Part shown: piece by piece, positions 1 through 64,000 of the stretch | How the letters are laid out: each line of letters begins with the position of its first letter | How positions within the stretch are numbered: position 1 is the first letter of the stretch | Assembly (NCBI GenBank): GCA_020073015.1 | Contig: JAIQFZ010000029.1 | Span: 1-64,000, forward strand | Direction of reading: 5' to 3' | Length of the DNA: 64,000 nt | From: Terriglobia bacterium | Lineage (GTDB): Bacteria; Acidobacteriota; Terriglobia; Terriglobales; Acidobacteriaceae | Made by a program: the position numbers and the translations under genes | Notes under the pieces: generated by a model | What the model was told of the DNA's origin: nothing | Seen by the model: the letters and a program-made list of their open reading frames with translations, nothing else | Databases searched by the model: none

Positions 1-2
1 CG

Positions 3-104
3 CCGGTCGAGGTCTACCGCGACGTCGCGCTCGGCCCGGTGCACTCCCTCCTGCTCGAGCAGCTGTTCGGCGCGTGGCTTACGGAGAGCGATTTTCGACC
101 CTAG
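3..104 (+). CDS. C-terminal fragment of an unidentified protein (..[33 protein letters not shown]), truncated at window start
   Basis: Open frame 3 from the window edge to TAG at 102-104; followed closely by the next CDS. Confidence 0.45.
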
Positions 105-116
105 TTTCCTGCCGGG

Positions 117-519
117 ATGACCGCACCGGAAGCCGCTGCTCCCAAAGTCGCCGTCATCGGCGCAGGCGCCATCGGCCGCGGATGGGCCGCGTTATGCGCG
201 TCCGCCGGCTGGCAATGCGCGCTCTTCGATACCGACGCCCGGGTATCGAACGCCGCCCTCGCCGAGATCGAGCGGCGCGCCCGCGCGCTGGCCGCGATGG
301 GACGCGCCCCCGCCGAGTCGGTCGAGCGGGGAGTCCGCCAACTCCGGATGGGGCGCTCGCTGCTCCACGCCTGCGGCGACGCGGACTGGATCATCGAGTC
401 GGTGCGGGAGGATCTGCACGCCAAGCAGCGCGTATTCGAGAACCTGGGCCAGATCGCGCGGCCGGAAGCGGTCATCACGTCGTCGTCGAGCGGCCTGCCC
501 ATCTCGGAGATCGCCGCCG
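117..519 (+). CDS. 3-hydroxyacyl-CoA dehydrogenase NAD-binding domain protein, truncated at its 3' side by a chimeric junction
   Basis: Rossmann motif [22 protein letters not shown] and [46 protein letters not shown]; family similarity is lost after ~519. Confidence 0.75.
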
Positions 520-604
520 TCAACGTCGTCTTCCCATGGTCGATATGACCAATCGTCCCTACGTTGCAGTGCGGCTTTGTGCGGTCAAATTTTTCCTTCG
601 CCAT
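511..604 (-). pseudogene. tuf: 5' fragment of elongation factor Tu (first ~30 codons)
   Basis: [32 protein letters not shown] matches the EF-Tu N-terminus, then runs into antisense of the dehydrogenase gene. Confidence 0.88.
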
Positions 605-636
605 AAATTGCGTTTGCCTCGCTAATGATCAAAAGA

Positions 637-969
637 TCAGTAGTACTGATAAAGCTTGCTAAAGTTCGCCCGCAGGGCAGGCTCAACCTCCTCGATCTTC
701 GAGAGGTAGAACTCCCGCATCTGCGCCTGGTCCGAAACGGTCAGGGCCTCATACAGCGATCGCGCCGTTCCAGCCTTCGCGCCAGTGGCCGAATCGGTCA
801 CGTCGGCCCTTAGCACCGCATCCAGATTCCGGATGCGAATGTTGCGCCTGTCCAGCGCCTTCAAGTACTTCACGATTCGATCTGACGAGAACGTCTGTGC
901 GAGCGCGGCTTTCAAGTCGCCAAACTCGCGCTCTTTCTCGATCCTGATCGTGGCCTGCTCGAAACCCAT
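637..969 (-). CDS. Conserved-looking hypothetical protein between tRNA-Gly and tuf (110 aa)
   Basis: Complete ORF co-directional with the tRNA-tuf unit; MGFEQATIRIEKEREFGDLKAAL... Confidence 0.65.
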   Translation of the reverse strand: MGFEQATIRIEKEREFGDLKAALAQTFSSDRIVKYLKALDRRNIRIRNLDAVLRADVTDSATGAKAGTARSLYEALTVSDQAQMREFYLSKIEEVEPALRANFSKLYQYY

Positions 970-982
970 TGCTTTCAGATCC

Positions 983-1057
983 TGGAGCGGGAGACGGGAA
1001 TCGAACCCGCGACCAACAGCTTGGAAGGCTGTGACTCTACCACTGAGTTACTCCCGC
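983..1057 (-). tRNA. tRNA-Gly(TCC)
   Basis: gcgggagtaactcagtggtagagtcacagccttccaagctgttggtcgcgggttcgattcccgtctcccgctcca; cloverleaf with anticodon TCC and encoded CCA. Confidence 0.95.
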
Positions 1058-1188
1058 GAAAACCAGCTGTCAGCTCTCAGCCGTCAGCTCTCAGTAAAGC
1101 CTCAGCGGCTAAAGCCGCTCTGCTTTCGACTCCTTGCGGCCCAGCTAACGCCGGGCCCTTCCCAACCCCTTCCGCAAACCGCAAACTC

Positions 1189-1264
<76 letters not shown>

Positions 1265-1274
1265 CCGCAATCAC

Positions 1275-1445
1275 TCACTTCTCGCCGTCTGGATGCATTA
1301 CGTCCCGGCGCCGCACAATGGTTTTCACCGCGAACAGCGCCAGCACTAACAACGTGGCCAGACGAAGCTTGCCGTCAGAAATCGTCGTCCATGCCAGCAC
1401 TGCCAAAACTACGTACGCGGCGAGCGCCATTGCAAACCGGTTCAT
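1275..1445 (-). CDS. Small (~56 aa) predicted two-helix membrane protein between two tRNA genes
   Basis: MNRFAMALAAYVVLAVLAWTTISDGKLRLATLLVLALFAVKTIVRRRDVMHPDGEK; the ORF-track start at 1460 lies inside tRNA-Tyr, so the internal ATG is preferred. Confidence 0.5.
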   Translation of the reverse strand: MNRFAMALAAYVVLAVLAWTTISDGKLRLATLLVLALFAVKTIVRRRDVMHPDGEK

Positions 1446-1452
1446 GAATCTC

Positions 1453-1540
1453 TGGTGCACAGGGGAGGATTCGAACCTCCGTACCTCCTGAGAGGGACAG
1501 ATTTACAGTCTGTTGGCTTTAACCACTCACCCACCTGTGC
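1453..1540 (-). tRNA. tRNA-Tyr(GTA)
   Basis: Class II tRNA with long variable arm; anticodon loop gactgtaaatc; encoded CCA. Confidence 0.95.
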
Positions 1541-1742
1541 AAATCCGAAAACACCCCGGACGCGCAAAACTCAACACAAACGCGACACAGCATTTCGCAA
1601 CTAAGGGAAACGAAATGCGGGAAACTCCCGCTTGTGACACCTACAACACGCCGGAAAATACTCTGATGGAGTGCGTTAGAATTCTTGCGCCGCTAGCACG
1701 CGTTTTCGCGCAAACCGCCGTTGTTTCCGGAAAACTGTTCTC

Positions 1743-1818
1743 TGGAGCTGGCGAAGGGATTCGAACCCCTGACCCTCTGATTACAAATCAGATGCTCTAC
1801 CGGCTGAGCTACGCCAGC
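1743..1818 (-). tRNA. tRNA-Thr(TGT)
   Basis: gctggcgtagctcagccggtagagcatctgatttgtaatcagagggtcaggggttcgaatcccttcgccagctcca. Confidence 0.95.
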
Positions 1819-2081
1819 AATGGGAAGATTGCATCCCGAAAGACACAATTCTTCCCTTGATCCCTTACGGAAGTCCGGGACAATTATTTAAGGTACCACA
1901 AGGGGTATTCACGTGCAACCACTTGCCCCGCCACGAAGATCCGGGGTGCGTCCAGAGGGTCCCACCCAACCACTCCATGGCCGAAGCGCGCCTGGGAAGA
2001 GAATCCGACTGCGACTGAAGTGCTATCATACGAGAACTCTTCGCGTTTATAGCCGAGGAGCGCTGTACCTGCCGACACTCG

Positions 2082-3146
2082 ATGCGCATCCGACGCCGCC
2101 TTCCCCTCGTGCTCGCCGTCCTGGTGATTGCGGCTGCGGTGGCCCTGCTCGTAACCTTGCGCAAGCACGCTCCGCCCGAAGCGGCTCGCCTGCTCCCCGG
2201 CGCCGATGGCTTCCTCTACGTCAATCTGAAATGGATTCGAACCTTCAATGCGACCGGGCAATTGCCGCCGGTTTCGCGGGAGCCGGACTATCAGAAGTTT
2301 GTCGAGGAAACGGGCCTCCAGTTCGAACGCGATCTGGACGAAGCCGCCTTTGCCGTACACTACCCGCAAAGTTGGGGCGACGGAACCGGCGGATCCGCCC
2401 CGGAACCCCGCTTTTCGGAGGTCTTCGTCGGGAAAATCGATTCCGCTCGCCTGACCGCATATCTCAAGAAGCTTTCTTCGACCGTCGACGATTACCACGG
2501 GTTCGAGATCTATAACATCCCTCGCGAAGACCGCATCGTTCGCGTTGTCATTCTTTCTTACAATACTGTCGCGGCTTCAAACCATCCCGACCCCAGCGTC
2601 ATTCGCGGTGTACTCGATCGCTCCCGCAAGCTGGCCTCGCCGTTTGGCGGACCTTCCTTGCTGCGCCGGTACTACAAGAAAGTCCCCCTGGCGAGTCTGG
2701 CGTTTGCGATCCTGCGCGTGAAGCCCACGGAGATGATCTCTCCCGGTGTCGGCAGCTGGTCACTTCTTTTTCCCAAACCCGCCGTAGCGGTCGTCTCCGC
2801 GCGCTACCTCCGCGCACTCCACCTGAGAGCGGAAGCCTTTACCAACAGCGAGTCCGATGCGCAGGCCATCACCGAAAAGGTGAGCGCCTTCCTCAGCGTT
2901 TTCCACGCTGCCGAGGGGAGTGTCGGCACACAGGGCACCGACGCCGACGTCAAGACATTCTTCGACAGCCTCAAGGTCGAACGTGCCGGCGACCGCGCCG
3001 TGCTGACTGCGACCGTGCCTCCCGGATTCATCAAGAAAGCTCTGAGCGAGGCGCCGCCCGAACCCGCCGTGCCGACTCCACCGGCGACGATACCAGGGCC
3101 CCCTAAGGAACCGACATCGAAAAAACCTCAACGCGTGAAGCCTTAA
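2082..3146 (+). CDS. Membrane-anchored hypothetical protein (N-terminal TM, DUF3352-like features)
   Basis: 354 aa ORF with an N-terminal hydrophobic anchor; ARLLPGADGFLYVNL. Confidence 0.7.
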   Translation: MRIRRRLPLVLAVLVIAAAVALLVTLRKHAPPEAARLLPGADGFLYVNLKWIRTFNATGQLPPVSREPDYQKFVEETGLQFERDLDEAAFAVHYPQSWGDGTGGSAPEPRFSEVFVGKIDSARLTAYLKKLSSTVDDYHGFEIYNIPREDRIVRVVILSYNTVAASNHPDPSVIRGVLDRSRKLASPFGGPSLLRRYYKKVPLASLAFAILRVKPTEMISPGVGSWSLLFPKPAVAVVSARYLRALHLRAEAFTNSESDAQAITEKVSAFLSVFHAAEGSVGTQGTDADVKTFFDSLKVERAGDRAVLTATVPPGFIKKALSEAPPEPAVPTPPATIPGPPKEPTSKKPQRVKP

Positions 3147-3395
3147 CAGGTTGCGGAGAAACCAAGTCGACGGCCCGAGGCAAACCTCCGCGGCTAAAGC
3201 CGGCGATGATTTTGCGGCAGTTGCGGCACGACTGAAGTCGTGCCCTTCCCAAAACCCGGCTGACGATGGAGTTTTCCCGCCGCCTGTTAAGACAGGATTA
3301 AGGAGAAGGCCCGGGGAAATGCTGTAACAATCCTGCCCTTTTAGGCATCTTGTTAAAGGAGCGGAAGAGCTGTCCGCTCGTTACAATAGAACCTC

Positions 3396-4118
3396 ATGCA
3401 CAACTTGCCATTACCGGCAGCAGTGTTTGTGGCGGGACTGATCTCTTTCCTGTCACCCTGCGTCCTCCCACTCGTGCCCGGATACGTTTCGTTGATCTCC
3501 GGCGTGGGTGTCGAGGAATTGAAGGCCCAGGAAGGGCAATTGTTCCGGAAAGTGATGTTGAATTCGGCCGCCTTCATCATCGGCTTCAGCATCGTCTTCA
3601 TCACGCTGGGCGCGATTTCGACGGAAGTCGGGCAGTTCCTGGCGATGTACAAGTCGCTGCTCGCCCGGGTCGCCGGCGCGGTGATCATTATCTTCGGGCT
3701 TCACTTGACCGGAATTTTCCAGATCAAGGCTCTGCTCGCCGATACTCGCCTGCACAGCCTGAAGGGGAGTTCCTCAGCCTGGGGCGCTTTTGTGATTGGC
3801 TTTGCCTTCGCCTTTGGCTGGACACCGTGCGTAGGGCCAATTCTGGCCGTCGTGCTCGGCTTCGCCGCCGCGCAGGACACAGTCTGGAAAGGCATTTTTC
3901 TTCTCGCCATCTACTCGGCAGGACTGGCCGTACCGTTCCTGCTGACATCGCTCGGCATTGAACGCTTTCTCAAGTTTTACAACCGGTTCAAGTTCCACAT
4001 GCACGCTGTCGAAGTTGCCTCCGGAGTGTTGCTGATCTTCCTCGGCGGACTGCTGGTGCTGGGACGCTTCACGATGATTTCCGGCTACTTTGCGTTCTTG
4101 AACCGCTTTGCTTTGTAG
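3396..4118 (+). CDS. ccdA: Cytochrome c biogenesis / thiol-disulfide transmembrane protein CcdA
   Basis: FLSPCVLPLVPGYVSLISG and GWTPCVGPILAVVL signature cysteine motifs, ~6 TM segments. Confidence 0.93.
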   Translation: MHNLPLPAAVFVAGLISFLSPCVLPLVPGYVSLISGVGVEELKAQEGQLFRKVMLNSAAFIIGFSIVFITLGAISTEVGQFLAMYKSLLARVAGAVIIIFGLHLTGIFQIKALLADTRLHSLKGSSSAWGAFVIGFAFAFGWTPCVGPILAVVLGFAAAQDTVWKGIFLLAIYSAGLAVPFLLTSLGIERFLKFYNRFKFHMHAVEVASGVLLIFLGGLLVLGRFTMISGYFAFLNRFAL

Positions 4119-4132
4119 GAGTCGAAATTCCA

Positions 4133-4693
4133 GTGAAAAGAAATCCTCTCATCCTGGTATTCATCGCAGCCGTCGTCGCGGCCATGTTGTTCGCCGGGAT
4201 TCACATTGCCAGGAAGAACCACGCTGGCGGAGTTGCGCCCGGACAACTGATCGGGCAGACCGCTCCCGACTTCGAGTTGCAGTCGCTCGAAGGCAAGAGC
4301 GTCAAGCTCTCCGATTTCCGCGGTAAGGCCGTTTTGCTCAATTTCTGGGCGACCTACTGCGGCCCCTGCAAAATCGAGATGCCCTGGTTCGTCGAGCTGC
4401 AAAAAGAATACGGGCCGCAGGGATTCCAGATTGTCGGGGTGGCCATGGACGACGCCAGCAGCGAGGACATCGCCAAGTTCGCCAAGGAAATGGGAGTGAA
4501 CTACCCGATCCTGCTCGGCAAGGAATCCGTCGGCCAGAGCTATGGCGGTGTCGGCGTGCTGCCGACCACGTTCTTTGTCGATCGCGACGGTAAGATCACC
4601 GATCGTGAGTTCGGTCTGCAGAGCCGCAGCGTATTTGTCGCCAACATCAAGAAAGCCCTGAGCCAGGGCCAGGCGGTACAGGCTCGTAGGTAA
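4133..4693 (+). CDS. TlpA/ResA-family thioredoxin-like protein
   Basis: N-terminal anchor, APDFELQSLEGKSVKLSDFRGKAVLLNFWATYCGPCKIEMPW. Confidence 0.93.
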   Translation: MKRNPLILVFIAAVVAAMLFAGIHIARKNHAGGVAPGQLIGQTAPDFELQSLEGKSVKLSDFRGKAVLLNFWATYCGPCKIEMPWFVELQKEYGPQGFQIVGVAMDDASSEDIAKFAKEMGVNYPILLGKESVGQSYGGVGVLPTTFFVDRDGKITDREFGLQSRSVFVANIKKALSQGQAVQARR

Positions 4694-4732
4694 CCTCGAT
4701 CGGCGGGCCGAACTGCGGTACCCTAGCAACCG

Positions 4733-5269
4733 ATGAGACAAACTCCGGCGATCGGGCTTCTTCTGCTTTCCGCCTTCTTGTACGGGCAGGATGGACACGG
4801 CCCGACGGGGCCAGTGGTGAAGATGGCTCCCGCACCACTGGTTACCGTCAGACAGGGTAAAGCCGCCACCGTACCGCTCTCGTTCCGCGTTTCCAGCGGT
4901 TATCACATTAATTCGAACCGCCCCAAATCAGAGTTCCTGATCCCCACCATACTCAAGATCGATGCCATCACTGACATCGTCATCGGCAAAACCACGTACC
5001 CGGACGGCCGGGATATGAGCTTCGCCTTCGCGCCCGACGAAAAGCTCAACGTGTACACTGGCGATTTCGAGGTGGATGTTCTGGTACGCCCCCTGCACAC
5101 CGTTCAGGTTGGAAAGTACGTTGTCCGAGGGATTCTGAAATACCAGGCCTGTGATAACGCCGCCTGCTACCCGCCCAAACAGCTTCCTGTCAGTTTTGAC
5201 GTGAGAATCGCGAAGGCTCCGCCTGCTCCACGCAAGAATCCCGCGCAAAGTCCGCACGCCCACCGATAA
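4733..5269 (+). CDS. Stand-alone DsbD N-terminal (alpha)-like periplasmic domain protein
   Basis: Signal peptide; GYHINSNRP... and YQACDNAACYPPKQLPV cysteine motif typical of DsbD alpha domains. Confidence 0.8.
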   Translation: MRQTPAIGLLLLSAFLYGQDGHGPTGPVVKMAPAPLVTVRQGKAATVPLSFRVSSGYHINSNRPKSEFLIPTILKIDAITDIVIGKTTYPDGRDMSFAFAPDEKLNVYTGDFEVDVLVRPLHTVQVGKYVVRGILKYQACDNAACYPPKQLPVSFDVRIAKAPPAPRKNPAQSPHAHR

Positions 5270-5283
5270 CGGCAGCGCATGCG

Positions 5284-5703
5284 TCAGCGCGGCAGAGATC
5301 GAACTTCGTCGAGCTGCCGCGTGAGCGTACCGATCCTGGCTTCCAGTACATTGCGAATCGAGAGCATCCCCAGCAGGCGGCCATCATCGTCCACAATCGG
5401 CAGGTGCCGGTAATGACGTTCCAGCATGGTCGCCACCGCTTCGCTGGGAGTGGTCGCGCGCGTCGCCATCTCGACCGGAGTGGTCATCACTTCGCGCACC
5501 GGGGTGTTGCCCGGATCGCGCTGGCTCAACGACAGGCGCCGCAGCACATCCCGTTCCGTAAAAATCCCTGCCACACGTTGCTCTTCATCGAGGACCGCGA
5601 CCGCTCCGACGTGCCGGTCCAGCATGGTCCGGATGGCCTGTTCCGCCGTAGTCTCCACTCGAACGACCGCAGCTTCGGTGTCGCACATCTCCAGCAGGTT
5701 CAT
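5284..5703 (-). CDS. CBS-domain pair protein
   Basis: Two CBS repeats: AEQAIRTMLDRHVGAVAVLDEEQRVAGIFTERDVLRR... and SEAVATMLERHYRHLPIVDDDGRLLGMLSIRNVL; start at internal ATG. Confidence 0.88.
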   Translation of the reverse strand: MNLLEMCDTEAAVVRVETTAEQAIRTMLDRHVGAVAVLDEEQRVAGIFTERDVLRRLSLSQRDPGNTPVREVMTTPVEMATRATTPSEAVATMLERHYRHLPIVDDDGRLLGMLSIRNVLEARIGTLTRQLDEVRSLPR

Positions 5704-5707
5704 GCCA

Positions 5708-7081
5708 TCACCTCTTCGCCCCAAAATCGTTTTTGAACACCTTGCCATCCTTCATGACAAAACCGACATTCTCTAGGTTCTTGACGTCCGCCAGCGGGTC
5801 GCCCGCTACCGCCACGATATCCGCATAAGCGCCGGGCGCGATCACACCGATCTGTCCTTTCATATCGAGCAGTCCCGCTGCCCGTACCGTTGCGCTCTGA
5901 ATGGCCTGCATCGGTGACATGCCGAATTCCACCATGCGCGGGAATTCCTGCGCGATCGGTTCCGTCCACGGAATCCCTCCCATGTCAGTCCCAAACGCAA
6001 TCTTCACCCCCGCCTTCAGTGCCTTGCGGAACGATTCCTCATGCGCCGAGGCGCGCATGCGGTCCCGTTGCCCTGCCGGAGAATCAGCCGGCGCCCAATC
6101 GGTGTAATACACGCTCAGCGTCGGACAGAGCCATGTGCCCTGCTTCACCATCTGCGCAACCTGCGCGTCGGTCAGCACCAGGCCATGCTCGATCGAGTCG
6201 CAGCCCCCATCGAGCGCGCGCTGCATGCCTTCACCGCTATAAGCGTGGCAGGCAACTTTTTTCCCCCAGCCATGAGTTTCGTCCACGATTGCGCGCAGCT
6301 CGTCTAAAGTCAGTGTCGGCTGCGACATCAGTTCCCCATTCGTGCCAACCCATGAACGATGCGTCATGTACACCTTGATCAAGTCGGCGCCGTGGTCAAG
6401 CTGTTCGCGCGCGGCCTTCCGCGCCTCGACCGGGCCATCGATGATCTGAACGCCCTTGGGCACTTCGATCTCCGGCGCGTACCCTTCCAACGGATATCCA
6501 CCGGTCGTCGAAATTGCGCGTGTCGATACAAACAGACGCGGACCGGGAATGTATCCACCCTCAATCGCCTGCTTGATGCCAACGTCCCCGTAGCCTGCAC
6601 CTTCCGTTTCCATGTCGCGCAGGGTCGTGAAACCCTGTTCCAACGCGCGCCGCACCGAAACCGTAGCCCGCGCCGCCCGGAATGCCAGGGAATGCTTGAG
6701 CAACTGAATGTCGTATCCGCCCTGCGCGGGGTCTTCGCCTTGCAGGAAAATGTGCGTGTGAGCGTCGATCAGGCCTGGAAGAACAGTGGCTTGGGAAAGA
6801 TCGATGATCTCAGCAAAAGCCGGAAGGCGGGCGACAGCTGCATCGGAGACCTCGACAATCCGATTTCCGCGAATAATCACGACCTGATTGCGACGAGGCG
6901 AGCTGGAGTCTCCGTCAATCAGAACGCCAGCCCGGATGACACGCACCGAACCCACAGCTTGGAGCACCGGCCCCTCACTCTGAGCCCGGCTCAAGGCAGC
7001 CAGACAAACGACGCTCAGCAACCCAATCCAGCGCTTCACCAGCGACCTCCAGGAAAGGCTGGATTGTACTCCGGAGGGCAC
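5708..7081 (-). CDS. Secreted amidohydrolase (imidazolonepropionase-like)
   Basis: VLPGLIDAHTHIF metal motif, HGADLIKVYMTH, ACHAYSGEGMQRALDGGCDSIEHG, FGTDMGG. Confidence 0.9.
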   Translation of the reverse strand: MPSGVQSSLSWRSLVKRWIGLLSVVCLAALSRAQSEGPVLQAVGSVRVIRAGVLIDGDSSSPRRNQVVIIRGNRIVEVSDAAVARLPAFAEIIDLSQATVLPGLIDAHTHIFLQGEDPAQGGYDIQLLKHSLAFRAARATVSVRRALEQGFTTLRDMETEGAGYGDVGIKQAIEGGYIPGPRLFVSTRAISTTGGYPLEGYAPEIEVPKGVQIIDGPVEARKAAREQLDHGADLIKVYMTHRSWVGTNGELMSQPTLTLDELRAIVDETHGWGKKVACHAYSGEGMQRALDGGCDSIEHGLVLTDAQVAQMVKQGTWLCPTLSVYYTDWAPADSPAGQRDRMRASAHEESFRKALKAGVKIAFGTDMGGIPWTEPIAQEFPRMVEFGMSPMQAIQSATVRAAGLLDMKGQIGVIAPGAYADIVAVAGDPLADVKNLENVGFVMKDGKVFKNDFGAKR

Positions 7082-7111
7082 CCGCGCGCGCCAAAAAAGT
7101 CGAGAGGAACT

Positions 7112-7810
7112 TCAGGCAGGGGCGTTGGAAGTGGCGAGCCACCGGGGAATCCGCAGGACGAACCCGGGACGGTCGCCGTCCTCGATTACCAGAAACGCTC
7201 CGGCGGTTTCCAACACCCGGCTGGCGATTGCGAGTCTTACCTTGCCCAGCGTTCCGCCTACCGAATCGCGCGTGGAATCTGGGCCCCGCGCGCCCTCATC
7301 ATGCAGGCAAGCGCCCCCTTCGCATTCCACCCGCAGCACAGATTCCGATGAGCCCTCTTCCAGCAAAAGCGTGATCCCGGTGTTTGCCCGCGCAGCCTGG
7401 ATCAGTGCGGAGAGCAGGTATTGCAGAGCAAGACGCAGCCGAGGCTCGGGCACAGGCACGCTCGCCGTGCACCTGCCTGCAAGCAGTAACTTGATCCCGC
7501 GTAGTGCAGCCATCGACGACGACTCTTCCATCACCGCCCGCACTGCCGGAGCCAACGCCACCGGGCAGGCTTCTGATCCGGGCTGTTCGGCGTCCAGATA
7601 GTCCCGCATGAGCTGAATCATGCCGATGACTTTTTCCGTCTGTTGCAACGCCACTGAAACCGTGGCCTGTTGCTGCTGCGAGGCTTCGTCAATCGAAAGC
7701 TCCAGCGAACAGCGCAGGCTGGTCAGCGGCTGGCTCAACGAGTGCAGCAACTCGCCGAGCACTTCCTGATTTTGCAGCAGTTTGAGCGAAGGCTGAGGTG
7801 CGGCGCTCAT
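7112..7810 (-). CDS. Soluble sensor histidine-kinase-like protein with degenerate ATPase motifs
   Basis: H-box-like LLHSLSQPLTSLR; adjacent and overlapping OmpR-type regulator; N/G boxes poorly conserved. Confidence 0.7.
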   Translation of the reverse strand: MSAAPQPSLKLLQNQEVLGELLHSLSQPLTSLRCSLELSIDEASQQQQATVSVALQQTEKVIGMIQLMRDYLDAEQPGSEACPVALAPAVRAVMEESSSMAALRGIKLLLAGRCTASVPVPEPRLRLALQYLLSALIQAARANTGITLLLEEGSSESVLRVECEGGACLHDEGARGPDSTRDSVGGTLGKVRLAIASRVLETAGAFLVIEDGDRPGFVLRIPRWLATSNAPA

Positions 7811-8490
7811 GCCGATGCTCCGTCCGGACTGAGTTGATATCCGACCCCCCGCACCGTGTGAATCAAGGCCGGCGAAAACCCGTCATCCACCTTGCGGCGC
7901 AGATAGTTGATGTATACATCCACCACGTTGGTGGTCGAGTCGAAGTTCATGTTCCAAACGTGTTCGATGATCATGGCGCGGGTCACGCGGCGGCCCGCGT
8001 TCCGCATCAGGTATTCGAGCAAGGCAAATTCTTTCGTGGTCAACTCGATGTGGCGGCCCGCTCGCTCGACTTTCCGCTGCACCCGATCGAGGAAGAGATC
8101 TCGCACCGTCAGCACTAACTCCGACGGCAGATGGTTGCGGCGCAACAACGCCCGCACCCGCGCCGAGAGCTCCAAAAACGAGAACGGCTTCACCAGGTAG
8201 TCGTCCGCGCCCGTGTCCAGACACTGCACTCGATCTTCGACCCGGTTGCGTGCGGTCAGGATCATCACCGGCAGCCTCGTCTTGTGCTGCCGCACACTCT
8301 TCAGAATCGACAAACCATCAACTCCCGGCAGGTTCAGATCGAGCACCATCAGGTCGTAGTCAAACTCCAGCGCCATTGCACGGCCTTGTTGACCTTCAGT
8401 GGCGGTGTCTACCGCATGATGTTCCGCCTCAAGCCCCTTCCGAAGAAAGCTGGAAAGAGCCGGATCATCTTCAACAATCAGGATTCTCAT
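7807..8490 (-). CDS. OmpR/PhoB-family response regulator
   Basis: MRILIVEDDPALSSFLRKGLE, DLMVLDLNLPGVDG, DDYLVKPFSFLEL, winged-helix C-terminus RRKVDDGFSPALIHTVRGVGYQL. Confidence 0.95.
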   Translation of the reverse strand: MRILIVEDDPALSSFLRKGLEAEHHAVDTATEGQQGRAMALEFDYDLMVLDLNLPGVDGLSILKSVRQHKTRLPVMILTARNRVEDRVQCLDTGADDYLVKPFSFLELSARVRALLRRNHLPSELVLTVRDLFLDRVQRKVERAGRHIELTTKEFALLEYLMRNAGRRVTRAMIIEHVWNMNFDSTTNVVDVYINYLRRKVDDGFSPALIHTVRGVGYQLSPDGASA

Positions 8491-8718
8491 GAATGTTCTT
8501 TAAACCCTATTAAATGTGAACCGATTCTCATTCTCAGCGCGATCACTCCATCGCACAAGATAACCAAGCCACACGAATGGACGTGTTTCCAGAAGTGGAA
8601 AGGGGGTTGTAGAAGGAGTGGGGGCCGAACGGTAGCGCCGGCACCTTGCCGGCTGTCGCGAGAGCCTGCCCTGAGCTTGCCGAAGGGGCGCCTCGCCCTC
8701 GCTGCGGAGGCAACAACG

Positions 8719-10098
8719 CTATGCGCCCAGAGCGCTTCGGATCGCAGCAACAATAGACTCGGCCAGCCGCTCCATCTGTTCTTTCGACTCCGCTTCAATC
8801 ATCACCCGGGCCAGAGTTTCGGTTCCCGAATAACGGACGACTACCCGGCCGACGCCGTCGAGTTCCCGCTCGGCGTCACGAATGGCCGTCTGCACCGCCG
8901 GAATCTGAGCGAAGGGAGTCTTCTCCCGGACGCGCACATTTCGAATCACCTGCGGAAGGACCTTCAGATCGCCCACCAGTTCAATCAGCGTTTTGCCCGA
9001 ATGAACCATGATTTCCATGACCCGCAAGGCGGTCAGCAGGCCGTCGCCGGTGGTCGCCTCTCCGTCGCGAAAAAGAATGTGGCCGGACTGTTCGCCGCCG
9101 AGAGTGGCTCCCGCCCGCTGCATTTCTTCCAGCACATACTTGTCTCCGACATTGGCGCGCAGCATGCGAATGCCGGAACGCTTCAGCGCCAGTTCCAGCC
9201 CCATATTCGACATCGTCGTGGCGACCACAGTCGCATTGGCAAGCGTGCCGCGCGCCTGCATCTCGCGTGCAGCCAGAAGCAGTACCGCATCTCCGTTCAC
9301 GACCCTGCCGGCAGCATCGGAGAACAGCGCCCGGTCGGCATCGCCGTCGAAGGTCACGCCCAGATCAAATTTGCCTTGGTTTTCCGAAACAAACCGCGCC
9401 ACGGTCTCCGGATGCAGCGCGCCGCAACTTTCGTTGATATTCTGGCCGTCCGGCGCGCAGTGCAGGAAAGCCGTTTCGATCTTAAGCGCACGAAACAACT
9501 CCGGGGCCTCGGCCGCAGCCGCGCCGTTGGCGCAATCGACCGCGACCCGCAGCCGGCTTAGGTCGGTGGCGACGCTGCCCGCAAGCCAGCGGACATACGC
9601 CTGCCGCAATTCAGCTTCACCCGGAAGACTGGCAATCACCGGAGTCGAATCCGCGCCCGGCAGCGCGTCTGCATCCTTCAGCAGCGTGAAGATTTCCTTC
9701 TCGATGGCCAACTCGTGCGCATCGGGCAGCTTGTATCCGTCGCCGGAGAAAACCTTGATTCCGTTGTCGGTCCACGGATTGTGCGACGCGGAAATTACCA
9801 CGCCCGCATCAAACTTCTGCGAACTCGCCAGGTAGGCAACGCCCGGCGTCGTAATTACTCCGGCGCTGCGCACTTCGACCCCGACCGTCGCCAGCCCCTG
9901 CCACAGCCGGTCGGCAATCCAGCCGCTGGATTCGCGCGTGTCCTGGCCAATGACGACCCGGGCTCTCGCATTCGTCCGTGCAAGATCGTGGCCCAGCGCG
10001 CGGCCAATCAGATACACACTGTCGCGGGTCAGAGGGAATTCACCCGCAACTCCGCGAATTCCATCCGTCCCAAAAAGCTGCCTGGTTTGTGTCATCAA
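8719..10098 (-). CDS. glmM: Phosphoglucosamine mutase
   Basis: FGTDGIRGVAGEFPLT, VVISASHNPWTDNGIK, FDGDADRALF. Confidence 0.95.
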   Translation of the reverse strand: MMTQTRQLFGTDGIRGVAGEFPLTRDSVYLIGRALGHDLARTNARARVVIGQDTRESSGWIADRLWQGLATVGVEVRSAGVITTPGVAYLASSQKFDAGVVISASHNPWTDNGIKVFSGDGYKLPDAHELAIEKEIFTLLKDADALPGADSTPVIASLPGEAELRQAYVRWLAGSVATDLSRLRVAVDCANGAAAAEAPELFRALKIETAFLHCAPDGQNINESCGALHPETVARFVSENQGKFDLGVTFDGDADRALFSDAAGRVVNGDAVLLLAAREMQARGTLANATVVATTMSNMGLELALKRSGIRMLRANVGDKYVLEEMQRAGATLGGEQSGHILFRDGEATTGDGLLTALRVMEIMVHSGKTLIELVGDLKVLPQVIRNVRVREKTPFAQIPAVQTAIRDAERELDGVGRVVVRYSGTETLARVMIEAESKEQMERLAESIVAAIRSALGA

Positions 10099-10147
10099 GA
10101 TTTTGAGTTGCGAGCGAACGGCTAGCTGCTAAGAGCGTAGAAGAGCA

Positions 10148-10825
10148 CTACTCCGTTTTCTTCTCCGCGCCTGAGCGTTCCATGATAACCGTCACACGAA
10201 CGGGCGTGGGGTGCACAACTTGAATCAGCGGGTCGGGAACATAAGCCTGGGTCAAGAAAGATGCACGCGCCATCGTCCCGCTCACGTCCACCGGATCGGT
10301 CGTGGCCGATTCCACGGCCTCCACTCGCCGGCGAGGTCCCGTGATCATGATGTTTGCCGGGTCGGCAATCACCTGGGCAACCCGCATGCCACCGGCAAAG
10401 GTTCCGGTCACCCGCGCGCGAACTTCCACCGTGCGCGTCGCGCGTGTGTCAAACGAGAGTTGAAACTGTCCGGGGATGATCTGGACGACCTCAAGGTCCT
10501 GCGGCACGTGGACCTGCTGCGCTGTCAAATCAAATGTCCGTTCGCCCGGACGGATGTTCGCTAGATTGATTTCCGCGCGAACATCGGACGTTTCCAGACG
10601 ATGAATCACCCGCTCCGGTCCGCGCACTCGAATCTGTGCCTGAGTGAAGCTGGCCGAGTCGATTTCCAGGTTCTCCGGCAGACTGTGAAACTCAATCGGA
10701 ACTTTCATTTCCACTTCGGCGATCGGATCACGCGCCACGACAAACCACAGGCCTACCGCCAGCAACAGAGAAATCAGCTTGAAGCCGAAGTTCTGAACGA
10801 ACGTCCGCTGGAAAAGGCTCGCCAT
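10148..10825 (-). CDS. cdaR: YbbR-domain protein (CdaR-like regulator of CdaA)
   Basis: N-terminal TM, YbbR-like repeats; located between cdaA and glmM. Confidence 0.85.
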   Translation of the reverse strand: MASLFQRTFVQNFGFKLISLLLAVGLWFVVARDPIAEVEMKVPIEFHSLPENLEIDSASFTQAQIRVRGPERVIHRLETSDVRAEINLANIRPGERTFDLTAQQVHVPQDLEVVQIIPGQFQLSFDTRATRTVEVRARVTGTFAGGMRVAQVIADPANIMITGPRRRVEAVESATTDPVDVSGTMARASFLTQAYVPDPLIQVVHPTPVRVTVIMERSGAEKKTE

Positions 10826-10827
10826 CG

Positions 10828-11700
10828 TCAGTCGTCGCTCCCGGGACGGACACTGGAATCGTGCCTGCGGACCGACTTGGAACTGGGCGGCTCATCCTCG
10901 ATGAAGCTTTCCTCCATCGGAGTGTGCAGGGTTGGGGCCGGAGCATAGCGCCGGAGCAGGCTGCTCAGCCGCTCCCGCAGCCGTTCCACTGTCAAATCGC
11001 GCTCGATGTTCCCCGCCACCGCCAGGCTGATCGCCCCTGTCTCTTCTGAGATCACCACCGCCACCGCGTCGGTTTCTTCCGTAATCCCGATCGCAGCCCG
11101 ATGGCGCGTGCCCAGCTGCGTCGAAAGAATCGGGTTCATGGACAAAGGCAGGAAGCAAGCCGCCGCTGCGATCCGGTCCCGCTGCACAATCACCGCGCCA
11201 TCATGCAACGGAGCACTCGGACGAAACACTGTCGCCAGCAGGTCATAGCACAGCCGCGCATCCAGTGCCACGCCGCTTTCGATGTAGGTGCGAAGGCCGA
11301 TCTCGCGTTCGATCACAATCAGCGCGCCCGTCTGATTTTGCGAAAAAAGATTCGCCGCCAGAACCACGTCATCGTAAACATCCGCCGCCGAGGTTGACGA
11401 CCGTATTCGCGAAACCCGGCTTCCCAGGTTCGCCAGCCCCTGCCGAATCTCCGACTGGAAAACCACGATGAGCGCGAACACTACATAGGGCAGCAGCGTG
11501 CTCAGAAGCCAGTTCAGGGTGCGCAGTTCCCCGAGGCGCGCAAAGTAAAACGCCAGCGCCAGCACGGCAACCCCGACCAGCATCGGAGCCGCTCGCGTGC
11601 CGCGCACCAGCCCAAGAAACTGGTAGATCAGGATCGCAACCAGCACGATGTCCACGATCGAGACCACCGAGATGTGCGGCCAGGACAAGTGGGGCGTCAC
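10828..11700 (-). CDS. cdaA: Diadenylate cyclase (CdaA/DisA_N)
   Basis: N-terminal TMs; GALIVIEREIGLRTYIESGV, LHDGAVIVQRDRIAAAACFLPLS, GTRHRAAIGITEETDAVAVVVSEE-type DAC motifs. Confidence 0.95.
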   Translation of the reverse strand: MTPHLSWPHISVVSIVDIVLVAILIYQFLGLVRGTRAAPMLVGVAVLALAFYFARLGELRTLNWLLSTLLPYVVFALIVVFQSEIRQGLANLGSRVSRIRSSTSAADVYDDVVLAANLFSQNQTGALIVIEREIGLRTYIESGVALDARLCYDLLATVFRPSAPLHDGAVIVQRDRIAAAACFLPLSMNPILSTQLGTRHRAAIGITEETDAVAVVISEETGAISLAVAGNIERDLTVERLRERLSSLLRRYAPAPTLHTPMEESFIEDEPPSSKSVRRHDSSVRPGSDD

Positions 11701-11725
11701 GCAATCCTCACGTCAGAGTTGGACT

Positions 11726-13120
11726 TTATTCTACTGCAGGGCCGCCGGATTCTGGTTCGGTTCCGCTCACCCGGGCACGAACGCGCCCACGCGCAAGCCG
11801 GGCGGAAACCTCATCCCCCACCTGCAACCGCGCCGCGTCTTTCACCAGCTGACCATTGACATCGAACACCAGAGCGTATCCACGATTCAGAATGGCAACC
11901 GGCGAAAGCGCCTCCAGGCTCGCCATCCGCCGATCCAGCACCGCCCGGCTCGCGAGCAGCCGCGCGTTGGTGGCGGCCGCCAGCTTCGCGACTTCTGCAT
12001 CCAGTTGCTGCCGCACCGCGGCCAGCCGGCGTCGCGCATCATAGTGCCGGACGGCGGCCGAAGCACCCTCCCACCGCCGGCGCCAGCGCTCCAGAATCTG
12101 CCGTTCCGCCTTTTCCAGCCGGAAGCGCTGGTCATCCAGCTTCTGCTGACGCCGGTTGATGCCGTCCATCATCCGCCCAAACGCACCGTGCTGCGCCCGC
12201 TGCGTCAGTTCCTGGCGCGCCATCAGCAGCCGGTACCGCACCGCGCGTTCCAGCCGCCGGTGCAACTCCTCCGCCTGCGCTTCGATCTCCTGCCGCGAAC
12301 GAATCACCAGCTCCGCCGCGGCCGACGGTGTGGGCGCGCGCAGGTCGGCCACAAAATCCAGGATCGTGAAATCGGTCTCGTGCCCAATCGCCGAGATCAC
12401 TGGAATCTCCGACTCCGCCACTGCCCGCGCCAGCCCTTCATGATTGAAAGCAGCCAGGTCCTCCACTGACCCGCCGCCGCGCGCAATGATGATGACCTCC
12501 ACCGCGCGGCTTCGATTGAAATGCCGCAGCCCTGCCAGGATCTCGCCCGCCGCCGCGTCTCCTTGCACCTGCGCCGGATAGATCAGGACATTCGCCGACT
12601 GATGCCGCCGCGCCAGGATATTCAGGATGTCGCGCAGCGCCGCCCCTTGCGGCGAAGTGATGATCCCAATCCGCCGGGGAAGCGGCGGAATCGCTTTCTT
12701 CCGCGACGCGTCAAACAGCCCTTCCGCTTGCAACCGCGCCTTCAGTTGCTCAAATGCAAGCTGCAGCGCGCCCGCTCCCTGCGGTTCCATGAACTCCGCC
12801 GAGATCTGCAGCTCCCCGCGCTCTTCATAAACCGTAATGCGCCCGCGCACGGTCACATGCAACCCGTCCTCCGGACGAAACCGCAAGAGCCGCGCCGGCG
12901 ACCGGAACATCACCACCCGAATCTGCGCGTTCTCTTCCTTCAGAGTGAAGTACAGGTGGCCGGAATCGGGGATGCGCAGGTTCGATATCTCGCCCTCCAC
13001 CCAGCAATCGGAATACTCGCGCTCAACATGCGAACGCACCGCGGAGACCAGCGCCCGCACCGTCCAGATCCGCCGTTCCGGCGCACGAAACTGGAACCCG
13101 AGTTGATCGGCCGTGTCCAT
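11726..13120 (-). CDS. xseA: Exodeoxyribonuclease VII large subunit
   Basis: VEGEISNLRIPDSGHLYFTLKEENAQIRVVMFR, ARGGGSVEDLAAFNHEGLARAVAESEIPVISAIGHETDFTI; internal ATG (MDTADQLG) preferred. Confidence 0.93.
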   Translation of the reverse strand: MDTADQLGFQFRAPERRIWTVRALVSAVRSHVEREYSDCWVEGEISNLRIPDSGHLYFTLKEENAQIRVVMFRSPARLLRFRPEDGLHVTVRGRITVYEERGELQISAEFMEPQGAGALQLAFEQLKARLQAEGLFDASRKKAIPPLPRRIGIITSPQGAALRDILNILARRHQSANVLIYPAQVQGDAAAGEILAGLRHFNRSRAVEVIIIARGGGSVEDLAAFNHEGLARAVAESEIPVISAIGHETDFTILDFVADLRAPTPSAAAELVIRSRQEIEAQAEELHRRLERAVRYRLLMARQELTQRAQHGAFGRMMDGINRRQQKLDDQRFRLEKAERQILERWRRRWEGASAAVRHYDARRRLAAVRQQLDAEVAKLAAATNARLLASRAVLDRRMASLEALSPVAILNRGYALVFDVNGQLVKDAARLQVGDEVSARLARGRVRARVSGTEPESGGPAVE

Positions 13121-13261
13121 GAAAGTTTCAGTGTACCCGAGACACACGTAGGGACGGCCGCCCCCGGCTGTCCAGCCGAGCGTACCGAAGCCCCCGGCAA
13201 GCCCGATTTTGGGTTGACGGTGTGTCGGGGAAGCTCGGCAGCGCCTTTCGTCGGCGGGCAA

Positions 13262-13476
13262 CTACCGCTTCAGCCGCCCAATCAGGAAAAAGAGAAGAGA
13301 CAGAACCACGCTAACCAGGATCGAGGTAGCCAGTGGAAAATAGAACGTTGTGTTTTTCCCGCGATAAACAAAATCCCCGGAAGTCTTCCGAAGGGCAAGC
13401 CCGACCGCCCCATCAGCATCACGACGCCGCCCATCACAACCAGCGCAATGCCGAGAACCACCAGAATCCGCCCCAT
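13262..13476 (-). pseudogene. DUF2905-family small membrane protein, frameshifted
   Basis: MGRILVVLGIALVVMGGVVMLMGRSGLPFGRLPG continues in another frame as GDFVYRGKNTTFYFPLATSILVSVVLSLLFFLIGRLKR; apparent 1-nt loss in a G-run (minus strand) at ~13375-13378. Confidence 0.75.
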
Positions 13477-13577
13477 CTCCGCCATGCCCAAGTCTAACAA
13501 GAGTAGGGCGGACACTCCCTTCGGCTTCGCTCAGGGCAGGCTCTGTCCGCCCACGGCCGATTGCTAGACTAAGTCCT

Positions 13578-14090
13578 GTGGGAGAAATCCTAGAAACCGC
13601 CCGTCTGATCCTGCGCGAATTCGTCCTCGAAGATGCGGAGGCGCTCGCCCAAGTCCTCTCCGACCCGCAGACCATGCGCCACTATCCCGCGCCCATCGAC
13701 CGCAACGGCGTAAGAGAGTGGATCGAGCGCAACCGCCGGCGCTACGCCAACGACGGCGTCGGCCTCTGGGCCATGGTGCTGAAAGCTACCACCGAAATGA
13801 TCGGCGACTGCGGCATCATTCGCCAGCCGGTCGATGAAGAGTTTCTCTACGAAATCGGCTACCACCTGCGCCGCGATCTCTGGGGACAAGGCTTGGCCAC
13901 CGAAGCCGCCATCGCCTGCCGCGAATGGGGCTTCACGCACCTCCCAGTCAGCCGCCTCATCTCGCTGATTCGCCCGGAGAACCTTCCCTCCCGCCGAGTC
14001 GCGGAGCGCAACGGCATGACCATCTGGAAAGAAGTGCAATGGCGAGGCCTGCATCACTACGTCTATTCCGTAACTAGACAGTCAGCGTAG
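13578..14090 (+). CDS. GNAT acetyltransferase (RimJ/RimL type)
   Basis: ETARLILREFVLEDAEALAQVLSDPQTMRHYP..., GYHLRRDLWGQGLATEAA, RPENLPSRRVAERNGM. Confidence 0.93.
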   Translation: MGEILETARLILREFVLEDAEALAQVLSDPQTMRHYPAPIDRNGVREWIERNRRRYANDGVGLWAMVLKATTEMIGDCGIIRQPVDEEFLYEIGYHLRRDLWGQGLATEAAIACREWGFTHLPVSRLISLIRPENLPSRRVAERNGMTIWKEVQWRGLHHYVYSVTRQSA

Positions 14091-14160
14091 ACCCCGCCCA
14101 TCGGACTTCAGGAGCCGATGCCGCGGGATTTCACTCTACCTGTTTGCGCGGTGAGGGCGC

Positions 14161-14970
14161 CTATCTTCCCCCCAATCCCGACTTGTGCTCCCGACCCCAT
14201 GTAAAGCGGCGTCCGACGATACATTTCACAATCAAGTGGTCACCGGAATTGGTCACGTCGACACCGGCGCCAAAATTGAACTCCCATTTCGGCGAGAGAT
14301 TCAGATCGATGGTGGGAAAGATCTGCTGGGACTGGTGGGAAATCGGATCGAAATTCGAGAGCGGCCCGAGTGCCCCGTAGTATTCAAATCCGCCGGTGAT
14401 TTTCTTGGTGAAATCAAAACTGGCTTTCACGTTGGGAGAAAACTCCCAGCCTCTGCCGACGTTCAGTCCATGCAGCGCCCGGTCGAGCGCCGGATTGAAC
14501 GCGAAATACCAGCGGCCCAGCTTCTTGTCGATGATCGGCCGAATCTCGTAATTCCAGCTGTCCTCTGAAAATTTCCGCCGCTGGTAACCAATCTCCTGCG
14601 ACAAACTCAGCCCGACCGGCAGATGCCATGACTCGGGCGCCGTGATCCGCGGACGGATGTGATCGCCCACCCAGTTCCAGCCGTCGTCTGGCTGAATGCT
14701 CGAGAACACGTAGAAGCCGGTTTCGAACCAGTTGGTCCAACCGTGCGTGATTTCCAGCGTTTCATGCATGGCGTGATTCGACGGCGCCACGCCATTGACG
14801 ACCTGTTTCTCGCCATCCACGGTGAAATTGGAATGGATTTCCACCATGGTCACGCCCTTCCCGAGCGCCTCCGAATCGTAGACCTGGATCTCGTAGTTAT
14901 CCTGCGCGCACGCCACGGGACTGAGCGCGAACAAAGGAATCCCGAGCAGCAGAAGAAGGTATTTGGCCAT
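14161..14970 (-). CDS. Secreted/outer-membrane hypothetical protein
   Basis: Signal peptide MAKYLLLLLGIPLFALSPVACAQ; aromatic alternating strands through C-terminal VGRRFTW. Confidence 0.65.
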   Translation of the reverse strand: MAKYLLLLLGIPLFALSPVACAQDNYEIQVYDSEALGKGVTMVEIHSNFTVDGEKQVVNGVAPSNHAMHETLEITHGWTNWFETGFYVFSSIQPDDGWNWVGDHIRPRITAPESWHLPVGLSLSQEIGYQRRKFSEDSWNYEIRPIIDKKLGRWYFAFNPALDRALHGLNVGRGWEFSPNVKASFDFTKKITGGFEYYGALGPLSNFDPISHQSQQIFPTIDLNLSPKWEFNFGAGVDVTNSGDHLIVKCIVGRRFTWGREHKSGLGGR

Positions 14971-15164
14971 GACTGGTTTGCCAGAGCGGGATGCTGCCCC
15001 ACGCAGCCGGCCCGTACGCTGGATTTTGATTGTAAAGGCCCGAGAGCCGAATCGGCCAATCAATCCTTGCGATGCTTCACATCTTGGAACCCCGCGCCCC
15101 TCTTGGGTGTCCAATCTTTCAGACACGCGCGTGCCGTTTCCCGTAACGACGAGGAGAAATTCCA

Positions 15165-15620
15165 ATGGCATTCTCGACGGCAGGCGGTGGTCCGTGTTCT
15201 CCCCAGATGAACGTCACGCCCCTGATTGACGTTCTGCTGGTGCTGCTCATTATTTTCATGCTCGTGGTGATCGAGCAAAAACCCAAGGGCCTGGAAGCGC
15301 AAATCCCGCAGCCCGCACCACCAGCGGCCAGGAATATCCCGCCGCCCGACAGCACCATCGTGATTCGGGTTCACCACGCGAAGCCGGGAACGGAGCATGC
15401 GCAGGTGCTGGTGAATGAAGAAGCGGTGGACTGGGATCACCTGCGCGACCGACTGAGAGACATCTACGCCATCCGCATCGAACGCATCGCCTACATCGAA
15501 GCCGACGATGACATTGACTTTCAGGACGTAGCCGACGTGATCGCCATCTCCCGCATCGCCGGAGTGGACCGGGTGGGCTTGCTCACGGAAGACGGGAAGC
15601 ATGCTCCCATGACGGGCTAG
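15165..15620 (+). CDS. ExbD/TolR-family protein
   Basis: MNVTPLIDVLLVLLIIFMLVV signature. Confidence 0.9.
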   Translation: MAFSTAGGGPCSPQMNVTPLIDVLLVLLIIFMLVVIEQKPKGLEAQIPQPAPPAARNIPPPDSTIVIRVHHAKPGTEHAQVLVNEEAVDWDHLRDRLRDIYAIRIERIAYIEADDDIDFQDVADVIAISRIAGVDRVGLLTEDGKHAPMTG

Positions 15621-15706
15621 GGGCTACCTCAGAGCTTGCCAGAGCCCCTAATCAACATTAGGCTTGATTTCGACAGTTACTATAAGGAACATCTGAAACG
15701 ACGGGG

Positions 15707-16279
15707 GTGTCCATTCCTATGGGAAGACGACCCAAGACAGCAGCGTTGTTGATTGGTTTCGCTGCGACCACCGTTTTCTCTGTTGTGGAATTTCGCCATC
15801 GGGCCGCTTTCGGACATTTTGTTCCGTTAGCTCTGCACGCCGACGTGAGTGTGGCTAAGGGTGACATTGGAATACCGGGAATCACCAAGCTCTACGACGC
15901 TCACGTCACTAATTTCGGTATCTTTCCGCGACGGATCGAACGATGCGAGTTCATAACCGACGCCTCCGCCCACGGTGTCAGCGTCGGCTATCGACTCCAA
16001 CAATGGGACAAATCGTCACGTCGTTGGAAAACGGTGTTGGATACCGCTGCCGAATACTGCCGCCCTTACCCGCTCGGAATTGCTCAGGCGCGACTCACTT
16101 CGAAGTTGCTCTGGCCGAGCCAAACGCTCTCTACGGGTGAAGAAGCTACGGGAGCAAGGGGGGACCTCAAAGGCGAGACAATGAGGTTTGTAGTTGTCGC
16201 GAACGTCCGCGACCTTCCGACAGCCAGCTTCATAATAGACGAGCAGGTTCAGGGAGTCGGTTACCGGGTTAAGCATTGA
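15707..16279 (+). CDS. Hypothetical protein with N-terminal anchor
   Basis: Complete ORF, hydrophobic N-terminus. Confidence 0.5.
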   Translation: MSIPMGRRPKTAALLIGFAATTVFSVVEFRHRAAFGHFVPLALHADVSVAKGDIGIPGITKLYDAHVTNFGIFPRRIERCEFITDASAHGVSVGYRLQQWDKSSRRWKTVLDTAAEYCRPYPLGIAQARLTSKLLWPSQTLSTGEEATGARGDLKGETMRFVVVANVRDLPTASFIIDEQVQGVGYRVKH

Positions 16280-16351
16280 TATTCGATAGCTGTTGATAAA
16301 TCTTGATTACACCACTAACCGCTGAACAGCGAACTGCTGAGATGGATGACC

Positions 16352-17797
16352 TCAATCCCGTGCCCGATTCTTGATCCAGATCGGTGTCCCCATGAACTCA
16401 AACGTATGGCGGATCTGGTTTTCAAGAAATCGCTGGTAGGAGAAATGCAGCTTCACCTTGCGATCCGTGAACAGCACAAACGTGGGGGGCGCCACTGCCG
16501 CCTGGGTCATGTAGTAAATCTTGACGCGCTTGCTCACCGGAACGGAGGCGCGGTCAAAATCAACCGTCTTCAGGAACCGGTTCATCTCGCCGGTCGTGAT
16601 GCGCTTGCGCCGCTCGGCAGCGACTTTCTCAATCAGCGGAAGAATCTTGTCGGTCCCCTTGCCGGTGTGCGCTGAGAGGAAGAGCACCGGTGCGTAGTTC
16701 AGAAATTTAAGCCCGTAGCGCAGGCGCTGTTCGTACAGCGCGCGATCATGAGGGCGCTTAGCATCCTGTATCCGCGCCGCCTTCGACTGGCTGATGGCCC
16801 GCTTCTCTCCACTCGCCACCAGGTCCCACTTGTTGACCAGGATAATGACGGACCGCCCGCTCTCGTGCGCGTAGCCTGCAATGTTGGCGTCCAGGCCGCT
16901 GGCGCCTTCGGTGGCGTCGACCATGAAGAGCACGATGTCAGCGTCTTCAATGCTCTTGCGGGAGAAGACCACGGAAAGCTTCTCGGCCATCAGCCTGGTT
17001 TTACCCTTGCGGCGGATACCGGCCGTATCAATGAACCGAATGTCGCGGCCGTGGTACCGGATGACTTCGTCGACGGAATCGCGCGTGGTGCCTGGAATCG
17101 GCGAGACGATGGCGCGCGACTTCCCGGTGAGTTGATTCAGCAGCGTGGACTTGCCGACATTCGGGTGGCCAATGATGGCCACTTTGATTTCATGCGGCTC
17201 TTCGGGAGTTGGCGAAGCTTCCTCGGTGCCTTCCCCTGTGACCTCAGTGTCCTCTGTGGTTGGCTTCTTGGTCGCAGGCAGCACCAGAAGCACGGCATCA
17301 AGCAGATCGTCGATGCCACGTCCATGCTCGGCGGAGACAGGGAAAATATTCCGAATTCCGAGCGAATGGAATTCGCCCAGCAACGCTTCCTGCTTGTCCG
17401 TGTCCATCTTGTTAACGGCGAGGAAGAGAGGTTTCCCGGTGCGGGCCAGCAATCTCGCCAACTCACGATCGGGGCCCGCGATTTCGGTGCGGGCATCTAC
17501 AACCATGATGATGCCCGCCGCTTCCTCGAACGCGACCCTGGCCTGGCGGAAAATTTCCGACGGGATGAAGTCCTTGTCGTCGGGAACGATGCCGCCCGTG
17601 TCGACCACGCGAAACTCGTGTCCGCGCCACTCGGCCTCGCCATAAAGCCGATCGCGAGTGATGCCCGACTCATCGCCCACAATAGCGCGCCGCGACCCCG
17701 TCAGCTTGTTAAATAGCGTAGATTTGCCAACATTAGGCCGGCCCACAATCGCAAGCAGGGGAAGAACAGCGGATTCTGTGGCGGATTTCGAATTCAT
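16352..17797 (-). CDS. der: GTPase Der (EngA), two G domains
   Basis: LPLLAIVGRPNVGKSTLFNKLTGSRRAIVGDESGITRDR and VAIIGHPNVGKSTLLNQLTGKSRAIVSPIPGTTRDSVD. Confidence 0.96.
   Translation of the reverse strand: MNSKSATESAVLPLLAIVGRPNVGKSTLFNKLTGSRRAIVGDESGITRDRLYGEAEWRGHEFRVVDTGGIVPDDKDFIPSEIFRQARVAFEEAAGIIMVVDARTEIAGPDRELARLLARTGKPLFLAVNKMDTDKQEALLGEFHSLGIRNIFPVSAEHGRGIDDLLDAVLLVLPATKKPTTEDTEVTGEGTEEASPTPEEPHEIKVAIIGHPNVGKSTLLNQLTGKSRAIVSPIPGTTRDSVDEVIRYHGRDIRFIDTAGIRRKGKTRLMAEKLSVVFSRKSIEDADIVLFMVDATEGASGLDANIAGYAHESGRSVIILVNKWDLVASGEKRAISQSKAARIQDAKRPHDRALYEQRLRYGLKFLNYAPVLFLSAHTGKGTDKILPLIEKVAAERRKRITTGEMNRFLKTVDFDRASVPVSKRVKIYYMTQAAVAPPTFVLFTDRKVKLHFSYQRFLENQIRHTFEFMGTPIWIKNRARD
17215..17266. 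repeat. Family H (CCACAGAGGACAC..GAGG-type) segment in-frame in der
   Basis: Minus strand: aaccacagaggacactgaggtcacaggggaaggcaccgaggaag, encoding TTEDTEVTGEGTEE. Confidence 0.65.
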
Positions 17798-17812
17798 GTA
17801 GTGGCAATGCTC

Positions 17813-17872
17813 ACATAGGGACGGCCGCCCTCGGCCGGACAGCCGAGGGCGGCTGTCCCTACGTGGACCGGG
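17813..17872. repeat. Family C palindrome (CACATAGGGACGGCCGCCCTCGGC...GGCTGTCCCTACGTG)
   Basis: Imperfect inverted repeat; related copies near 13145-13183 and 57213-57247. Confidence 0.85.
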
Positions 17873-17918
17873 GTGACTCGGCAGTCCACGTAGCTGCGAA
17901 CTGTATTATAGAGACTCT

Positions 17919-20021
17919 GTGGCTTCCTCTTCCCATCCCGTATCGGCTGGCGCGGGATTCTCACTCTACCAGTTCTTCTCGCCCGGCGGCCTGCTCTCGA
18001 GAACGCACCCCGCCTACGAATTCCGCCGCGGCCAGTTGCAGATGGCGCAAGCGGTCGAAGAGGCCATCGAAGAAAAACGCCACCTGATTGTCGAGGCCGG
18101 CACCGGAACCGGCAAAACGCTCGCGTATCTGTTGCCCGTGATCCGCTCCGGCAAGCGCGTCATCATATCCACCGGCACGAAAAACCTGCAGGAGCAGCTG
18201 TTCTCGAAAGACGTACCGTTTCTGGAGCGCTCGCTTTATCCCGACGGAAGCGGCAAGCTCTCCGTCTGCTACATGAAGGGCCGCAACAACTACCTCTGCC
18301 GCAAGAAGCTCTACGACCTGACCGATCAGCCCGTGCTCAGCGGCCTGGAAGAAATCGAGCACTACCGCGCCATCGCCGCCTGGGAGAAGACAACCCGCAC
18401 CGGCGATCGGACTGAACTCGCCGAACTTCCCGAGGCGAGCGCGCTCTGGCACAAACTCGACGCCCGTACTGACACCTGCCTGGGCCAGAAGTGCAAAGAG
18501 TGGGAGCGCTGCTTCATCACCGAAATGCGCCGGCGCGCAGCTGAGAGCGATATCGTCATCGTCAACCACCACCTGTTCTTCGCCGACCTTGCCATCAAGC
18601 TCGAAGCCGAAGATGCGCCCGATGCCGGCGTTCTCCCCGAGAGCGCCGTCGTCATCTTCGACGAAGCGCATGAGTTGGAAGAGGTGGCCGGCAACTATTT
18701 CGGGATTACGGTCAGCAATCTGCGCATGGAGGAACTCGCCCGCGACGTGGAAGCCATGCTGCACCGCGAGCATCTGTACACGCCGCAGATGTCCAGTGCG
18801 ATCCAGTCCCTGCGCGAGCGCTCGCAGCTTTTTTTCTCGGTGCTGCCCGCCGGAGAAGGCCGCTTCGCCTTCGACACGCGCCGCGAGTTCCTCGAAGAAA
18901 ACGGAGACGAATTTCTGGCCCTCAACCAGTCGCTCCACCGGCTGGGCGCCGAACTCGACCAGCTTCCGCAGAAGCCGGAAGAAGTCTTCACGCTGGTGCG
19001 CCGGGCCCAGCAGTTGCAGGTGCAACTCGGATTTGTGATGGAGAACGAAGATCCGAACACGGTCTTCTGGATCGAGCGGCGAGGATTTCGTGGAGCGCCG
19101 GGCACCCCCGCCCGGCGAGCTTTGAAGGGGCGTGGCTTCAGCCACGGCGCAGGTGTCACCTCCGAGAATGGAGCTTCAGCCACTGAGGGGAGGCACTCCG
19201 GCCGCTCCAACGTCTTCCTGCAGGCCACGCCCATCGAAGTCGGCTCCATCCTGCGCCAGTGCCTGTGGTCGAAGCTGGAGACCTCGGTGCTCACCTCCGC
19301 CACGCTGGCGGTCGGCGGCGCCTTCGATTACATTCGCCAGCGGCTCGGCCTCGACCACGCCCGCGAATTCGTCGTGCCCTCGCATTTCGACTACGAGAGC
19401 CAGGCGATCCTCTACGTTCCCCCCGATCTGCCCGATCCACGTACGCCGCAATTCGCCGCGCAGGCGTCCGACCGCATTCGCCGCCTGCTCGAAATCACCC
19501 GTGGCCGAGCGTTCGTGCTCTTCACCAGCTACGCGCAGATGAACGAGATCTACGAGCGGCTTCTGGGATTGTTGGACTTCCCCATGCTCAAGCAGGGCGA
19601 CGCTCCGAAATCAGCGCTGCTCGAAGAATTCCGCATCACGCCCAACGCCGTCCTGTTCGGCACCTCTTCCTTCTGGCAGGGAGTGGACGTGCAGGGTGAG
19701 CAGTTGAGCTGCGTGATTATCGACCGGCTGCCGTTCGCCGTGCCCAGCGACCCGGTGGTCGCCGCCCGCGTAAAAGCGATCGACGCCGGCGGGGGCAACG
19801 CATTTTACGAATACCAGGTGCCGAGCGCAGTGATCACGCTGAAACAGGGCTTCGGACGCCTGATCCGCTCGCTCCACGATCGTGGGCTGCTCACGTTGCT
19901 CGATAACCGGATCTTGAAGAAACAATACGGGCGGGTGTTTGTGGAGAGTCTTCCGCGCTACACGAGGACGACGGATTTGAAGAAGGTGGAGGAGTTTTTC
20001 GGGATAAGCGGTGAGGCGTGA
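17919..20021 (+). CDS. DinG/XPD-family ATP-dependent DNA helicase
   Basis: EAGTGTGKTLAYLLPV, Cys cluster CLGQKCKEWERC, DEAH, GTSSFWQGVDVQGEQLSCVIIDRLPFAVPSDPV, QGFGRLIRS. Confidence 0.93.
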   Translation: MASSSHPVSAGAGFSLYQFFSPGGLLSRTHPAYEFRRGQLQMAQAVEEAIEEKRHLIVEAGTGTGKTLAYLLPVIRSGKRVIISTGTKNLQEQLFSKDVPFLERSLYPDGSGKLSVCYMKGRNNYLCRKKLYDLTDQPVLSGLEEIEHYRAIAAWEKTTRTGDRTELAELPEASALWHKLDARTDTCLGQKCKEWERCFITEMRRRAAESDIVIVNHHLFFADLAIKLEAEDAPDAGVLPESAVVIFDEAHELEEVAGNYFGITVSNLRMEELARDVEAMLHREHLYTPQMSSAIQSLRERSQLFFSVLPAGEGRFAFDTRREFLEENGDEFLALNQSLHRLGAELDQLPQKPEEVFTLVRRAQQLQVQLGFVMENEDPNTVFWIERRGFRGAPGTPARRALKGRGFSHGAGVTSENGASATEGRHSGRSNVFLQATPIEVGSILRQCLWSKLETSVLTSATLAVGGAFDYIRQRLGLDHAREFVVPSHFDYESQAILYVPPDLPDPRTPQFAAQASDRIRRLLEITRGRAFVLFTSYAQMNEIYERLLGLLDFPMLKQGDAPKSALLEEFRITPNAVLFGTSSFWQGVDVQGEQLSCVIIDRLPFAVPSDPVVAARVKAIDAGGGNAFYEYQVPSAVITLKQGFGRLIRSLHDRGLLTLLDNRILKKQYGRVFVESLPRYTRTTDLKKVEEFFGISGEA
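19089..19200. repeat. Composite palindromic element in-frame in the dinG-like gene
   Basis: gtggagcgccgggcacccccgcccggcgagc plus ggggcgtggcttcagccacggcgc. Confidence 0.75.
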
Positions 20022-20027
20022 GTAGGG

Positions 20028-20085
20028 ATCCTTCGACTCCGCAGGAACCTCACTTCGTGAAGTTCCTGCTCCGCTCAGGATGACA
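20028..20085. repeat. Family D palindrome (CCTTCGACTCCGCAGGAACCTCACTTCGTGAAGTTCCTGCTCCGCTCAGGATGACA)
   Basis: Inverted repeat; near-identical copy at 47516-47575. Confidence 0.9.
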
Positions 20086-20155
20086 AGCGTTACAGGGATG
20101 GGCGGACCCTGCCCTGAGCTTGTCGAAGGGACGCCCGTCCCTCTATTGGTGGACC

Positions 20156-20614
20156 TTACTCGGCGGCGGCCGCTTCCTTCTCGACCACAACCTTCAAATG
20201 CGTGGTCACATCCTTGTGCAGCTTCACCGGAATCGTGAATTCGCCAACGATCTTCAGCGGCTCGTGCAGCTGAATCTTGCGGCGGTCGATGTGGAAGCTC
20301 TTCTTCTCGAGTGCTTCCGCTATATCGCCCGATGTGACCGACCCGAATAGCTGATCGTTCTCGCCTGACTTGCGCTGGAACTTCACTTCCAGTCCGTCAA
20401 ACTGCTTGGCCAGTGCTTCGGCCTCGGATTTTTCCTTGGCCGAACGGCGGACAGCAGCGGCCTTCATCTGCTCGATGACGGCCTTGTTGGCAGCGTTCGC
20501 TTCAATGGCCAGTTTCTTGGGCAGCAGAAAGTTCCGCCCATATCCTTCCGCGACCTTCACCACCTCGCCGCGGCTGCCCAGCTTGGGCACGTCTTCTTTC
20601 AGGATGACTTCCAT
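20156..20614 (-). CDS. rplI: 50S ribosomal protein L9
   Basis: MEVILKEDVPKLGSRGEVVKVAEGYGRNFLLPKKLAIEA. Confidence 0.97.
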   Translation of the reverse strand: MEVILKEDVPKLGSRGEVVKVAEGYGRNFLLPKKLAIEANAANKAVIEQMKAAAVRRSAKEKSEAEALAKQFDGLEVKFQRKSGENDQLFGSVTSGDIAEALEKKSFHIDRRKIQLHEPLKIVGEFTIPVKLHKDVTTHLKVVVEKEAAAAE

Positions 20615-20637
20615 GATGACTCCGTTTTCTTGGGTTC

Positions 20638-20710
20638 CCTTCGTGTGCCTTTGTGTCCTATGTGGTTAGAAAAAAGCGTCAACCACTAAGGACACGAAGG
20701 ATCACGAAGG
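20638..20710. repeat. Family H inverted repeat between rplI and rpsR
   Basis: ccttcgtgtgcctttgtgtcctatgtggttag ... aaccactaaggacacgaaggatcacgaagg. Confidence 0.88.
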
Positions 20711-20734
20711 AACTCTGATCTTTTCGAGCTAAGA

Positions 20735-21124
20735 CTACTGGGCGCGTCCGGCAAACGGCAGCAGCGCGATATTCCGAGCCTGCTTGATAGCCGTCGACAG
20801 CCGGCGCTGGTGGGGCGTGCAAACACCCGTCAGACGCCGCGGAACGATCTTGCCGCTCTCCGCCACAAACCCCGCCAGCAGACGCACGTCTTTGTAGTTG
20901 ATGGCTTCGATTTTCTCGACGCAGAACTTGCAAACTTTCTTGCGCCGGAAATACTTCCGTCCGCCCTCGCGCGATCCGCCTGGGCCTCCACCCGGACGCG
21001 GGCCGCGCGAGCCACGGTCGCTCCGCTCAGGACGGTCCGTGCGCTCGGGGCGTTCGCTGCGTTCTGCCGGGCGAGTCTCGCCGCTGGTTGCTGCCGCGGC
21101 TGGTGCTTTCGTTTCTTCTGCCAT
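20735..21124 (-). CDS. rpsR: 30S ribosomal protein S18 with long charged N-terminal extension
   Basis: [68 protein letters not shown]. Confidence 0.96.
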
Positions 21125-21242
21125 GATGCTCCTCAATCTTTTCTGTAGTTGGAGAGACGGGCATCCGCGGCCCGTGCGCTCCCGAATCCTTGATGCAAAT
21201 AGAGCGACGGGCATCCTCGCCCGTCCACCCAAAATCCGCGGC

Positions 21243-21647
21243 CTACACCGTCGCCGGGGCCGGCTCTCCGCCCGCTTCCGGGGTCACCGGAGCCGCCGGA
21301 GCCGCACTGGTCTTCTTCTTCGCGTCGCGGAGCTTCTTGATCTTGTCGAGCCGCTTCAGTTCTTCGTCCGTGCGCACGGTGATGAACTTGATCACCTGTT
21401 CGGTCACACGCAGCCGGCGCTCGACTTCGTGCACCATGGCACCCGTTCCGTCGATAATCAGCAGCACGAAAATGCCGTCGTTGAACTTGCGCACCGTGTA
21501 GGCGAGGCGGCGCTTGCCCCAGATCTCGCTCTTGATCGTTCCGCCCGCCGAAGTCACCGAAGACCCCAGCGTGGAAATCAGCTTGTTCAAATCCTCGTCC
21601 ACCATGTCGGGGCGAACGATGAACATCAGTTCATAAGTACGATTCAT
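21243..21647 (-). CDS. rpsF: 30S ribosomal protein S6
   Basis: [24 protein letters not shown]...[22 protein letters not shown]. Confidence 0.96.
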
Positions 21648-21700
21648 TCGTCATCTCCAAACTCTTAAGCGCGAAAACCCTTTGCATGGCCGGGCGACAC

Positions 21701-22297
21701 TTACTTCGCTTCCGGCTCATCACCCGGTTCGTTCTTGCGATTGAAGCGGTTCATCGCAGCCGCTGGACCCTCTTTCAAAATCACTTCCACCGCCAGCGCC
21801 GCCGTTTCGAGGATCTCAACCACAACCTTTTCCTGCGCCTTGCGAAAGGGCGTCAGCACGAACTTCACGCCGTCCGCCACTTTGCGATCGGGCGCAATTC
21901 CCAGCCGAATCCGCAGGAACTCGTCGGTATTCAGAGCACCCAGAACGGATTCCATCCCGTTGTGCCCCGCCGAACTTCCCCGCTGCCGGATGCGAATCGT
22001 GCCCAGCGGCAGGTCCAACTCGTCGTAAATCACAATCAGGTCCCGCGTCACATCGACCTGATGTTCCGCCACCAGTTCCCGCACCGAAAGCCCACTCAGG
22101 TTCATGTAGGTTTCCGGTTTGGCCAGGATCACCGGCTCCCCGGCGATTACGACCCGCGCGGTCAGCGCGCGGCACTGGCGATTCCTGACTTCGATCCCAA
22201 GTCCGTTGGCAATCTGATCGATCGCCAGGAACCCGAGGTTATGCGGCGTGAACTGATACTCGATTCCAGGATTGCCCAAACCGACGATCAGTTTCAC
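21701..22297 (-). CDS. pth: Peptidyl-tRNA hydrolase
   Basis: MKLIVGLGNPGIEYQFTPHNLGFLAID, LAKPETYMNLSGLSV, DELDLPLGTIRIRQRGSSAGHNGMESV. Confidence 0.97.
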   Translation of the reverse strand: MKLIVGLGNPGIEYQFTPHNLGFLAIDQIANGLGIEVRNRQCRALTARVVIAGEPVILAKPETYMNLSGLSVRELVAEHQVDVTRDLIVIYDELDLPLGTIRIRQRGSSAGHNGMESVLGALNTDEFLRIRLGIAPDRKVADGVKFVLTPFRKAQEKVVVEILETAALAVEVILKEGPAAAMNRFNRKNEPGDEPEAK

Positions 22298-22372
22298 GCA
22301 AGTCAGCTCTTAGCTTCTAGCTTCTAGCTAGTAGCTAGAAGCTTCATAGCTCCGCGGTTCACTAAGCGGACG

Positions 22373-23101
22373 CTATTTCTTCTCTTTCTTCTCGGCCTTC
22401 TCAGGCTTCTCGGGCTTGGCCTCTGTCTCGCCTTCGCCCTCAACTTCCTGCTTGCCCTTCTTGATGACCTCAGGCTCAGCCGGAGTTGCTGTCGCTGCCT
22501 CCGCCACCGCTTCCGGAGTCGGAGCCACTTCTTCCTTCACCGACGTGATATGCGCGATCATCTGGTTCTCATCGGTCAGGAACTTCACTTTATCGCTGTG
22601 CGGCAAGTCCTTCACGCGCACCTCGACGCCGAAAACAAGATGGCTCACGTCCACCTCGATCGACTTCGGAATGTCGACCGGCAAACACTCAATCTCAACC
22701 TCACGCAACACGTGTTCGAGAATGCCGCCCTCAGTCTTCACGCCCAAGGCCTCGCCTTTGAGAATCACTGGAACGGTGACGGTGAGTTTCTTGTCCATCG
22801 CAATGCGCAGAAGGTCCACATGCAGCAGTTGTCCCTTGATGGGCTCGAACTGCCAGTCCACGATCATGGCCTTCACGCGAGCGTCGTCCAGCGCCAGGTC
22901 GAAAATCGTGTTGTGCCCGCTCTCGGACTTGAGAATGCGCAGGACCTGCCGCGGATCCACCGCGACCGAAGTCGAGTCCTTCCCGGCGCCGTACACAATG
23001 GCCGGGATCTTGCCCTCCACGCGCACGCGCCGGGCCGCATTCTTGGTGCCAGGTTCGCGTTTCTGCGCTTCCAGAATGTTCACTTCCGTTGTTGTCGCCA
23101 T
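22373..23101 (-). CDS. rplY: 50S ribosomal protein L25/general stress protein Ctc
   Basis: AARRVRVEGKIPAIVYGAGKDS..., TL5/CTC-type C-terminal domain and Lys/Glu-rich tail. Confidence 0.95.
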   Translation of the reverse strand: MATTTEVNILEAQKREPGTKNAARRVRVEGKIPAIVYGAGKDSTSVAVDPRQVLRILKSESGHNTIFDLALDDARVKAMIVDWQFEPIKGQLLHVDLLRIAMDKKLTVTVPVILKGEALGVKTEGGILEHVLREVEIECLPVDIPKSIEVDVSHLVFGVEVRVKDLPHSDKVKFLTDENQMIAHITSVKEEVAPTPEAVAEAATATPAEPEVIKKGKQEVEGEGETEAKPEKPEKAEKKEKK

Positions 23102-23119
23102 AATTCCTTTTCCGTCCTT

Positions 23120-24142
23120 CTAAATAAACAATCTGCTGACCGAGGTCTCTTCGTGAATGGACTGAATGGCACGTCCAATCAGCCCCGCAATCGATAACAC
23201 TTTGATCTTCGGGACCTGCCGTGCCGCCTCGGTCAGCGGAATCGTATTGGTCACGACCACCTCGGTGATCGGTGAGTTCACAAGATTTTCCACCGCCGCC
23301 CCGGAAAGCACCGGGTGCGAACAGCAGGCATACACCGTGCTGGCGCCGTTCTCAACCAGCGCCTGCGCCACTTTCACCAACGTGCCCGCCGTGTCGATCA
23401 GGTCGTCAATGATCAGACAAGTCCGTCCCTTGACGTCACCAATCACGTGCATCACTTCCGCCACGTTCATTTCGACGCGCCGCTTATCCACGATGGCCAG
23501 CGCTGCATCTACTTTCTTCGCGAAAAAGCGCGCGCGCTCCACACCACCCGCATCGGGTGAAACCACCGTCAGGTTCGGCAGATTCAACTTTTTGAAGTGG
23601 TCCACCAGCACCGGCGAAGCGAACAAGTGATCCACTGGAATATTGAAAAATCCTTGCAGCTGCGGCGCGTGTAAATCCACCACCAGCGCGCGGTCCGCGC
23701 CTGCGGTCGTCAGCAGGTCAGCCACCAGCTTCGACGAAATCGGAACGCGCGGCTTGTCCTTCCGGTCCTGGCGCGCATAGCCAAAGTACGGAATCACCGC
23801 CGTGATGCGCCGCGCCGATGCCCGCTTGAGCGCGTCGATCATCAACAGCAGTTCCATCAGGTGCATGTCCACCGGCTGGCAGGTGGGCTGCATGACGAAG
23901 ACGTCGGCGCCGCGCACGTTCTCCTGGATCTGCACATACGCTTCCCCGTCCTTGAAGCGCGTGACCAGGGCTTGGCCGCGCGTCAAACCCAGGAAGTGGC
24001 AGACTTCGTCGCAGAGCGCCTCGTTGGCGGTTCCGCAAAAGACCTTGAATCTGTCGTCGACCCGGGCGCGTTGTGGCTTGCGCTCCGTTTTCTCGTCCGT
24101 GCTCGGCTTTTTTTCCGCGGTCGTTGTCGCAACTGTGGCCAT
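23120..24142 (-). CDS. prs: Ribose-phosphate pyrophosphokinase
   Basis: FKDGEAYVQIQENVRGADVFVMQPTCQPVDMHLMELLLMIDALKRASARRITAVIPYFGYARQDRKDKPRVPISSKLVADLL. Confidence 0.97.
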   Translation of the reverse strand: MATVATTTAEKKPSTDEKTERKPQRARVDDRFKVFCGTANEALCDEVCHFLGLTRGQALVTRFKDGEAYVQIQENVRGADVFVMQPTCQPVDMHLMELLLMIDALKRASARRITAVIPYFGYARQDRKDKPRVPISSKLVADLLTTAGADRALVVDLHAPQLQGFFNIPVDHLFASPVLVDHFKKLNLPNLTVVSPDAGGVERARFFAKKVDAALAIVDKRRVEMNVAEVMHVIGDVKGRTCLIIDDLIDTAGTLVKVAQALVENGASTVYACCSHPVLSGAAVENLVNSPITEVVVTNTIPLTEAARQVPKIKVLSIAGLIGRAIQSIHEETSVSRLFI

Positions 24143-24225
24143 GGTTGAGTTCCCGGTTCTCAGTTCTCAGTTTTGGCTCCGGTTCTCTCTGAGAACTGAG
24201 AACAGGGAACCGAGAACTGGGGTGT

Positions 24226-24300
24226 TGGCTGGGCCGCTAGGATTCGAACCTAGACAAAGTGCTCCAAAGGCACTTGACCTACCATTAGTCGACGGCCCAG
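24226..24300 (-). tRNA. tRNA-Gln(TTG)
   Basis: ctgggccgtcgactaatggtaggtcaagtgcctttggagcactttgtctaggttcgaatcctagcggcccagcca. Confidence 0.93.
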
Positions 24301-24304
24301 TAAA

Positions 24305-24420
24305 GTTGCTAGTTGCTGGTTTCTAGTTTCTAGCGAAAACCTGAAGCACTCAACTGCGATTTCGTTGCGTGTACTTCGGCCCACGACGAAACTAGAAACT
24401 AGCAACCAGAAACTAGAAAC
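24305..24420. repeat. Family E inverted repeat (ttgctagttgctggtttctagtttctag ... ctagaaactagcaaccagaaactagaaac)
   Basis: Read directly; related copy at 35092-35159. Confidence 0.88.
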
Positions 24421-25397
24421 TTTTGCCGATATTCTTGGCGCGTCAACGTGCTCGTCGCCACTGCCTTCACACCCTGCTTCCGCAGGCGACCCGCGGCCTT
24501 CACCGCTTCGGCGCGCGAACGGAACAGTCCGTACAGGGTTGACCCTGATCCAGAGAGCGAAGCGTATCGAGACCCCGCGCGCTCCAGCGCACGTTTTATG
24601 TCACGTAATTCGGGATGCTGCGGAAAAACGACCTTTTCAAAGTCGTTTTCAATCCCGGTACGGACAAGGTCGAGAAGCAGGCTCCCGGCCCGGCTCCCGC
24701 CTTTTGCAGGAGCACCGGTGTTAGGTGAATCACTCAGCCACGACGAAAGCACGCGGCCAACCTCCAATAGTCTATCGGAGGCCCCCAACTGCGTCAATTC
24801 ATGATTACTGGTGGAGCGTCGGGCGCTCCCGCCCGTCAGCGCATCCCACTCCGCAAACGCCTGCGGCGTCGAAACCCCAACCTCCGGCGTAACCACCACC
24901 ATCGGCGTAGCCGCCAAATCCGGCAGCGGATAAACCTCCTCCCCCCGCCCCACCCCTAACACCGTCCCGCCAACCAGGAAAAGCGGCAGATCCGACCCGA
25001 CCTCCGCGGCAATGCGCAATCTCGTTGCGCCCGCTAGAGACTGTTTCAGCGCCCGTTCCAGCGCAACCATCGTAGCCACCGCATTCGACGAAGCCGCCCC
25101 CAGCCCGCCCTGCACCGGCAGCCGTTTCTCGATCGCGACGGTGACTTTGCCCTTCGCACGGAACTCATCCATGACCCGCTCGACCATCCGATAGCACGTG
25201 TTCGAGGAATCAAGCGGAACCCGCGGGTCGTCACACAAGATCTCAATCCCCCGCCCGCTCCCCACCGTCACCCGAATGACGTCGTGCAATGCGATCGTCT
25301 GATAGACGGTGCGCAGATTGTGAAATCCATCCGCCCGCACACGCCCGATGTAGAGCCCGAGATTAATCTTGGCAAACGACCGCACCGCGACTGTCAT
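24399..25397 (-). CDS. ispE: 4-diphosphocytidyl-2-C-methyl-D-erythritol kinase
   Basis: VRSFAKINLGLYIGRVRADGFHNLRTVYQTIALHD, KRLPVQGGLGAASSNAVATMVAL, ASLSGSGSTLYGLF. Confidence 0.95.
   Translation of the reverse strand: MTVAVRSFAKINLGLYIGRVRADGFHNLRTVYQTIALHDVIRVTVGSGRGIEILCDDPRVPLDSSNTCYRMVERVMDEFRAKGKVTVAIEKRLPVQGGLGAASSNAVATMVALERALKQSLAGATRLRIAAEVGSDLPLFLVGGTVLGVGRGEEVYPLPDLAATPMVVVTPEVGVSTPQAFAEWDALTGGSARRSTSNHELTQLGASDRLLEVGRVLSSWLSDSPNTGAPAKGGSRAGSLLLDLVRTGIENDFEKVVFPQHPELRDIKRALERAGSRYASLSGSGSTLYGLFRSRAEAVKAAGRLRKQGVKAVATSTLTRQEYRQKFLVSGC
24810..24841. repeat. Palindromic element in-frame in ispE
   Basis: ggtggagcgtcgggcgctcccgcccgtcagcg, same family as the 5' part of the dinG element. 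Confidence 0.7.
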
Positions 25398-25535
25398 GAA
25401 GGAGGAATTGTAAGCGATTCGGAGCTTCTGATTTTATGTCACTACTCCCAATACGCGGTCGCGGAACAGGTAGGGATCCCTCGACTCCACATTAGCTTGC
25501 TGCGCGAAGCTGATGTTCCGCTCGAGATGACGGCT

Positions 25536-26264
25536 TTACTTCTTCTCCAAACTCGCGTCCAGCGTAAGCTCCGACCCCGCCGTAATCATCATCTCTTTCG
25601 TCCACGCCTTATATCCCGGCTTCTCCACGCGGAACACATGCTTGCCCGGAGGCAGCACAATCTTCGCGGGCGTGTATCCCATCGAATTCCCGTCGACAAA
25701 CACCTCCGCCAGGAAAGGAGTCGACCGCACATCTACTGCACCCGTAGTGGGCGCGGCCGGAGGCGATGCTTGCGCGGCCGGTTCCTGCGTAGCGGCTTTG
25801 CCCCTCGCAGTTTTCGAGTTCCCCTCTGAGAAACCAATCAGCGACTGCAGCGGAGCATCCAGTTCATCCAGCCGTTTCTTTTCATCCGCCGTCAGGGGAT
25901 CCATCGGGCGCCCCGTCTTGCGCTGTGTGATGTGCAGTCGCAAGCTGCCCGTGACCGAGCGCAACTGCATCGAGTCTTCAGAGACCTGGACCTTCAACGC
26001 GTAGCCCTTAGCCCAGTCTGGCGGAGGCTCCGGTTGTTCAGGCGACGCGTCATAGTTGCCCACGATCACCCGGTCCCGCAGTTGCACCGAGATTGTGTAG
26101 GTCGTCCGTTCCTCCAGGACCGGAGTGTTGACCACCCACGCCTTGGTGTAGCTGGAAGTCGACTTCTTGATGCCAGCGATCCGAGCGTATTGCCAAGCCG
26201 AGTCAGCGCCAGCGAATCCCACACAGGCAATCAGCAAGAAGGCAAGGATCAGAGCACGCTTCAT
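25536..26264 (-). CDS. Secreted PEGA-domain protein
   Basis: Signal peptide; VDVRSTPFLAEVFVDGNSMGYTPAKIVLPPGKHVFRVEKPGYKAWTKEM. Confidence 0.88.
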   Translation of the reverse strand: MKRALILAFLLIACVGFAGADSAWQYARIAGIKKSTSSYTKAWVVNTPVLEERTTYTISVQLRDRVIVGNYDASPEQPEPPPDWAKGYALKVQVSEDSMQLRSVTGSLRLHITQRKTGRPMDPLTADEKKRLDELDAPLQSLIGFSEGNSKTARGKAATQEPAAQASPPAAPTTGAVDVRSTPFLAEVFVDGNSMGYTPAKIVLPPGKHVFRVEKPGYKAWTKEMMITAGSELTLDASLEKK

Positions 26265-26358
26265 ACTGCATCAAGTTTACAAGGTCGTGGGTCGCGAGAC
26301 GCGTCGCAACCCCGCGTCCAGGGAATCGTAGTTGCGGATGACTTAAGGCTGATAGCTG

Positions 26359-27360
26359 ATGGCTTCTCTTGCTACACTGCTTCCCGTGCCCACCCTCACC
26401 TACCTCGAGGCCATCCGCCAGGGAATCTGGGAGGAGATGGAGCGCGATCCCACGGTCTTCTGTCTCGGCGAAGATATCGGCATCTACGGTGGCGCCTTCA
26501 AAGTCACCGACGGCTTCATCGACCGCTTCGGCCCCGAACGCGTAATCGATACACCGATTGCGGAATCCGCCATCGTCGGCGCGGCTTTCGGTGCTGCTCT
26601 CACCGGCCTGCGTCCCGTCGCCGAGTTCCAGTTCATGGACTTCATTGGTTGCGCCTTCAACCAGATCGTCAACATGGCTGCCAAGTCGCACTATCGCTGG
26701 GGAGCGCCCGCGCCGCTCGTCATCCGTGGCCCGAGTGGCGGCAATGTTCACGGGGGCCCGTTCCACTCGCAAAATCCGGAGATGTGGTTCGTGCACGCCC
26801 CCGGCCTGAAAGTCGTCTGCCCGGCGACCGCCTACGATGCCAAAGGCCTGATCAAGTCCGCCATCCGCGACAACAACCCGGTCATTTTCTTCGAGCACAA
26901 ATATCTTTACCGGCGGATCAAAGAGGAAATTCCCGAGGGCGACTACACAGTCCCTCTCGGCAAGGCCCGTGTCGCCCGCGAAGGCCGCCATCTCAGCGTG
27001 ATCACCTACGCCGCCATGGTGCACACCGCGCTCGAGGCCGCCGAAATCCTCAGCAAAGAAGGGATCGAGATCGAAATCCTCGACCTGCGCACCGTTTCGC
27101 CCCTCGATCGCCAAGCCATCGCCGCGACCATCTCAAAAACAAACAAGGTCATCATCCTGCACGAGCACGCCCGCACCGGTGGCTTGGCCGGAGAAATTTC
27201 AGCAATCATCAACGAAGAAGTCTTCGACTCGCTCGACGGCCCGATCGTGCGCTTGACCGCCCCCGACACCCCGGTGCCGTTTTCGCCTCCGCAGGAAGAG
27301 TTCTACTTGCCCAGAGTGGCCGATCTGGTGCGGGAGGCGCACCACCTGCACGCGTACTGA
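26359..27360 (+). CDS. 2-oxoacid (pyruvate/branched-chain) dehydrogenase E1 beta subunit
   Basis: CLGEDIGIYGGAFKVTDGFIDRFGPERVIDTPIAESAIVGAAFGAALTGLRPVAEFQFMDFI. Confidence 0.93.
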   Translation: MASLATLLPVPTLTYLEAIRQGIWEEMERDPTVFCLGEDIGIYGGAFKVTDGFIDRFGPERVIDTPIAESAIVGAAFGAALTGLRPVAEFQFMDFIGCAFNQIVNMAAKSHYRWGAPAPLVIRGPSGGNVHGGPFHSQNPEMWFVHAPGLKVVCPATAYDAKGLIKSAIRDNNPVIFFEHKYLYRRIKEEIPEGDYTVPLGKARVAREGRHLSVITYAAMVHTALEAAEILSKEGIEIEILDLRTVSPLDRQAIAATISKTNKVIILHEHARTGGLAGEISAIINEEVFDSLDGPIVRLTAPDTPVPFSPPQEEFYLPRVADLVREAHHLHAY

Positions 27361-27453
27361 CATCGCGCCTTCGCACCGGTTGCCCCTTCGTGGCCCTCTG
27401 CTGTTATATATAGCGAGCGGCCGTTTTTTCTTCGGCTCTCCGCGAGGACTCGT

Positions 27454-28005
27454 ATGCGTAACTTTTTCTATGGTGTCATCGTCACCATTCTGGTTCTGGC
27501 GATCGGAGGCGCTGGGCTCGCCCTGCTCGGTTTTATTCCCACTAATGCCAACACTGCGCCGCCGAAAATGGAGCGACACATCGCCATGAGTGCGCTCGAC
27601 GCCTCCATGGAGCGCCACGCCCCCCGCGTCAATAATCCCGTGCCGCCGACCGACGAGAATCTGATCGAGGGGATCAAGATCTACACCATGAATTGCGCTC
27701 AGTGCCACGGCGGGCTCGATCGCAAGCCGGCAGAACTCGGGCGCTCCTTCTATCCCCCGGCTCCCGACCTCATGCTTAATCCTCCCGATGATCCCGAGTG
27801 GCACGTTTTCTATGCCATCCGCACTGGCGTCCGCTACACCGGAATGCCAGCCTGGGAAAAGAACCTCTCCGAGTCCGACCTGTGGAAGGTCACCGCCTTT
27901 CTTACCCGGGTGGAGAAATTGCCGCCCGCCGTTCAGGACTACTGGAAAAAAGCCAGTGGCATCAATCCTCCCACCGAAGCTCAGGAAGAGCACAAACACA
28001 AATAA
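27454..28005 (+). CDS. Membrane-anchored c-type cytochrome
   Basis: N-terminal TM; IYTMNCAQCHGGL heme-binding CxxCH; AIRTGVRYTGMPAWEKNLSESDLWKVTAFL. Confidence 0.92.
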   Translation: MRNFFYGVIVTILVLAIGGAGLALLGFIPTNANTAPPKMERHIAMSALDASMERHAPRVNNPVPPTDENLIEGIKIYTMNCAQCHGGLDRKPAELGRSFYPPAPDLMLNPPDDPEWHVFYAIRTGVRYTGMPAWEKNLSESDLWKVTAFLTRVEKLPPAVQDYWKKASGINPPTEAQEEHKHK

Positions 28006-28060
28006 ATAGTTAGAGAGGCGAACCTGGACGCCCGCGCTTCTCGGAGAGACTACTTTAGTT

Positions 28061-29431
28061 CTACGGACGGGTGAAATTGATCGTAAGGACGGTCTGCGTC
28101 TCTGCCGGATGTCCGTTGAGGCTGTAGGGCTGGAACCGCCACTGCTTGACCGCGGCAATGGCCGCCCGGCCAAGTACAAAATACCCGCGAACGATCTTCA
28201 GGTCTTCCACGCTTCCATCTCGAGCAATCATTGCCTGCAGCACAACCGAGCCTTGCAGCTTCTTGCCAACCGCCTCGGGCGGATACACCGGGTCCACGCT
28301 GTGAACCAGCATCGCCCGGGCCGCTTCCTCGCTCAAGTGAACGGGTTCACTGAACTGCGGAATCGGCGGCACCGGAGTCGATACAGGCATGATCTGCGCC
28401 GGTCCCACCGTCGCGACCACCGGTGGACCAATGGGAGCCGCGCCCCTCAGGCTCTCCGGAAGCGGGCCGTGCTCCACATGCATCGGGGGCGGGTCTATGT
28501 GCAAAAGTTCTGGCGTGGGGAGTGGAAAATCAAACGCCTTCGGCAAGCGCACCGCACCTTCCGGCACACTCGCTTCCCTCGAGATCAGTCCCAGCGTGGG
28601 ATCACCATGCGCATTCTCAGTAGTTCGGGCAAAATATGCGTCTTGTTGCGCGTCGGCGATCACCGAACCAACCGGTTGCGCCCCGGTCCGGCTCGTATAT
28701 AACAACGCGGCCATCGACTCCTTCAACACCTGGAATGTCCCCTCGTGGGTTTGGCCCAGATACAACACCGTCTCGCGCGATCGCCAAAGGCTGAACACGG
28801 CCGCGCAAGCCAGCACCGCAGCGCAGACCGTGCGGAATCCAATGACGTGCCGTAACCGCTCCGGCTCTGTCTCGTCGATCGCTGCTTCCTCACTCCCGGT
28901 GCGTTCTTCCGGCTCCTGGATATCCGTCTGAGGCGCGTCCATGCGGCGCTTGGGCGCTTCGGCTGCAATGGATACGAGGTTTGGATCCTCGGGTTCGCGG
29001 GACGCCTCCGCAGTCTCGAACTGCTGGAGTGATCCACCCCGTTCCGCGTCCGCCGCCGCCGACTGCATCTGCATTTGCTGGCACGCCTTCGCCAGGACTG
29101 CGCGGGCTTCCTCGGTGGTAATCGGACGGTACAGGAGAAATTCCAGCCGGTTTTCGCGCAGCTCTCTGGGCGCTGGTTCGCTGTCGACAATCGCAATCAC
29201 GACCGCGTTGCGGTTCGCCGCCGACTCCCGGGCGCGCTTCAGCAGGAAGGTCGCCTCCGGCTGGTCCGCCCAATCGACGATCACACACGAGAAGCTTTGC
29301 TTGGTCCCTTTTTCGATGGCATTGAAGATGTCAGAACACAATTCAGCCCGAATCCCCAACTCATTGAACACCCCCGCCACTGACTCGGCGGGCTCAGGGC
29401 TTTTCGAAAACAGCAGGGCGCGGAGTGCCAT
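28061..29431 (-). CDS. Receiver-like domain / TM / TonB C-terminal domain fusion protein
   Basis: N-terminal CheY-like fold pattern (CVIVDWAD... FLLYRPIT), central TM (TVCAAVLACAAVFSLW), C-terminal DPVYPPEAVGKKLQGSVVLQAMIARDGSVEDLKIVRG...AAIAAVKQWRFQP. Confidence 0.8.
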   Translation of the reverse strand: MALRALLFSKSPEPAESVAGVFNELGIRAELCSDIFNAIEKGTKQSFSCVIVDWADQPEATFLLKRARESAANRNAVVIAIVDSEPAPRELRENRLEFLLYRPITTEEARAVLAKACQQMQMQSAAADAERGGSLQQFETAEASREPEDPNLVSIAAEAPKRRMDAPQTDIQEPEERTGSEEAAIDETEPERLRHVIGFRTVCAAVLACAAVFSLWRSRETVLYLGQTHEGTFQVLKESMAALLYTSRTGAQPVGSVIADAQQDAYFARTTENAHGDPTLGLISREASVPEGAVRLPKAFDFPLPTPELLHIDPPPMHVEHGPLPESLRGAAPIGPPVVATVGPAQIMPVSTPVPPIPQFSEPVHLSEEAARAMLVHSVDPVYPPEAVGKKLQGSVVLQAMIARDGSVEDLKIVRGYFVLGRAAIAAVKQWRFQPYSLNGHPAETQTVLTINFTRP

Positions 29432-29702
29432 CTCCCCAACAGACTATCGGCATTTCATTCCGCGTGACAGGTAACCAGTGGGTATTGCACTCCGGCGGGA
29501 ATCCGGCCATCCCCACAACAGGTTTCACGAGAGCAGACTTGGGTTAGGGCCGGGCTCAGACGCGCCCATAGACCCCGCAAACGAAGCGGGCTTCAGCCCC
29601 CGAGGGTGGATTTGTTGGCCTTAACGGAACTGTTGAATTCAGGTTCCCTGCCCGGGCCTTATCAACGCGGTAACTTTCGTAACCTTGCTTGGGCCGGAAC
29701 CA

Positions 29703-30791
29703 TCACAACTCAGCCGAATCTCCGCACATCTCGTGGCTGAGCTTTTCCTGGAGGTCTCGCATTTTCCGCTGCGAATCCTGCAGCTTCTTTTGAAAGTCCT
29801 TCGACTGTATCTTCCGTTGCACCTTCTCTATCGCCGGACCGATGCGCGCCATTTCGTCGCCCAGCCGGCCCAGTTGTATTTCCGTTTCTGCGGTGATTTC
29901 GGGTATGTCGATGTCGAAACTGTCCTCCATCAGGCTCCCAGAATCCCTCCTCGCCGGAAGCGTCAGGTTCAGATTCTGTTCCTTCTTCTCCCGAACCACC
30001 GTGACGGCTGCCGAGCCACCCGAAGCCGACCGCAGCGCATGGGTGAAGTCCGACGTGTCATTCACTGCCTGGCTGTTGACCTTCACCACCACGTCCCCCG
30101 CGCGGAATCCGGCCTTCTCTGCTTTGCTCCCCTTCTCCACCGAGCGCACCAGCACGCCCTTGCCGTTCTTGACTCCAAAAAATTCTCCCAGCTGCGGCGT
30201 GATGTTCTCGATCATCAGCCCGCTGCGCACCGAAGAATGCGCGATCACCACCGAAATCGGTGGCTCGAAGTCTGGCATGACAGGCATCTCCGGCATGTGG
30301 AGGTTGATTTCGGGGAGGTTCGGTTGGTAGGCCATCGATTTGCGCCGGTCCGCCAGCTGCAACTTGATGGTGAGCGGCTGGCCGTCGCGGCTGACACCGA
30401 GCGTGATCACCCTTCCCGGGGGTGTTTCCTTGATCATCCTCCGCAACTGCGCGGCACTCTCGACCGCGGTTCCGTTCAAGGTCAGGATCACATCATGCTC
30501 ATGCAGCCCAGCCTTGCCCGCGGGCGCGTCCTGATCGACCATCGTGATTTCCGCCCCGTGTTCCTCCTTCAACTTCAAATCTCCGAGGCGTTCCGATGTG
30601 ACGTCGGCGATGTCCACTCCCATGTAGGACGATCCGCTCCCCCCCTCATCCGCGTTGTAACCCCAACTCCAGTTCTCACCGGTCGTGTCGTAACCCAGCT
30701 CTTCCGATTGCGCAACCGGCAGCAGTGCGAAAAACACCAGGCAAAGCAGGATGCGATGTGTCATAGGTCCTCTCCAACCGCCGCCTTGCAA
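29703..30791 (-). CDS. PDZ-domain protein (two PDZ modules)
   Basis: APAGKAGLHEHDVILTLNGTAVESAAQLRRMI and GSKAEKAGFRAGDVVVKVNSQAVNDTSDFTHAL. Confidence 0.9.
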   Translation of the reverse strand: MQGGGWRGPMTHRILLCLVFFALLPVAQSEELGYDTTGENWSWGYNADEGGSGSSYMGVDIADVTSERLGDLKLKEEHGAEITMVDQDAPAGKAGLHEHDVILTLNGTAVESAAQLRRMIKETPPGRVITLGVSRDGQPLTIKLQLADRRKSMAYQPNLPEINLHMPEMPVMPDFEPPISVVIAHSSVRSGLMIENITPQLGEFFGVKNGKGVLVRSVEKGSKAEKAGFRAGDVVVKVNSQAVNDTSDFTHALRSASGGSAAVTVVREKKEQNLNLTLPARRDSGSLMEDSFDIDIPEITAETEIQLGRLGDEMARIGPAIEKVQRKIQSKDFQKKLQDSQRKMRDLQEKLSHEMCGDSAEL

Positions 30792-31994
30792 CTAATGGCT
30801 AACGCGGCGAAAGTTAATGTTCCCAGAGCTCGTGCGAACCTTCAGCACCGGTCCGCCGCCATTCAGCTGTCCTTCCGCCGTCACCGTCCGCGGCCCCGGC
30901 CAGGTTCCCCCCTCACTGGAAACGTGGATATCCGAAAAATCGCTGTGGATCATATGACCGTTGGCCAGTTCGATCGCCGCTCGAATGGAAACCTGCAGAT
31001 TGTCGGACAGGTAAACGGTGATGTCGCCCGCCGTAGTCTCCAGCACGGAGTCGGAGCGCTCTCCGCTCGACGCAAGAAGCTTCGCGATGATCCCACCGGC
31101 AGCCGTCTCCGCCCGCACCGACGGCGCTCCATCCAGCTGAATACTTCCTCCGCCGGTCTGCACTCGCACCGGTCCTTTCGCGGAAGTGAGCCGGATACTG
31201 CCCGCGCCCGAGTCGATCTCTGCTGCCCCTCCGATTTCGCCCAGGTCCACGCTGCCGCCACCGGTGGAGGCGCGCACCTTGCCGGCACACTTGTCGACTC
31301 GAATACTGCCCGCGCCCGTCTGCAGCACTGCGCCTTGCAAGCCGGAGAGCACCACCACGCTGCCCGCGCCGCTTTCCGCGTTGATCTTGCCCTTGGCGGA
31401 AATAATCTTGATGTTGCCTCCGCCCGTCTGCAGATTCACGTCGCTGCCGACGTTGCCGACTTCAATCGAGCCTCCGCCCGTCTCCGCCGTCACCGGCCCG
31501 CCGATGTCGTCGATGTGAATGCTTCCGCCGCCGCTCTCAAGCTCCGCGCGACCCGCAATCCCGGTTGCGGTGACGCTGCCTCCGTCCGTCTCGATCTTCG
31601 CCAACTCCATGTTCCGCGGCACATGGATCACGAAATCCCCGGCGCACTCCCGATTCCGCCCGCCTCGCGATTGCGCTTCGATGAACGCCGTGTCACCCCG
31701 TACGTACGTTTCGACTTTGTACCTCTCAAACTCCCGGCGGGCGCTCCGTTCCGAAGAGGTATAAGCACGACGATGAATTACATAACTCACACCGGACTGC
31801 GATCCGCCTTCCACCCGCACCGAACCCGCTTCCAGCTTTACCCGGAGATTTTTCGCTCCACCAAGATCCCCTTTGATTTCCTGCACCCAGTTGCTGCCGT
31901 CTCGATACACCCGTGATTCCTGGCACACCGCCAGAGAGGCCAGCGTGCCCAACACCACCACCGCACCGCCAGCGAATTTAAGAGCCCGTTTCAA
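30792..31994 (-). CDS. DUF4097-type beta-repeat secreted protein
   Basis: Signal peptide and ~20-aa repeats containing TGGGSI/AGAGSI. Confidence 0.85.
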   Translation of the reverse strand: MKRALKFAGGAVVVLGTLASLAVCQESRVYRDGSNWVQEIKGDLGGAKNLRVKLEAGSVRVEGGSQSGVSYVIHRRAYTSSERSARREFERYKVETYVRGDTAFIEAQSRGGRNRECAGDFVIHVPRNMELAKIETDGGSVTATGIAGRAELESGGGSIHIDDIGGPVTAETGGGSIEVGNVGSDVNLQTGGGNIKIISAKGKINAESGAGSVVVLSGLQGAVLQTGAGSIRVDKCAGKVRASTGGGSVDLGEIGGAAEIDSGAGSIRLTSAKGPVRVQTGGGSIQLDGAPSVRAETAAGGIIAKLLASSGERSDSVLETTAGDITVYLSDNLQVSIRAAIELANGHMIHSDFSDIHVSSEGGTWPGPRTVTAEGQLNGGGPVLKVRTSSGNINFRRVSH

Positions 31995-32132
31995 TTTATT
32001 ACTCCTTTAAATATCCGCTCCGGCCATCGCTTCAGCGATGCCGCAAGCCCATCTCGTTACAGCTCTGCAGGGTCGTGGTCGAAATTTCGACCCTTCCCGA
32101 TTCGTCCAACGACTGACGACCGACGACCATTC

Positions 32133-33089
32133 TCAATCCATCTCCGGCATCTGCCTTACCATGGTGCGCGCCTGCGAGCGAATCGACACGTTCTGATCCG
32201 TCTCCGCCAGCCTCGTCAGCACCGACCGCACGCCGCTGTCCGCCTTCATCGGCTCCACCAGTCGCAATGCCTGCATCCGCACGCCCGGATTGGCATCGCC
32301 GATCAGCGACTGCAACACCGCATTCCGCACACGCGGATCCTGCTTGACGAATCCGCTCAGCCCATCCAGCGCTTTCAGCCGCACGCCCGGATTCGTATCA
32401 TTCTGCAGGGCGTACAGCAACGCCTCGCGCACATTCGTCTCGTTGGGTGCCTGCGTCAGCAGGTCCACCGAGTCCATCCGAACGCCGGAGTTGTAGTTGT
32501 TGCGAGCGGCAAAAAGGAGTAACTGCTGGATGCGCTGGTCGCTCAGCGAACCTTTCTCTTCCTTGGTGGAAACGGTGTCGTACTTGATGTTGACTTGATT
32601 GGATCCCGGTTCCTGGGTGATGGAACGAATGCCGGTAATGGCGGAAGCTTCAGTCGGGGAGGGGGTGCCAGTGGAAGATGAGTCGACCTGCGCAATGTTG
32701 CTGATGCCTGTACGATTCGCCAAGAAGTTGTAGGTCGCCCCAATCCCCCCGCCAAACCCCACGATGAATATCACGGCCGCCAGCGCCGGCGACATCCGAA
32801 TCTGCCGCAGCCATGTGCCCGGCTCAAAAATCACGCGCTGCCAGAAGCCGCCCTGGCGCGCCGTTTCCAGCGCTTCCTGCAGCCGCATTCTCGACGCTGC
32901 CACCAGGTTCGGCGTCGGCTCGGCCACCGGCAATTGCGACAGCGTCGCATGCAACTTGCGTGTCGCCTTCAGTTCGGTCGCGCACTCCGGACACCGCCCG
33001 AGATGCTGCTCTACTTCATACCGCGCATCGTCTTCCAGTTCGTTGTAGACGTAGAACAGAATGTTCTGTCGAACCCAATCGCATTTCAT
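32133..33089 (-). CDS. Zinc-finger anti-sigma factor with HEAT-repeat C-terminus
   Basis: MKCDWVRQNILFYVYNELEDDARYEVEQHLGRCPECATEL (zf-HC2), TM, then repeated NPGVRLKALDGLSGF / NPGVRMQALRLVEPM. Confidence 0.88.
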   Translation of the reverse strand: MKCDWVRQNILFYVYNELEDDARYEVEQHLGRCPECATELKATRKLHATLSQLPVAEPTPNLVAASRMRLQEALETARQGGFWQRVIFEPGTWLRQIRMSPALAAVIFIVGFGGGIGATYNFLANRTGISNIAQVDSSSTGTPSPTEASAITGIRSITQEPGSNQVNIKYDTVSTKEEKGSLSDQRIQQLLLFAARNNYNSGVRMDSVDLLTQAPNETNVREALLYALQNDTNPGVRLKALDGLSGFVKQDPRVRNAVLQSLIGDANPGVRMQALRLVEPMKADSGVRSVLTRLAETDQNVSIRSQARTMVRQMPEMD

Positions 33090-33126
33090 TGCCGTACCCC
33101 TTCCGCGGGGAAAAAATTCAAACCGT

Positions 33127-33825
33127 TCATCGCATCTCCGCCAGCGCGCTGCGCAGTTTCTGCGTCGCGCGGAACAACGTATTCTTCGCCGTTTCTTCGG
33201 TCGTATTCAACATCTCGCCTACCGTCCGCAGCCTCAGCCCGTGATAGTGCTTCAGTTCGAACACCATCCGCTCCCGCGGCGTCAGCCGCTCCAGCGCCGC
33301 GCTGATCTTCGTGCCCAGTTCCCGGCGCATCAGGTCGCGCTCCGGATTCGCTCCCGCCCGCCCGTCCGCCACCTGCTCCAGCAGGCTGTACTCCTCGCCC
33401 GACCCGTCCACCGCCACCGGAGCATCTTCCTTGCGCACCGTCCGCTTGCGCAGATGATCCAGGCACAGGTTCGTGACGATCCGGTAAATCCACGTGTAGA
33501 ACGAACACTCGAAGCGGAAACTTCCGAGGTTCTTGTACGCCTTGAGGAAGGCTTCCTGGTAGATGTCCTGGGCGTCGGATTCCGAGCCGGTCAGGTGATA
33601 CGCCAGCCGCAGCACGGACTGATCGTAGTGGCGCACCAACACCTCGAAGGCAGCGCGGTTTCCATGCTGCGCCTCTCGGATCAGAGTCGTATCGTCAATG
33701 CGATTACTCTGTGCTGCCACGGAGCCCCTCACGGTGGGGTTCTGGGTGCTGCTGCCCTGCTCTCGCCGTCTCGAACCGGAAAGGTCGCCAACCGGAATTG
33801 CCGCTGCGTAGGAATCGGCCGGCAT
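33127..33825 (-). CDS. ECF RNA polymerase sigma factor
   Basis: ALIREAQHGNRAAFEVLVRHYDQSVLRLAYHLTGSESDAQDIYQEAFLKAYKNLGSF; FYTWIYRIVTNLCLDHLRKR; ERMVFELKHYHGLRLRTVGEMLNTTEETAKNTLFRATQKLR. Confidence 0.95.
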   Translation of the reverse strand: MPADSYAAAIPVGDLSGSRRREQGSSTQNPTVRGSVAAQSNRIDDTTLIREAQHGNRAAFEVLVRHYDQSVLRLAYHLTGSESDAQDIYQEAFLKAYKNLGSFRFECSFYTWIYRIVTNLCLDHLRKRTVRKEDAPVAVDGSGEEYSLLEQVADGRAGANPERDLMRRELGTKISAALERLTPRERMVFELKHYHGLRLRTVGEMLNTTEETAKNTLFRATQKLRSALAEMR

Positions 33826-34038
33826 TTGCGTCTTCGTCCTCTACAAGTGAACCAACCTTGCCTTGCAGAGAAATAGACGGCACAGCGCCAGGAACGTTAG
33901 CAGATTATAAGCAGTTAGCCCTTTATTTGCTTAACAGTAGAAAACACTACCTGTTGGAGGACGGGGCGGCCCCTCCGTCCCGCTTGAAAATATGGAGAGA
34001 CGAGCGTCCTCGCCCGTCGCCCGCCGAAGCGCCGACCT

Positions 34039-34521
34039 CTATTTCCCCGCGCCGAATCGCAGCCGCATCTCGTTCGTAGCCTCAAATCCAAGATCCTCAT
34101 ACAAGGGCCGACCCTCATCGCTGGCATGCAAAGAAGCCGACGGGAAGCCCTGCTCCTTGAGCCACGCCAGAATCGTCCCCATGATGCGCCGCGCAATCCC
34201 CCGTTGACGAAACTCCGGTTCTGTGTAGACGTTCAAAATGATGGCCCGCCGAAGCCCGGGATCCTTCGGACTCGCCGGCCAGGGACACAGCAAAACCCCG
34301 CCGCCACCGAGAACTCGGCCCGAGCCATCCTCCGCCAACCACCCCCGATAAGAGTCATCGGACAAGGCCTGCGCGAGCCACGGCTCAGTCATCGCAGCCA
34401 TCCGGTCCAGTTCGTCAGCCGTGCCTTCCCCCATGTCGCGAAACATCGACCTGCGCTGGTGAAGGATCGTCGAAGCATCCACCACGGTTGCCGCCCGAAT
34501 CGTGATCTTGTCCTCTTTCAT
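34039..34521 (-). CDS. GNAT acetyltransferase
   Basis: IILNVYTEPEFRQRGIARRIMGTILAWLKEQGF. Confidence 0.92.
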   Translation of the reverse strand: MKEDKITIRAATVVDASTILHQRRSMFRDMGEGTADELDRMAAMTEPWLAQALSDDSYRGWLAEDGSGRVLGGGGVLLCPWPASPKDPGLRRAIILNVYTEPEFRQRGIARRIMGTILAWLKEQGFPSASLHASDEGRPLYEDLGFEATNEMRLRFGAGK

Positions 34522-34707
34522 GAGTCATCCTGAGCGCAGCATGCCCCTCACGAGGTGAAGGGGATGCGGAGTCGAAGGACTCTACCCCCATAGGTGCTGC
34601 CATCTGGCAAGGACGTGCCCTCTTCCCGCAGTCCCCCTGCCCCCTCAAAAGGTACAATAATCTCTGCCAATTTCACCAAAGGCGCGACCGGGGCTGAGGC
34701 CGAGTTC

Positions 34708-35085
34708 ATGTACGAAGTAACCGTCGAAGACACATTCGCCGCAGGTCACTACCTGCGCAACTACAAAGGCAAGTGCGAGAACCCGCACGGCCACAACTAT
34801 AAGATCCGTGTCACCCTCGCGGGCACCGAACTCGACAAGGCCGGCCTGCTGCTCGACTTCAAAGACCTGAAAGAGGTGATGAAGCACGTCATCGACCGCC
34901 TCGATCACCAGATGATCAACGAGATCGAGCCCTTTACGGTACTCAATCCCTCCGCCGAAAATCTGTCCAAGTATTTCTTCGACGAGACCAACGCCCGTCT
35001 CCGCAACGTAACCAACGGCCGGGTGAGAGTGAAAGACGTAACCGTGTTCGAGACCGATACGACCACGGCGCGCTACTCGGAGTAG
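34708..35085 (+). CDS. queD: 6-carboxytetrahydropterin synthase (QueD/PTPS family)
   Basis: MYEVTVEDTFAAGHYLRNYKGKCENPHGHNYKIRVTL, LDHQMINEIEPFTVLNPSAENLSKYFF. Confidence 0.94.
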   Translation: MYEVTVEDTFAAGHYLRNYKGKCENPHGHNYKIRVTLAGTELDKAGLLLDFKDLKEVMKHVIDRLDHQMINEIEPFTVLNPSAENLSKYFFDETNARLRNVTNGRVRVKDVTVFETDTTTARYSE

Positions 35086-35160
35086 CGCATGGAGTTTCTG
35101 GTTGCTTAGTTTCTCGTGTTGCCCCGAGGACCAGCAACCAGAAACTAGCAACCAGAAACC

Positions 35161-35844
35161 ATGCAAGTCACCGAAATCTACAAGTCGCTGCAAGGTGAAT
35201 CCACCCACGCCGGCCTCCCCTGCGTCTTCGTCCGGCTCACCGGATGCAATCTGCGCTGTTCCTGGTGCGACAGCGAATTCAGTTTCTACGGCGGCCACAA
35301 GATGACAGTGCAGGAAGTCCTCAGTGAAGTCATTCGCCTGAGCCCAGACGGAGGCCTGGTCGAAATCACCGGCGGTGAACCCATGCTGCAGGAGCGGGAA
35401 GTCATTCCGCTGATGGAACGCCTGCTCGAAGCCGGCTACCAAGTCCTGCTCGAAACCAGCGGCGAACGTCCGCTCGCTCGCGTGCCGGAGGCAGTCATCA
35501 AAATCGTCGACGTCAAATGCCCCCACTCCGGCGAGCCCGACACCTTTGCGGAGGAGAATCTCGAATCCCTCCAGTCTCACGACGAACTCAAATTTGTCCT
35601 GACCGACCGCACCGACTACGAATTTGCCCGCGACTTCATTCGCCGCCACTCGCTCGCCCTGCGCGTCCACGCCCTTCTGTTCTCCCCCGCCTTCGCCAAA
35701 GAGGCTTCCGGCGCGCGCGATACATCCCACTGCTTCCTCGATCCGCAGGAACTGGCCGAGTGGATCATGGCCGACAATATTCCGGCGCGGCTCAGCCTTC
35801 AGATTCACAAGCTGATCTGGGATCCGGCGGCCAAAGGCGTCTGA
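35161..35844 (+). CDS. queE: 7-carboxy-7-deazaguanine synthase (radical SAM)
   Basis: EIYKSLQGESTHAGLPCVFVRLTGCNLRCSWCDSEFSFYGG. Confidence 0.95.
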   Translation: MQVTEIYKSLQGESTHAGLPCVFVRLTGCNLRCSWCDSEFSFYGGHKMTVQEVLSEVIRLSPDGGLVEITGGEPMLQEREVIPLMERLLEAGYQVLLETSGERPLARVPEAVIKIVDVKCPHSGEPDTFAEENLESLQSHDELKFVLTDRTDYEFARDFIRRHSLALRVHALLFSPAFAKEASGARDTSHCFLDPQELAEWIMADNIPARLSLQIHKLIWDPAAKGV

Positions 35845-35864
35845 ACTCGTTTGCGAAAGGGAGA

Positions 35865-36338
35865 ATGGTCATGAAACTGAAGACTCTATTGCTTATACCT
35901 TTCCTGCTGCTGCTGATTCATGAGGTTTTACCTGCCCAGCGGAAGCCGGCAGGTGCGCCCATGGTCATCCGCTCCCGGGGAGACCTGACCCAAGCCGTGG
36001 GCCAGATCCAGGACGACTTGGCCGCGCTCGACAAGAGCCATCACGCCTATCAGGAGGCCGCGGAAAAATTGGCGGCCCTTTACTCCAACCTGGCCAGCAA
36101 GGCGGATGCAGTGGCCAAGGCTGGCGCTGCCGTGAAACCGGGAAAGTCAGACCCGAGCGCTGTGAATGCTCTGCTCGAAGCGACCCGCCAGATGCAGGAG
36201 ACACAGATGAGTTTCAACCTGCAATACCTCCAACTGCAGAACCAGATGCAGAATGAGAACCGGTCCTACACTGCGGTCAGCAATATCCTGAAAACCAAGC
36301 ACGACACAGTGAAGAATTCGATCAATAACATCCGCTGA
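35865..36338 (+). CDS. Secreted coiled-coil hypothetical protein between queE and queC
   Basis: MVMKLKTLLLIPFLLLLIHEVLPAQRKPAG signal peptide; Gln/Ala-rich heptad-like helices. Confidence 0.65.
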   Translation: MVMKLKTLLLIPFLLLLIHEVLPAQRKPAGAPMVIRSRGDLTQAVGQIQDDLAALDKSHHAYQEAAEKLAALYSNLASKADAVAKAGAAVKPGKSDPSAVNALLEATRQMQETQMSFNLQYLQLQNQMQNENRSYTAVSNILKTKHDTVKNSINNIR

Positions 36339-36417
36339 GAAGCGCCGCGGCCGCTCTTCCAGGCAAAGACTGTCATAAAATCTAAGGCGGAGCGGTTGCG
36401 CGGTTTCGAACCCGATC

Positions 36418-37122
36418 ATGCCCTCTAACTCGACAGGCGCAAGAACTCGTGCCGTAGTGCTGCTCAGCGGCGGCATGGACTCCTGCGTCTGCGCGACGCT
36501 CGCCGCCCGCGACCACCAGGCTGCGGCTGTGCACGTCAGCTATGGCCAACGGACCGAAGACCGCGAGCGGAGTTCGTTTGACGCCATCTGCGACCGCCTC
36601 GGCATCCGCGATCGCCTCCTTGTGCGCAATGAGGCCTTGCGCGCCATCGGAGGCTCGGCCTTGACCGATGCCAACATTGCCGTTCCCGAATCCCACGCCC
36701 TCGGAACCGGCGTCCCGGTCACCTACGTGCCCTTCCGCAACGCGCACTTCCTGGCGGTTGCCGTCAGCTGGGCTGAGGTCCTGGGTGCAGAAAAGGTCTA
36801 CATTGGCGCGGTCGAGCCCGACAGTTCCGGCTATCCCGATTGCCGTCCCGCGTACTATCGTGCATTCAACGAGGTCGTGAAAACGGGGACGAAAGAGGGT
36901 GTCATCGAGGTCGTGACGCCCCTGATCGCCCTGCGCAAACGTGAGATTGTGACGCTCGGCCTTGAACTGGGCGCGCCCTTCGATTTAACGTGGTCATGCT
37001 ATCAGCGCCAGGACCGCGCCTGCGGCGTCTGCGACAGCTGCGTGCTTCGTCTGCGCGCCTTTCATGACGCCGGCGTGAGAGATCCGATCCCCTACGCTGA
37101 GGCCGAGGTGAAATCGCGGTGA
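36418..37122 (+). CDS. queC: 7-cyano-7-deazaguanine synthase
   Basis: AVVLLSGGMDSCVCATLAARD (PP-loop), CYQRQDRACGVCDSCVLRLRAF. Confidence 0.95.
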   Translation: MPSNSTGARTRAVVLLSGGMDSCVCATLAARDHQAAAVHVSYGQRTEDRERSSFDAICDRLGIRDRLLVRNEALRAIGGSALTDANIAVPESHALGTGVPVTYVPFRNAHFLAVAVSWAEVLGAEKVYIGAVEPDSSGYPDCRPAYYRAFNEVVKTGTKEGVIEVVTPLIALRKREIVTLGLELGAPFDLTWSCYQRQDRACGVCDSCVLRLRAFHDAGVRDPIPYAEAEVKSR

Positions 37123-37258
37123 ACTCGTCCCAGAAGCCCGTCCGTAGCGTTGTCATTCCGAGCGGAGCGAGGAATCTGCAGTTCAGAAATTATGCGTCGC
37201 GTTTCAGAAAACTTTGTTGTCTTAGTAAATCCAGGTTGACTGCCGGGAGGCAAAAGTT

Positions 37259-38398
37259 ATGAAGAAGCATTTCATTATCCCCCTGCTGCTTGTTTTCGTG
37301 GTCGCTCTATCGGCTCCATCCCTGTTCGCGCAGAACATGGGCAGCGTGAAGGGAGTCTGCAAGGACGTGGAGGGCAAGCCCATCGCGCAGGCGCAGGTCG
37401 AATGGTCCGGGGTTGAAACCGGCCGCAAGTACACCCTGAAAACCAACAACAAGGGCGAGTATTTCTCGCTTGGCGTCTCTCCCGGCAAGTACGACGTGAG
37501 GCTCATCAAAGACGGCAAGGAAATCTATAAGTTTAGCGGCGTCTTGGTCACCCTCAACGAAGTGGCGCTCGATTTTGACCTGAAGAAGGAGCAGACGGCC
37601 GCCGCCCAGGGACAGGGCCTGACCGCCGAACAAGCCAAGCAGGTTCAGGAGCAGCAAGCCAAGGTTGCCAAAGAAACCAATACCGTCAAGGCCCTTAATG
37701 ACAAGCTGAATGCCGCCAAGGCCGCCTCCGATGCCGGCGACTTTGAAACCGCCATCGCCACCCTGACGGAGGCCACCCAGATCGACGGCACCCGTGATCT
37801 GCTCTGGTTCAAGCTCGGGGACGCGTATCGCTCGTCCGCTCCCAAGCAAACCGACCCCGCCGAAAAGCAGAAGCGCTTCGAAGCCGCCGCCGCCAACTAC
37901 CAGAAGGGCATTGAACTCCGCACCAACTCCGAGCAGGCCCAAAAGGATCCCAACAACAACGCCACCCTGGCCGCCTACTACAACAATCTTGCCGAGACCA
38001 ATGCCAAGTCCAACAAGATTGATGATGCCGTCGCCAACTACGCCAAGGCTGCTCAGCTCGACCCTGCCAAAGCTGGACAATACTTGTTCAATACCGGCGC
38101 AGTTCTCACCAACGCGGGCAAGGTCGACGATGCCATCGTAGCCTTCGATAAGGTGATTGCCGCCGATCCCACCAAAGCCGAAGCCTACTACTGGAAGGGC
38201 GTGAACCTCATCGGCAAGGCCACTCTGAAAGGCGACAAGATGGTCGCACCGGAGGGCACAGCTGAGGCCTTCCAGAAGTATCTTGAACTCCAGCCCAACG
38301 GCGCGCTCGCTCAGCCCGCAAAAGACATGTTAGCCAGCATTGGCGCCAGCATCGAAACCACCTATGGCACCACCAAGAAAAAGCCGGTCAAGAAGTAA
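37259..38398 (+). CDS. Secreted carboxypeptidase-regulatory-like / TPR protein
   Basis: Signal peptide; SVKGVCKDVEGKPIAQAQVEWSG; tandem TPRs. Confidence 0.85.
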   Translation: MKKHFIIPLLLVFVVALSAPSLFAQNMGSVKGVCKDVEGKPIAQAQVEWSGVETGRKYTLKTNNKGEYFSLGVSPGKYDVRLIKDGKEIYKFSGVLVTLNEVALDFDLKKEQTAAAQGQGLTAEQAKQVQEQQAKVAKETNTVKALNDKLNAAKAASDAGDFETAIATLTEATQIDGTRDLLWFKLGDAYRSSAPKQTDPAEKQKRFEAAAANYQKGIELRTNSEQAQKDPNNNATLAAYYNNLAETNAKSNKIDDAVANYAKAAQLDPAKAGQYLFNTGAVLTNAGKVDDAIVAFDKVIAADPTKAEAYYWKGVNLIGKATLKGDKMVAPEGTAEAFQKYLELQPNGALAQPAKDMLASIGASIETTYGTTKKKPVKK

Positions 38399-38645
38399 CC
38401 CAAAACGCAACACTCCGGTCGATAAGCGAGTGCCCACTCATCGCGTACTTTGCGATGAGTGGGATTCCACAACGGTTGCCCTCCGACTACCTCGTGTGTG
38501 AATCCCCTGCTACTCAGTTACCGAGGTCTATGACCTACCTGTCCTTCGCACTCTCACCCAATCGCGCTACATTAATATCACTGTCTCCCCGCGCTTTGCG
38601 TTGTCTCCCCTGTGGTGCCAATTCGTCTGTTTGGGAGTGTGTGGA

Positions 38646-39698
38646 ATGGCTGCTCCGGGGAATTCCCCGATTGCGATTGCCTTCGAAGGCCTCAGCGGCT
38701 CGGGTTCGATCCCGACCCCGGTTCTGCTCGCCGGCATGTTGCGCGCCTCGGAAAAAGTAAGCGACCTGATCCGGATCGCAGCCGACCTGATCGGCACGAA
38801 CAAGCAAGCCATCCATACCCTTCGGGAACAGGGTTCCTGCGACGTCTCTTACGGATTGCCCGGCATGGCGCGTTTCCGCGTCAACGTCTTCATCCAGCGC
38901 GGCAGTTGCGCCATCGTCATGCGTGTGATCCCCACCGTCATCCCGACCTTCGGCTCCCTTCACCTTCCCGCACAGCTGGAAGACGCTGCCCAAGTGCGCA
39001 ACGGGATCATTCTCGTCACCGGCGGCAGTGGATCCGGCAAATCGTCGACTCTGGCGGCTCTCATCGACCGCGTCAACAGCCAGCACTGCTATCACATTCT
39101 CACAGTCGAAGATCCCATCGAGTTCCTGCACAACCACAAGAAATCCACCGTGCATCAGCGCGAGTTGCACAGTGACGCGCCCAACTTCACGCTTGCGCTG
39201 CGCGCCGCCCTGCGGCAGGCGCCGCGCGTCATCATGGTCGGCGAGATCCGCGATCGCGAGACCCTCGAAATTCTTTTGGAAGCCGCCGAAAACGGCCATC
39301 TCATTCTCTCCAGCATGAACACCGTCGATGCCTCCAAAACCGTCGAGCGCATCATCGCGGCCTTCAGCGCGGCCGAACAACAGGCGGTGAGAGAACGTCT
39401 CGCCAAGACTTTCCGCTACATCATTGCCCAAAGACTGATTCCGCGCACCGATGGCGGAGAGCGCATTGCAGTGGTCGAAATTCTGAAATCGAACTCCCGC
39501 ACCCGCGACTGCGTCGAACAGGGTGAGCGTGCCGGCCGCACACTGCTCGACTCCATCAAGGCCAGCGAGAGCGAAGGCATGCAGCACTTCGACGGCGAAA
39601 TCGCCAAACTTGTCCGCTCCGGGCTGGTCGATCTCGAAACCGGCCTCTGCTTCGCCAGCAACGCCACCGTGCTCGGCCAGGAACTCGCCCGAAACTGA
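38646..39698 (+). CDS. PilT-like type IV pilus retraction ATPase homologue
   Basis: ILVTGGSGSGKSSTLAALID, HILTVEDPIEFLH, APRVIMVGEIRDRETLEILLEAAENGHLILSSMNT. Confidence 0.85.
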   Translation: MAAPGNSPIAIAFEGLSGSGSIPTPVLLAGMLRASEKVSDLIRIAADLIGTNKQAIHTLREQGSCDVSYGLPGMARFRVNVFIQRGSCAIVMRVIPTVIPTFGSLHLPAQLEDAAQVRNGIILVTGGSGSGKSSTLAALIDRVNSQHCYHILTVEDPIEFLHNHKKSTVHQRELHSDAPNFTLALRAALRQAPRVIMVGEIRDRETLEILLEAAENGHLILSSMNTVDASKTVERIIAAFSAAEQQAVRERLAKTFRYIIAQRLIPRTDGGERIAVVEILKSNSRTRDCVEQGERAGRTLLDSIKASESEGMQHFDGEIAKLVRSGLVDLETGLCFASNATVLGQELARN

Positions 39699-39878
39699 GC
39701 CCAGGGAGAGCCCAGGGCACGAGTTGTCCGGTCTAAGCGGGCGCAGTGCCAGACCTGACCTGGTACAGTTCCATGCCCTATTTCGGTGTGACATTCGACA
39801 AGCGAGCGGAGCACCCGCGGACTTCCACGATTCAGAGACCGTGTTCTTTGTTGAAGTCTCACGCGGTATGATCCCTGC

Positions 39879-41171
39879 ATGTCTTCGGCAAGCGTCGTGA
39901 GCTTTGAAGAGGCAAGGCACATTGTTGAGCACCATGCTCAGAAAGTCGGTCCCGGGGAAGTCGAGAGAGTGGATCTTCTCGCGGCGCCGGGGCGGGTGCT
40001 GGCTGAGCCGATCCTGGCGGATCGCGACTTCCCTCCGTTTCCGCGCGCGACGCGCGACGGCTATGCCATTTGCACCGCAGACCTGGTGCAGGTTCCCAAA
40101 CGGCTCGAACTGGCCGGCGAAATCCGGGCCGGCGATTGGCCTGAGCCTGGAACGTGCAACGTGGGTCGCGGGCAAGCGGTCTCGATCATGACCGGCGCGC
40201 CGCTGCCTGCGGGTGCGGATGCGGTTGTGATGGTCGAATACACGGCAGAGGTCGGAAAGTCAGTCGAGATTCAACGCAGCGTGAAGAGCGGCGAGAATTT
40301 CGTTCCACGCGGGGCTGAAGCACGCCAGGGCCAGCTGCTCGTCGACCGCGGAACGAGACTGGACCATGCGGCCATCGCCCTCGCAGCGTCGGTGGGCGCG
40401 AGCAAGCTGCCGGTATTCCGAAAGCCGCAAGTGGCAGTGCTTTCAACCGGAGACGAAGTCGTTGAAATGGGCGCGATGCCCGGCCCCGCACAGATTCGGA
40501 ATTCAAATACCTATTCGCTGGCCGCGCAGATCGTGCAAGCAGGCGCCGAAGCTGTGCGGCTCCCGATTGCGCCCGATGAGCCTGCACGGCTGCGGGCGCT
40601 GATGGAAGAAGGTTTCGCCTGCGACCTGCTTCTGCTGACCGGCGGAGTCTCGATGGGCAAGTACGACCTGGTCGAGCAGGTCCTAGCCGGGTTGAAAGCA
40701 GAGTTCTATTTCACAGGCGTAAAGATTCAGCCCGGCAAACCGATAGTATTTGGTTCGGGTGGCGCGGACACTCCTGTCCGCGTGTCAGCAGCGAGTCCGC
40801 AGTCAGCGCGGGCAGGAATGCCCGCGCCACACAAGAAATACTTTTTCGGCCTGCCCGGCAATCCAGTTTCAACGATGGTGGCGTTCAAACTGTTTGCACA
40901 GCCGATGATCGCCGCTCTGGCTGGCATGATGCCGCAGCCGCTGGTTTTTCTGAAGGCTCGGTTGAGATCCGAGATCCGCACGAAGACCGGGCTGAAGCGG
41001 TTTCTGCCAGCCGTACTTTCCGGAGAGTTTGAGAACGCAGAAGTCGAACTGGCCGCCTGGCAAGGTTCTGGAGACATCGCTGCTCTGGCTCGCTCCAACT
41101 GTTTTGTGGTGATTCCGCCCGACCGCGAACAGATCGCGTCGGGAGAGTGGGTTTCGTTGTTGACCGCATGA
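39879..41171 (+). CDS. moeA: Molybdopterin molybdenumtransferase MoeA
   Basis: FPRATRDGYAICTADL, IMTGAPLPAGADAVVMVEYT, LLTGGVSMGKYDLV, FFGLPGNPVSTMVAF. Confidence 0.95.
   Translation: MSSASVVSFEEARHIVEHHAQKVGPGEVERVDLLAAPGRVLAEPILADRDFPPFPRATRDGYAICTADLVQVPKRLELAGEIRAGDWPEPGTCNVGRGQAVSIMTGAPLPAGADAVVMVEYTAEVGKSVEIQRSVKSGENFVPRGAEARQGQLLVDRGTRLDHAAIALAASVGASKLPVFRKPQVAVLSTGDEVVEMGAMPGPAQIRNSNTYSLAAQIVQAGAEAVRLPIAPDEPARLRALMEEGFACDLLLLTGGVSMGKYDLVEQVLAGLKAEFYFTGVKIQPGKPIVFGSGGADTPVRVSAASPQSARAGMPAPHKKYFFGLPGNPVSTMVAFKLFAQPMIAALAGMMPQPLVFLKARLRSEIRTKTGLKRFLPAVLSGEFENAEVELAAWQGSGDIAALARSNCFVVIPPDREQIASGEWVSLLTA
40759..40833. repeat. Family A palindromic element in-frame in moeA
   Basis: gtggcgcggacactcctgtccgcg ... 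cgcgggcaggaatgcccgcgccacacaa. Confidence 0.9.
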
Positions 41172-41207
41172 AGATGCAGCACAGCGAGCGAATGCGTTAC
41201 CCTGTTT

Positions 41208-41714
41208 TTGATGCCGAAAAAGCTTTCTCACTTCGATGCGCAAGGCCGAGCACGCATGGTAGACGTGTCCGCCAAGGCATCGACCGTGCGGGAGGCGGAG
41301 GCGAGCGCATTTGTCCGGATGAAGCCGAAAGTGTTGCGCGCGCTGCCGAAGAATCCCAAGGGAGATCCGCTGGAAGTGGCGCGCACGGCGGGCATCATGG
41401 CCGCGAAGCGCACCTCGGATCTGATTCCTATGTGTCATCCCCTGCCGCTTTCGCACATTGCTGTGACCTTGCGCGTGTGCGAGAATGGCGTTTCTATTGC
41501 CTCAAAAGTGAAGACCATCGCCGAGACGGGCGTCGAAATGGAAGCGCTGGTCGCAGCCAGCGTCGCGGCCCTGACCGTCTACGACATGTGCAAAGCGCTC
41601 GATAAGGGCATCGAAATCCGGGAAGTCGTGCTGGAGCGGAAATCCGGGGGCAAGAGCGGAGACTACCGGAGAAACGGCAAACGCAAATCGCGTCCCGTAG
41701 CCGATCAAGAATGA
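41208..41714 (+). CDS. moaC: Cyclic pyranopterin monophosphate synthase MoaC
   Basis: [74 protein letters not shown]. Confidence 0.96.
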
Positions 41715-42463
41715 GCAGCAACGTCAAAATCCTGCTGGTGGACGACAACCCGATGGTGCTCGGGATGCTGCGGCAATCTCTTTCCGCGCTGGCCGAAGTC
41801 TCCACCGCCACTGACGCAGCGGACGCCCTGCTGAAAGCGGTGGATGAACTTCCCGACCTGCTGATCAGCGATTTCCGCATGCCCGGAATGGATGGGCGGC
41901 AACTTCTGGACAAGCTGAAGAGCCGCCCGGCAACGGCTGGAATCGCGGTCATCCTGATGGCCAGCAAGGCTGATTTGAGCGACCGGCTGTCACTTCAGGA
42001 TCCGGTAGAGGATTACCTGGAGAAGCCTTTTTTCCTGAAGGACGCCACGCGGAAAATCAAGCGCGTGGTGGATCGGATCGCACTGGAGAAGTTGAGCAAG
42101 ACTGCGTCGGATGGCGTGCTGCGCGGCAGCCTATCGCAGATGAACGTGATTGACCTGGTGCAGTCGCTCGAGATGGGACGCAAGAGCTGCCAACTCACCA
42201 TGATCAACGGCAGTGAAAAGTGCGAGATGTATTTTGCGAGCGGACAAGTGAAGCACGCCACCTACGGCTCCATCAGCGGCGATGAAGCGGTGTTCAAGGT
42301 GCTGCGCTGGACCGACGGCAACTTCCAGATCAACTTCGAAGGAAAAACCACCCAGGAAACGACCACTCTGAACACGCAGGGCCTGCTGATGGAAGGGTTG
42401 CGCTTGCTGGACGAGTCCCAGCGCGATGCGGCCGAGGGAGAAGATGTCCTCCTCGACACCTGA
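41711..42463 (+). CDS. Response regulator with C-terminal DUF4388/PATAN-type domain
   Basis: [63 protein letters not shown]...[32 protein letters not shown]. Confidence 0.92.
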
Positions 42464-42941
42464 CCGGATCCCAACCGCGGTGTTGACGGTGAGTGATTCC
42501 TGTTCGCGCGGCGAAAAGAGTGATCTCAGCGGGCCGGCCGTTGCCGAAGCTCTTCGACGGCGCAATTTTCAAGTGCTCGTGCGCAGCGTCGTCCCCGACG
42601 AAAAGAACGCCATCGAGGAAAAACTGATTGAGTTGTGCCGCTCGGCGCAGCTGGTCGTGACAACGGGCGGAACGGGAATCGCTCCGCGCGACGTGACACC
42701 GGAGGCTACGCGCGCGGTATGCGATCGCTTCGTCGACGGGATCGCGGAGCAGATGCGCGCGAACGGGATCCGCAAGACTCGCTTCGCTGCGCTCAGCCGT
42801 GCCGTTTGCGGTATTCGGGGAACGAGCCTGATTCTGAATCTTCCCGGTAGTCCTGCCGGCGCGGTGGAGTCGCTCGAGGCGGTGGTTGATTTGCTCCCAC
42901 ATGCGCTAGATCTGCTGGAGGGGAAGACGGGACATGAGTAG
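42444..42941 (+). CDS. mogA: Molybdenum cofactor biosynthesis protein MoaB/Mog family
   Basis: [72 protein letters not shown]. Confidence 0.93.
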
Positions 42942-42950
42942 TGTAGTGTG

Positions 42951-43028
42951 GTGTGGCGCGGACACTCCTGTCCGCGCGGGGAGCCAGCGCACTGCAAACA
43001 CGCGGACGGGAGTGTCCGCGCTACACAA
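42951..43028. repeat. Family A palindromic element, intergenic full-length copy
   Basis: gtgtggcgcggacactcctgtccgcg ... cgcggacgggagtgtccgcgctacacaa. Confidence 0.92.
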
Positions 43029-43057
43029 CCACGATCGCGTAAACTTCTAGTGCGCTC

Positions 43058-43738
43058 TTGAACAAGATCAAACATCTTCTGCACTCCTATAGCGAGTGGA
43101 TTAAAGCCGTTCTGGCTCCGCTTGGGCCCTGGGGGATGCTTGCGTTTGCGGCCGTCGATGGTTCGTTCATGGGCCTGCCGCTGGATGCGATTTTTGTGGG
43201 CTACGTGTACCACGATCGCTCGCGCTTCTGGCTTTACATTCTGCTCGGCGCAACAGGGTCGGCCCTGGGAAGCATTGTTCTGTACGTGATCGGGTATACG
43301 GGCGGAGAAGTGCTGCTGCGCAAGCGGCTATCGCCGGAGCGGTTCGAGAAGATCCACGCCTCCTTCGACAAACATGAATTCTGGGCGCTGATGTTTCCGG
43401 CCATGTTGCCGCCTCCGACCCCATTCAAGATTGTGGTGCTGGCCGCGGCGGCGTTTGAGATGCGGTTTACACACTTTCTGCTGGCGATTTTTGCCGGGCG
43501 GTTTGTGCGCTTCTTGATCGAGGCGCTGCTGACGCTGGCGTTTGGTCCGCAGATCGTGGGGTTGGTGGGCGGTCTGTTCAGGCATCACCTGAAGTGGATT
43601 CTGGCTGGCGTGGCGCTGCTGGCGGTAGTATGGCTGATCTGGTGGCGCCGGAGGAAGCCAGCGGCCAACTCTACCAACAAGAACGCAGCGGAGGAGGACG
43701 ATCCCGCGCTGCGCTCTAAACAGACTTTGATCAGCTAG
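43058..43738 (+). CDS. DedA-family (SNARE-associated) membrane protein
   Basis: LPLDAIFVGYVYHDRSRFWLYILLGATGSALGSIVLYVIGYTGGEVLL...FPAMLPPPTPFKIVVLAAAAF. Confidence 0.9.
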   Translation: MNKIKHLLHSYSEWIKAVLAPLGPWGMLAFAAVDGSFMGLPLDAIFVGYVYHDRSRFWLYILLGATGSALGSIVLYVIGYTGGEVLLRKRLSPERFEKIHASFDKHEFWALMFPAMLPPPTPFKIVVLAAAAFEMRFTHFLLAIFAGRFVRFLIEALLTLAFGPQIVGLVGGLFRHHLKWILAGVALLAVVWLIWWRRRKPAANSTNKNAAEEDDPALRSKQTLIS

Positions 43739-44326
43739 CTATGCTGCGGTCGGATTGCTGTGGGTTCGGTCCATCCAGCGGGCGATGGCGCTGGCGGCCA
43801 CGGGCAGTCCGAACACGGCCGCGGTAAAGAGTATGTCCCCTTTCAGTCCGCGGCGGAAGAACGGCAGGGCTGCGGCGTAGCACGTCATCAGGCCGGACAG
43901 AGTCTTGGGATACATATTCCAGCTGGCCCAGACCGCGAGATTACTCACCACAAAAAATGAGAGGGAGCCGGCGAGCGCCGAGGCTCCCACGCGCAGCAGA
44001 GACGTATTCTCGCGCAGGTTGGTGCCGAGCCACAGGATGGCCGCGTACCAGGCCCAGGTGACGAAATGATCCCACGAGAAGGGATAGGCGTAGACGAGTT
44101 TGGTCAGCACGACATCAGAAGCGGCGAGCAGAGCGAGCGGCACCCAGATCTGGCGGCGTGAACCGCGGGCGCCGAAATAGAGCAGGGCGGCCATGACCGG
44201 AGTGAAGGCCAGAGGATGGGGCATGAACCGAACCGCGACTGCCAAGAGGACAACTAGGTAAGCCAGCATGATCACCTCGTAACTGCGGGAATTAGAATTG
44301 TGGCGCGTGGGGGTATCGCTGGTCAA
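43739..44326 (-). CDS. DUF6580-like integral membrane protein
   Basis: FTPVMAALLYFGARGSRRQIWVPLALLAASDVVLTKLVYAYPFSWDHFVTWAWYAAILWLG. Confidence 0.75.
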   Translation of the reverse strand: MTSDTPTRHNSNSRSYEVIMLAYLVVLLAVAVRFMPHPLAFTPVMAALLYFGARGSRRQIWVPLALLAASDVVLTKLVYAYPFSWDHFVTWAWYAAILWLGTNLRENTSLLRVGASALAGSLSFFVVSNLAVWASWNMYPKTLSGLMTCYAAALPFFRRGLKGDILFTAAVFGLPVAASAIARWMDRTHSNPTAA

Positions 44327-44381
44327 GCGAACACGAACGTAAATTGCTCACGGTTGGGGACGGGGTCCCTGGAGGCCAAGG

Positions 44382-45317
44382 GTGGAGATTCCGGCTGGCA
44401 GAAGCGCGGTGCGCGGCACAATCCTCAGGAGGTTGCGACGAATCGCTGCGTCCGTTGCAATCCTGTTCGTGCTGGCGCTCGGAGCGGCGCTGCTCAATAA
44501 CAATGTCTCGATCCCGCGGCCTTCCCGAGCGGAATTCGTTGGGAACCTCGATCAGACGCTTGCGCGCAGCACGAACTGGGCGCTCAGGCAGTATCAGCAA
44601 ATAGGAAGCGGCTCCACGCCCGAAGGCCGTTCTCTTCTATCCAACTCCGCGACCGCCCACATGGTGGTCGACTGTGCCTCGCTTTCTAGTGAGCCACGCA
44701 TGAAGGCACTCGGGTCCAGTTTCGTTGACGCCTGGAAGGTCGAAGCGAATGTCTTGGGCAAGGTGGTCGATCCCGCGATGCCGACAAATGCCCCGAGCGA
44801 GCGGGAACTGCGTAGTCTCGAGGAGTACCAACGTTGGATCCTGCACGGAGCCGCGCCGAATGATGTCCCGCTATCACCCAAAGAACTGGAGCACATGTTC
44901 TCTCCGGACAAGTATCGAACGGGAAAAGCGACGCATCAATTGTTCGCCCTGTACTTCTACCGAAAATCCCAAGGCCCCACGCCTGAGTTAAATCGCCTGA
45001 TGCAAAAGATCGAGGAGCGAATTGCCTGGGAAGCTGCTGTCGACTTTCGCGTGACGGACCTCTACCTGCAGCGGCTCGCATTTCTGCTGGCAGCCGGCAG
45101 GCCCGATCTGGTCCGGCCCCGCTGGGTCGAAAGGGCCTTTGCCGCGCAGCAGATCGACGGGGGTTGGCTAGAAAGCTGGCACGGTTGGACTCGAACGCCT
45201 TACCGTTTCTCTTTTGGCGATGAGTTGTCGAACGCCCACTCGACCGCGCAGGGGATGTGGATCGCGTACATGCTGAAGCATCGCTATCCGGAATGGATCG
45301 ATAAGAACTACAAGTGA
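44382..45317 (+). CDS. Hypothetical membrane-anchored protein
   Basis: Complete ORF with N-terminal TM; HSTAQGMWIAYMLKHRYPEWI. Confidence 0.7.
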   Translation: MEIPAGRSAVRGTILRRLRRIAASVAILFVLALGAALLNNNVSIPRPSRAEFVGNLDQTLARSTNWALRQYQQIGSGSTPEGRSLLSNSATAHMVVDCASLSSEPRMKALGSSFVDAWKVEANVLGKVVDPAMPTNAPSERELRSLEEYQRWILHGAAPNDVPLSPKELEHMFSPDKYRTGKATHQLFALYFYRKSQGPTPELNRLMQKIEERIAWEAAVDFRVTDLYLQRLAFLLAAGRPDLVRPRWVERAFAAQQIDGGWLESWHGWTRTPYRFSFGDELSNAHSTAQGMWIAYMLKHRYPEWIDKNYK

Positions 45318-45346
45318 GCCGAGCCCCGCGGGCCAGGCAGTGCAAT

Positions 45347-46399
45347 CTATTGCTCTCCCTTGGTTGCAGCACTCGTGGCCCTAATCCCAAATCGCTGCCC
45401 CACAGCGTGCAGGTCCCGATCCAGAAACACCATCGCGCCCAGCGTGGAACGGGCGTCGCGGCCGGGGTAGGCGTAGCGGAGATCGCGGAAGCGGACAACA
45501 TAGGCGGCGCGGGCGTTTTCTAACTGCTCGGTTTCTGTGATGGGATATTGCGCCCAGCTTAAATACACCTGGCCGAGATAAGTCTTCTTGGCAGCCAGCG
45601 TGACGGGCGTTTCCTCGGGCTTGTACAGGATTTGCATCCTTCCTTCGGGATCGAACTCGGGGGCCAGCGAGTCGACGTTCGCGGTGGCAAAGAAAGCGGG
45701 CGTTTCCACTACGCCATGCCAGCGAAAGGGGTTGACCCAGTATGGGTACGCGGCAACTCGAACCGGATCGGTTCCCTGATAAATCCGCGACTGGAGCTCG
45801 GCGACGGCGCGGCGATGTTCGTAGTCGCGAACTCCCCAGCAGGCGCACACGGCCAGCAGTGCCACCGCCGCCGCCAGTCGTCCCTGCGGGCCTTTGCGGC
45901 GGGCTCCGATTTCTTCGTTAATCAGCGAAAACAGGCCCGGCAGGATGAGGCCGAGGATGAGAAACACGAGGATCACGGGCTCGACGATGAAAACGATGTC
46001 CCAGGAATACCAGCGTTCGGAGAACGGCCAGAAGGGACGCACGCCGTAGTTGTTGGTGAAGTCGAGCAGGATGTGGCTGACGCCGGCCAGGCACGCGTAG
46101 GCGAACAGCAATCCCCATCGCGGGGGAAGGTTGGGGTCGCGTGTTTTGCGCCCGCGCAGTCGCCAGATCAAGTACATGAATCCGACGACGGCTGCTGCGA
46201 TCAGTGGGAGGCCGAGGAACGAGTGGGTGAATCCGCGGTGATGATTTAATCCGAACGCAGAGCCCCAGAAGCGGCTGATGACATCGAGGTCGGGGGCCTC
46301 GGCGGCGAGGGTCAGCGTGGCGGTGGCGAGCGCAGTTTTGCGGTTCAGGCCGGCACGGCCCATGGCGGCGCCCAATAGGAAGTGGGTGACGGGTTCCAA
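45347..46399 (-). CDS. YdjM/LexA-binding-like metal-dependent hydrolase, membrane (DUF457 type)
   Basis: MEPVTHFLLGAAMGRAGLNRKTALATATLTLAAEAPDLDVI...NHHRGFTHSFLGLPLIA...HILLDFTNNYGVRPFWPFSERWY. Confidence 0.9.
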   Translation of the reverse strand: MEPVTHFLLGAAMGRAGLNRKTALATATLTLAAEAPDLDVISRFWGSAFGLNHHRGFTHSFLGLPLIAAAVVGFMYLIWRLRGRKTRDPNLPPRWGLLFAYACLAGVSHILLDFTNNYGVRPFWPFSERWYSWDIVFIVEPVILVFLILGLILPGLFSLINEEIGARRKGPQGRLAAAVALLAVCACWGVRDYEHRRAVAELQSRIYQGTDPVRVAAYPYWVNPFRWHGVVETPAFFATANVDSLAPEFDPEGRMQILYKPEETPVTLAAKKTYLGQVYLSWAQYPITETEQLENARAAYVVRFRDLRYAYPGRDARSTLGAMVFLDRDLHAVGQRFGIRATSAATKGEQ

Positions 46400-46464
46400 G
46401 CAAACTCCAGGTCAAGAGTGTATTGCACAGCGGAGACGGGGCCAGCCCCGTCTCTACGACACGG

Positions 46465-47403
46465 TCACACGGGTACCACCAGGGACAGGGCATCGGGCTG
46501 CATCGTCATTCGTACGGGAAGGCGGCCTAGTAACTCTCCGTCGGCTTCCACGTAGACTCGGTCTGCCTCAGCATTCTTCGATATTGATACCTGGCACAAA
46601 ATTTCCGAGCAACTGACCAGGTCGATGCCTTCGATATTCCATTGGCGTCCAAGCAGGGCGCCGGTGACATAGCGCAAATAGGCGGTGCGGCTGGCGGTGC
46701 GGCACATAACGGCGCGGAGATCGGGGCAATCCAGGGAGGCTCCGGGGACGAGTTCCCGCAGGATATTGCCAAAGAAACGGATGCGGACCGCGAGCAATTC
46801 GGTAAGCGTCGCCTGCTGTTTCGTGCCGCTGCCGTTGGCATATTCGACTTCGAATTTCCGCATGCGATGGGTAGCCCACAAGTTCCAGGCTTTCAGATAA
46901 TAGGCGGCCATGCCCGTCTGTTGCTTCAGATCCCGATTCAGCTTGTAGAAGAGGTGCGCGTCGACGCCAATGCCGGCTGCGACCGTGAAGTAACGCGTCG
47001 CGGACTGGCCGGAAAAGTCCTGGTATTCAAGCCGCCCCAGAGGAATGCGCCGGATCTGGCCGTTCACGGCCACGCGGGCAGCTTCTGGAGGGTAAAGGGG
47101 AAGAGCGAGATCGTGCGCGAGCGCGTTCGCGGTGCCGAGCGGCAGGATCGCCAGGACGACATTCGTATTTGCAAGTCCCTGGATGATGTCGTGGATGGTG
47201 CCATCGCCGCCACAGGCGAACACGGTGTCGCTGCCCGCGGCCACGGCGCAGCGGGCGTGGTCGGTCGCTTCCTGGCTGGAGCGGCAAACTGTCAGTTCAG
47301 TCCGAACCCCGGCGGATTGAATGATGCCCATTGCCTGGGCCAGCTCCGCGTCGCGCCGACGACGGCCAGAGTTGGGATTGAAGAGGATGGTGGCTTTGCG
47401 CAT
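46465..47403 (-). CDS. Diacylglycerol/lipid kinase-family protein (YegS-like)
   Basis: MRKATILFNPNSGRRRRDAELAQA, FACGGDGTIHDIIQGLANTNVVLAILPLGTANALAHDL. Confidence 0.93.
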   Translation of the reverse strand: MRKATILFNPNSGRRRRDAELAQAMGIIQSAGVRTELTVCRSSQEATDHARCAVAAGSDTVFACGGDGTIHDIIQGLANTNVVLAILPLGTANALAHDLALPLYPPEAARVAVNGQIRRIPLGRLEYQDFSGQSATRYFTVAAGIGVDAHLFYKLNRDLKQQTGMAAYYLKAWNLWATHRMRKFEVEYANGSGTKQQATLTELLAVRIRFFGNILRELVPGASLDCPDLRAVMCRTASRTAYLRYVTGALLGRQWNIEGIDLVSCSEILCQVSISKNAEADRVYVEADGELLGRLPVRMTMQPDALSLVVPV

Positions 47404-47515
47404 ACGGCTCCCCGATTCGAGTTTAGCAGTCTGGGCGAGAGCGGAAGGTATCTTCACCTGTGTACGGGCTAGTCGTGGTGATCGCCGCGCGTCCCAGCCA
47501 CGGAGAAGAACGTAG

Positions 47516-47575
47516 GGGTCCTTCGACTCCGCAGAAACTTCACTTCGTGAGGTTCCTGCTCCGCTCAGGATGACA
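47516..47575. repeat. Family D palindrome, intergenic
   Basis: tccttcgactccgcagaaacttcacttcgtgaggttcctgctccgctcaggatgaca. Confidence 0.9.
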
Positions 47576-47721
47576 GAGTTATAAATGTTTGCGGTTGTAG
47601 CGGGGACCGTGCACAGGTGGTTGCGTGCGCGAGCCGTTCTGCACTAAGCTTGCGCCAAAGTTTTGGGGTGTGTCTTTCCTTGTAAGGGGCTCGTCGTAAT
47701 TCATTTCAGAGGAGGGTTTGT

Positions 47722-49362
47722 ATGAAACTGCTGACCGCCGCTTGGGTGGGGCTGTGCCTCACGATTTCCGTCGTCGCTCAGAATCACACCATGGAAGCAC
47801 CCAAGCCCGTCACCATGATGACTGGGCTGGGTGACTTGCATCATCCGGTCTCGACCAAGAATGCGGAAGCGCAACAGTTCTTTGATCAAGGACTGCGGCT
47901 GATTTACGCCTTCAACCATGACGAAGCTGCGCGGTCGTTCCAGAAAGCATCGGAACTGGATCCGAAGCTGGCGATGGCGTATTGGGGGGTCGCGGAAGCC
48001 GTCGGTCCGAATTACAACGATTCGGCGAGCGAAGATCGATTCAAACAGGCGCACGAGGCGATCCAGAAAGCCGTGGACCTCGGCAGCGGCGCCGGCGACA
48101 GCGAGCGCGCCTACATCGCAGCCATGGCGAAGCGGTTCCCGGCCGATCCCAAGGCGGACCTGCGCAAAGCCGCGGAAGACTATCGCGATGCCATGCGCGA
48201 GGTGGTGAAGAATTTTCCGGACGATCTCGATGCCGCGACTTTGTTTGCGGAGGCGGGGATGAATTTGCACCCGTGGGGGCTGTGGCATCCCGATGGGACG
48301 CCTGAGGCGGGCACGGAAGAGATTGTCGCGACTCTGGAATCGGTGATAAAGCGGGACCCCAATCACCTGGGCGCGATTCACTACTACATCCATGCGGTGG
48401 AAGCGTCGAACTCGCCGGAGCGAGCGTTGGCCGGGGCGAACCGATTGGCCGCCTTGGCGCCTGCGGCGGGACACATCGTGCACATGCCGGCACACGTTTA
48501 CATACGGACCGGGGACTATGCGTTGGCGGTGAAGACAAATCAGGAAGCGGCAGCGGCCGATCGCGCGTACATCAAGAGTAGTGGCGTGCAGGGCATCTAT
48601 CCAATGATGTACTACAGCCACAACCTGCATTTCATCGCGATGTGTTCGGCAATGACGGGCGACTATGCCGAAGCGAAAAAAGCGGGAGACATGCTGGCCG
48701 CTCACGTTGGTCCAGCGGTGAAGGACATGCCGCCGCTGGAGGGCTTCATGACCATTCCGATGGCGGTGGCCGTGCGCTTCCACAAGTGGGACGAGATTCT
48801 GGCGATGAAGGCGCCCGATCCGGAGATGAAGACGACGGTGGGCTTCTGGCATTTTGCGCGCGGGATGGCGCTGGCGGGAAAGGGCAAGGCCAGCGAGGCA
48901 GAAGCGGAATACAGGATTGTGTCCGAGGCTGAGAAAGCTACGCCGCCGGATGCGATCTTCAATATGCCCATTAACAACAAGACCAAGGACATTCTAAAGA
49001 TTGCGGAGAACGTGCTTGGGGCACAAGTCGCGCTGGCAAAGAAAGATAACGCTGCCGCAGTGGGCCTGCTGCGCGACGCCGTGGCTGTGCAGGACACGCT
49101 GCTCTACGGTGAGCCTCCGGATTGGTTTTTTCCGGTGCGCGAGTCGCTGGGCGGAGTGCTGCTGCTGAGCGGGGACGCCAAGGGAGCGGAGCAAGTGTTT
49201 CGGGAGGATCTGGCAAGAAATCTCCGGAACCCACGGTCGTTGTTTGGACTGCATCGGGCGCTCAAGGCGCAGGAACGGAATTCTGATGCCTGGTTTGTGG
49301 AGAAAGAGTTTCGCAAGGCGTGGAAGGGCGGGGATGAGTTAAGGGTGGAGGATCTGGTATAG
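47722..49362 (+). CDS. Secreted TPR protein
   Basis: Signal peptide; STKNAEAQQFFDQGLRLIYAFNHDEAARSFQKASELDPKLAMAYWGVAEAVG. Confidence 0.85.
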   Translation: MKLLTAAWVGLCLTISVVAQNHTMEAPKPVTMMTGLGDLHHPVSTKNAEAQQFFDQGLRLIYAFNHDEAARSFQKASELDPKLAMAYWGVAEAVGPNYNDSASEDRFKQAHEAIQKAVDLGSGAGDSERAYIAAMAKRFPADPKADLRKAAEDYRDAMREVVKNFPDDLDAATLFAEAGMNLHPWGLWHPDGTPEAGTEEIVATLESVIKRDPNHLGAIHYYIHAVEASNSPERALAGANRLAALAPAAGHIVHMPAHVYIRTGDYALAVKTNQEAAAADRAYIKSSGVQGIYPMMYYSHNLHFIAMCSAMTGDYAEAKKAGDMLAAHVGPAVKDMPPLEGFMTIPMAVAVRFHKWDEILAMKAPDPEMKTTVGFWHFARGMALAGKGKASEAEAEYRIVSEAEKATPPDAIFNMPINNKTKDILKIAENVLGAQVALAKKDNAAAVGLLRDAVAVQDTLLYGEPPDWFFPVRESLGGVLLLSGDAKGAEQVFREDLARNLRNPRSLFGLHRALKAQERNSDAWFVEKEFRKAWKGGDELRVEDLV

Positions 49363-49483
49363 GAGTCTGGGACGGCACGCATGAACAACGCTGCGCCGTC
49401 CCTCCCGGACTTGTATCGTTGCTCCCACTTCACCCCACGCTAGCGCGTGGCTTTTCTCAGACGCATCTCATCACTGACGGGCG

Positions 49484-50602
49484 TCAACCGATCGGTTCCG
49501 GCGATGGCGGCAGCGGGGGTGGCTCGGGCGGCGGAGACTCTGGAGGTGCGGTGGATCCCAGCGCCGCCGGGGGTGGTACCGGATGGAGGAGCGCGTCAAG
49601 ATTCGGATATCTGGAGGCGAAGAAATAGATCGAATACGCCGGGAAGAACACCGTGGCCGGGACGCTGACGAGCGCAATTAAGTAAATCAAGATCAGCAGG
49701 AGGATGGACCCCAAGATCACTGCCAGGCTGATGGTCGTGACGGTCCATCCCAGCCCAACTACTTTACCCACCAACACGAGGATGACGGCGGGAACGACGA
49801 TAACAACGATCGGAACGATTGCGGCGATGCCGAACAGGATTCCGGCCGCGATCGAGAGCACGAGCTTCAGCAAGAGGTAAACGACGTACTTTCCTGGCTC
49901 CGGACGTATCATCGCCAGCAAGCGGCTCCAGCCATCGGCGAAGTCCAAGCCTTCCAGCGCCATGATGGGCACTAGAAAATCCCTGGCCAGTACCTGCACG
50001 GCGACGGCTACCAGTACCAAAACAATCGCCAGCCCAACCAGCAGGATCAATCCGGCAATGAAGGGCCCCGTGTGCTGCCCGGGATTTGCCAGCCATCCGG
50101 CGGCGATAGCCACGGCCAGCGGAATGCCAATCAGGATGCCGAGAAACAGCCACGTTGAAATCAGAAACACGAGCTGCCAGAGAAAGAAGCCCCTACCGGC
50201 GCGGTGCCAGCGCTGCCATCCCTCGCCGATCGAGCACTGCTTCTTCAGGACGGATTCAAACAGGATGAACCGGAAGACACTGCTGATATACAAGAAAACG
50301 AAGAACAGAATGACCGCCAAGATGAGAACGGCCACGATCAATCCCGCAAACTGCGCGATGCGTGCGGGGTCGATGTGCGGGAAAAATGGAAGAGCCAAAA
50401 AGCCGTGTCCGTCACTTCGCGGCCGGGAGATCGGCACGTTGAAGCTCGGGAAACTGCCGCCGCATCCTCCTGAATGCAGTTCCGCTGCCAGAATTCCGAC
50501 CAGCGCCAGACGCGACCACTGCCCCCAGCGAAAGTGGGTGAACAGTTGCTCTCTGGCGTGCTGTATCGCGGGCTGGACACAATCAATGGCGGAGGTTGGC
50601 AC
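49484..50602 (-). CDS. Polytopic membrane protein (DUF4013/DUF7847-like)
   Basis: Multiple long hydrophobic segments; likely GTG start (VPTSAIDCVQPAIQHAREQLFTHFRW). Confidence 0.7.
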   Translation of the reverse strand: MPTSAIDCVQPAIQHAREQLFTHFRWGQWSRLALVGILAAELHSGGCGGSFPSFNVPISRPRSDGHGFLALPFFPHIDPARIAQFAGLIVAVLILAVILFFVFLYISSVFRFILFESVLKKQCSIGEGWQRWHRAGRGFFLWQLVFLISTWLFLGILIGIPLAVAIAAGWLANPGQHTGPFIAGLILLVGLAIVLVLVAVAVQVLARDFLVPIMALEGLDFADGWSRLLAMIRPEPGKYVVYLLLKLVLSIAAGILFGIAAIVPIVVIVVPAVILVLVGKVVGLGWTVTTISLAVILGSILLLILIYLIALVSVPATVFFPAYSIYFFASRYPNLDALLHPVPPPAALGSTAPPESPPPEPPPLPPSPEPIG

Positions 50603-50654
50603 GGTGGAACCTCGTTTCGAACACTTGCACCCTAAAGGCGTAGTGACCGATGGG

Positions 50655-52055
50655 TCAAGCAGGAACTTCAGCGGGCGGCGGGATCGGAATGTCCCGAAGC
50701 TGGCTGAGCCAAGTGCCAAACTCGCGCAGAGCCAGGTCGCATTGCAGGCGATGGCGCTCCTTGCGGTCACGAATCCGCGTTGCCAGCGCGGGCAGCAGAT
50801 CGAAAGTGATGTTGGCGGGCTGGAAGTTCTTCGGGTCGGCTTGCGTGATGTAGTGGATGAGACTTCCGAATGCCGTTGCGCGGGGCGGGGGTACGGGCTC
50901 GCCGCCGGCCGCGAGTGCCGCCGCATGGACGCCCGCCATCAGTCCGGTGGCGATCGATTCGACGTAGCCTTCGACTCCGCAGATCTGGCCGGCGAAGAGG
51001 ATGCGGGGATGCTGCTTCATTTGCAGCGTTGCCGTGAGGAGGGTGGGAGCGTTGATGTAGGTGTTGCGGTGAATCTGTCCGTAGCGCAGGAAGCGGGCGT
51101 TTTCGAGGCCGGGGATCAGACGGAGCACGCGCCCTTGCTCGCCGAATTTGAGGTGATTCTGGAAGCCGACGAGGTTGTAGGAGTCGGCACGCAGGTTCTC
51201 CTGGCGAAGCTGGACGACGGCGTAGGGCATCTTTCCGGTACGCGGGTCTTTGAGGCCCACCGGTTTCATCGGCCCGAAGCGCAACGTGTCGCGGCCGCGG
51301 CGAGCGATCTCTTCGATGGGGAGGCATCCTTCGAAGTAGTTCAGTTTCTCCCAGTCTGTTTCTTCCACCGACTGCGCGGCAAGCAGGGCATCGTAGAACG
51401 CGTCGTACTCTTCCTTGGACATGGGGCAGTTGATGTAGTCGGCTGAGCCCTTGTCATAGCGGGCGGCCATGTAAACACGGGCCATGTCGATGGAGTCGGA
51501 TTCGACGATGGGGCTGATGGAATCGTAGAAATACAGGTTGTGTGGCGCGGGCACTCTTGCCCGCGAAGGGTCTGAAGCGCTATCTCCGTGTGGTGTGGGA
51601 GAAGAGCTCAACCGCTGGATCTCGGTCGACAGTGCGTCCGAGGTGAGCGGGCCAGTCGCAATCACCGTGATCTGGCCGTCTTCGATCTGCGCTACTTCTT
51701 CCCGCCGGACGGTGATCAGAGGCTCGCGAGCGATTGCCTCCGTCACTTTCCTGGAAAATTCAGCTCTGTCTACCGCCAGCGCGTGGCCAGCGGGCACTGA
51801 GGTCGCGCGCGCGATTTCCAGCAGCAGCGATCCCGCTTGCCGCATTTCTTCCTTCAGCAACCAGGGCGCGGTGTTTTCGCTGTCGGATTTGAGGGAGTTC
51901 GAGCAAACGAGTTCCGCAAAGTCGGCGGTCTGATGGGCGGGAGTCGTCCGCACGGGGCGCATCTCGAACAAATCGACGGGGATTCCGCGGCGCGTACACT
52001 GCCACGCTGCCTCCGATCCGGCCAAACCCGCGCCAATGACATGAACTCTACCCAT
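50655..52055 (-). CDS. trmFO: Methylenetetrahydrofolate-tRNA-(uracil-5-)-methyltransferase TrmFO
   Basis: VHVIGAGLAGSEAAWQCTRRGIPVDLFEMRPVRTTPAHQTADFAELVCSNSLKSD. Confidence 0.96.
   Translation of the reverse strand: MGRVHVIGAGLAGSEAAWQCTRRGIPVDLFEMRPVRTTPAHQTADFAELVCSNSLKSDSENTAPWLLKEEMRQAGSLLLEIARATSVPAGHALAVDRAEFSRKVTEAIAREPLITVRREEVAQIEDGQITVIATGPLTSDALSTEIQRLSSSPTPHGDSASDPSRARVPAPHNLYFYDSISPIVESDSIDMARVYMAARYDKGSADYINCPMSKEEYDAFYDALLAAQSVEETDWEKLNYFEGCLPIEEIARRGRDTLRFGPMKPVGLKDPRTGKMPYAVVQLRQENLRADSYNLVGFQNHLKFGEQGRVLRLIPGLENARFLRYGQIHRNTYINAPTLLTATLQMKQHPRILFAGQICGVEGYVESIATGLMAGVHAAALAAGGEPVPPPRATAFGSLIHYITQADPKNFQPANITFDLLPALATRIRDRKERHRLQCDLALREFGTWLSQLRDIPIPPPAEVPA
51537..51600. 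repeat. Family A palindromic element in-frame in trmFO
   Basis: gttgtgtggcgcgggcactcttgcccgcgaa...gtgtggtgtggga. Confidence 0.88.
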
Positions 52056-52115
52056 GCAACTAAATAGACTCCGCTGAATCTAGTTATTATAAGTGCCCAG
52101 CAAGGAGGCGATTGG

Positions 52116-52643
52116 ATGGCACGTATCAGCTTGATTGAACCAGAGCACGCCAGCCCGGAAGTGAAAGAAATCTACGACGGAAAGCTCAAAGGCAAGCCCG
52201 GCAGCATCCAGAAGGCGCTGGCTCACCGCCCGGCAATGCTCAGTAATTTTCTGGCATTCTATGCCACCGTCGGTCGTTCGCTCGACCGCAAGCTGTACGA
52301 GGCGGTTTATCTTCGTATCTCGCTAATCAACAAATGCCACTACTGCACCCAGCATCACATCCAGTCCGGCAAACGTGGCGGACTGACGCTGGATGAGATG
52401 AGATTGCTTAAGGATGGAAATTACTCGTCTTTCGGGGAGAAAGAGCGCACTGCGCTTCGCTATACCGAGAAGCTCACACGCACGCCCGACGGTGCCAGTG
52501 ATGCCGACTTCGGGGAGTTGAGGAAGCATTTCTCCGATGAGCAGATCGTTGACCTGCACATGCTGATTGGGCTGGCGAACTTAACGAATCGGGTTACGGG
52601 GCCGCTGAAGTTGGAAGTGGAGTTCCCGGAAGAAAAAATCTAG
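52116..52643 (+). CDS. Carboxymuconolactone decarboxylase/AhpD-like protein
   Basis: RISLINKCHYCTQHHIQSGKRGGLT. Confidence 0.92.
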   Translation: MARISLIEPEHASPEVKEIYDGKLKGKPGSIQKALAHRPAMLSNFLAFYATVGRSLDRKLYEAVYLRISLINKCHYCTQHHIQSGKRGGLTLDEMRLLKDGNYSSFGEKERTALRYTEKLTRTPDGASDADFGELRKHFSDEQIVDLHMLIGLANLTNRVTGPLKLEVEFPEEKI

Positions 52644-52694
52644 CGGCTCGTCAAGAGTGAAAATTCGCTCTTCAGCTCACAACTTGCCAGATTT

Positions 52695-52767
52695 TGTCAT
52701 CCCGAGCGAAGCGAGGGATCTGCAGTTCGCCGCAAGATGCAGATCCCTCGCTTCGCTCGGGATGACA
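52695..52767. repeat. Perfect 30-bp inverted repeat with 13-nt loop (family D'); possible bidirectional terminator
   Basis: tgtcatcccgagcgaagcgagggatctgca / gttcgccgcaaga / tgcagatccctcgcttcgctcgggatgaca, between convergent genes. Confidence 0.95.
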
Positions 52768-52816
52768 ATTCAGAAAGTTGTTTTTAGTTCTGCAATCTGA
52801 CTTCTAACTTCTGTAA

Positions 52817-54709
52817 TCAAAGAATCATCCGCTCGTCCCCTACCCGGCGTGTTACGCGCTCCCGGTCCAAATATTCGAGCAGGGGGATTGCGTATTTGCG
52901 GCTGACTCCGGTCAGATCTTTGAAGCGGGCTACGTCGATTTTTGGCGTTGTGCTCTTGAGGGCGCTTACTCTCTGGCGAAGATCGGTGAGCGCGCTTTGG
53001 TGAAAGACGAGTTCTTCGGAAATCTTGAGCAGAACTTTGTCGCGGAGTAGCAGTGTCACAATCTTCTGGGCCCGCAGTTTATCTACTTTCAGCCCTGCCA
53101 ACACTTCTTTCAGCGACGGCACTTTCAACCCTGCGGAAGCGAAGGCCTGCTCGATGATCTTCTTTGATTCGGACTCCTCGTCTTTCATGACTACACCGCG
53201 GCCGGGGATGCGGGCTTGTTCTCCGGCAATCTCGAGCTTCTTTTCTTCGGCCAGTTTGGCGAGCACCGCGTGGAAAACGTCCGGGCCGAGGTTGGTGCGG
53301 TCACGCAACTCTTCCTTGCTGATGGCGGAAACGAGGGGGTTCGCATCGTGAAATGCTGTGACGGTTTTCACAACGTCGGCTTTGGCCTCGGCAAATGCGT
53401 TCTGGGAAATGAGGACCTGATTGCACCCCAGGAGCCCGGCTTGTGCGGCCAGTTTTTCGGCATCGTTCTGCCTCAGATTCATCTCGGTGGGTAGATCCTG
53501 CAAGGGCAACCCGGCCGCGCCGCGCCTTGCTACGCGTGCGGAGAGCACCTCTTGCGGAGAGCCTTCCCTCGTGATTTGTAGAAAGGCGGCAGCCTGTTCC
53601 GGCGAGCGTTTACGGATCGGAGGAACAGCGTCGAGAACAATTCCGCCCCCGATGGTGACGACGGGGGAAAACTGGCGCAGGATGAAACGGTCGCCCGGGA
53701 GAAGCAGCGCAGGTGCAGCCAATCGTAATTGCGCGAACGCCTCTTCGCCTGGCTTCTGCTGCTTTGTTCCATACAGCCGCGCTTCGGCGATCGTCTCCAT
53801 CGTGTAGGCGTGGAAGTGAACACGGGCTCCTTCTTTGAGCGGCTTGGCGGTGGGGAGGAGAGAAAGCAGCGCATCGACGCGCGTGGTGGAATGGAAAGTG
53901 TCGATGTTCGCCAACGTCATCCCGCGCGCCAAGTCTTCGGTCGACACTCCAGCAAGGTTCAACGCGGTGCGTTGTCCGGCCGTGGCCTGTTCGGACGATG
54001 AGCCATGCACTTGCACACCGCGTACCCGGACGCGCTTGCCGCCGGGGAAAACTTCGAGTTCTTCTTCCTTGCGGATGGTTCCGGATACCAGTGTTCCGGT
54101 TACAACGGTCCCGAACCCTTTCATGGTGAAGACACGGTCGATCGGAAGCCGGGCAAGGCCGGTCGAATCTTTGGCAGTGGCCTCGGACGCGATCTTCGCG
54201 AGGGCTGTCCTTACTTCATCGAGGCCGGCGCCGGTCAGGGAACTGGCGGCTACGATCGGCGAGTTGGCGGGGTCGAGAAATGAGCCGCGCAAGAAGTCTT
54301 CCACTTCCAGGCGCACGACTTCGAGTGTGTCACGATCCACCGCGTCGGATTTGGTCAGGACAGTCATCCCGCGCCGGACCGCGAGCATGCGGCAGATGTC
54401 GAAGTGTTCGCGGGTCTGCGGCTTGATGCCTTCATCGGCGGCGATGACGAGCACCACCAGGTCGATGCCACCGACCCCTGCGAGCATGTTGCGCACGAAG
54501 CGCTCGTGCCCGGGGACATCGACAAATCCGAGGCGCAAGGTTTCGCCATTGGGCGCGGGCAATTCGAGGTGGGCAAATCCGATGTCGATGGTGATGCCGC
54601 GGCGTTTTTCTTCTTCGAGGCGGTCGGCATCGATGCCGGTCAGGGCTTTGACGAGTGCAGTTTTGCCGTGATCAATGTGTCCGGCGGTGCCGACGATGAC
54701 CGACTTCAT
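52817..54709 (-). CDS. selB: Selenocysteine-specific translation elongation factor SelB
   Basis: [51 protein letters not shown] and C-terminal winged-helix repeats. Confidence 0.94.
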
Positions 54710-54796
54710 GCGGAAACAGTATAGCGGTCGAGAACAGCCACTCTGGTCCGTGCGGAGCATACTGGCGCGATACTGCAGGGGAGAACATCGGCTTTC

Positions 54797-54820
54797 GCGG
54801 GCAGAAATGCCCGCGCCACG
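54797..54820. repeat. Family A half-element, intergenic between selB and purL
   Basis: gcgggcagaaatgcccgcgccacg. Confidence 0.75.
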
Positions 54821-54870
54821 AATAAGCATGCGAAAAGTCGGTTGAGATGCGAAAATAGAAATTCCCCATC

Positions 54871-57198
54871 ATGACCACCACCGCGATACCTGTCATTACA
54901 CCCGAGATGATCCGGGAGCACGGGCTCACGCCTGACGAATTCGAGAAGATCAAACAGCTGCTGGGGGGACGTGAACCCACGCGGACAGAACTCGGCATTT
55001 TCAGCGTGATGTGGAGCGAGCACTGCTCGTACAAGTCGTCGCGCGTGCACCTGAAGCGCTTGCCGACGCGCAGCAAGCTGGTGGTGCAGGGACCAGGCGA
55101 GAATGCCGGCATTATCGACATCGGTGACGGCTGGGCCTGTGCGTTCAAGATCGAGTCGCATAATCATCCGTCGTTTATTGAGCCGTTTCAGGGGGCGGCG
55201 ACGGGGGTGGGTGGGATTTTGCGCGACATTTTCACGATGGGCGCGCGGCCGGTAGCCGTGATGGACTCGCTGCGGTTTGGGCCGATCGAAGCTGCCAAAA
55301 GCGCGGACAAGAGTGCCCGCGCTACACAGGCTGAGATCCACAAGAACCATTCCGTGATGGAAGGCGTCGTCTCGGGCGTGGCCTCGTACGGAAACTGCTT
55401 TGGCGTGCCTAACCTGGGCGGAGAAGTGAAGTTTGAGCCTTGCTATTCGGGCAATCCGCTGGTGAATGCATTCGCCCTTGGGCTGGTGCGCCGCGATCAG
55501 ATTTTCTACGCACGGGCGGCGGGCGAGGGCAATCCCGTGATCTACGTTGGCGCCAAGACCGGACGCGATGGCATCCACGGCGCCACCATGGCGAGCGAGG
55601 AATTCAGCGAGGGATCGGAAGCGAAGCGGCCCAATGTTCAGGTCGGCGATCCCTTCCTCGAAAAGCTATTGCTCGAGGCCTGTCTCGAGGCGATGCAGAC
55701 GGGCGCGATCGTTGGCATTCAGGACATGGGCGCAGCCGGTCTTACCTGTTCCACCTGCGAGATGGGCGGGCGCGGCGGCACCGGGATCGAGATCGAGCTC
55801 GACCGCGTTCCACAACGCGAAACCGGCATGACTCCGTACGAAATCATGCTGAGCGAATCGCAGGAGCGGATGCTGCTGGTTGCGCAGAAGGGCCGCGAAG
55901 AGGAAGTCTTTCGCGTGTTTCAGAAGTGGGGACTGGACGCGGTCGAGGTTGGACGCGTCACGCGCGATGCCAAGATGCGCGTGCTCGAGCACGGGAAAGT
56001 CGTCGCGGAGATTCCGAACTCCGCGCTCACCGACGATGCGCCGGTGTATAAGCGTCCGCTGGCGCGCTGGGAGCCGCCGGTGGAGCGAGACATGCCCGAG
56101 CACATTCAACTCGCCGAAAGCGGCGATTTCACCGGGCAGCTCAAACAGTTGCTGGCCAGCTCGAATATCTGTTCGAAGCGCTGGGTGTGGCAGCAGTACG
56201 ACCACATGGTGCAAACCAACACCGTCGAAGCGCCGGGCGCGGGCGATGCGGGCGTGATCCGCATCAAAGGCCTTGATCGCGGACTCGCCATGGCGCTCGA
56301 CGGCAACGGACGGTGGTGCTATCTCGATCCTCGGCTGGGCGCGATGCATGCGGTCGCGGAAGCGGCTCGCAAGGTGGCTTGCGCCGGGGCGACTCCGGTG
56401 GGCGCGACCAACTGCTTGAATTTCGGCAATCCAGAAAAGCCACATATCATGTGGCAGTTCTCGCAGGTCATTGACGGCATGACGAAGGCTTGCGAGGAAC
56501 TCGACACTCCCATCACGGGCGGCAACGTGAGTTTCTACAATGAGACTCTGGGTGAGGGAATTTATCCGACGCCGGTCATTGGCGTGGTGGGCATTCTCGA
56601 AGACGTGCACAAGACTGCGAAGATGCACTTTGCGCGGCCTGGGCGAAAAATCATTCTGCTGCGGGCGAACGAGGCAGGCGATGCGGTGGACGTCGAGTCG
56701 GAGTTTGGTTCTTCTGAATATGCCAAAGAAGTCCTGGGCACGTTCTGGGGTTATCCGCCTCAGCTTGATCTGGAGAGGGAAGCCACGCTGCAGCGCGCGC
56801 TGGTGGCGATGATCCGGGCGGGGTTGGTCGAGTCGGCGCATGACTGCTCCGATGGCGGAGTCGCGGTGGCGCTGGCTGAATCGGCGCTGCCGGTTGGGGT
56901 TGGTTGCAAGGTTCATATCGCGGAGCAAGCCCTGCCACCTGAGTTCCTGCTTTTTGGAGAAGATGCCAGCCGTATCGTGCTGAGTTGCGATCCAATTCAT
57001 CTGCCGAGCATCCAACAGATAGCGGTGGAGTACGGCGTCTTTGCGGATGGGCTGGGGGAAACGGGCACCGATAGGGTCGAAATCACCATGGAGGGTCAGT
57101 CGATGATTTCGACCAGCGTCGCCGAGTTGCGGGAAGCGTATGAGGGCGCGCTGGAGAGGGCGTTGCGGACTGAACCGAGCGTTGCCGCTGCGGACTGA
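54871..57198 (+). CDS. purL: Phosphoribosylformylglycinamidine synthase II
   Basis: [76 protein letters not shown]. Confidence 0.96.
55301..55329. repeat. Family A half-element in-frame in purL
   Basis: gcgcggacaagagtgcccgcgctacacag. Confidence 0.85.
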
Positions 57199-57290
57199 GG
57201 TTGCCGAGCTTCGCCCGGCTGGACAGCCGAGGGCGGCCGTCCCTACGTGAGATAGGTTGGATTGAATAAGTGCTGAAGGCTAACTGCTAA

Positions 57291-58718
57291 ATGCCGTCTT
57301 TCGATAAATTCCGCGAAGAGTGTGGCGTAGTCGCTATCCACGCGCACCCCGAGGCCGAGAAGCTCGCTTATCTCGGCTTGCATGCCCTGCAGCATCGTGG
57401 GCAGGAGTCGGCGGGCATCGTGACCTCAGACGGCGAGCGGCTGCGCGCTCACAAATCGATGGGGTCGGTGGCCGACATTTTCACCGAAGAAGTGCTGACG
57501 TCTTTGCGTGGCATTCTGGCAATCGGCCACACCCGGTATTCCACGGCGGGCGATTCGGCGCTGCTGAATGCGCAGCCCATCATGGTGCAGTCGAACAAAG
57601 GCGCGATCGCCATCGCGCACAATGGAAACCTGGTCAATGCGCAAGCGATTCGCGCAAAGCTGGAAGGCCAGGGCTCGATTTTTCAGACCAACAGCGATAC
57701 CGAAGTTCTGGTTCACTTGATTGCGCTTTCCCGCGAGCAGACTTTGCCGGATGCGATCGCCGACGCCCTGCGCCGCGTGGAAGGTGCCTTTTCGCTGGTC
57801 ATGATCAGCCGGGACCGCATCTTCGCCGCCCGCGATCCCCGTGGCTTCCGCCCGCTGGCCATGGGGCATATTGCCGCGCTCACGGGAGAGAAGAAGGATA
57901 CGGTCGTTTTCGCCTCGGAAACTTGCGCCTTCGATCTGTTGGGGGCGACCTACGAGCGCGACGTCAAACCGGGCGAACTGGTCATTGTTGGACCGGAGGG
58001 CATCAGCTCGCGCTTTTATTCTCCGTCGCCGGCACAGTCGAGCTGCATCTTTGAGCACGTCTATTTTTCGCGTCCCGACAGTATTGTGTTCGGGCGGACG
58101 GTCGACCTGAGCCGCGACCTCATGGGACGCCAACTGGCGCGCGAAGCTCCGGTGGATGCCGACATCGTTGTGCCTGTCCCGGATTCCGGCAACACGGCCG
58201 CGATCGGATATTCGGCCGAGAGTGGCATTCCGTTCCGCCTGGCCCTGATCCGTAACCACTACGTTGGGCGCACCTTCATCGAGCCGCAGCAATCGGTACG
58301 CGACTTTGGCGTGAAGCTGAAGCTCAACGCCATTCGCAGCCTGCTCGAAGGCAAGCGAGTCGTCTTGCTTGACGATTCCATCGTGCGGGGAACCACCAGC
58401 AAGAAGATCGTACGGATGATCCGGAACGCGGGCGCAAAAGAAGTGCACATGCGGATCTCCTGCCCGCCCACGATCTCCCCCTGCTTCTACGGGGTTGACA
58501 CTCCGTCAAAAAAGCAGTTGATCGCAGCCAACAAGTCGATTGACGAAATCCGCGACTACATCGGCGCCGACAGCCTTGCCTATCTCTCGCTGCAAGGTCT
58601 GAAGATCGCCTGCGGTGAGGGTGAAAAGACTAACTACTGCACGGCCTGCTACACCGGTCACTATCCAACCGGTTGGGTGGACGTGGACGAGATCCAGCCC
58701 GCCCAAGTTTCGGAATGA
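57291..58718 (+). CDS. purF: Amidophosphoribosyltransferase
   Basis: ECGVVAIHAHPEAEKLAYLGLHALQHRGQESAGIV; VVLLDDSIVRGTTSKKIVRMIRNAGAKEVHMRISCPP. Confidence 0.97.
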   Translation: MPSFDKFREECGVVAIHAHPEAEKLAYLGLHALQHRGQESAGIVTSDGERLRAHKSMGSVADIFTEEVLTSLRGILAIGHTRYSTAGDSALLNAQPIMVQSNKGAIAIAHNGNLVNAQAIRAKLEGQGSIFQTNSDTEVLVHLIALSREQTLPDAIADALRRVEGAFSLVMISRDRIFAARDPRGFRPLAMGHIAALTGEKKDTVVFASETCAFDLLGATYERDVKPGELVIVGPEGISSRFYSPSPAQSSCIFEHVYFSRPDSIVFGRTVDLSRDLMGRQLAREAPVDADIVVPVPDSGNTAAIGYSAESGIPFRLALIRNHYVGRTFIEPQQSVRDFGVKLKLNAIRSLLEGKRVVLLDDSIVRGTTSKKIVRMIRNAGAKEVHMRISCPPTISPCFYGVDTPSKKQLIAANKSIDEIRDYIGADSLAYLSLQGLKIACGEGEKTNYCTACYTGHYPTGWVDVDEIQPAQVSE

Positions 58719-58746
58719 CCCCTCAAATCAGTTCCCTCGTCTCGGC

Positions 58747-60888
58747 TCAGAAATGCACGCTGAAGCTGGCGTCGAGGCGTCGGCTGGTCATCAGGTAATA
58801 CTGCGCGTCGCCCAGTTCGCTTTCCGCAACGGGGTCGCGGCGGTCGCCCAGGTTGCGGGCGTCCACCCGCAGTTCCCAGCGTGGCGTGCGATATCCGGCA
58901 CTGATTCCGACGGTGGCGAAACCCTCGGCCAGAGCGCGGTTACGTTTGTCCATGAAGCGGCTGCCGGTGTAGTTCATTTCCACACCACCCATGAGCCCAC
59001 GCACGGGAGCGTAGAAGAGACTGATGGCCCCCAGGTGTCGCGGGGACATTTCCAGTCGCTTGCCGGCAAGTTGGGTCAGCACACCGTCGAAATCCTGGAC
59101 GAAGTCCGTAAAGATCGCATCGTGGTAGCTGTAGTTCGCGCGGGCGATCACGTCGTGCGGAAGGAATAGAGTCGCGCCAGTTTCGAAGCCCTTGAAGTGC
59201 TCCGTTCCCGCATTGATCAGACTTGGGCCGGGTGCGGAAACGACGAGATTGGAGAAATCCATGAAGAAGCCTGATGCTTCCCACTCCACTCGCCGATTCC
59301 AGAACCTGCCTTTGAGTCCTCCTTCCACGCTGCGCGAAGTTTCAGGCTTCAATATTGTTGACTGACCCTCACCGCCACCTTCGTTTTCGCCGATGCCAAA
59401 ATCGATGGCCGCCGGCTTAAACTGGTCGCGGTAGTTCACGTACAGGTTGAGGGAATCCTGGTCATGCTGCCAGGCAGAGAAGATGGCGCCCACGCTGCCG
59501 GAGGCGCGGACCTTATTCAGACTGAATTCCGAGGAGGTGTCTGCGCCTGGGTCGGCGTCTTTTCTGTTTTCGTGAGTGGCGTTGAGGCGAATACCGGCAT
59601 CGAATCGAAGCCGGTCCAGCGGCCGCCACTCGACCGAGGCGTAGGAGCCGAAGAAATCGCGGTGGTCATCGATGGTTACGTCAAGAACATCTGGCTTGGT
59701 GGCCTGAACCGGCAAGCCAGCGAGGGTCACGGTGTAATCGAAATCCGCTCCCTGCGCCGAGCCCGTTCCGTGCAGGTAATCTGCGCCGGCCAAAAAAGTT
59801 ACTGCATGTGGCAGTTTCCACGAGAGATGGGAATCGACGTAGACATCGGTGAGGTGGATCCTCTCCTTGAAGCCGTGGGCATTGTCGGTTTGATCCAAAA
59901 GTACCTGGAGAAAGCCCCGATAGAGATCCTGGCGACTGTGCGACACGCTGCCGGTGGTGGACCAGAGTGCTCCCCCAACTTTCCGGTCGAAGCCCACCGT
60001 GCCCGTGAATCGATGATCGTCGAGGAAGGCGCCCGGGGGGTTGTAATTTGCGTCGACGGGGTTGTCGGCAGAGAGGGTCAGGCCGTCGCGCACACGAGGA
60101 CTGGCGGGATTCTGATCCAGCCAGTTGACGTCAGTATTGAACCAGATGCGATTCTCGCCGACAGGCTTTTTTTCCACTCGCCACAAAGCATGTCCGCGCC
60201 GATAGTCGGTGCGATCGTCGGCAAAACCCTGCCGCTCCCCGTCGATGCTGAGGCGGGAGGACCAGTCGCCGCCCAGGGGGATGGGGGTGGAAAATGAGCC
60301 GCCGCCGCTACCGTAGCTGCCGCCGTGGACGGTCAGGGTCCGGCCGGGAGTCTCAACGTCCCTGTGCACGACGTGAATCACGCCTACGAACGACGTCGCA
60401 CCATACGTCACAGGTGCGGGCCCACGCAGAACTTCAATCCGCTCGACGTCGTTCAGGTCCAGGGTCGTCAACGCCGGATTGAAGGTACTGCCCCACGGCA
60501 CGCCATCGACCACGAGGAGAAATGCGTCGAACTCCTTGAGGCCCCAGAAGGCGGGTACCGAACTGGCGGGTCCCGCGTCGCCGCCCGGCGCGATCTCAAC
60601 GCCAATCGCGGACGACATTGCACTGCGCAGATCCTGTGCCCCGCGCGCACGCAACTCATCGCCGGTGAAGACTTCGATCGGCGCGGGAACGTCCTCGGGT
60701 TGTTCCGGCAGCCGCGTTGCTGTCACTTCTACAACTTGCTGAACCGTGGGCAGTTTCTGCGGCGGGGCGGAAGCAGGAGTCTGTGCCAACGCACACGATG
60801 TGAGCAGGATGAATGCAACTGTGGACCGATTTATCAACGACGAATGTTTATGGGCCCGTGACAAGGGTTCCTCCGCATGGATGTGCAT
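58747..60888 (-). CDS. TonB-dependent outer-membrane receptor
   Basis: VQQVVEVTATRLPEQPEDVPAPIEVFTGDELRARGAQDLRSAMS plug domain; C-terminal RRLDASFSVHF; internal ATG start preferred. Confidence 0.9.
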   Translation of the reverse strand: MHIHAEEPLSRAHKHSSLINRSTVAFILLTSCALAQTPASAPPQKLPTVQQVVEVTATRLPEQPEDVPAPIEVFTGDELRARGAQDLRSAMSSAIGVEIAPGGDAGPASSVPAFWGLKEFDAFLLVVDGVPWGSTFNPALTTLDLNDVERIEVLRGPAPVTYGATSFVGVIHVVHRDVETPGRTLTVHGGSYGSGGGSFSTPIPLGGDWSSRLSIDGERQGFADDRTDYRRGHALWRVEKKPVGENRIWFNTDVNWLDQNPASPRVRDGLTLSADNPVDANYNPPGAFLDDHRFTGTVGFDRKVGGALWSTTGSVSHSRQDLYRGFLQVLLDQTDNAHGFKERIHLTDVYVDSHLSWKLPHAVTFLAGADYLHGTGSAQGADFDYTVTLAGLPVQATKPDVLDVTIDDHRDFFGSYASVEWRPLDRLRFDAGIRLNATHENRKDADPGADTSSEFSLNKVRASGSVGAIFSAWQHDQDSLNLYVNYRDQFKPAAIDFGIGENEGGGEGQSTILKPETSRSVEGGLKGRFWNRRVEWEASGFFMDFSNLVVSAPGPSLINAGTEHFKGFETGATLFLPHDVIARANYSYHDAIFTDFVQDFDGVLTQLAGKRLEMSPRHLGAISLFYAPVRGLMGGVEMNYTGSRFMDKRNRALAEGFATVGISAGYRTPRWELRVDARNLGDRRDPVAESELGDAQYYLMTSRRLDASFSVHF

Positions 60889-61160
60889 ACAGAACTCGGT
60901 AAAAAACAGGTTCGGTAGGCGCCGTCGTTGATGTGTAAGGCGTGGAAAATCAGGCAATAGCTTGACCACGTCGAAGCGGACAAACAGTTTCCTGAAATTG
61001 CAGCCGCGCACAGCAGGGTGAAAACTAAAGCGCGCCCGGTTGGGCAAGGCTAATCGGGATGCAATGGTTACTACCAGACCTAGTAGACTCAGGCGCGACT
61101 TGAGCGCGTGCGCAACCGGCGATCCAGTGATAAGCTGTCGGGACCGCGGGAGAGCTTGGA

Positions 61161-61179
61161 ACGAGTTTCTCGTAACGAG
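61161..61179. promoter_or_regulatory. Overlapping palindromes, candidate BlaI-family operator
   Basis: ACGAGTTTCTCGTAACGAG contains ACGAG-TTT-CTCGT and CTCGT-A-ACGAG immediately upstream of the BlaI-like gene. Confidence 0.5.
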
Positions 61180-61202
61180 TTCCACCATCCATTGAATCGG
61201 CG

Positions 61203-61631
61203 ATGAACAGGGTATTTCCATCTTTCGGATCGGCTGCGGGGCCGCAACTGGGGCCCTTCGAGCGGCAAGTGCTCGGGGAGTTATGGTCGCGGGGAAGCGC
61301 CACGGTTCGCGAGCTGATTGAGGATGGCAAGATCCATCAGGCGTACACGACGGTGATGACCACGATGGACCGCCTCTACAAGAAAGGTCTGTTGGATCGC
61401 GCGGTTGAGGGAAGAGCGTTCCGCTACTCTCCGCGGCACACCGCCGAGGAACTTCAGCGGGTGGCGGCGGTTGAGGGCATTCGGCAGTTGCTCGGCTCCG
61501 GCGATACATCGTCTCTTCCTCTTTCGTACCTGGTCGAAGCACTCAGCACCCATGACGCGCAGTTGCTGGACGAACTGCAGCTGCTGGTCGAACGCAAACG
61601 CCGCGAACTGAAAAGCCGGGAGCAATGCTGA
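61203..61631 (+). CDS. BlaI/MecI-family transcriptional repressor
   Basis: FERQVLGELWSRGSATVRELIEDGKIHQAYTTVMTTMDRLYKKGLLDRAVEGRAFRYSPR. Confidence 0.94.
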   Translation: MNRVFPSFGSAAGPQLGPFERQVLGELWSRGSATVRELIEDGKIHQAYTTVMTTMDRLYKKGLLDRAVEGRAFRYSPRHTAEELQRVAAVEGIRQLLGSGDTSSLPLSYLVEALSTHDAQLLDELQLLVERKRRELKSREQC

Positions 61632-62563
61632 TGTTTGCCGTGCGTGGCATTGCCGTTTCGCTCACTTTTTTCGCTCTGCTGTACTGCCTGCTATCCGTGT
61701 TGGTGGCACTCGCCTGGCGGTCATTGAAGTTCGTGCCGATGGCCACGCAACGAGGCTTGGCGAGCCTGCTGTTCGCGTTGCGGATTCTTCCGCTGGCTGC
61801 GTCCACCCTCCTCACGTGTTTTCTCGTGGTGCCGTCCTTTGGTTTGCTCGAGCCCCGATCGATTGACGAGCAAATGAGCCTGATGCCGGTTGTACTCGGC
61901 GCGTGCGCAATCATGCTGATTGCCGGTGGCATGTTGCGCGTGGTCAGCACCCAGACCAGGACGTCGCGCCTGGTCGCACGGTGGCTGGAGGGTGCTTCTC
62001 CGCTTGATTCCGGTGAAGCCGCCGCATTTCGATCCAAGCGCGATGTGCCACCCCTGACTCTGGTTGGCGTTTGCCGGCCCAAGGTGCTCGTCTCCGAGTC
62101 TACGGTCGCGCTTCTGAGCCAGGACGAACTGCAAATCGCGCTCCGGCACGAGATCGCGCACATGCGCTCGCGAGACAACCTGAAGAAACTTGTCTTCCGT
62201 TTCTCTCCCTTCCCCGGAATGGCGAAACTGGAGAGCGCATGGTCGCAGGCGGCGGAACTGGCGGCTGATGATGCGGCGGTGTCGAACCTTCGCAACGCCG
62301 TCGATCTGGCGGCGGCACTGGTGAGGCTCTCGCGCCTGGTTCCGGTTGCAGTCGCACCGGCCTGCACCGTGGGCTTCGTCAGCGGATCGATTGAGACGCG
62401 AGTCGCTCGTCTACTGGCATGGGAAGCGAGCAGCGTGCCACCGTCGCGGAATCGGCGATGGTACGCGATCCCTTTGTTTCTTGCGGTTCTGCTCGGTGCG
62501 CTTGTGACCTACGGTCCCGCTTTGAGGTTCACCCACGAGCTGACCGAGTGGCTCGTCCGCTGA
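61625..62563 (+). CDS. BlaR1/MecR1-like M56 membrane metallopeptidase
   Basis: Multiple TMs and LQIALRHEIAHMRSRDNLKK (HExxH); overlaps the BlaI stop. Confidence 0.92.
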   Translation: MLMFAVRGIAVSLTFFALLYCLLSVLVALAWRSLKFVPMATQRGLASLLFALRILPLAASTLLTCFLVVPSFGLLEPRSIDEQMSLMPVVLGACAIMLIAGGMLRVVSTQTRTSRLVARWLEGASPLDSGEAAAFRSKRDVPPLTLVGVCRPKVLVSESTVALLSQDELQIALRHEIAHMRSRDNLKKLVFRFSPFPGMAKLESAWSQAAELAADDAAVSNLRNAVDLAAALVRLSRLVPVAVAPACTVGFVSGSIETRVARLLAWEASSVPPSRNRRWYAIPLFLAVLLGALVTYGPALRFTHELTEWLVR

Positions 62564-62580
62564 TTCGCCGAAGAGGCGCC

Positions 62581-63492
62581 TTACCGGCCCCTGGTTGGTT
62601 TTCTCGCTGCCGCTACTCGCGCGATTCCCTGCAGATCGTTTGTAATCGCTACTTCCCACCACCCTGATAGCAGAGGCCGCACCCGATCAGCGATGGTCCC
62701 GCTGATTTCGAAGACGAGCCAGCCACCGGGCTTCAGAGCCCTCCGCGCTTGCGGAATCAGGCGCTCGATTACTTCGAGGCCGTTCGGACCGGCAAACACC
62801 GCATTCCGTGGCTCGAACTTGCGCACTTCAAGCTGGACGGAATCCTCCTCCAACTCGCTCACGTACGGAGGATTGGAAACGACGAAGTCGAATTCCCCGT
62901 GCGGCAATCCGCTTAACAAGTCCGTCTGGTGAAATGTGATTCGCGAAGTGAACTCATGCCGCGCGGCGTTGGCGCGTGCAACTTCGAGCGCGCCGGCGGA
63001 AATGTCTGTCGCCTGGATCTCCGCGGATGGCAGCTCGTTGGCCAGAGCAAGTGCAATCGCTCCAGAACCGGTACCCACATCCACAATGTGTGGCGCGGAC
63101 ACTCCTGTCCGCGGCTTTTGATCCTGATCTTGGTCTTGGTCTTGACTCTGGCTTGACCCATCTCCCAAGACCAGCCCCAGCACGGTCTCCACCACATGCT
63201 CTGTCTCCGGCCGCGGAATCAGGACCGCCGGCGACACAATCAGATCCAGCCCCCAGAATTCCTGATGTCCCGTGATGTACTGCGCGGGAACGCCGGTACC
63301 CCGGCGCGCGAGAGCTTCGTCATAGCGCTGCAGTTCATCCGACGTCAGTTTCCGCTCCGGATGCGCATACAAATAAGCCCGGTCGCAATCGAGCGTGAAC
63401 ATGATGAGAAGTTCCGCGTTCATGCGCGGGGAAGGAACGCCCGCGGTAGTCAGCCTCTCAATTGCTGCATTCAGAGCCTGGCGAAGTTGCAC
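62581..63492 (-). CDS. prmC: Release factor glutamine methyltransferase
   Basis: IVDVGTGSGAIALALANELP, FDFVVSNPPYVSE. Confidence 0.95.
   Translation of the reverse strand: MQLRQALNAAIERLTTAGVPSPRMNAELLIMFTLDCDRAYLYAHPERKLTSDELQRYDEALARRGTGVPAQYITGHQEFWGLDLIVSPAVLIPRPETEHVVETVLGLVLGDGSSQSQDQDQDQDQKPRTGVSAPHIVDVGTGSGAIALALANELPSAEIQATDISAGALEVARANAARHEFTSRITFHQTDLLSGLPHGEFDFVVSNPPYVSELEEDSVQLEVRKFEPRNAVFAGPNGLEVIERLIPQARRALKPGGWLVFEISGTIADRVRPLLSGWWEVAITNDLQGIARVAAARKPTRGR
63087..63157. repeat. Family A half-element plus hexanucleotide (Gln-Asp) tandem repeat in-frame in prmC
   Basis: tgtgtggcgcggacactcctgtccgcgg then tcctgatcttggtcttggtcttgactctggc. Confidence 0.88.
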
Positions 63493-63621
63493 AGATCTAT
63501 TTCACCACGGAGACGCGGAGGAATGCAGAAGTAAGGAATCAGATTGCAGAAGTAGAACCCAAATCGCACCCGCTGCTGACTACTGCATTCTGACTTCTTA
63601 CTTCTGCAATCGATGTTCAGT

Positions 63622-63999
63622 TCACACCACGCTTGCCGTTTCCTGTTTCAGCTTCTCCGCCTGGAAGTGGGTAATGAGCGCGTCGATCACCGGCTGCAGC
63701 TTCCCGTCCATCACCTGCTCAAGCTGATGAATCGTGAAACCGATGCGATGGTCGGTGAGCCGGTTCTGCGGGAAGTTGTACGTACGGATCTTTTCCGAGC
63801 GGTCGCCCGATCCCACCATCTGCTTGCGCTCTTTGGCCAGCGCATCCTGCTGCTTCTGCATCTCGACTTCGTACAGCCGGGACCGCAGCACGCGCATGCC
63901 CTTTTCGCGGTTCTTGATCTGCGACTTCTCGTCCTGGCAGCTGACCACGGTGTTCGTGGGGATGTGGGTGATGCGCACCGCCGAATACGTCGTGTTCAC
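63622..63999 (-). CDS. prfA: Peptide chain release factor 1, C-terminal part (5' end lies beyond the window)
   Basis: [59 protein letters not shown]. Confidence 0.93.
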
Positions 64000-64000
64000 T

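Follow-up and report, generated by a model that had tools for sequence, protein, structure and literature searches.

How did a DNA repair helicase gene come to carry, in frame, a stretch of palindromic DNA, and where did that DNA come from? The window, i.e. the whole stretch of 64,000 nucleotides that was analysed (genome G000, contig C189), comes from an uncultured acidobacterium with a genome in 245 contigs; among named organisms, Acidobacteriaceae, Terriglobia and Candidatus Sulfotelmatobacter MAGs are closest to it. In the initial annotation the gene was described as a DinG-like helicase with a composite repeat insertion of about 40 residues. Assignment to the DinG/XPD superfamily was upheld, but the protein is a YoaA and not a DinG proper, as it scored 744.9 bits against the NF053712 YoaA cut-off of 680 and remained far below the cut-off of the DinG models. 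The gene and the region of interest are as follows.

17919-20021, plus strand: yoaA-like DNA repair helicase gene (DinG/XPD superfamily), an intact ORF of 700 aa; NCBIfam NF053712 YoaA, Pfam Helicase_C_2 and DEAD
19083-19211, plus strand: hypervariable loop of 43 aa between VFWIERR and VFLQATPIEVG, varying in length across homologues

When 39 homologues were aligned, no other interval between anchors of the protein varied as much in length as the one occupied by the loop peptide, GFRGAPGTPARRALKGRGFSHGAGVTSENGASATEGRHSGRSN. Over 104 homologues the loop measured 6-43 aa and comprised whole codons every time. Based on this variability and on the known DinG/XPD fold, it is probably a permissive, surface-exposed turn. 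A second length-variable interval of YoaA, following residue 102 (about window position 18225), spans 6-35 aa and contains repeat-like peptides in relatives, e.g. AGTAVSAVKPSEG in L136 and VATAASAVQPG in L138.

Two unrelated dispersed repeats, designated A and B, lie side by side in the loop.

19091-19116, plus strand: repeat A, 26 nt, one hairpin, TGGAGCGCCGGGC-ACCCCC-GCCCGGC, encoding GAPGTPARR; identified by dispersed copies and a profile match
about 19123-19189, plus strand: repeat B, about 67 nt, two hairpins, encoding (K)GRGFSHGAG...ENGASATEG; identified by a profile from 65 copies
19131-19146, plus strand: hairpin 1 of B, cgtggcttcagccacg, an exact match
19170-19183, plus strand: hairpin 2 of B, decayed, GGAGCTTCAGCCAC against the consensus GGGGCTTCAGCCCC

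The sequence gccgggcacccccgcccggc at 19097-19116 is part of A. The two-hairpin consensus of B reads TTGGAAGGGCACGGCTTCAGCCGTGCCGTTAAGAGCCGCAAAAAATGCGGGCTTCAGCCCCTGAGGGACG, and its stems share the core GGCTTCAGCC, their outer parts being unlike. The peptide and both palindromes reported initially are present, although the second palindrome represents only the first half of B. Profiles trained elsewhere recovered A and B separately, in agreement with the proposal of two repeat families at one site. The A profile matched with E-values of 3e-7 among loops and 3.4e-6 in the window, and the B profile, from which the YoaA copies known at that stage had been excluded, with 5.8e-6 among all loci, 2.2e-8 among loops and 2.3e-7 in the window. 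Against reversed sequences the B profile gave nothing below 0.1 in the all-loci search; among loops, no reversed control of the profiles for A, B or a third repeat, C (see below), fell below 1e-3, that of the low-complexity C reaching 0.0026.

An ordinary low-complexity linker might look palindromic merely by chance in a G+C-rich gene: the window is G+C-rich, Arg, Gly, Ala and Ser codons favour such sequence, the sister clades have short, RGGRDKSN-like yoaA loops, and the whole 123 nt insert folded as DNA no better than its shuffles (z -0.62). Such a linker is scarcely credible in the face of sequence-specific matches to profiles trained elsewhere, with controls that were empty or far weaker, and this explanation is refuted for A, B and C. 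Given the folding result, the evidence for the repeats is their dispersal and not folding energy.

Besides the copies in the yoaA loop, the profile search detected one A and three B copies within the window, the former in ispE.

24399-25397, minus strand: ispE gene; TIGR00154 IspE, 168.9 bits against a cut-off of 138.7
24804-24835, plus strand: second repeat A copy, in the opposite orientation, in frame in ispE and encoding GGSARRSTS; profile E 1.5e-5
1098-1163, minus strand: further B copy, in or next to no ORF but a doubtful one of 141 aa; profile E 7.8e-5
3183-3250, minus strand: further B copy, intergenic (no ORF of 100 aa); profile E 1.5e-8
29543-29607, plus strand: further B copy, intergenic (no ORF of 100 aa); profile E 4.2e-8

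Genome-wide, the A core GCGCCGGGC-N4-7-GCCCGGC was present 10 times, including the yoaA copy, and a longer A pattern was found in about half of the searched genomes of the genus, with reversed-pattern controls of 0 in either case. The B pattern GGCTTCAGCC-N16-44-GGGCTTCAGCCC occurred at seven other sites of the same genome, 29 of 81 related genomes also contain it, and the reversed two-hairpin controls gave 0 in all. This strict pattern misses the window copy because of its decayed hairpin 2, and a strict single-hairpin pattern under-counts B, making the two-hairpin pattern necessary. Both A and B are palindromic units dispersed in the genome beyond chance, and the initial observation is confirmed. 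Among 147 distinct B copies, 128 were not intragenic and 19, YoaA cases included, lay within an ORF that showed coding signal to either side of the copy; the sampling was non-random, so that the intragenic share is rough, and one of the 19 lies in a short ORF (L091) that may be spurious.

The initial annotation left open nested or sequential insertion and proposed a search of the genome for the same composite unit. Insertion of B beside A was most likely sequential and not nested, as A ends at 19116 and B adjoins it. Copies of the composite were not encountered, the exact A+B pair being seen only in this loop; A+B as one mobile unit was discarded, a query with the whole 126-nt insert having matched only A-like and short B-like sequences. 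The situation that would have refuted the initial reading, a sequence absent elsewhere and conserved as protein in relatives, does not apply, for A and B are dispersed and the loop is unconserved as protein.

In relatives, nearly all of which are represented by MAGs, the yoaA loop was found to hold A alone, A with B, B alone or the third dispersed repeat C (CACCACAGAGACACAGAGACACAGAG, encoding SPQRHRGTEK; loops of L134, L148 and L140), the best E-values with profiles trained elsewhere being 2.9e-10 for A, 6.3e-16 for B and 1.5e-12 for C. Within the genus, several yoaA loops contain A, intact or worn, without B, and in five species (G000, G014, G018, G007 and G016) B stands beside the left-hand A sequence or its remnant; other species have diverged loops. 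Since A occurs without B, and the left part of A persists, if only as a remnant, in each of the five B carriers, comparison of these sequences suggests that A was most likely inserted before B. In the Sulfotelmatobacter clade, the loops of L133, L143 and L144 carry B without A, and that of L132 probably carries B (E 0.007). An A label for the L133 loop, derived from a loose motif match, was rejected as the profile gives B without A. The sister of L133, whose B is close to the consensus, is L136 (support 92), the loop of which reads NSPQRHQDAEK and by eye looks like decayed C, with a profile E of only 0.54.

Mapped on the gene tree calculated with the loop removed, the presence and absence of B required eight changes, at least seven of them forced by starred, well-supported branches, although such parsimony counts do not separate gain from loss. 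These counts would also accommodate a single ancient insertion of B in the common ancestor followed by many losses, and the five copies of the genus, which share a CGTGG...CCACG stem and the left flank GCTTTGAA, look orthologous. Nevertheless, in the second clade B stands without A and its stem is CACGG...CCGTG, as in the dispersed consensus, the L133 copy is near-consensus while its closest relatives have other loops, and a different family, C, has also entered the loop, so that one ancient insertion appears rather unlikely compared with repeated insertion. As the counts are blind to the direction of change and the copies of the genus look orthologous, we make the cautious claim of at least two B insertions in yoaA, one per clade.

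The yoaA loop is not the only coding site of these repeats. Family searches placed B in frame in MnmG (L218, L356 and L369), RNase R (L254, L267 and L355), GyrA (L255), GuaA (L269), HemW (L214) and a class-I glutamine amidotransferase (L358), and B was also located, again in frame, inside MnmE (L216) and an Lhr-type helicase (L220), with coding signal on either side of B in most of these genes. B copies that precede hypD (L209) and a peptidase gene (L088) were not regarded as intragenic, since the long ORFs around them probably start to be translated only after the repeat. In the host genes named above as in the yoaA loops, in-frame insertions interrupt conserved genes of which relatives lack the insert. 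The RNase R and IspE loops each hold several repeat types. That of RNase R contains B in L394 (the same gene as L355; E 2.6e-13) and L254 (E 1.8e-12), and in other relatives a possible worn B or, by eye in L402 and L405, HPERSEG-/HPEPSEG-type peptides matched by the DNA word CATCCTGAGCGNAGCGAAGGA, of which 49 occurrences were counted in the genome of the window. The IspE loop carrying A follows STPxAFADWD and is hypervariable in the genus.

Some minor observations concern the same genes and words. The word CATCCTGAGCGNAGCGAAGGA is present 2 to 170 times per genome in all 24 genomes of the genus, and two inverted copies often lie close together, at a distance of about 50 nt. IspE loops of relatives show other repeat-like peptides, AWTGEGARPH and AGQPGAAVP, and a prmC-like gene (L237, genome G017) has an in-frame repeat peptide of the CPERSRR type immediately ahead of the SAM-binding motif.

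Intragenic B copies are read mainly in the frame GHGFSRA...GASAPEG, sometimes as KGTASAVP or, in reverse, GTAEAVP, and each of five frames was open in 40-63% of the B copies, the sixth in none. In YoaA, B was seen in a single orientation and frame (GHGFSRA...GASAPEG), though several other frames are often open. This uniformity, together with the reported preference of intragenic repeats for replication and repair genes (PMC3733652), would be expected if the insert were selected because its peptide or its DNA or mRNA hairpins tune the helicase, be it through partner binding, DNA contact or translation. We regard such a function as highly unlikely, for loop length and sequence differ between near relatives, B comes and goes, and different relatives have unrelated repeats at this one place, as is also seen in unrelated enzymes; the loop peptide as such is most likely nearly neutral. 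That in this acidobacterial lineage the loops of YoaA, RNase R, MnmG and IspE are preferred entry points at which repeats of any family are exchanged, with the repeats driving diversification of housekeeping proteins beyond mere tolerance, seems to us quite unlikely as well. Our confidence is high that the yoaA loop is a permissive turn filled in frame by dispersed palindromic repeats, first A and then B.

Dispersal, multiple families per loop, open frames and rapid turnover are direct observations, and the filling of the loop may be pictured as follows. Copies would land widely across the genome, mostly between genes, and selection would purge almost every copy within a gene, sparing those that leave the frame open and fall in loops where a flexible peptide rich in Gly, Ser, Ala and Arg could be tolerated. 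A few loops would become repeat sinks or mosaics, in which mutation and deletion would wear the copies down with time. No two strains were found of which one has the site filled and the other empty, and no target duplication was defined. Movement might be brought about by a transposase acting in trans, Y1/RAYT enzymes being present, or by copying during repair of single-stranded DNA. Y1_Tnp (RAYT-type) transposases were detected in 22 of 24 genomes, and one of 70 Y1-transposase loci has an intact B at the 3' end of the gene. A single clear adjacency in 70 loci was judged insufficient for RAYT as the mover of B, and with so weak a linkage no REP/RAYT system is claimed. By eye, the 14-mers most widely shared around RAYTs look like transposase coding sequence and not like flanking repeats. 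In L314 (G015 C12) the 3' end of a RAYT-like transposase gene is overlapped by an intact B, and B-like repeats (LQSK units) are found at the 3' end of a RAYT-like gene in L352.

Rickettsiales are the best-known bearers of protein-coding palindromes, which have often been put down to weak selection in an intracellular lifestyle. The Rickettsia palindromic elements (RPE; Ogata et al., 2000, 2002) and the protein-coding palindromes of Wolbachia (reviewed in PMC2229807) resemble A and B in being short dispersed palindromes that lie in frame in conserved housekeeping genes, where a flexible peptide is tolerated. In contrast to the RPE, however, the present units reside in Acidobacteriota, mostly soil and peat MAGs, which are not obligate intracellular, are shorter (26 and 67 nt versus 105-146 nt; PMC2229807), and belong to unrelated families that are received by the same loop in different species; the comparison with the RPE families covered length and host (PMC2229807). 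Intragenic REPs (GTAG-/CGTC-tagged) are likewise short palindromes, mostly intergenic with some inside ORFs, notably of repair genes, and two Xanthomonas species have different REPs at roughly one position of recB (PMC3733652). The GTAG/CGTC foot is by eye absent from the B consensus and the A copies, A having CGTC only in its loop, and a further difference from the REPs is that we see no general RAYT association and at least three repeat families at the yoaA loop. With its two palindromes and a spacer of nearly set length, B also recalls BIME-type paired REPs and bacterial MITEs, but its stems are alike only in the core, and neither a terminal inverted repeat nor a target duplication has been established.

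The insertions are the same kind of phenomenon as the Rickettsia and Wolbachia palindromes and the intragenic REPs, in another phylum and with different repeats. The unusual part, going beyond the descriptions that we found, is that several loops of core enzymes have each received more than one unrelated repeat in different species; literature searches of mainly open-access coverage returned no description of these repeats in Acidobacteriota. In this lineage, of which most known members are MAGs from soil and peat, several repeat families enter the same core-enzyme loops, and comparison alone can test how non-coding repeats yield protein segments and which protein positions tolerate them. For annotation, repeat-filled loops should not be mistaken for conserved domains.

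Repeats were also noticed on both sides of the yoaA gene. An inverted repeat with 24-nt arms (92% complementary) lies at window positions 17812-17865, between a der-like GTPase gene and yoaA, and its core resembles DNA able to encode peptides seen in IspE loops. On the 3' side of yoaA, at 20030-20142, the dispersed-looking repeats CCTGAGCTTGTCGAAGGGACG and TTCGACTCCGCAGGAACC were observed.

Follow-up and report, generated by a model that had tools for sequence, protein, structure and literature searches.

How does an enzyme of the core metabolism come to carry, within its reading frame, a palindromic repeat of the kind that is usually found between genes, and what becomes of such a passenger as species diverge? 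The question is raised by a moeA gene in a 64 000-nucleotide stretch of Terriglobia DNA (hereafter the window), which lies on contig C189 of a 5.5-Mb genome, G000. The gene (ORF 39879–41171, plus strand) is intact and specifies 430 amino acids; its product is matched by all three of the Pfam domains MoeA_N, MoCF_biosynth and MoeA_C, and it gives the one full-length moeA match in G000, where no second moeA-like gene was found. The reading that we consider highly probable is that a permissive loop of MoeA has been a genus-wide landing site for REPINs, and that the DNA content of this site keeps being replaced. The comparisons that lead to it were all made on metagenome-derived genomes, one per species, the named relatives being Acidobacteriaceae and Terriglobia from, mainly, soil and peat.

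An in-frame REP doublet in moeA and its intergenic twin

An earlier note on this DNA had described a full-length element of about 75 bp inside moeA, consisting of two hairpins enclosed by outer inverted ends. It is in fact a canonical, REPIN-like doublet of 76 bp (40757–40832, plus strand; encoding GGADTPVRVSAASPQSARAGMPAPH), with limits no more than 3 bp from those first proposed. Two inverted 26-bp REPs flank a 24-bp spacer: the left REP (40757–40782, plus strand) is of type D1 (GGGTGGCGCGGACACTCCTGTCCGCG), the right REP (40807–40832, minus strand) is inverted and of type D2 (GTGTGGCGCGGGCATTCCTGCCCGCG), and each has an 8-bp stem and a 4-nt loop; the outer ends are inverted. The spacer (40783–40806, plus strand) is in forward orientation and identical to the family spacer at 23 of 24 positions. 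Translated in silico, the doublet adds 25 amino acids to the protein.

Two trivial explanations were rejected. A chance hairpin is ruled out by the abundance of the repeat: seven family REPs occur in the window at up to three mismatches, versus none in 100 shuffled versions, and the pattern GTGTRGCGCGGRCAYTCYTGYCCGCG, again with up to three mismatches, has 233 matches in the 5.5 Mb of G000, versus none for the reversed pattern. Nor is moeA a pseudogene, since the regions flanking the insert are under strong purifying selection (72% of changes are at third codon positions) and the active-site motifs are invariant.

The near-twin that had been reported between mogA and dedA was confirmed, in the opposite orientation: a second doublet (42951–43026, minus strand) lies immediately beyond the end of the mogA ORF, 2194 bp from the moeA doublet (start to start), and is 78% identical to it on the opposite strand, the REPs matching and the spacers differing. 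One gene cluster therefore does hold the same repeat unit in coding and non-coding form. The two copies differ in their distribution. When 16 named loci were compared over about 9 kb of synteny, moeA was seen to contain a REP in 12 of them, while the mogA–dedA doublet is confined to two of 13 spanning loci (the window and the sister genome G001), and no REP beyond these moeA and mogA–dedA copies was found in the syntenic stretches. Judged by this distribution, the coding copy is old and widely shared, and the intergenic twin is young.

The repeat family and its RAYT partners

The sampled loci contain 18 doublets, with spacers mostly of 22–28 nt that have a 24-nt spacer sequence in common; like the GTAG REPs discussed below, they are head–head dimers with the tag outside. 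Among perfect REPs in the sampled loci of G000 the tag is GTGG in 31 and GTAG in 14, and it is GTGG at both ends of the moeA copy. The core types D1 (GCGGACAYTCYTGTCCGC), D2 (GCGGGCAYTCYTGCCCGC) and D3 (GCGGGCGCCCYCGCCCGC) are present in 140, 39 and 11 copies, respectively, in G000, and when the same cores were counted in 24 congeners, their balance was seen to vary by species (an extreme being G015, with three D1 versus 40 D3).

RAYT-like genes of the genus are each flanked by REPs of one type, D3 in the case of L103–L109 and D1 or D2 in the case of L110–L114 and L127. The products of L103, L104 and L110 have the catalytic motifs of RAYTs, PDHVHLLL (the HUH motif) and WQEESFDHVLRS...KVEY (the C-terminal tyrosine motif). 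With the profile NF047646, L010–L015 score above the cut-off and L103 below it (43.6, against a cut-off of 80). The RAYT-like gene of G000 at L103:398–1042, the ORF of which overlaps D3 REPs and which scores under this NCBIfam cut-off, may be degenerate. The REP-flanked RAYT of G000 is of the D3 type only; D1-flanked RAYT genes are found in other species, and none was found in G000, where the RAYTs that exceed the NCBIfam cut-off have no family REP nearby, except for one D3-like REP near L010. Because the REPs beside the RAYT genes of relatives agree with the family in sequence type, we assign the repeat family, on the strength of these flanks, to a REPIN/RAYT system, even though G000 itself yielded no RAYT with D1 flanks.

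Occupation of the moeA loop across relatives

Twenty-two congeneric moeA alleles could be read through the loop. Fourteen have a two-REP insert (in L021 and L030 with another palindrome nested within it), three have a single REP (L025, L026 and L031), two have a decayed insert (L032 and L033), two have an unrelated palindrome (L037 and L039), and one (L038) is empty. Further afield, no REP is present at the loop in L040, L041, L043 or L060, a lone REP is present in L061, and the more distant outgroups have no doublet there. When the insert columns were left out of the alignment, the resulting MoeA tree, some branches of which are weakly supported, placed occupation at the root of the genus clade.

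It had been claimed that in relatives the motif KPxxFG is followed almost directly by FGLPGNP. This is true of the more distant relatives and does not hold for congeners, because most of these carry the insert. Alleles lacking it, the search for which had been recommended, are L038, L040, L041, L043 and L060. The converse case, of distant orthologues having the same residues with no repeat at the DNA level, was not seen among the relatives compared: the distant sequences lack the residues, and the carriers have REP structure.

Some further observations concern the sampling and the neighbourhood of the loop. In L035 (G010:C32) and L036 (G018:C357) the assembly breaks, or has N, at the moeA insert; short-read assembly of the hairpins is therefore unreliable, and some alleles have been missed. 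The L018 copy was left out of the aligned set. The third palindrome family, that of L037 and L039, was found by a strict pattern as one copy in each of four genomes, so its status as a repeat is unproven. A second MoeA loop, at residues c. 123–127, contains another palindrome, giving HPNAAKDATLGWG-like peptides, in L023, L029, L034, L037 and L039 (twice in L034).

Turnover of the insert

Has this insert simply diverged in place since the genus arose? If there had been one ancient insertion followed by vertical descent, with the hairpins kept by compensatory mutation for some function in mRNA or DNA (such as the pacing of translation, or mRNA stability) and with no replacement, one would expect the site to be common to the genus, which it is, and the stem pairs to covary, which they do, above all shuffles. 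Covariation of stems is expected equally if whole REPs are swapped, however, and other features are hard to reconcile with descent alone. The family spacer is matched in forward orientation in seven moeA alleles and in inverted orientation in seven (each better than shuffles), and point mutation cannot give an inversion. The metagenome-derived sequences L021 and L059 have flanks that are 94% identical right up to the insert, but their inserts differ wholesale, in type, orientation and nesting, L021 having a D1 element with its spacer inverted and another palindrome nested in it, and L059 a D3 element with its spacer forward. The changes of type match REP types found elsewhere in the genomes, although the association between the moeA REP type and the prevailing type of the genome is weak (P about 0.02 and 0.03, with kinship ignored). 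Finally, hairpins have been lost from L029 and L023 (right half), L032 and L033, in all of which the gene is still open, and the existence of several alleles without stems disfavours a functional RNA hairpin. We therefore regard vertical divergence as improbable. An origin of the L059 insert by recent transfer from one of the sampled moeA alleles was considered and set aside, the best match being only 74%.

A second possibility is that the peptide itself is adaptive, perhaps as a binding loop, and is under selection at the protein level. The boundary residues are conserved, SCGA...SAPHKKY being common to nearly all alleles, and GTGG is found at both ends of the moeA copies, where a GTAG would mean Ser in place of Gly and Leu in place of Pro. 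Between these ends the insert shows no sign of such selection. In ten alleles of equal length (45 pairs), the differences are distributed over codon positions 1/2/3 as 17/11/72% in the flanks and 32/32/36% in the inserts; five disjoint pairs give 16/10/74% versus 26/39/36% (P about 10⁻¹³). Mean amino-acid identity is 88% in the flanks and 51% in the inserts, and the identities of flank and insert are uncorrelated (r = 0.09, 45 pairs). Given also that the loop is predicted to be disordered and that the empty allele L038 exists, an adaptive peptide seems improbable as well. Least credible of all is that the insert never reaches the protein, the hairpins being skipped by the ribosome (programmed bypass) or spliced from the RNA: two strong hairpins in an otherwise conserved gene might bring this to mind, but every complete moeA allele has an open frame across the insert, which a skipped element would not need.

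In the empty allele, L038 (TTCGTGTGGCAAGAAATAC), 69 nt are missing and GTGTGGC, 7 bp of one end, is kept. In the REPIN excisions found by Bertels and Rainey (2011, PMC3116915), the loss begins with the first conserved base at one end, whereas about 6 bp are spared at the other. The loss in L038 resembles such an excision, because it has the same asymmetry of ends, and 69 nt is a multiple of three. L038 fits an excision footprint, but may instead be an ancestral or a horizontally acquired empty allele, since its position among the MoeA sequences of the tree is poorly supported.

As read from these alleles, then, same-site turnover at the moeA loop, with flips and nesting, is demonstrated.

Why MoeA accommodates the insert

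At the place of 26 residues in this MoeA, the E. coli protein has three. An AlphaFold2 model, made with 30 orthologues, has a mean pLDDT of 86.8, falling below 50 for residues 298–317, between strands at 290–294 and 320–325; in Foldseek searches the model finds the folds of MoeA, gephyrin E and Cnx1E. The insert is thus predicted to form a disordered loop of a β-hairpin next to FGLPGNP, in keeping with the suggestion, in the earlier note, of a surface loop beside that motif.

When the consensus unit with GTGG tags is read in six frames, frame 1 contains no stop on either strand, and both orientations give the same terminal peptides, CGADTPVR and TRTGVSAPH, so a flip keeps both the frame and the ends. 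MoeA tolerates the insert, then, because one frame of the 76-bp palindromic unit is free of stops and gives the same end peptides whichever way the unit lies.

REPs in other genes

moeA is one of several genes concerned. Many REP copies are intergenic, yet in a census of about 40 sampled loci at least seven Pfam-recognised genes of G000 have an internal copy. In the window, single family REPs are in frame in trmFO (51540–51565, plus strand; ORF 50658–52079, minus strand), in purL (55302–55327, minus strand; ORF 54859–57195) and in prmC (63088–63113, plus strand; ORF 62584–63501, minus strand), in the last case between the PrmC_N and methyltransferase domains. Elsewhere in G000, Pfam spans place internal family REPs in genes for a family 2 glycosyltransferase (L006:1501–1580), LarC (L072:1508–1533), MutL (L077:1501–1526) and TrmD (L089:1501–1526); in the glycosyltransferase, LarC and TrmD the insert corresponds to length in excess of the Pfam profile. 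The TrmFO loop has a REP in 12 of 24 congeners and the PurL loop has REPs in seven of 21, of differing types in both cases; these two loops, too, are recurrent landing sites, with a pattern like that of moeA.

The window holds other repeats as well: a further dispersed palindrome family (TCCTTCGACTCCGCAGGAAC...GTTCCTGCTCCGCTCAGGATGACA) at 20022–20085, 34524–34580 and 47512–47575, a 27-nt palindromic family (GAGCGNCGGGCNNCCNCGCCCGNC) at 19090, 21199, 24811 and 33992, and, at 52694–52768, perfect inverted repeats of 31 bp around a 13-nt loop (TTGTCATCCCGAGCGAAGCGAGGGATCTGCA).

How the site may have been filled and refilled

From its distribution, we infer that a RAYT-mobilised member of the REP/REPIN family entered a permissive surface loop of MoeA in the ancestor of the genus. 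The insert would be translated, through the open frame, as a loop predicted to be disordered; the site has since stayed occupied, while its DNA has been overwritten again and again, so that species differ in sequence type, in the direction of the spacer, in the number of REPs and even in the family of the element. The overwriting would most probably go by gene conversion with REPs as templates, or by a RAYT that excises elements and re-inserts them at REP termini. Selection at the insert preserves an open frame but hardly any other property of the protein, as shown by the lack of codon-position bias there, and the scheme requires no cellular function of the peptide.

Many independent de novo insertions at one hot spot, instead of one old insertion with replacement, are a serious though less favoured alternative, which the different element families in L037 and L039, the nested elements of L021 and L030, the lone REP of L061 and the similarly mixed loops of TrmFO and PurL would all suit. 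Against it are the ends common to nearly all alleles and the single allele in the genus that is clean of the insert. The two processes may operate side by side, and these data hardly tell them apart.

An extension of the preferred reading, in which one old insertion is repeatedly replaced, is more speculative, and we put it forward only tentatively: the loop may be a standing docking site for REPINs. Once it is filled, one whole element would be exchanged for another without disturbing the codons, either by RAYT excision and re-insertion or by conversion from a REP template, and core genes would provide a lasting refuge in which the REP family survives. Codon-precise exchange is suggested because a unit of 76 bp alters the length of the gene by 69 nt, or 23 codons, with the same end peptides both ways. 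To our knowledge, REPIN transposition has hardly ever been caught in the act, which leaves the movement and persistence of REPINs to be explained. At coding sites, which are bound to a reading frame, insertion, inversion, replacement and loss can be followed at a single place, exact to the nucleotide, in more than 20 species, so models of the mechanism become testable from sequence alone.

Relation to known systems

In-frame insertion at orthologous sites, a hallmark of the Rickettsia palindromic elements (RPEs), was found here for moeA, trmFO and purL, exposure having been modelled for moeA only. RPEs, reportedly described by Ogata in 2000, probably differ in sequence from the REP family considered here. 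The seven kinds, RPE-1 to RPE-7, are likewise palindromes that interrupt conserved proteins without breaking the frame; orthologues from several species have them at identical sites, in solvent-exposed positions (PMC3767692). Their hosts are obligate intracellular alphaproteobacteria, whereas ours are soil bacteria, and the likeness is in behaviour only; moreover, a RAYT partner can be identified for the present REPs, which occur in coding as well as intergenic copies.

With REPINs and their RAYTs (TnpA-REP; PMC3116915) the family shares the arrangement of two inverted REPs around a short spacer, the hundreds of REP copies, the RAYTs flanked by REPs of the same type, and what may be an asymmetric footprint in the empty allele. 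REPINs were described as extragenic, whereas here there are in-frame copies in core enzymes, and one site is common to a genus while its content is replaced. Another parallel is provided by the head–head dimers of GTAG REPs, as characterised in the part of Di Nocera 2013 (PMC3733652) drawn on here, which have the GTAG or GTGG tag outside and in-frame intragenic copies; many of the latter are in genes for DNA repair and tRNA modification, and recB of two Xanthomonas species has different REPs at about the same site. In that part of the paper, Koribacter and other Acidobacteria are named only for terminal-inverted-repeat transposases, and there is no mention of flipped orientation or of turnover at a single site throughout a genus.

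Intragenic REPs, in the form of GTAG REPs, and same-site RPEs are thus already known, from the portions of PMC3733652 and PMC3767692 cited here. What appears to be new, relative to what these parts of the REPIN, GTAG-REP and RPE literature describe, is the combination of same-site turnover and flipping: replacement across a genus, inversion and multi-family nesting, in a system with a RAYT partner. Bacterial core enzymes can carry peptides of selfish-DNA origin throughout a genus, beyond the intracellular Rickettsia in which such peptides were first noted.
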